Source: an uncultured Rivibacter sp.
Lineage (GTDB): Bacteria; Pseudomonadota; Gammaproteobacteria; Burkholderiales; Burkholderiaceae
NCBI GenBank assembly: GCA_946480925.1
Contig: CAMLLU010000145.1
Span: forward strand, 1-5,476
DNA: 5,476 bases
Reading direction: 5' to 3'
Each line of letters begins with the position of its first letter. Position 1 is the stretch's first letter. This document shows positions 1-5,476 of the stretch, in pieces. The notes beneath the pieces are model-generated. The model ran no database searches, was not told where the DNA came from, and was given only the letters and a program-made list of their open reading frames with translations. Position numbers and translations under genes: made by a program.

Positions 1-53
1 GCCCGACCCTCGCGGAGGGTCGCTCGCTGTACTCGGCGAGCGGGGTGTCGTCA
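1..53 (+). repeat. Structured 53-bp repeat, copy A (cut by window edge)
   Basis: Seen directly: this stretch matches the minus strand of 2751-2803 at 47 of 53 positions without gaps. It folds into two adjacent hairpins. The first pairs 4-11 with 15-22 (8 bp, 3-base loop). The second pairs 21-27 (cgctcgc) with 36-42 (gcgagcg) around an 8-base loop, tgtactcg; the two share bases 21-22. It starts 3 bases beyond the stop codon of the dehydrogenase gene, so it lies in the 3' untranslated part of the leftward operon or in the gap to the next gene. No T-tract follows either arm, so a classical intrinsic terminator is not supported. The element may extend beyond base 1, because copy B has further repeat-like sequence on that side. 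Inference: a REP/palindromic-type dispersed element. Confidence 0.8.
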
Positions 54-56
54 TCA

Positions 57-821
57 CTACCTGGGTGGCAGGCGCAGGGCGCCGTCCAGGCGAATCACTT
101 CGCCGTTCAACGATGCATTGGCCACGATGTGCGCGGCCAGTTGCGCAAACTCTTCAGGCTTGCCCAGGCGCTTGGGGAAGGGAATGCTCGACGCCAGCGA
201 CTGCTGCACTTCTTCGGGCAGCTTGTGGAGCAGCGGCGTGAGAAAGAGGCCCGGGGCGATGGTGCACACACGCACGCCGTGTTGTGCCAGGTCGCGTGCG
301 AGCGGCAGCGTCAGCGACACGAGGCCACCTTTCGAGGCGGCATAGGCTTCCTGGCCTACCTGGCCGTCGAAGGCGGCTACCGATGCGGTGTTGACGATCA
401 CGCCGCGTTCGCCGTCTTCGAGCGGCTCGTTCTTCGCCATCTCGGCCGCGGCCAGGCGGATCACGTTGAAGGTGCCCACGAGGTTCACGTCGATCACGCG
501 CTTGAAGTCTTCGAGCGGCATGGCCGTGCCGTCCTTGCCCACCACGCGCTTGGCGCCGCCGATGCCGGCCACGTTCATGAGTGCGCGCACGGGGCCGAAG
601 GCTTCGCGCGTGGCGGCAATGGCCTGCTCGATGCTTGCGCTGTCGGTGATGTCGCAGCGCAGGCCGAGGCCGCCGATCTCTTGCGCCACGGCCTGTGCGC
701 CTTCGGCGTTCACGTCGAGCACGGCCACCCTCGCGCCTTGGCGTGCCAGCTCGCGCGCGGTTTCAGCGCCGAGCCCGGAGCCGCCGCCGGTCACGATGAC
801 GGCCATGCCTTGGATGTTCAT
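57..821 (-). CDS. 3-hydroxyacyl-CoA dehydrogenase, HSD10-type short-chain dehydrogenase
   Basis: A 254-residue classical SDR, a normal length for the family. It has the Rossmann glycine motif TGGGSGLG (11-18) and an acidic residue ending strand 2 (D36), which indicates NAD rather than NADP. D57 follows in CDIT, NVAG is at 83-86, and N113 is present. The catalytic set is S147, Y160 and K164 in a YAASK motif. The stretch around NTASVAAFDG (144-153) and the later TIAPGLFLTPLL closely resemble human HSD17B10 and bacterial type II 3-hydroxyacyl-CoA dehydrogenases. Expected reaction: NAD-dependent oxidation of a 3-hydroxyacyl-CoA to the 3-ketoacyl-CoA in the cytoplasm. From context, the substrate would be the hydrated feruloyl- or coumaroyl-CoA. 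ATG at 821 is chosen because AGGA (832-835) lies 10 bases upstream. A GTG at 857 would add 12 residues with no family similarity and would sit inside a hairpin. It is the last gene of the operon in view. The family is sure; the aromatic substrate is inferred. Confidence 0.92.
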   Translation of the reverse strand: MNIQGMAVIVTGGGSGLGAETARELARQGARVAVLDVNAEGAQAVAQEIGGLGLRCDITDSASIEQAIAATREAFGPVRALMNVAGIGGAKRVVGKDGTAMPLEDFKRVIDVNLVGTFNVIRLAAAEMAKNEPLEDGERGVIVNTASVAAFDGQVGQEAYAASKGGLVSLTLPLARDLAQHGVRVCTIAPGLFLTPLLHKLPEEVQQSLASSIPFPKRLGKPEEFAQLAAHIVANASLNGEVIRLDGALRLPPR

Positions 822-831
822 GTTGCTGAGG

Positions 832-835
832 TCCT
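832..835 (-). promoter_or_regulatory. Ribosome binding site deciding the dehydrogenase start
   Basis: AGGA on the minus strand stands 10 bases ahead of the ATG at 821. It supports this start over the in-frame GTG at 857, which lies inside the right half of the hairpin at 852-875. Confidence 0.6.
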
Positions 836-851
836 GGTGTGGTTTTGAATG

Positions 852-875
852 CTTCACCGCGCCTCTGCGGTGAAG
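852..875 (-). promoter_or_regulatory. Intercistronic hairpin between fcs and the dehydrogenase
   Basis: The arms cttcaccgc (852-860) and gcggtgaag (867-875) are perfectly complementary over 9 bp around a 6-base loop. The structure begins 10 bases after the feruloyl-CoA synthase stop, within the 64-base gap, and ends about 17 bases before the AGGA of the dehydrogenase gene. Neither side is followed by a T-run, so it is not an obvious intrinsic terminator. Plausible roles (inference) are mRNA 3'-end stabilisation of the upstream message, a processing site, or partial attenuation that lowers expression of the last gene. Confidence 0.6.
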
Positions 876-885
876 GGTTCGTGTG

Positions 886-2856
886 TCATGTCTTTCTCGG
901 CAGGATCACGTACGGGTCGCTGCCCGCGCCCTCGTACAGCGCCTCCACCACCGAAGCCCGGTGCGTGAGCACCGCGCGCTGGTTGATGGAGCCCTTGTCG
1001 GTGACCTCGCCCTTGTCGATGGAAGGCGACTCGGCCAGCACGTGGGCGCGTGCCACGCGGTTGGCGCTGCCGGTGCCCGAATGCCAGAGCTGGTCGACCA
1101 GCTGCTGGAAGAACTCGCGCACCTGCGGGTGGTGCAGCACTTCAGGTGCCGGCGTGTGCGAAGGCAGGCCCGCGAGCCTGCGGCATTCGTCAACACGCGG
1201 GAACACGAGCATGCCGAGCTCGTTGCGGTTGATGCCGGTGATCACCGCGTCTTGCACGCAGGGGGCGCCCGCCGCAATGATCTTGGCGCGCAGCGGGCCC
1301 ACGCTCACGAAGGTGCCGGTGGCGAGCTTGAAGTCTTCTGCAATGCGGCCGTCGAACAGCAGGCCCTTCTGCGGGTCGGTCGCGTCCACGTACTTCACCG
1401 CGTCGCCGGTGCGGTAGTAGCCCTCTTCGTCGAAGGCTTCGGCGGTGAGCTCGGGTTGGCGCCAGTAGCCGGGCATCACGTTGGGGCCGCGAAAGCGCAC
1501 CTCCACCTTGCCGTCCACCGGCACGAGCTTCACGTCGACGCCGGGGCAGGGCAGGCCGATGTGGCCGGAGCGCACCTCGCTGGCCTTGAGCGCGAACATG
1601 CACGAGGGCGCGGTCTCCGTCATGCCCAGGCCGGTGATGACCGGGATGCGTGCGCCCACGGTGCGCTCGGCCAGGCGGTCGAGCTGGTCCCACACGGCTT
1701 GTGAAAGCCCGGCGCCGGCGAACATGAAGGCCTGCACTCGGCGGAACAGCGACTCGCGCAGCACGTCGTCGGTTTCCATGACGGCGGCGAGCTCTTCGAA
1801 GCCCTTGGGCACGTTGAAGTACACGGTGGGCGAGATCTCGCGCAGGTTGCGCAGCGTTTCGGCCATGCCGTTCGCCGTGGGCTTGCCTTCGTCGATGTAG
1901 AGCGTGCCGCCGTTGTAGAGCGTGATGCCCACGTTGTGGTTGCCGCCGAAGGTGTGGTTCCACGGCAGCCAGTCCACCAGCACCGGCGGCTCGTCGGCCA
2001 GGAAGGCCATGCTCTGGCGCAGCATCTGCTGGTTGGCGCACATCATGCGCTGCGTGTTGACCACGCCCTTGGGCGCCTTGGTGGAGCCCGAGGTGAACAG
2101 GAACTTCACGATGGTGTCGGGGCCCACCTTGGCGTGCGCCGCTTCGACTTCGCGGCCGGGCTGCGTGGCCAGCAGCCCGGCGAAGGGCGTGACGGCGCGG
2201 CCTTCGAGCGCGCCTTCGCCGCCGCCTTCACCCACTTCAGCGAGCACCACTTCCACGTCGCCTCCCACGGCGGCGGCAATGGCCTTGCCGTAGGCCGGCC
2301 CGCTGGCGAACACCAGCCCCGGCGTCACCGTGGCGACGATGTGCTTGAGCTTGCCGTAGTCCTGCGAGACCAGCGAATACGCGGGCGACACCGGCACGTA
2401 GGGCACGCCGGCCCACATGGCGCCGAGTGCGAGCGTGAGGTGCTCGAGGTCGTTGTCGGAAACGATGGCGATGGGCCGCTCCACCGAGAGCCCGCGCTGC
2501 ACCAGCGCCTGGCCCACGGCCTGCGCGCGCTGGAGCATCTGCGCGTAGCTGATGCGTTCCCACTCTCCACCGTTGCGCCGCTTGGCCGCGAAGGTGCGCC
2601 CGGGCGCTTCGGCGGCCCAGTGCTCCAGCCTGTCGGTCAGGCGTGCGGGGTAGGGGCCCAGCGGCTCGGTGGAGCGCAGCAGCTGCACGCCGCTGGCGCG
2701 TTCTTCCAGCGTGGCCTGCAGGCAGCCGCCCACGTGCGTGGGGCGGTATCTGACGGCACCCCGCTCGACGGGTACATCGAGCGACCCTCCGAGAGGGGCG
2801 GGCCTTGCTTGGGGCGGCCCGGCGCGGCGGCCCGTCTGACCTTCAGTGGCACTCAT
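886..2856 (-). CDS. fcs: Feruloyl-CoA synthase (ANL superfamily)
   Basis: A 656-residue cytoplasmic adenylate-forming ligase. It converts ferulate and related hydroxycinnamates, with ATP and CoA, to the CoA thioester, the entry step of hydroxycinnamate catabolism. Motifs: phosphate loop TSGSTKAPKG (255-264), DWLPWNHTFGG (295-305), GLGMTETAP (409-417, E414), YRTGD (481-485), then GRIAEDFKLATGTFVSVG (503-520), which is distinctive of the feruloyl-CoA synthase subgroup. The C-terminal lysine region DKGEVTDKGSINQRAVL (614-630) carries K615 and K621. A Gly/Glu-rich stretch at 207-219 looks like a loop insertion. The start at 2856 lies 5 bases after the hydratase stop, with AAGG about 11 bases upstream, suggesting translational coupling. 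The frame stays open upstream to 3390, but that part overlaps the hydratase and has no family similarity. Odd feature: residues 18-35 are encoded by repeat copy B, ahead of the family-like start around RYRPTHVGG (36-44). Without about 30 residues the length would match the usual 610-630. Confidence 0.95.
   Translation of the reverse strand: MSATEGQTGRRAGPPQARPAPLGGSLDVPVERGAVRYRPTHVGGCLQATLEERASGVQLLRSTEPLGPYPARLTDRLEHWAAEAPGRTFAAKRRNGGEWERISYAQMLQRAQAVGQALVQRGLSVERPIAIVSDNDLEHLTLALGAMWAGVPYVPVSPAYSLVSQDYGKLKHIVATVTPGLVFASGPAYGKAIAAAVGGDVEVVLAEVGEGGGEGALEGRAVTPFAGLLATQPGREVEAAHAKVGPDTIVKFLFTSGSTKAPKGVVNTQRMMCANQQMLRQSMAFLADEPPVLVDWLPWNHTFGGNHNVGITLYNGGTLYIDEGKPTANGMAETLRNLREISPTVYFNVPKGFEELAAVMETDDVLRESLFRRVQAFMFAGAGLSQAVWDQLDRLAERTVGARIPVITGLGMTETAPSCMFALKASEVRSGHIGLPCPGVDVKLVPVDGKVEVRFRGPNVMPGYWRQPELTAEAFDEEGYYRTGDAVKYVDATDPQKGLLFDGRIAEDFKLATGTFVSVGPLRAKIIAAGAPCVQDAVITGINRNELGMLVFPRVDECRRLAGLPSHTPAPEVLHHPQVREFFQQLVDQLWHSGTGSANRVARAHVLAESPSIDKGEVTDKGSINQRAVLTHRASVVEALYEGAGSDPYVILPRKT
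2751..2803 (-). repeat. Structured 53-bp repeat, copy B, inside the fcs 5' coding region
   Basis: Read on the minus strand, this matches 1-53 at 47 of 53 positions without gaps. The main hairpin pairs 2777-2783 with 2762-2768 (cgctcga with tcgagcg on the minus strand) around the loop tgtacccg. Relative to copy A, the pair at 2777/2768 is A-T instead of C-G, a compensatory double change. The other differences lie in loops (2), in the 3' flank (1) and at one position that breaks a pair of the small first hairpin. The element is read in frame as residues 18-35 of the feruloyl-CoA synthase. The preceding G/C-rich stretch 2804-2820 on the same strand, containing ccccaagcaag, may belong to a longer element. 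It resembles, from memory, an intergenic repeat abundant in Comamonadaceae; this was not checked. Confidence 0.8.
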
Positions 2857-2861
2857 GCTGA

Positions 2862-3668
2862 TCAACCCTTGCTGACCTTGCCCGCGCGCTTCTCCAGGAA
2901 GTCGCGCATGCGCTGCTTGGCGGCGTCGTCGCCCTGGGCGATGGCGGCCATGAGCGATTCGACGAAGAGCCCGTCGGGCTGCGAGAGGTCGGCAATGCGC
3001 GGCAGTGCCTGCATCACCGCGAAGTTGGAAAGTGGCGCGTTGCTGGCGATCTTGCGGGCCAGCTCCAGGCCCTTGGCGAGGCCTTCGCCTTCGGCCACGC
3101 GGTAGTGCGACAGGCCCACGGCCTGGCCTTCGTCGGCGTCGAGCACACGGCCGGTGAGCATCATGTCGGCCATGCGCGAGGCGCCGATGAGCCGCGGCAC
3201 GCGCGCCGAGCCGCCGCCGCCCACGAAGAGGCCGCGCTGGCCTTCGGGCAGGCCGTAGAAGGTGCTCGCCTCGGCCACGCGGATGTGGCAGGCGCTCGCG
3301 ATTTCGAGGCCGCCGCCTACCACGGCGCCGTGCATCACCGCCACTACCGGCACGCGGCCGAACTGCACCTGGTCGAGCGCGGCATGCCACATGCGCGAAT
3401 GCGCCACGCCTTCGAAGACGCTGCGCTCGCCCAGCTCCGACAGGTCGAGCCCGGCGCAGAAGTGTTCGCCTTCACCCGAGAGCACCACGGCGCGCACGGC
3501 CTCGGGCAGGTTGATGAAGCAGGTGTGCAGCTGGGTGACGAGCGTGTCGTTCACCGCGTTGCGCTTGACGGGGCGGTTGAGCCGCACGTGGGCGATGGCG
3601 CCGTCGAGTTCGATCTTCAGCAGGTCGAGCGAGGCGAGCAGGGCGGAAGGGGCAGTGGCGGAGGTCAT
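2862..3668 (-). CDS. Enoyl-CoA hydratase/isomerase family (crotonase), probable hydroxycinnamoyl-CoA hydratase
   Basis: A 268-residue crotonase-fold protein, full length for the family. The core begins near residue 16 with LLKIELDG, followed by VRLNRPVKRNAV (28-39). The oxyanion-hole segments are HFCAGLDLSE (69-78) and GAVVGGGLE (114-122). Glutamates E122 (GGGLE) and E142 (YGLPEG) are 20 residues apart, as in the Glu144/Glu164 pair of rat enoyl-CoA hydratase, so both catalytic acids are present. The vanillin-forming hydratase/lyase family, as I recall it, has Ser in place of the first Glu and a WTAGMDLKEYF-like segment; neither is seen here. Expected role: adding water to feruloyl-CoA or coumaroyl-CoA to give the 3-hydroxyacyl-CoA. 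It is the first gene of the leftward operon. No convincing Shine-Dalgarno precedes the ATG at 3668; only a distant GAAG is visible, so the start or a short leader is less certain than the family call. Confidence 0.9.
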   Translation of the reverse strand: MTSATAPSALLASLDLLKIELDGAIAHVRLNRPVKRNAVNDTLVTQLHTCFINLPEAVRAVVLSGEGEHFCAGLDLSELGERSVFEGVAHSRMWHAALDQVQFGRVPVVAVMHGAVVGGGLEIASACHIRVAEASTFYGLPEGQRGLFVGGGGSARVPRLIGASRMADMMLTGRVLDADEGQAVGLSHYRVAEGEGLAKGLELARKIASNAPLSNFAVMQALPRIADLSQPDGLFVESLMAAIAQGDDAAKQRMRDFLEKRAGKVSKG

Positions 3669-3695
3669 GAGAAAGGTCAGTGCTTCAATTGGTTA

Positions 3696-3724
3696 AGGAT
3701 GCTAAGCATTTTGGTGGGTGCCAA
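3696..3724 (-). promoter_or_regulatory. Weak sigma-70-like promoter candidate for the catabolic operon
   Basis: On the minus strand TTGGCA (3724-3719) matches the -35 consensus at 5 of 6 positions. After 17 bases comes CATCCT (3701-3696), which matches the -10 consensus at only 3 of 6. Transcription would start near 3689, about 20 bases before the hydratase ATG. The -35 touches the end of the 11-bp inverted repeat, which would suit control by a bound regulator. The weak -10 makes this tentative. Confidence 0.25.
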
Positions 3725-3746
3725 GATGCGGGTAAACCCGCATCTT
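3723..3746. promoter_or_regulatory. Perfect 11-bp inverted repeat, candidate operator
   Basis: The left arm aagatgcgggt (3723-3733) and right arm acccgcatctt (3736-3746) are exact reverse complements separated by only aa. A 2-base spacer is too short for a relaxed RNA loop, and the site lies between divergent genes, so a dimeric DNA-binding protein is the better explanation. It lies 54 bases from the hydratase start and 151 bases from the esterase start. Hydroxycinnamate operons are often controlled by MarR-type repressors that release DNA on binding a hydroxycinnamoyl-CoA, but nothing in the window identifies the regulator family. Confidence 0.6.
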
Positions 3747-3759
3747 CAATGTGGCTGCA

Positions 3760-3778
3760 GCCCGCGAAATACGCGGGC
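3760..3778. repeat. 7-bp inverted repeat in the divergent region
   Basis: The arms gcccgcg (3760-3766) and cgcgggc (3772-3778) pair perfectly around the loop aaata. It could be a second protein site or, if transcribed, a stable hairpin. No T-tract follows it on either strand, so there is no support for termination. Confidence 0.5.
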
Positions 3779-3791
3779 CGCACGGGCATTT

Positions 3792-3811
3792 GGCCAACCT
3801 AGGGTTAGCCC
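3792..3811. promoter_or_regulatory. Imperfect dyad with gggttagccc core, possible second operator
   Basis: The stretch ggccaacc (3792-3799), tag, ggttagcc (3803-3810) pairs at 7 of 8 positions. Its core gggttagccc (3802-3811) matches gggtaaaccc (3730-3739) of the perfect inverted repeat at 8 of 10 positions. The two centres are 72 bp apart, close to a whole number of helical turns. A shared regulator binding both sites is an inference. Confidence 0.35.
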
Positions 3812-3823
3812 TGAACATTGTGG

Positions 3824-3847
3824 TCTTTTTATTTAATTAACTTAAAC
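3824..3847 (+). promoter_or_regulatory. AT-rich block, probable promoter part for the esterase gene
   Basis: This is the most AT-rich stretch of the window and contains ttaattaa. TTTAAT at 3832-3837 matches the -10 consensus at 5 of 6 positions, but no good -35 stands 16-18 bases upstream, as expected for an activator-dependent promoter. Start-site placement is uncertain. Confidence 0.35.
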
Positions 3848-3850
3848 ATC

Positions 3851-3868
3851 TGGGTGCACAGACACCCA
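3851..3868 (+). promoter_or_regulatory. Small hairpin in the esterase 5' leader
   Basis: The arms tgggtg (3851-3856) and caccca (3863-3868) form 6 bp around a 6-base loop, about 30 bases before the esterase start. It could be an operator half-pair or a leader hairpin. It does not cover the ribosome binding site. Confidence 0.35.
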
Positions 3869-3885
3869 ATGCGAAGACCACCGAT

Positions 3886-3892
3886 GAGGAGA
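3886..3892 (+). promoter_or_regulatory. Strong ribosome binding site of the esterase gene
   Basis: GAGGAGA ends 5 bases before the ATG at 3898. It fixes the start, which is also supported by the signal peptide that begins there. Confidence 0.85.
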
Positions 3893-3897
3893 CCGAC

Positions 3898-5476
3898 ATG
3901 ACGATACGACGTACCGCGGGCCTCGGGTTCGCTCTGGCTGGGGCGCTGCTGGCCCAAGGTTGCGGCGGCGACGACGGCGATGACGCACCCGCCCCGGCGC
4001 CGAGCCCGGTTGCGCGGCTGGCCTGCAGCGAGATCACCGCCGCAGCGCTGGGCCGCAGCGACCTCGACATCACCCTCACGGAGTCCGTGGCGGCCGACAC
4101 GGTGACGCCCACGGGCGCCGCCCAGGCGCTGCCCGAGCATTGCCGCGTGCAGGGCAAGCTGGCCGAGCGCACCAGCACGGTCGACGGCAAGACCTATGCG
4201 ATCGGCTTCGAGCTGCGGCTGCCGCTGCTGTGGAACGGGCGCTTCTTCTTCCAGGGCGGCGGCGGCACCGACGGTGCCATCGTGCCGGCCTACGGCACGC
4301 TCTCGGGTGGCGGCGCCACCACCAACGCGCTGACGCAGGGCTTCGCCGTGGTGAGCACCGACGGCGGCCACACGGCCGAGGCCGCGCCCATCGTCGGCGG
4401 TTCGCTGTTCGGCATCGACCCGCAGGCCCGGGTGGACTACGGCTACAACGCCGTGGGCCAGGTCACCACGCTGGCCAAGGCCATCATCAACCGGCACTAC
4501 GGCGAAGCGCCCGAGCGCTCGTACTTCGTGGGCTGCTCCAACGGCGGCCGCCAGGCCATGGTGGCCGCTTCGCGCTTTGCGGGCGAGTTCGACGGCATCG
4601 TGGCCGGCAACCCGGGCTTCAACCTGCCCAAGGCGGCCGTGCAGCACGCGTGGGACAACCAGTCCTTCGCGCCCGCCGCGCCGGTGGCGGCCGACGGCCG
4701 GCCCATCATCAGCCAGGCCTTCAGCAACGCCGACATGACGCTGCTGGCCAACAAGGTGGTGCAAGCATGCGATGCGCTCGACGGCCTGGCCGACGGCATG
4801 ATCGACAACCCGCCGGCCTGCAAGACCGCGTTCGACGTGGCCACGCTCACCTGCCCCGGCACGAAAGACGCCACCTGCCTGAGCGCCGCGCAGGTGACGG
4901 CGCTGCAGAAGATCTTCGGCGGCCCGAAGAACAGCGCGGGCGAGCAGCTCTATTCGGACTGGCCTTACGACGCGGGCGTGGCGAGCTTCGGCTGGCGCAT
5001 CTGGAAGCTCGGCACCTCGGCCACCTCGGTGCCCAACTCGCTGATCGGCACGCTGGGCGGCGGCTCGCTGCCCTACGTGTTCACCACGCCGCCTTCCACG
5101 CCCGACGGCACGGGCACCACGGTGATCGACTACCTGCTGGGCTTCAACTTCGACACCGACGCCCCGAAGATCTTCGCCACCACGTCGACCTACACGACCT
5201 CGGCGATGGACTTCATGACGCCGCCCAACCCCACCAACCTCGCGACGCTGCGCGACCGTGGCAGCAAGATGATCGTCTTCCACGGCAACAGCGACGCGGT
5301 GTTCTCGGTGAACGACACCATCGCGTGGTACGAGGGCCTGCGCAGTGCCAACAGCGGTGACGCGAGCGGCTTCGCGCGGCTGTTCACCGTGCCCGGCATG
5401 GGCCACTGCGCGGGCGGCCCGGCCACCGACAAGTTCGACACGCTCACCGCCATCGTGAACTGGGTGGAAAACGGCG
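3898..5476 (+). CDS. Tannase/feruloyl esterase family protein, probable lipoprotein (3' end outside window)
   Basis: The frame is open for 526 codons from the ATG to the right edge. The N-terminus is a short export signal: R4-R5, a hydrophobic run at about 7-19, then AQGC with C22 as probable lipidation site. Gln at -2 makes it an imperfect lipobox; an Asp/Gly- and Ala/Pro-rich linker follows (23-38). The mature part is an alpha/beta hydrolase of the tannase family: G-C-S-N-G-G-R around nucleophile S214 with C213, D466 in HGNSDAVF, and H503-C504 in GMGHC. This is the CS-D-HC signature, in which the two cysteines form a disulfide beside the triad. A calcium-site-like segment begins at C291 (CDALDGLADG) in the lid domain. 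The visible end, NWVENG, is typical of a point perhaps 50 residues before the family C-terminus. Expected role: cleaving hydroxycinnamate or gallate esters outside the cytoplasm. MHETase belongs to the same family, so the substrate is not proven; the divergent feruloyl-CoA operon favours feruloyl esters. Confidence 0.92.
   Translation, partial: MTIRRTAGLGFALAGALLAQGCGGDDGDDAPAPAPSPVARLACSEITAAALGRSDLDITLTESVAADTVTPTGAAQALPEHCRVQGKLAERTSTVDGKTYAIGFELRLPLLWNGRFFFQGGGGTDGAIVPAYGTLSGGGATTNALTQGFAVVSTDGGHTAEAAPIVGGSLFGIDPQARVDYGYNAVGQVTTLAKAIINRHYGEAPERSYFVGCSNGGRQAMVAASRFAGEFDGIVAGNPGFNLPKAAVQHAWDNQSFAPAAPVAADGRPIISQAFSNADMTLLANKVVQACDALDGLADGMIDNPPACKTAFDVATLTCPGTKDATCLSAAQVTALQKIFGGPKNSAGEQLYSDWPYDAGVASFGWRIWKLGTSATSVPNSLIGTLGGGSLPYVFTTPPSTPDGTGTTVIDYLLGFNFDTDAPKIFATTSTYTTSAMDFMTPPNPTNLATLRDRGSKMIVFHGNSDAVFSVNDTIAWYEGLRSANSGDASGFARLFTVPGMGHCAGGPATDKFDTLTAIVNWVENG

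Follow-up and report, generated by a model that had tools for sequence, protein, structure and literature searches.

Two opposed copies of a dispersed three-hairpin palindrome, probably a non-autonomous mobile element, in a Burkholderiales genome

Palindromic DNA within protein genes

Rickettsia provides the best-known cases of palindromic DNA that resides within protein genes, and shorter ones are familiar as repetitive extragenic palindromes (REPs). The coding palindromes of Rickettsia, referred to as Rickettsia palindromic elements (RPEs), are described in the available portions of two papers (PMC10969869, PMC6649704) as short, protein-less sequences that are scattered through the genome and lie in frame in unrelated conserved genes, with repeat identity being lost over time (PMC6649704). 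REPs of the GTAG/CGTC kind, as presented in the available portion of PMC3733652, are single hairpins of 20–40 bp that carry a terminal tag and form dimers that are mostly head-to-head. They occur in high copy number near stop codons, with some located inside genes, including DNA-repair genes, and are sometimes clustered or in tandem; clusters internal to genes encode up to 82 residues. The main text of that paper covers the betaproteobacterium Thauera and makes no mention of Acidovorax, Burkholderia, Methylibium, Comamonas, Leptothrix, or Polaromonas. Finally, the palindromes of RAYT/REP systems are amplified within genomes and exhibit complementary changes, and RAYT genes are flanked by their own REPs, according to the available part of PMC2817692.

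The element described here was recognized in a window of 5,476 nt, i.e., the whole stretch of uncultured Rivibacter sp. DNA that was analyzed, and we read it as a probable Burkholderiales counterpart of the RPEs, a likeness drawn from their description. As with RPEs, insofar as the available portions of PMC10969869 and PMC6649704 describe them, it is a short, dispersed, gene-less palindrome found in frame in unrelated conserved genes, and its in-frame inserts are absent from homologues (four of four proteins aligned, plus empty recG sites). Unlike RPEs, it belongs to a different bacterial order, is comprised of three hairpins with a fixed 17-nt loop, forms direct tandem arrays, and has many copies at gene edges; moreover, its pairing is mostly kept, whereas RPEs lose repeat identity over time. 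With the REPs of the available portion of PMC3733652 it shares a high copy number, a location near stop codons and within genes (repair genes included), and an occurrence in tandem. In contrast to REPs, it is two to four times as long (77–90 bp), has three hairpins, no clear tag, and no inverted neighbors, and is not purely extragenic, since one of the window copies lies within a reading frame; in addition, six tandem copies at one locus (L287) encode about 168 residues. No description of the element family was found in the open-licence subset of the literature. With a family of this kind in Burkholderiales, the movement of such elements and the reasons for their toleration by proteins could be studied in more tractable hosts, as could the question of whether covariation can arise without selection.

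The inverted pair and its two sites

Bases 1–53 (+) and 2751–2803 (−) of the window align without gaps at 47 of 53 positions, in agreement with the original prediction. This 53-nt inverted repeat (89% identity) is the longest in the window, the runner-up being 34 nt long with 71% identity, and the match is far beyond chance. The 53 bp make up two-thirds, on the 3′ side, of an element of ~80 bp with three hairpins. One copy (A) is incomplete, being interrupted at base 1 by the window edge, while the other (B) continues for another 30 bases on its 5′ side (2804–2833) that are element sequence as well; the match first reported was real, but these further bases had been missed. The locations of the copies and their parts, together with the genes that adjoin them, are as follows, with the basis of each assignment in brackets.

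1..53, +: copy A, with hairpin 2, hairpin 3, and the 3′ end GGGGTG-TCG-TCA (repeat alignment)
5..21, +: hairpin 2 of copy A (copy alignment)
22..41, +: hairpin 3 of copy A, with GTAC in the loop and the covarying pair 27/36 (alignment, pairing analysis)
57..818, −: short-chain dehydrogenase (SDR) gene, PF00106/PF13561 (domain match)
57..59, −: TAG that ends the SDR gene, 11 nt past the copy A G-run (reading frame)
886..2856, −: AMP-binding CoA ligase gene (domain match, homologues)
2749..2754, −: GTCAGA, right word of a possible 6-bp target-site duplication (flank comparison)
2755..2834, −: copy B, a nearly complete element, 80 bp between two GTCAGA words (alignment)
2757..2762, −: G-rich 3′ end of copy B, GGGGTG, similar to a Shine-Dalgarno sequence (copy alignment)
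2763..2782, −: hairpin 3 of copy B (alignment, pairing analysis)
2783..2799, −: hairpin 2 of copy B (alignment, pairing analysis)
2800..2833, −: hairpin 1 of copy B, stem GGGCC/GGCCC (alignment, pairing analysis)
2808..2824, −: conserved 17-nt loop CGCCGGGCCGCCCCAAG, the family signature (genome scans)
2835..2840, −: GTCAGA, left word of the possible target-site duplication (flank comparison)

The two copies differ at positions 6, 12, 27, 33, 36, and 48. Mismatches 27 and 36 pair with each other in the stem of hairpin 3, as C-G in copy A and as A-T in copy B; this covarying pair had been noted before, was seen again, and holds across 37 copies. Five of the six differences had been placed. The one left unplaced, at position 6, sits in the stem of hairpin 2, where copy A has an A-T pair and copy B a broken C.T.

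Copy B is located in the gene for a ligase that we regard as feruloyl-CoA-synthase-like. Methylibium rhizosphaerae (G001; locus L001) is the nearest relative found to possess this ligase, and the two proteins are 89% identical over residues 34–655. The present ligase frame runs through the element at its N-terminus. In-frame starts ahead of the conserved region (TTG 2865, ATG 2856, and a distant GTG 3390) are all upstream of copy B, so translation passes through it; the next in-frame start, GTG 2733, already falls within the conserved VGGC. Among 80 ligase matches, 52 begin at residue 34–42, 27 begin earlier (some near residue 5), and one begins later. When the 80 ligase loci were scanned for the loop, no more than four contained copies (L022, L027, L031, and L054), and just that of L031, from an Aquabacterium MAG, adjoins the start of the ligase. 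Both window sites are empty in M. rhizosphaerae, where the ligase starts with MNAMAAPKYRGSRVGGC and unrelated sequence follows the SDR gene. Ordinary conserved coding sequence, which the original prediction had named as grounds for abandoning it, is not applicable to copy B, the stretch being absent from the M. rhizosphaerae ligase.

The GTCAGA words that flank copy B are 86 bp apart. If the flanks are joined by taking out 86 bp (the element plus one GTCAGA), GTG 2852 opens VPLKVRYRPTHVGGC, for which M. rhizosphaerae has MAAPKYRGSRVGGC; with the element in place, the GTG 2852 frame hits a stop. Since GTG 2852 is in frame with the protein once the 86 bp are removed, insertion of copy B near the ligase start probably shifted initiation to ATG 2856, which overlaps that GTG, and would thereby have added the element-coded N-terminal extension AGPPQARPAPLGGSLDVPVERGA. 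The GTCAGA words themselves may be due to chance, as 129 array flanks showed no significant target-site duplication (the longest common word averaged 4.11 vs. 3.97 in permuted flanks, within the permuted range). Such a duplication would be expected of a MITE descended from an insertion sequence; here the candidate is the word pair at copy B, with no excess across the 129 flanks. Copy A lies outside a gene, just after the stop codon of the SDR gene, which is followed by two further in-frame TGA triplets at 54–56 and 51–53 (−).

Build, spread, and base pairing

Copies of the element share a fixed order. Hairpin 1, with its 17-nt loop, comes first, then hairpin 2 and hairpin 3, the latter with GTAC at the center of its loop region; the 3′ end is rich in G, and beyond it come a short spacer and, in many cases, CAT. 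The unit is 77–90 bp long and encodes no protein of its own. The extra ~30 bp on the 5′ side of window copy B are common to the aligned M. rhizosphaerae copies. Two types exist, for which names were coined in this analysis: the “Methylibium type”, to which the window copies belong, and a “second type”, which has CCCCCTCGGGGGGCAGCG around hairpin 2.

Some Burkholderiales genomes contain tens of scattered copies of the element, often in direct tandem. In M. rhizosphaerae, for instance, a BLAST search with bases 1–70 returned 52 matches at E ≤ 10 and 34 at E < 1e-3, many of them in tandem with a spacing of 86–90 bp, and a search for hairpin 1 allowing up to 3 mismatches found 37 copies (reversed control, 0). 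The latter search revealed copies in 8 of 60 genomes, M. rhizosphaerae included here and in the counts below, and none with the reversed control. Of 100 genomes, 40 contained a match to the 86-nt unit at E ≤ 1e-3; copy numbers from this search are lower bounds because about nine candidates were scored per genome. Among 300 genomes sampled from the order, 16 possess an exact 19-mer core, GCGCCGGGCCGCCCCAAGC, with up to 57 copies in one. Finally, the 17-mer loop occurs in 16 of 398 genomes of the phylum, with 262 hits vs. 5 for the reversed control, and hits per genome of 82 (G043), 42 (G109), 37 (G353), and 35 (M. rhizosphaerae). A search for many copies with further paired changes had been proposed as a check of the original prediction, and it was borne out by the tens of copies in other Burkholderiales genomes and by the extensive covariation described below.

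Neighboring copies within 300 bp of each other were in the same orientation in 53 cases and in the opposite orientation in 0. Tandem spacings of 77–90 bp numbered 48, and 31 spacings were multiples of three. Such direct arrays suggest amplification by unequal recombination or re-insertion. Some filled sites are common to related genomes (recG in three and a CoA-transferase in two), so part of the family is old. Plasmids seldom carry the element: seven plasmid records matched a query of the second type and none matched a copy B query, while a search of phages with the second-type query gave no match.

Pairing was scored in 37 copies of the Methylibium type, including both window copies; the set excludes four copies whose G-run end could not be recognized and three that were long or truncated. 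Over 24 pairs, 93.6% of cells were paired vs. 82.2% after shuffling, and 14 of the 24 pairs had changed on both sides. Covariation in this set was 0.289 vs. 0.100, a value reached by 0 of 500 shuffles that kept the relatedness of the copies, and it fell to 0.022–0.068 when the partner was slid by 1–3 columns. The covarying pair of the window copies (columns 59–68) is C-G in 25 copies, G-C in 4, A-U in 3, and unpaired in 5. For hairpin 1, 206 collected copies were reduced to 127 distinct 33-mers and scored at eight stem positions, yielding 69.1% paired vs. 40.2% shuffled (maximum 44.4), with 123, 84, 85, 91, 91, 80, 92, and 56 of the 127 copies paired at the successive positions. Removal of 35 internal-loop copies, recognized by the letters of their 5′ arm, left 92 copies with 81.4% paired vs. 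43.7% shuffled (maximum 49.3). Pairing is thus largely kept while the sequence of the stems changes.

What drives these changes is a matter of interpretation. It is possible, although we regard it as doubtful, that the stem arms are rewritten by DNA templating (quasipalindrome correction), in which a single strand would fold during replication and one arm would be copied from the other; the covariation would then be a product of mutation rather than of selection acting on RNA. Several observations point in this direction. The arms differ among copies while hairpins 2–3 are alike in G353 (0.33 vs. 0.73) and G719 (0.46 vs. 0.75), a pattern not seen in G043 (0.73 vs. 0.71) or M. rhizosphaerae (1.00 vs. 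0.90). G-C/C-G swaps are common in hairpin 1 (69 and 47 at pair 1), and G.T and A.C are equally frequent there, at 14 each among 644 cells, which indicates no strand preference. Copies at the recG sites of G719 and G263, moreover, have different arms that nonetheless pair. Against templating stands the recG copy of G004, which is shortened and whose arms no longer pair fully, with the stem partly broken. Were templating correct, the element would be a tolerated peptide insert in essential enzymes and would supply the starts of genes with a ready-made ribosome-binding site; it would also serve as a warning against taking covariation as proof of RNA function. An alternative origin of the arms from the target was considered, as the 5′ arm is repeated on the right flank in L210, L216, L211, and L226, and was rejected as a general rule when the match over 129 arrays proved to be no higher than in permuted pairs.

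Gene contexts and competing explanations

With strict codon criteria on both flanks, six array sites are read in frame, window copy B among them; a looser list is longer. In four of four proteins aligned to solved structures, the extra residues coincide with the element: RecG (L207), where query residues 495–522 fall between residues 413 and 414 of 9wm0, Mfd (L263), NarG (L169), and methylcrotonyl-CoA carboxylase alpha (L212). Inserted mid-protein, the element amounts to about 28 amino acids in some proteins. Single in-frame copies are found in an AMP-binding ligase (L118) and a CoA-transferase (L124), while the six tandem copies of L287 lie in frame in an RND-type pump. The recG site is filled in three genomes (G719, G263, and G004) and empty in 13 of 16 loci listed, with the filled loci longer by 84, 84, and 72 bp. 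Several reading frames are used by in-gene copies. There is no sign of selection for coding, as open frames are hardly more common in the elements (5.17 of 6) than in shuffled ones (5.01). The element would account for odd peptides (AGPPQ..., PGRPK..., ALGRPG...) that are to be expected when the proteins of these bacteria are predicted.

Gene edges were assessed for 129 array ends, 32 of the Methylibium type (with copy B and without copy A) and 97 of the second type, by a rough codon score trained on the four window genes. On this basis, 14 of the 32 Methylibium-type ends and 9 of the 97 second-type ends have a start codon in the sense direction at −3 to +12 nt relative to the end of the G-run. 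Stop codons of the opposite strand, at −2 to +20, accompany 6 and 42 of these ends, respectively, and a frame traverses the element without interruption in 8 and 25. The start codon of a long frame is located exactly five bases past GGGGTG/GGGGAG, which resembles a Shine-Dalgarno site, in 9 of the 20 Methylibium-type ends listed, which include two from the window and at least two (L086 and L090) that are not true array ends. Seven of the nine are in M. rhizosphaerae and one each in G006 and G035; metW- and flhA-like genes were recognized among them by eye from the translated starts, and PF07021 and PF00771 are present among the neighbor families. These families are diverse, numbering 52 in 61 protein pieces, most seen once (61 of 176 ORF pieces were scanned, all 61 from the 75 right-hand ones), and include MetW, FHIPEP (FlhA), FliM, FlhD, ribosome recycling factor, and ABC transporters. 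No transposase was among the best 25 of the 52.

Taken together, the window probably contains two opposed copies of a non-autonomous mobile (selfish) palindrome of ~80–90 bp that is dispersed in Burkholderiales. Its movement is inferred from dispersion, empty sites, and arrays. The element may be moved in trans by an enzyme that recognizes the folded single strand, and copies would survive where they stop at the edge of a gene or leave a reading frame uninterrupted. A shared coding segment, or a chance duplication local to the operon, would fit the open frame of copy B and the 2.7 kb that separate A and B, but it is refuted by the tens of copies elsewhere in M. rhizosphaerae, whose ligase lacks the segment, and by the position of copy A outside a gene, and can be dismissed for practical purposes. 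The original prediction favored a REP-like palindrome, possibly mobilized by a REP-associated transposase. Its description as dispersed, structured, mobile-looking, and multicopy stands; mobilization of the RAYT type is not supported. That the element is a REP/BIME moved by a REP-associated tyrosine transposase is in our estimation unlikely, even though the copies are dispersed palindromes with paired changes, REPs can sit in genes, abut stops, and repeat in tandem (available portion of PMC3733652), and Y1_Tnp matches occur in 18 of 20 genomes searched and in M. rhizosphaerae. Counter to this explanation, and unlike the RAYT genes of the available part of PMC2817692, 0 of 28 Y1_Tnp genes from 19 genomes (L111, L142–L168) have a recognizable copy within 1.5 kb, recognizable meaning a hairpin-1 core with ≤3 mismatches or a second-type hairpin 2 with ≤2. 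Furthermore, two genomes in which the element is present, G047 and G054, gave no Y1_Tnp match at E ≤ 1e-3. A comparison of Y1_Tnp presence and absence was uninformative, because two (G002 and G005) of five “element-free” genomes showed related copies. Neither the 5′ ends nor the reverse-complemented 3′ ends show a clear enrichment of the terminal tags: GTAG occurs at 1 and 7 of 129 (shuffled, 4.2 and 9.7), CGTC at 9 and 6 (8.1 and 3.5), and CGTC/TGTC/CCTC at 18 and 14 (17.8 and 9.6), the last a small excess at one end. An identity as a GTAG/CGTC REP was rejected on the absence of a clear terminal tag and on length and hairpin number, and that as a RAYT-associated REP/BIME on the lack of flanked transposase loci and on neighbors that never alternate.

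A cis-acting RNA element, i.e., a portable ribosome-binding site with an mRNA structure that controls or stabilizes transcripts and is kept by selection, is similarly improbable. The G-run placed five nucleotides ahead of a start codon would suit such a role, as would the strong pairing, the conserved loop, and the Methylibium-type helices, in which G.T outnumbers A.C by 11 to 5, so that a preference for the RNA strand is still possible there. Hairpin 1 has no such preference, however, and copies are also found behind opposite-strand genes and within coding sequence, next to diverse families. A search of the window and 16 loci against Rfam at gathering score produced no match within the element, and an identity as an Rfam RNA family was rejected. 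A single SAM_alpha match in one of the loci (L104) lies outside the element and is unrelated to it.

Element copies within genes and hairpin 1 stems

In the RecG loop that carries an in-frame element insertion, other genomes have different, unrelated extra sequence (recG loci L326, L329 and L315), and because of these the loop looks like a site that tolerates insertions. Three further loci (L219, L294 and L295) seem to hold at least two consecutive in-frame element copies per gene, partly decayed. By eye, some hairpin 1 stems of L287 (an RND-type pump gene with tandem in-frame copies) and of loci L290 and L291 show recurrent tandem G.A/A.G mismatches at mid-stem, of the TGAGCGC/GCGCGA type.

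Element copies upstream of genes

Seven tandem copies immediately precede a metW-like start in Methylibium rhizosphaerae (G001:C13:120016-120623; L230). Copies also lie upstream of starts judged metW-like by eye in genomes G054 (L246) and G709 (L279). Nearby, positions 2829-2904 of locus L104 match the SAM_alpha riboswitch at a borderline score (36.2 bits against a cut-off of 36).

In some copies (L286, L268, L211, L208 and the Aquabacterium locus L031), a short upstream reading frame begins at an ATGAGC or ATGACC right before the element loop, with MSAAPGRPKQ... as an example peptide; these frames stop on, or extend into, the start codon of the following gene.

Genes and other palindromes of the window

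Pfam assigns the genes at 57-5476 to a short-chain dehydrogenase (SDR), a CoA ligase, an enoyl-CoA hydratase and a tannase/feruloyl esterase, a set that looks like a cluster for aromatic (ferulate-type) degradation. Two other inverted repeats lie between these genes:

852-876, intergenic (ligase/SDR), short inverted repeat CTTCACCGC-GCCTCT-GCGGTGAAG
3723-3746, intergenic (hydratase/tannase), palindrome AAGATGCGGG-TAAA-CCCGCATCTT

The palindrome at 3723-3746 bears no relation to the three-hairpin element and is possibly a terminator or operator.
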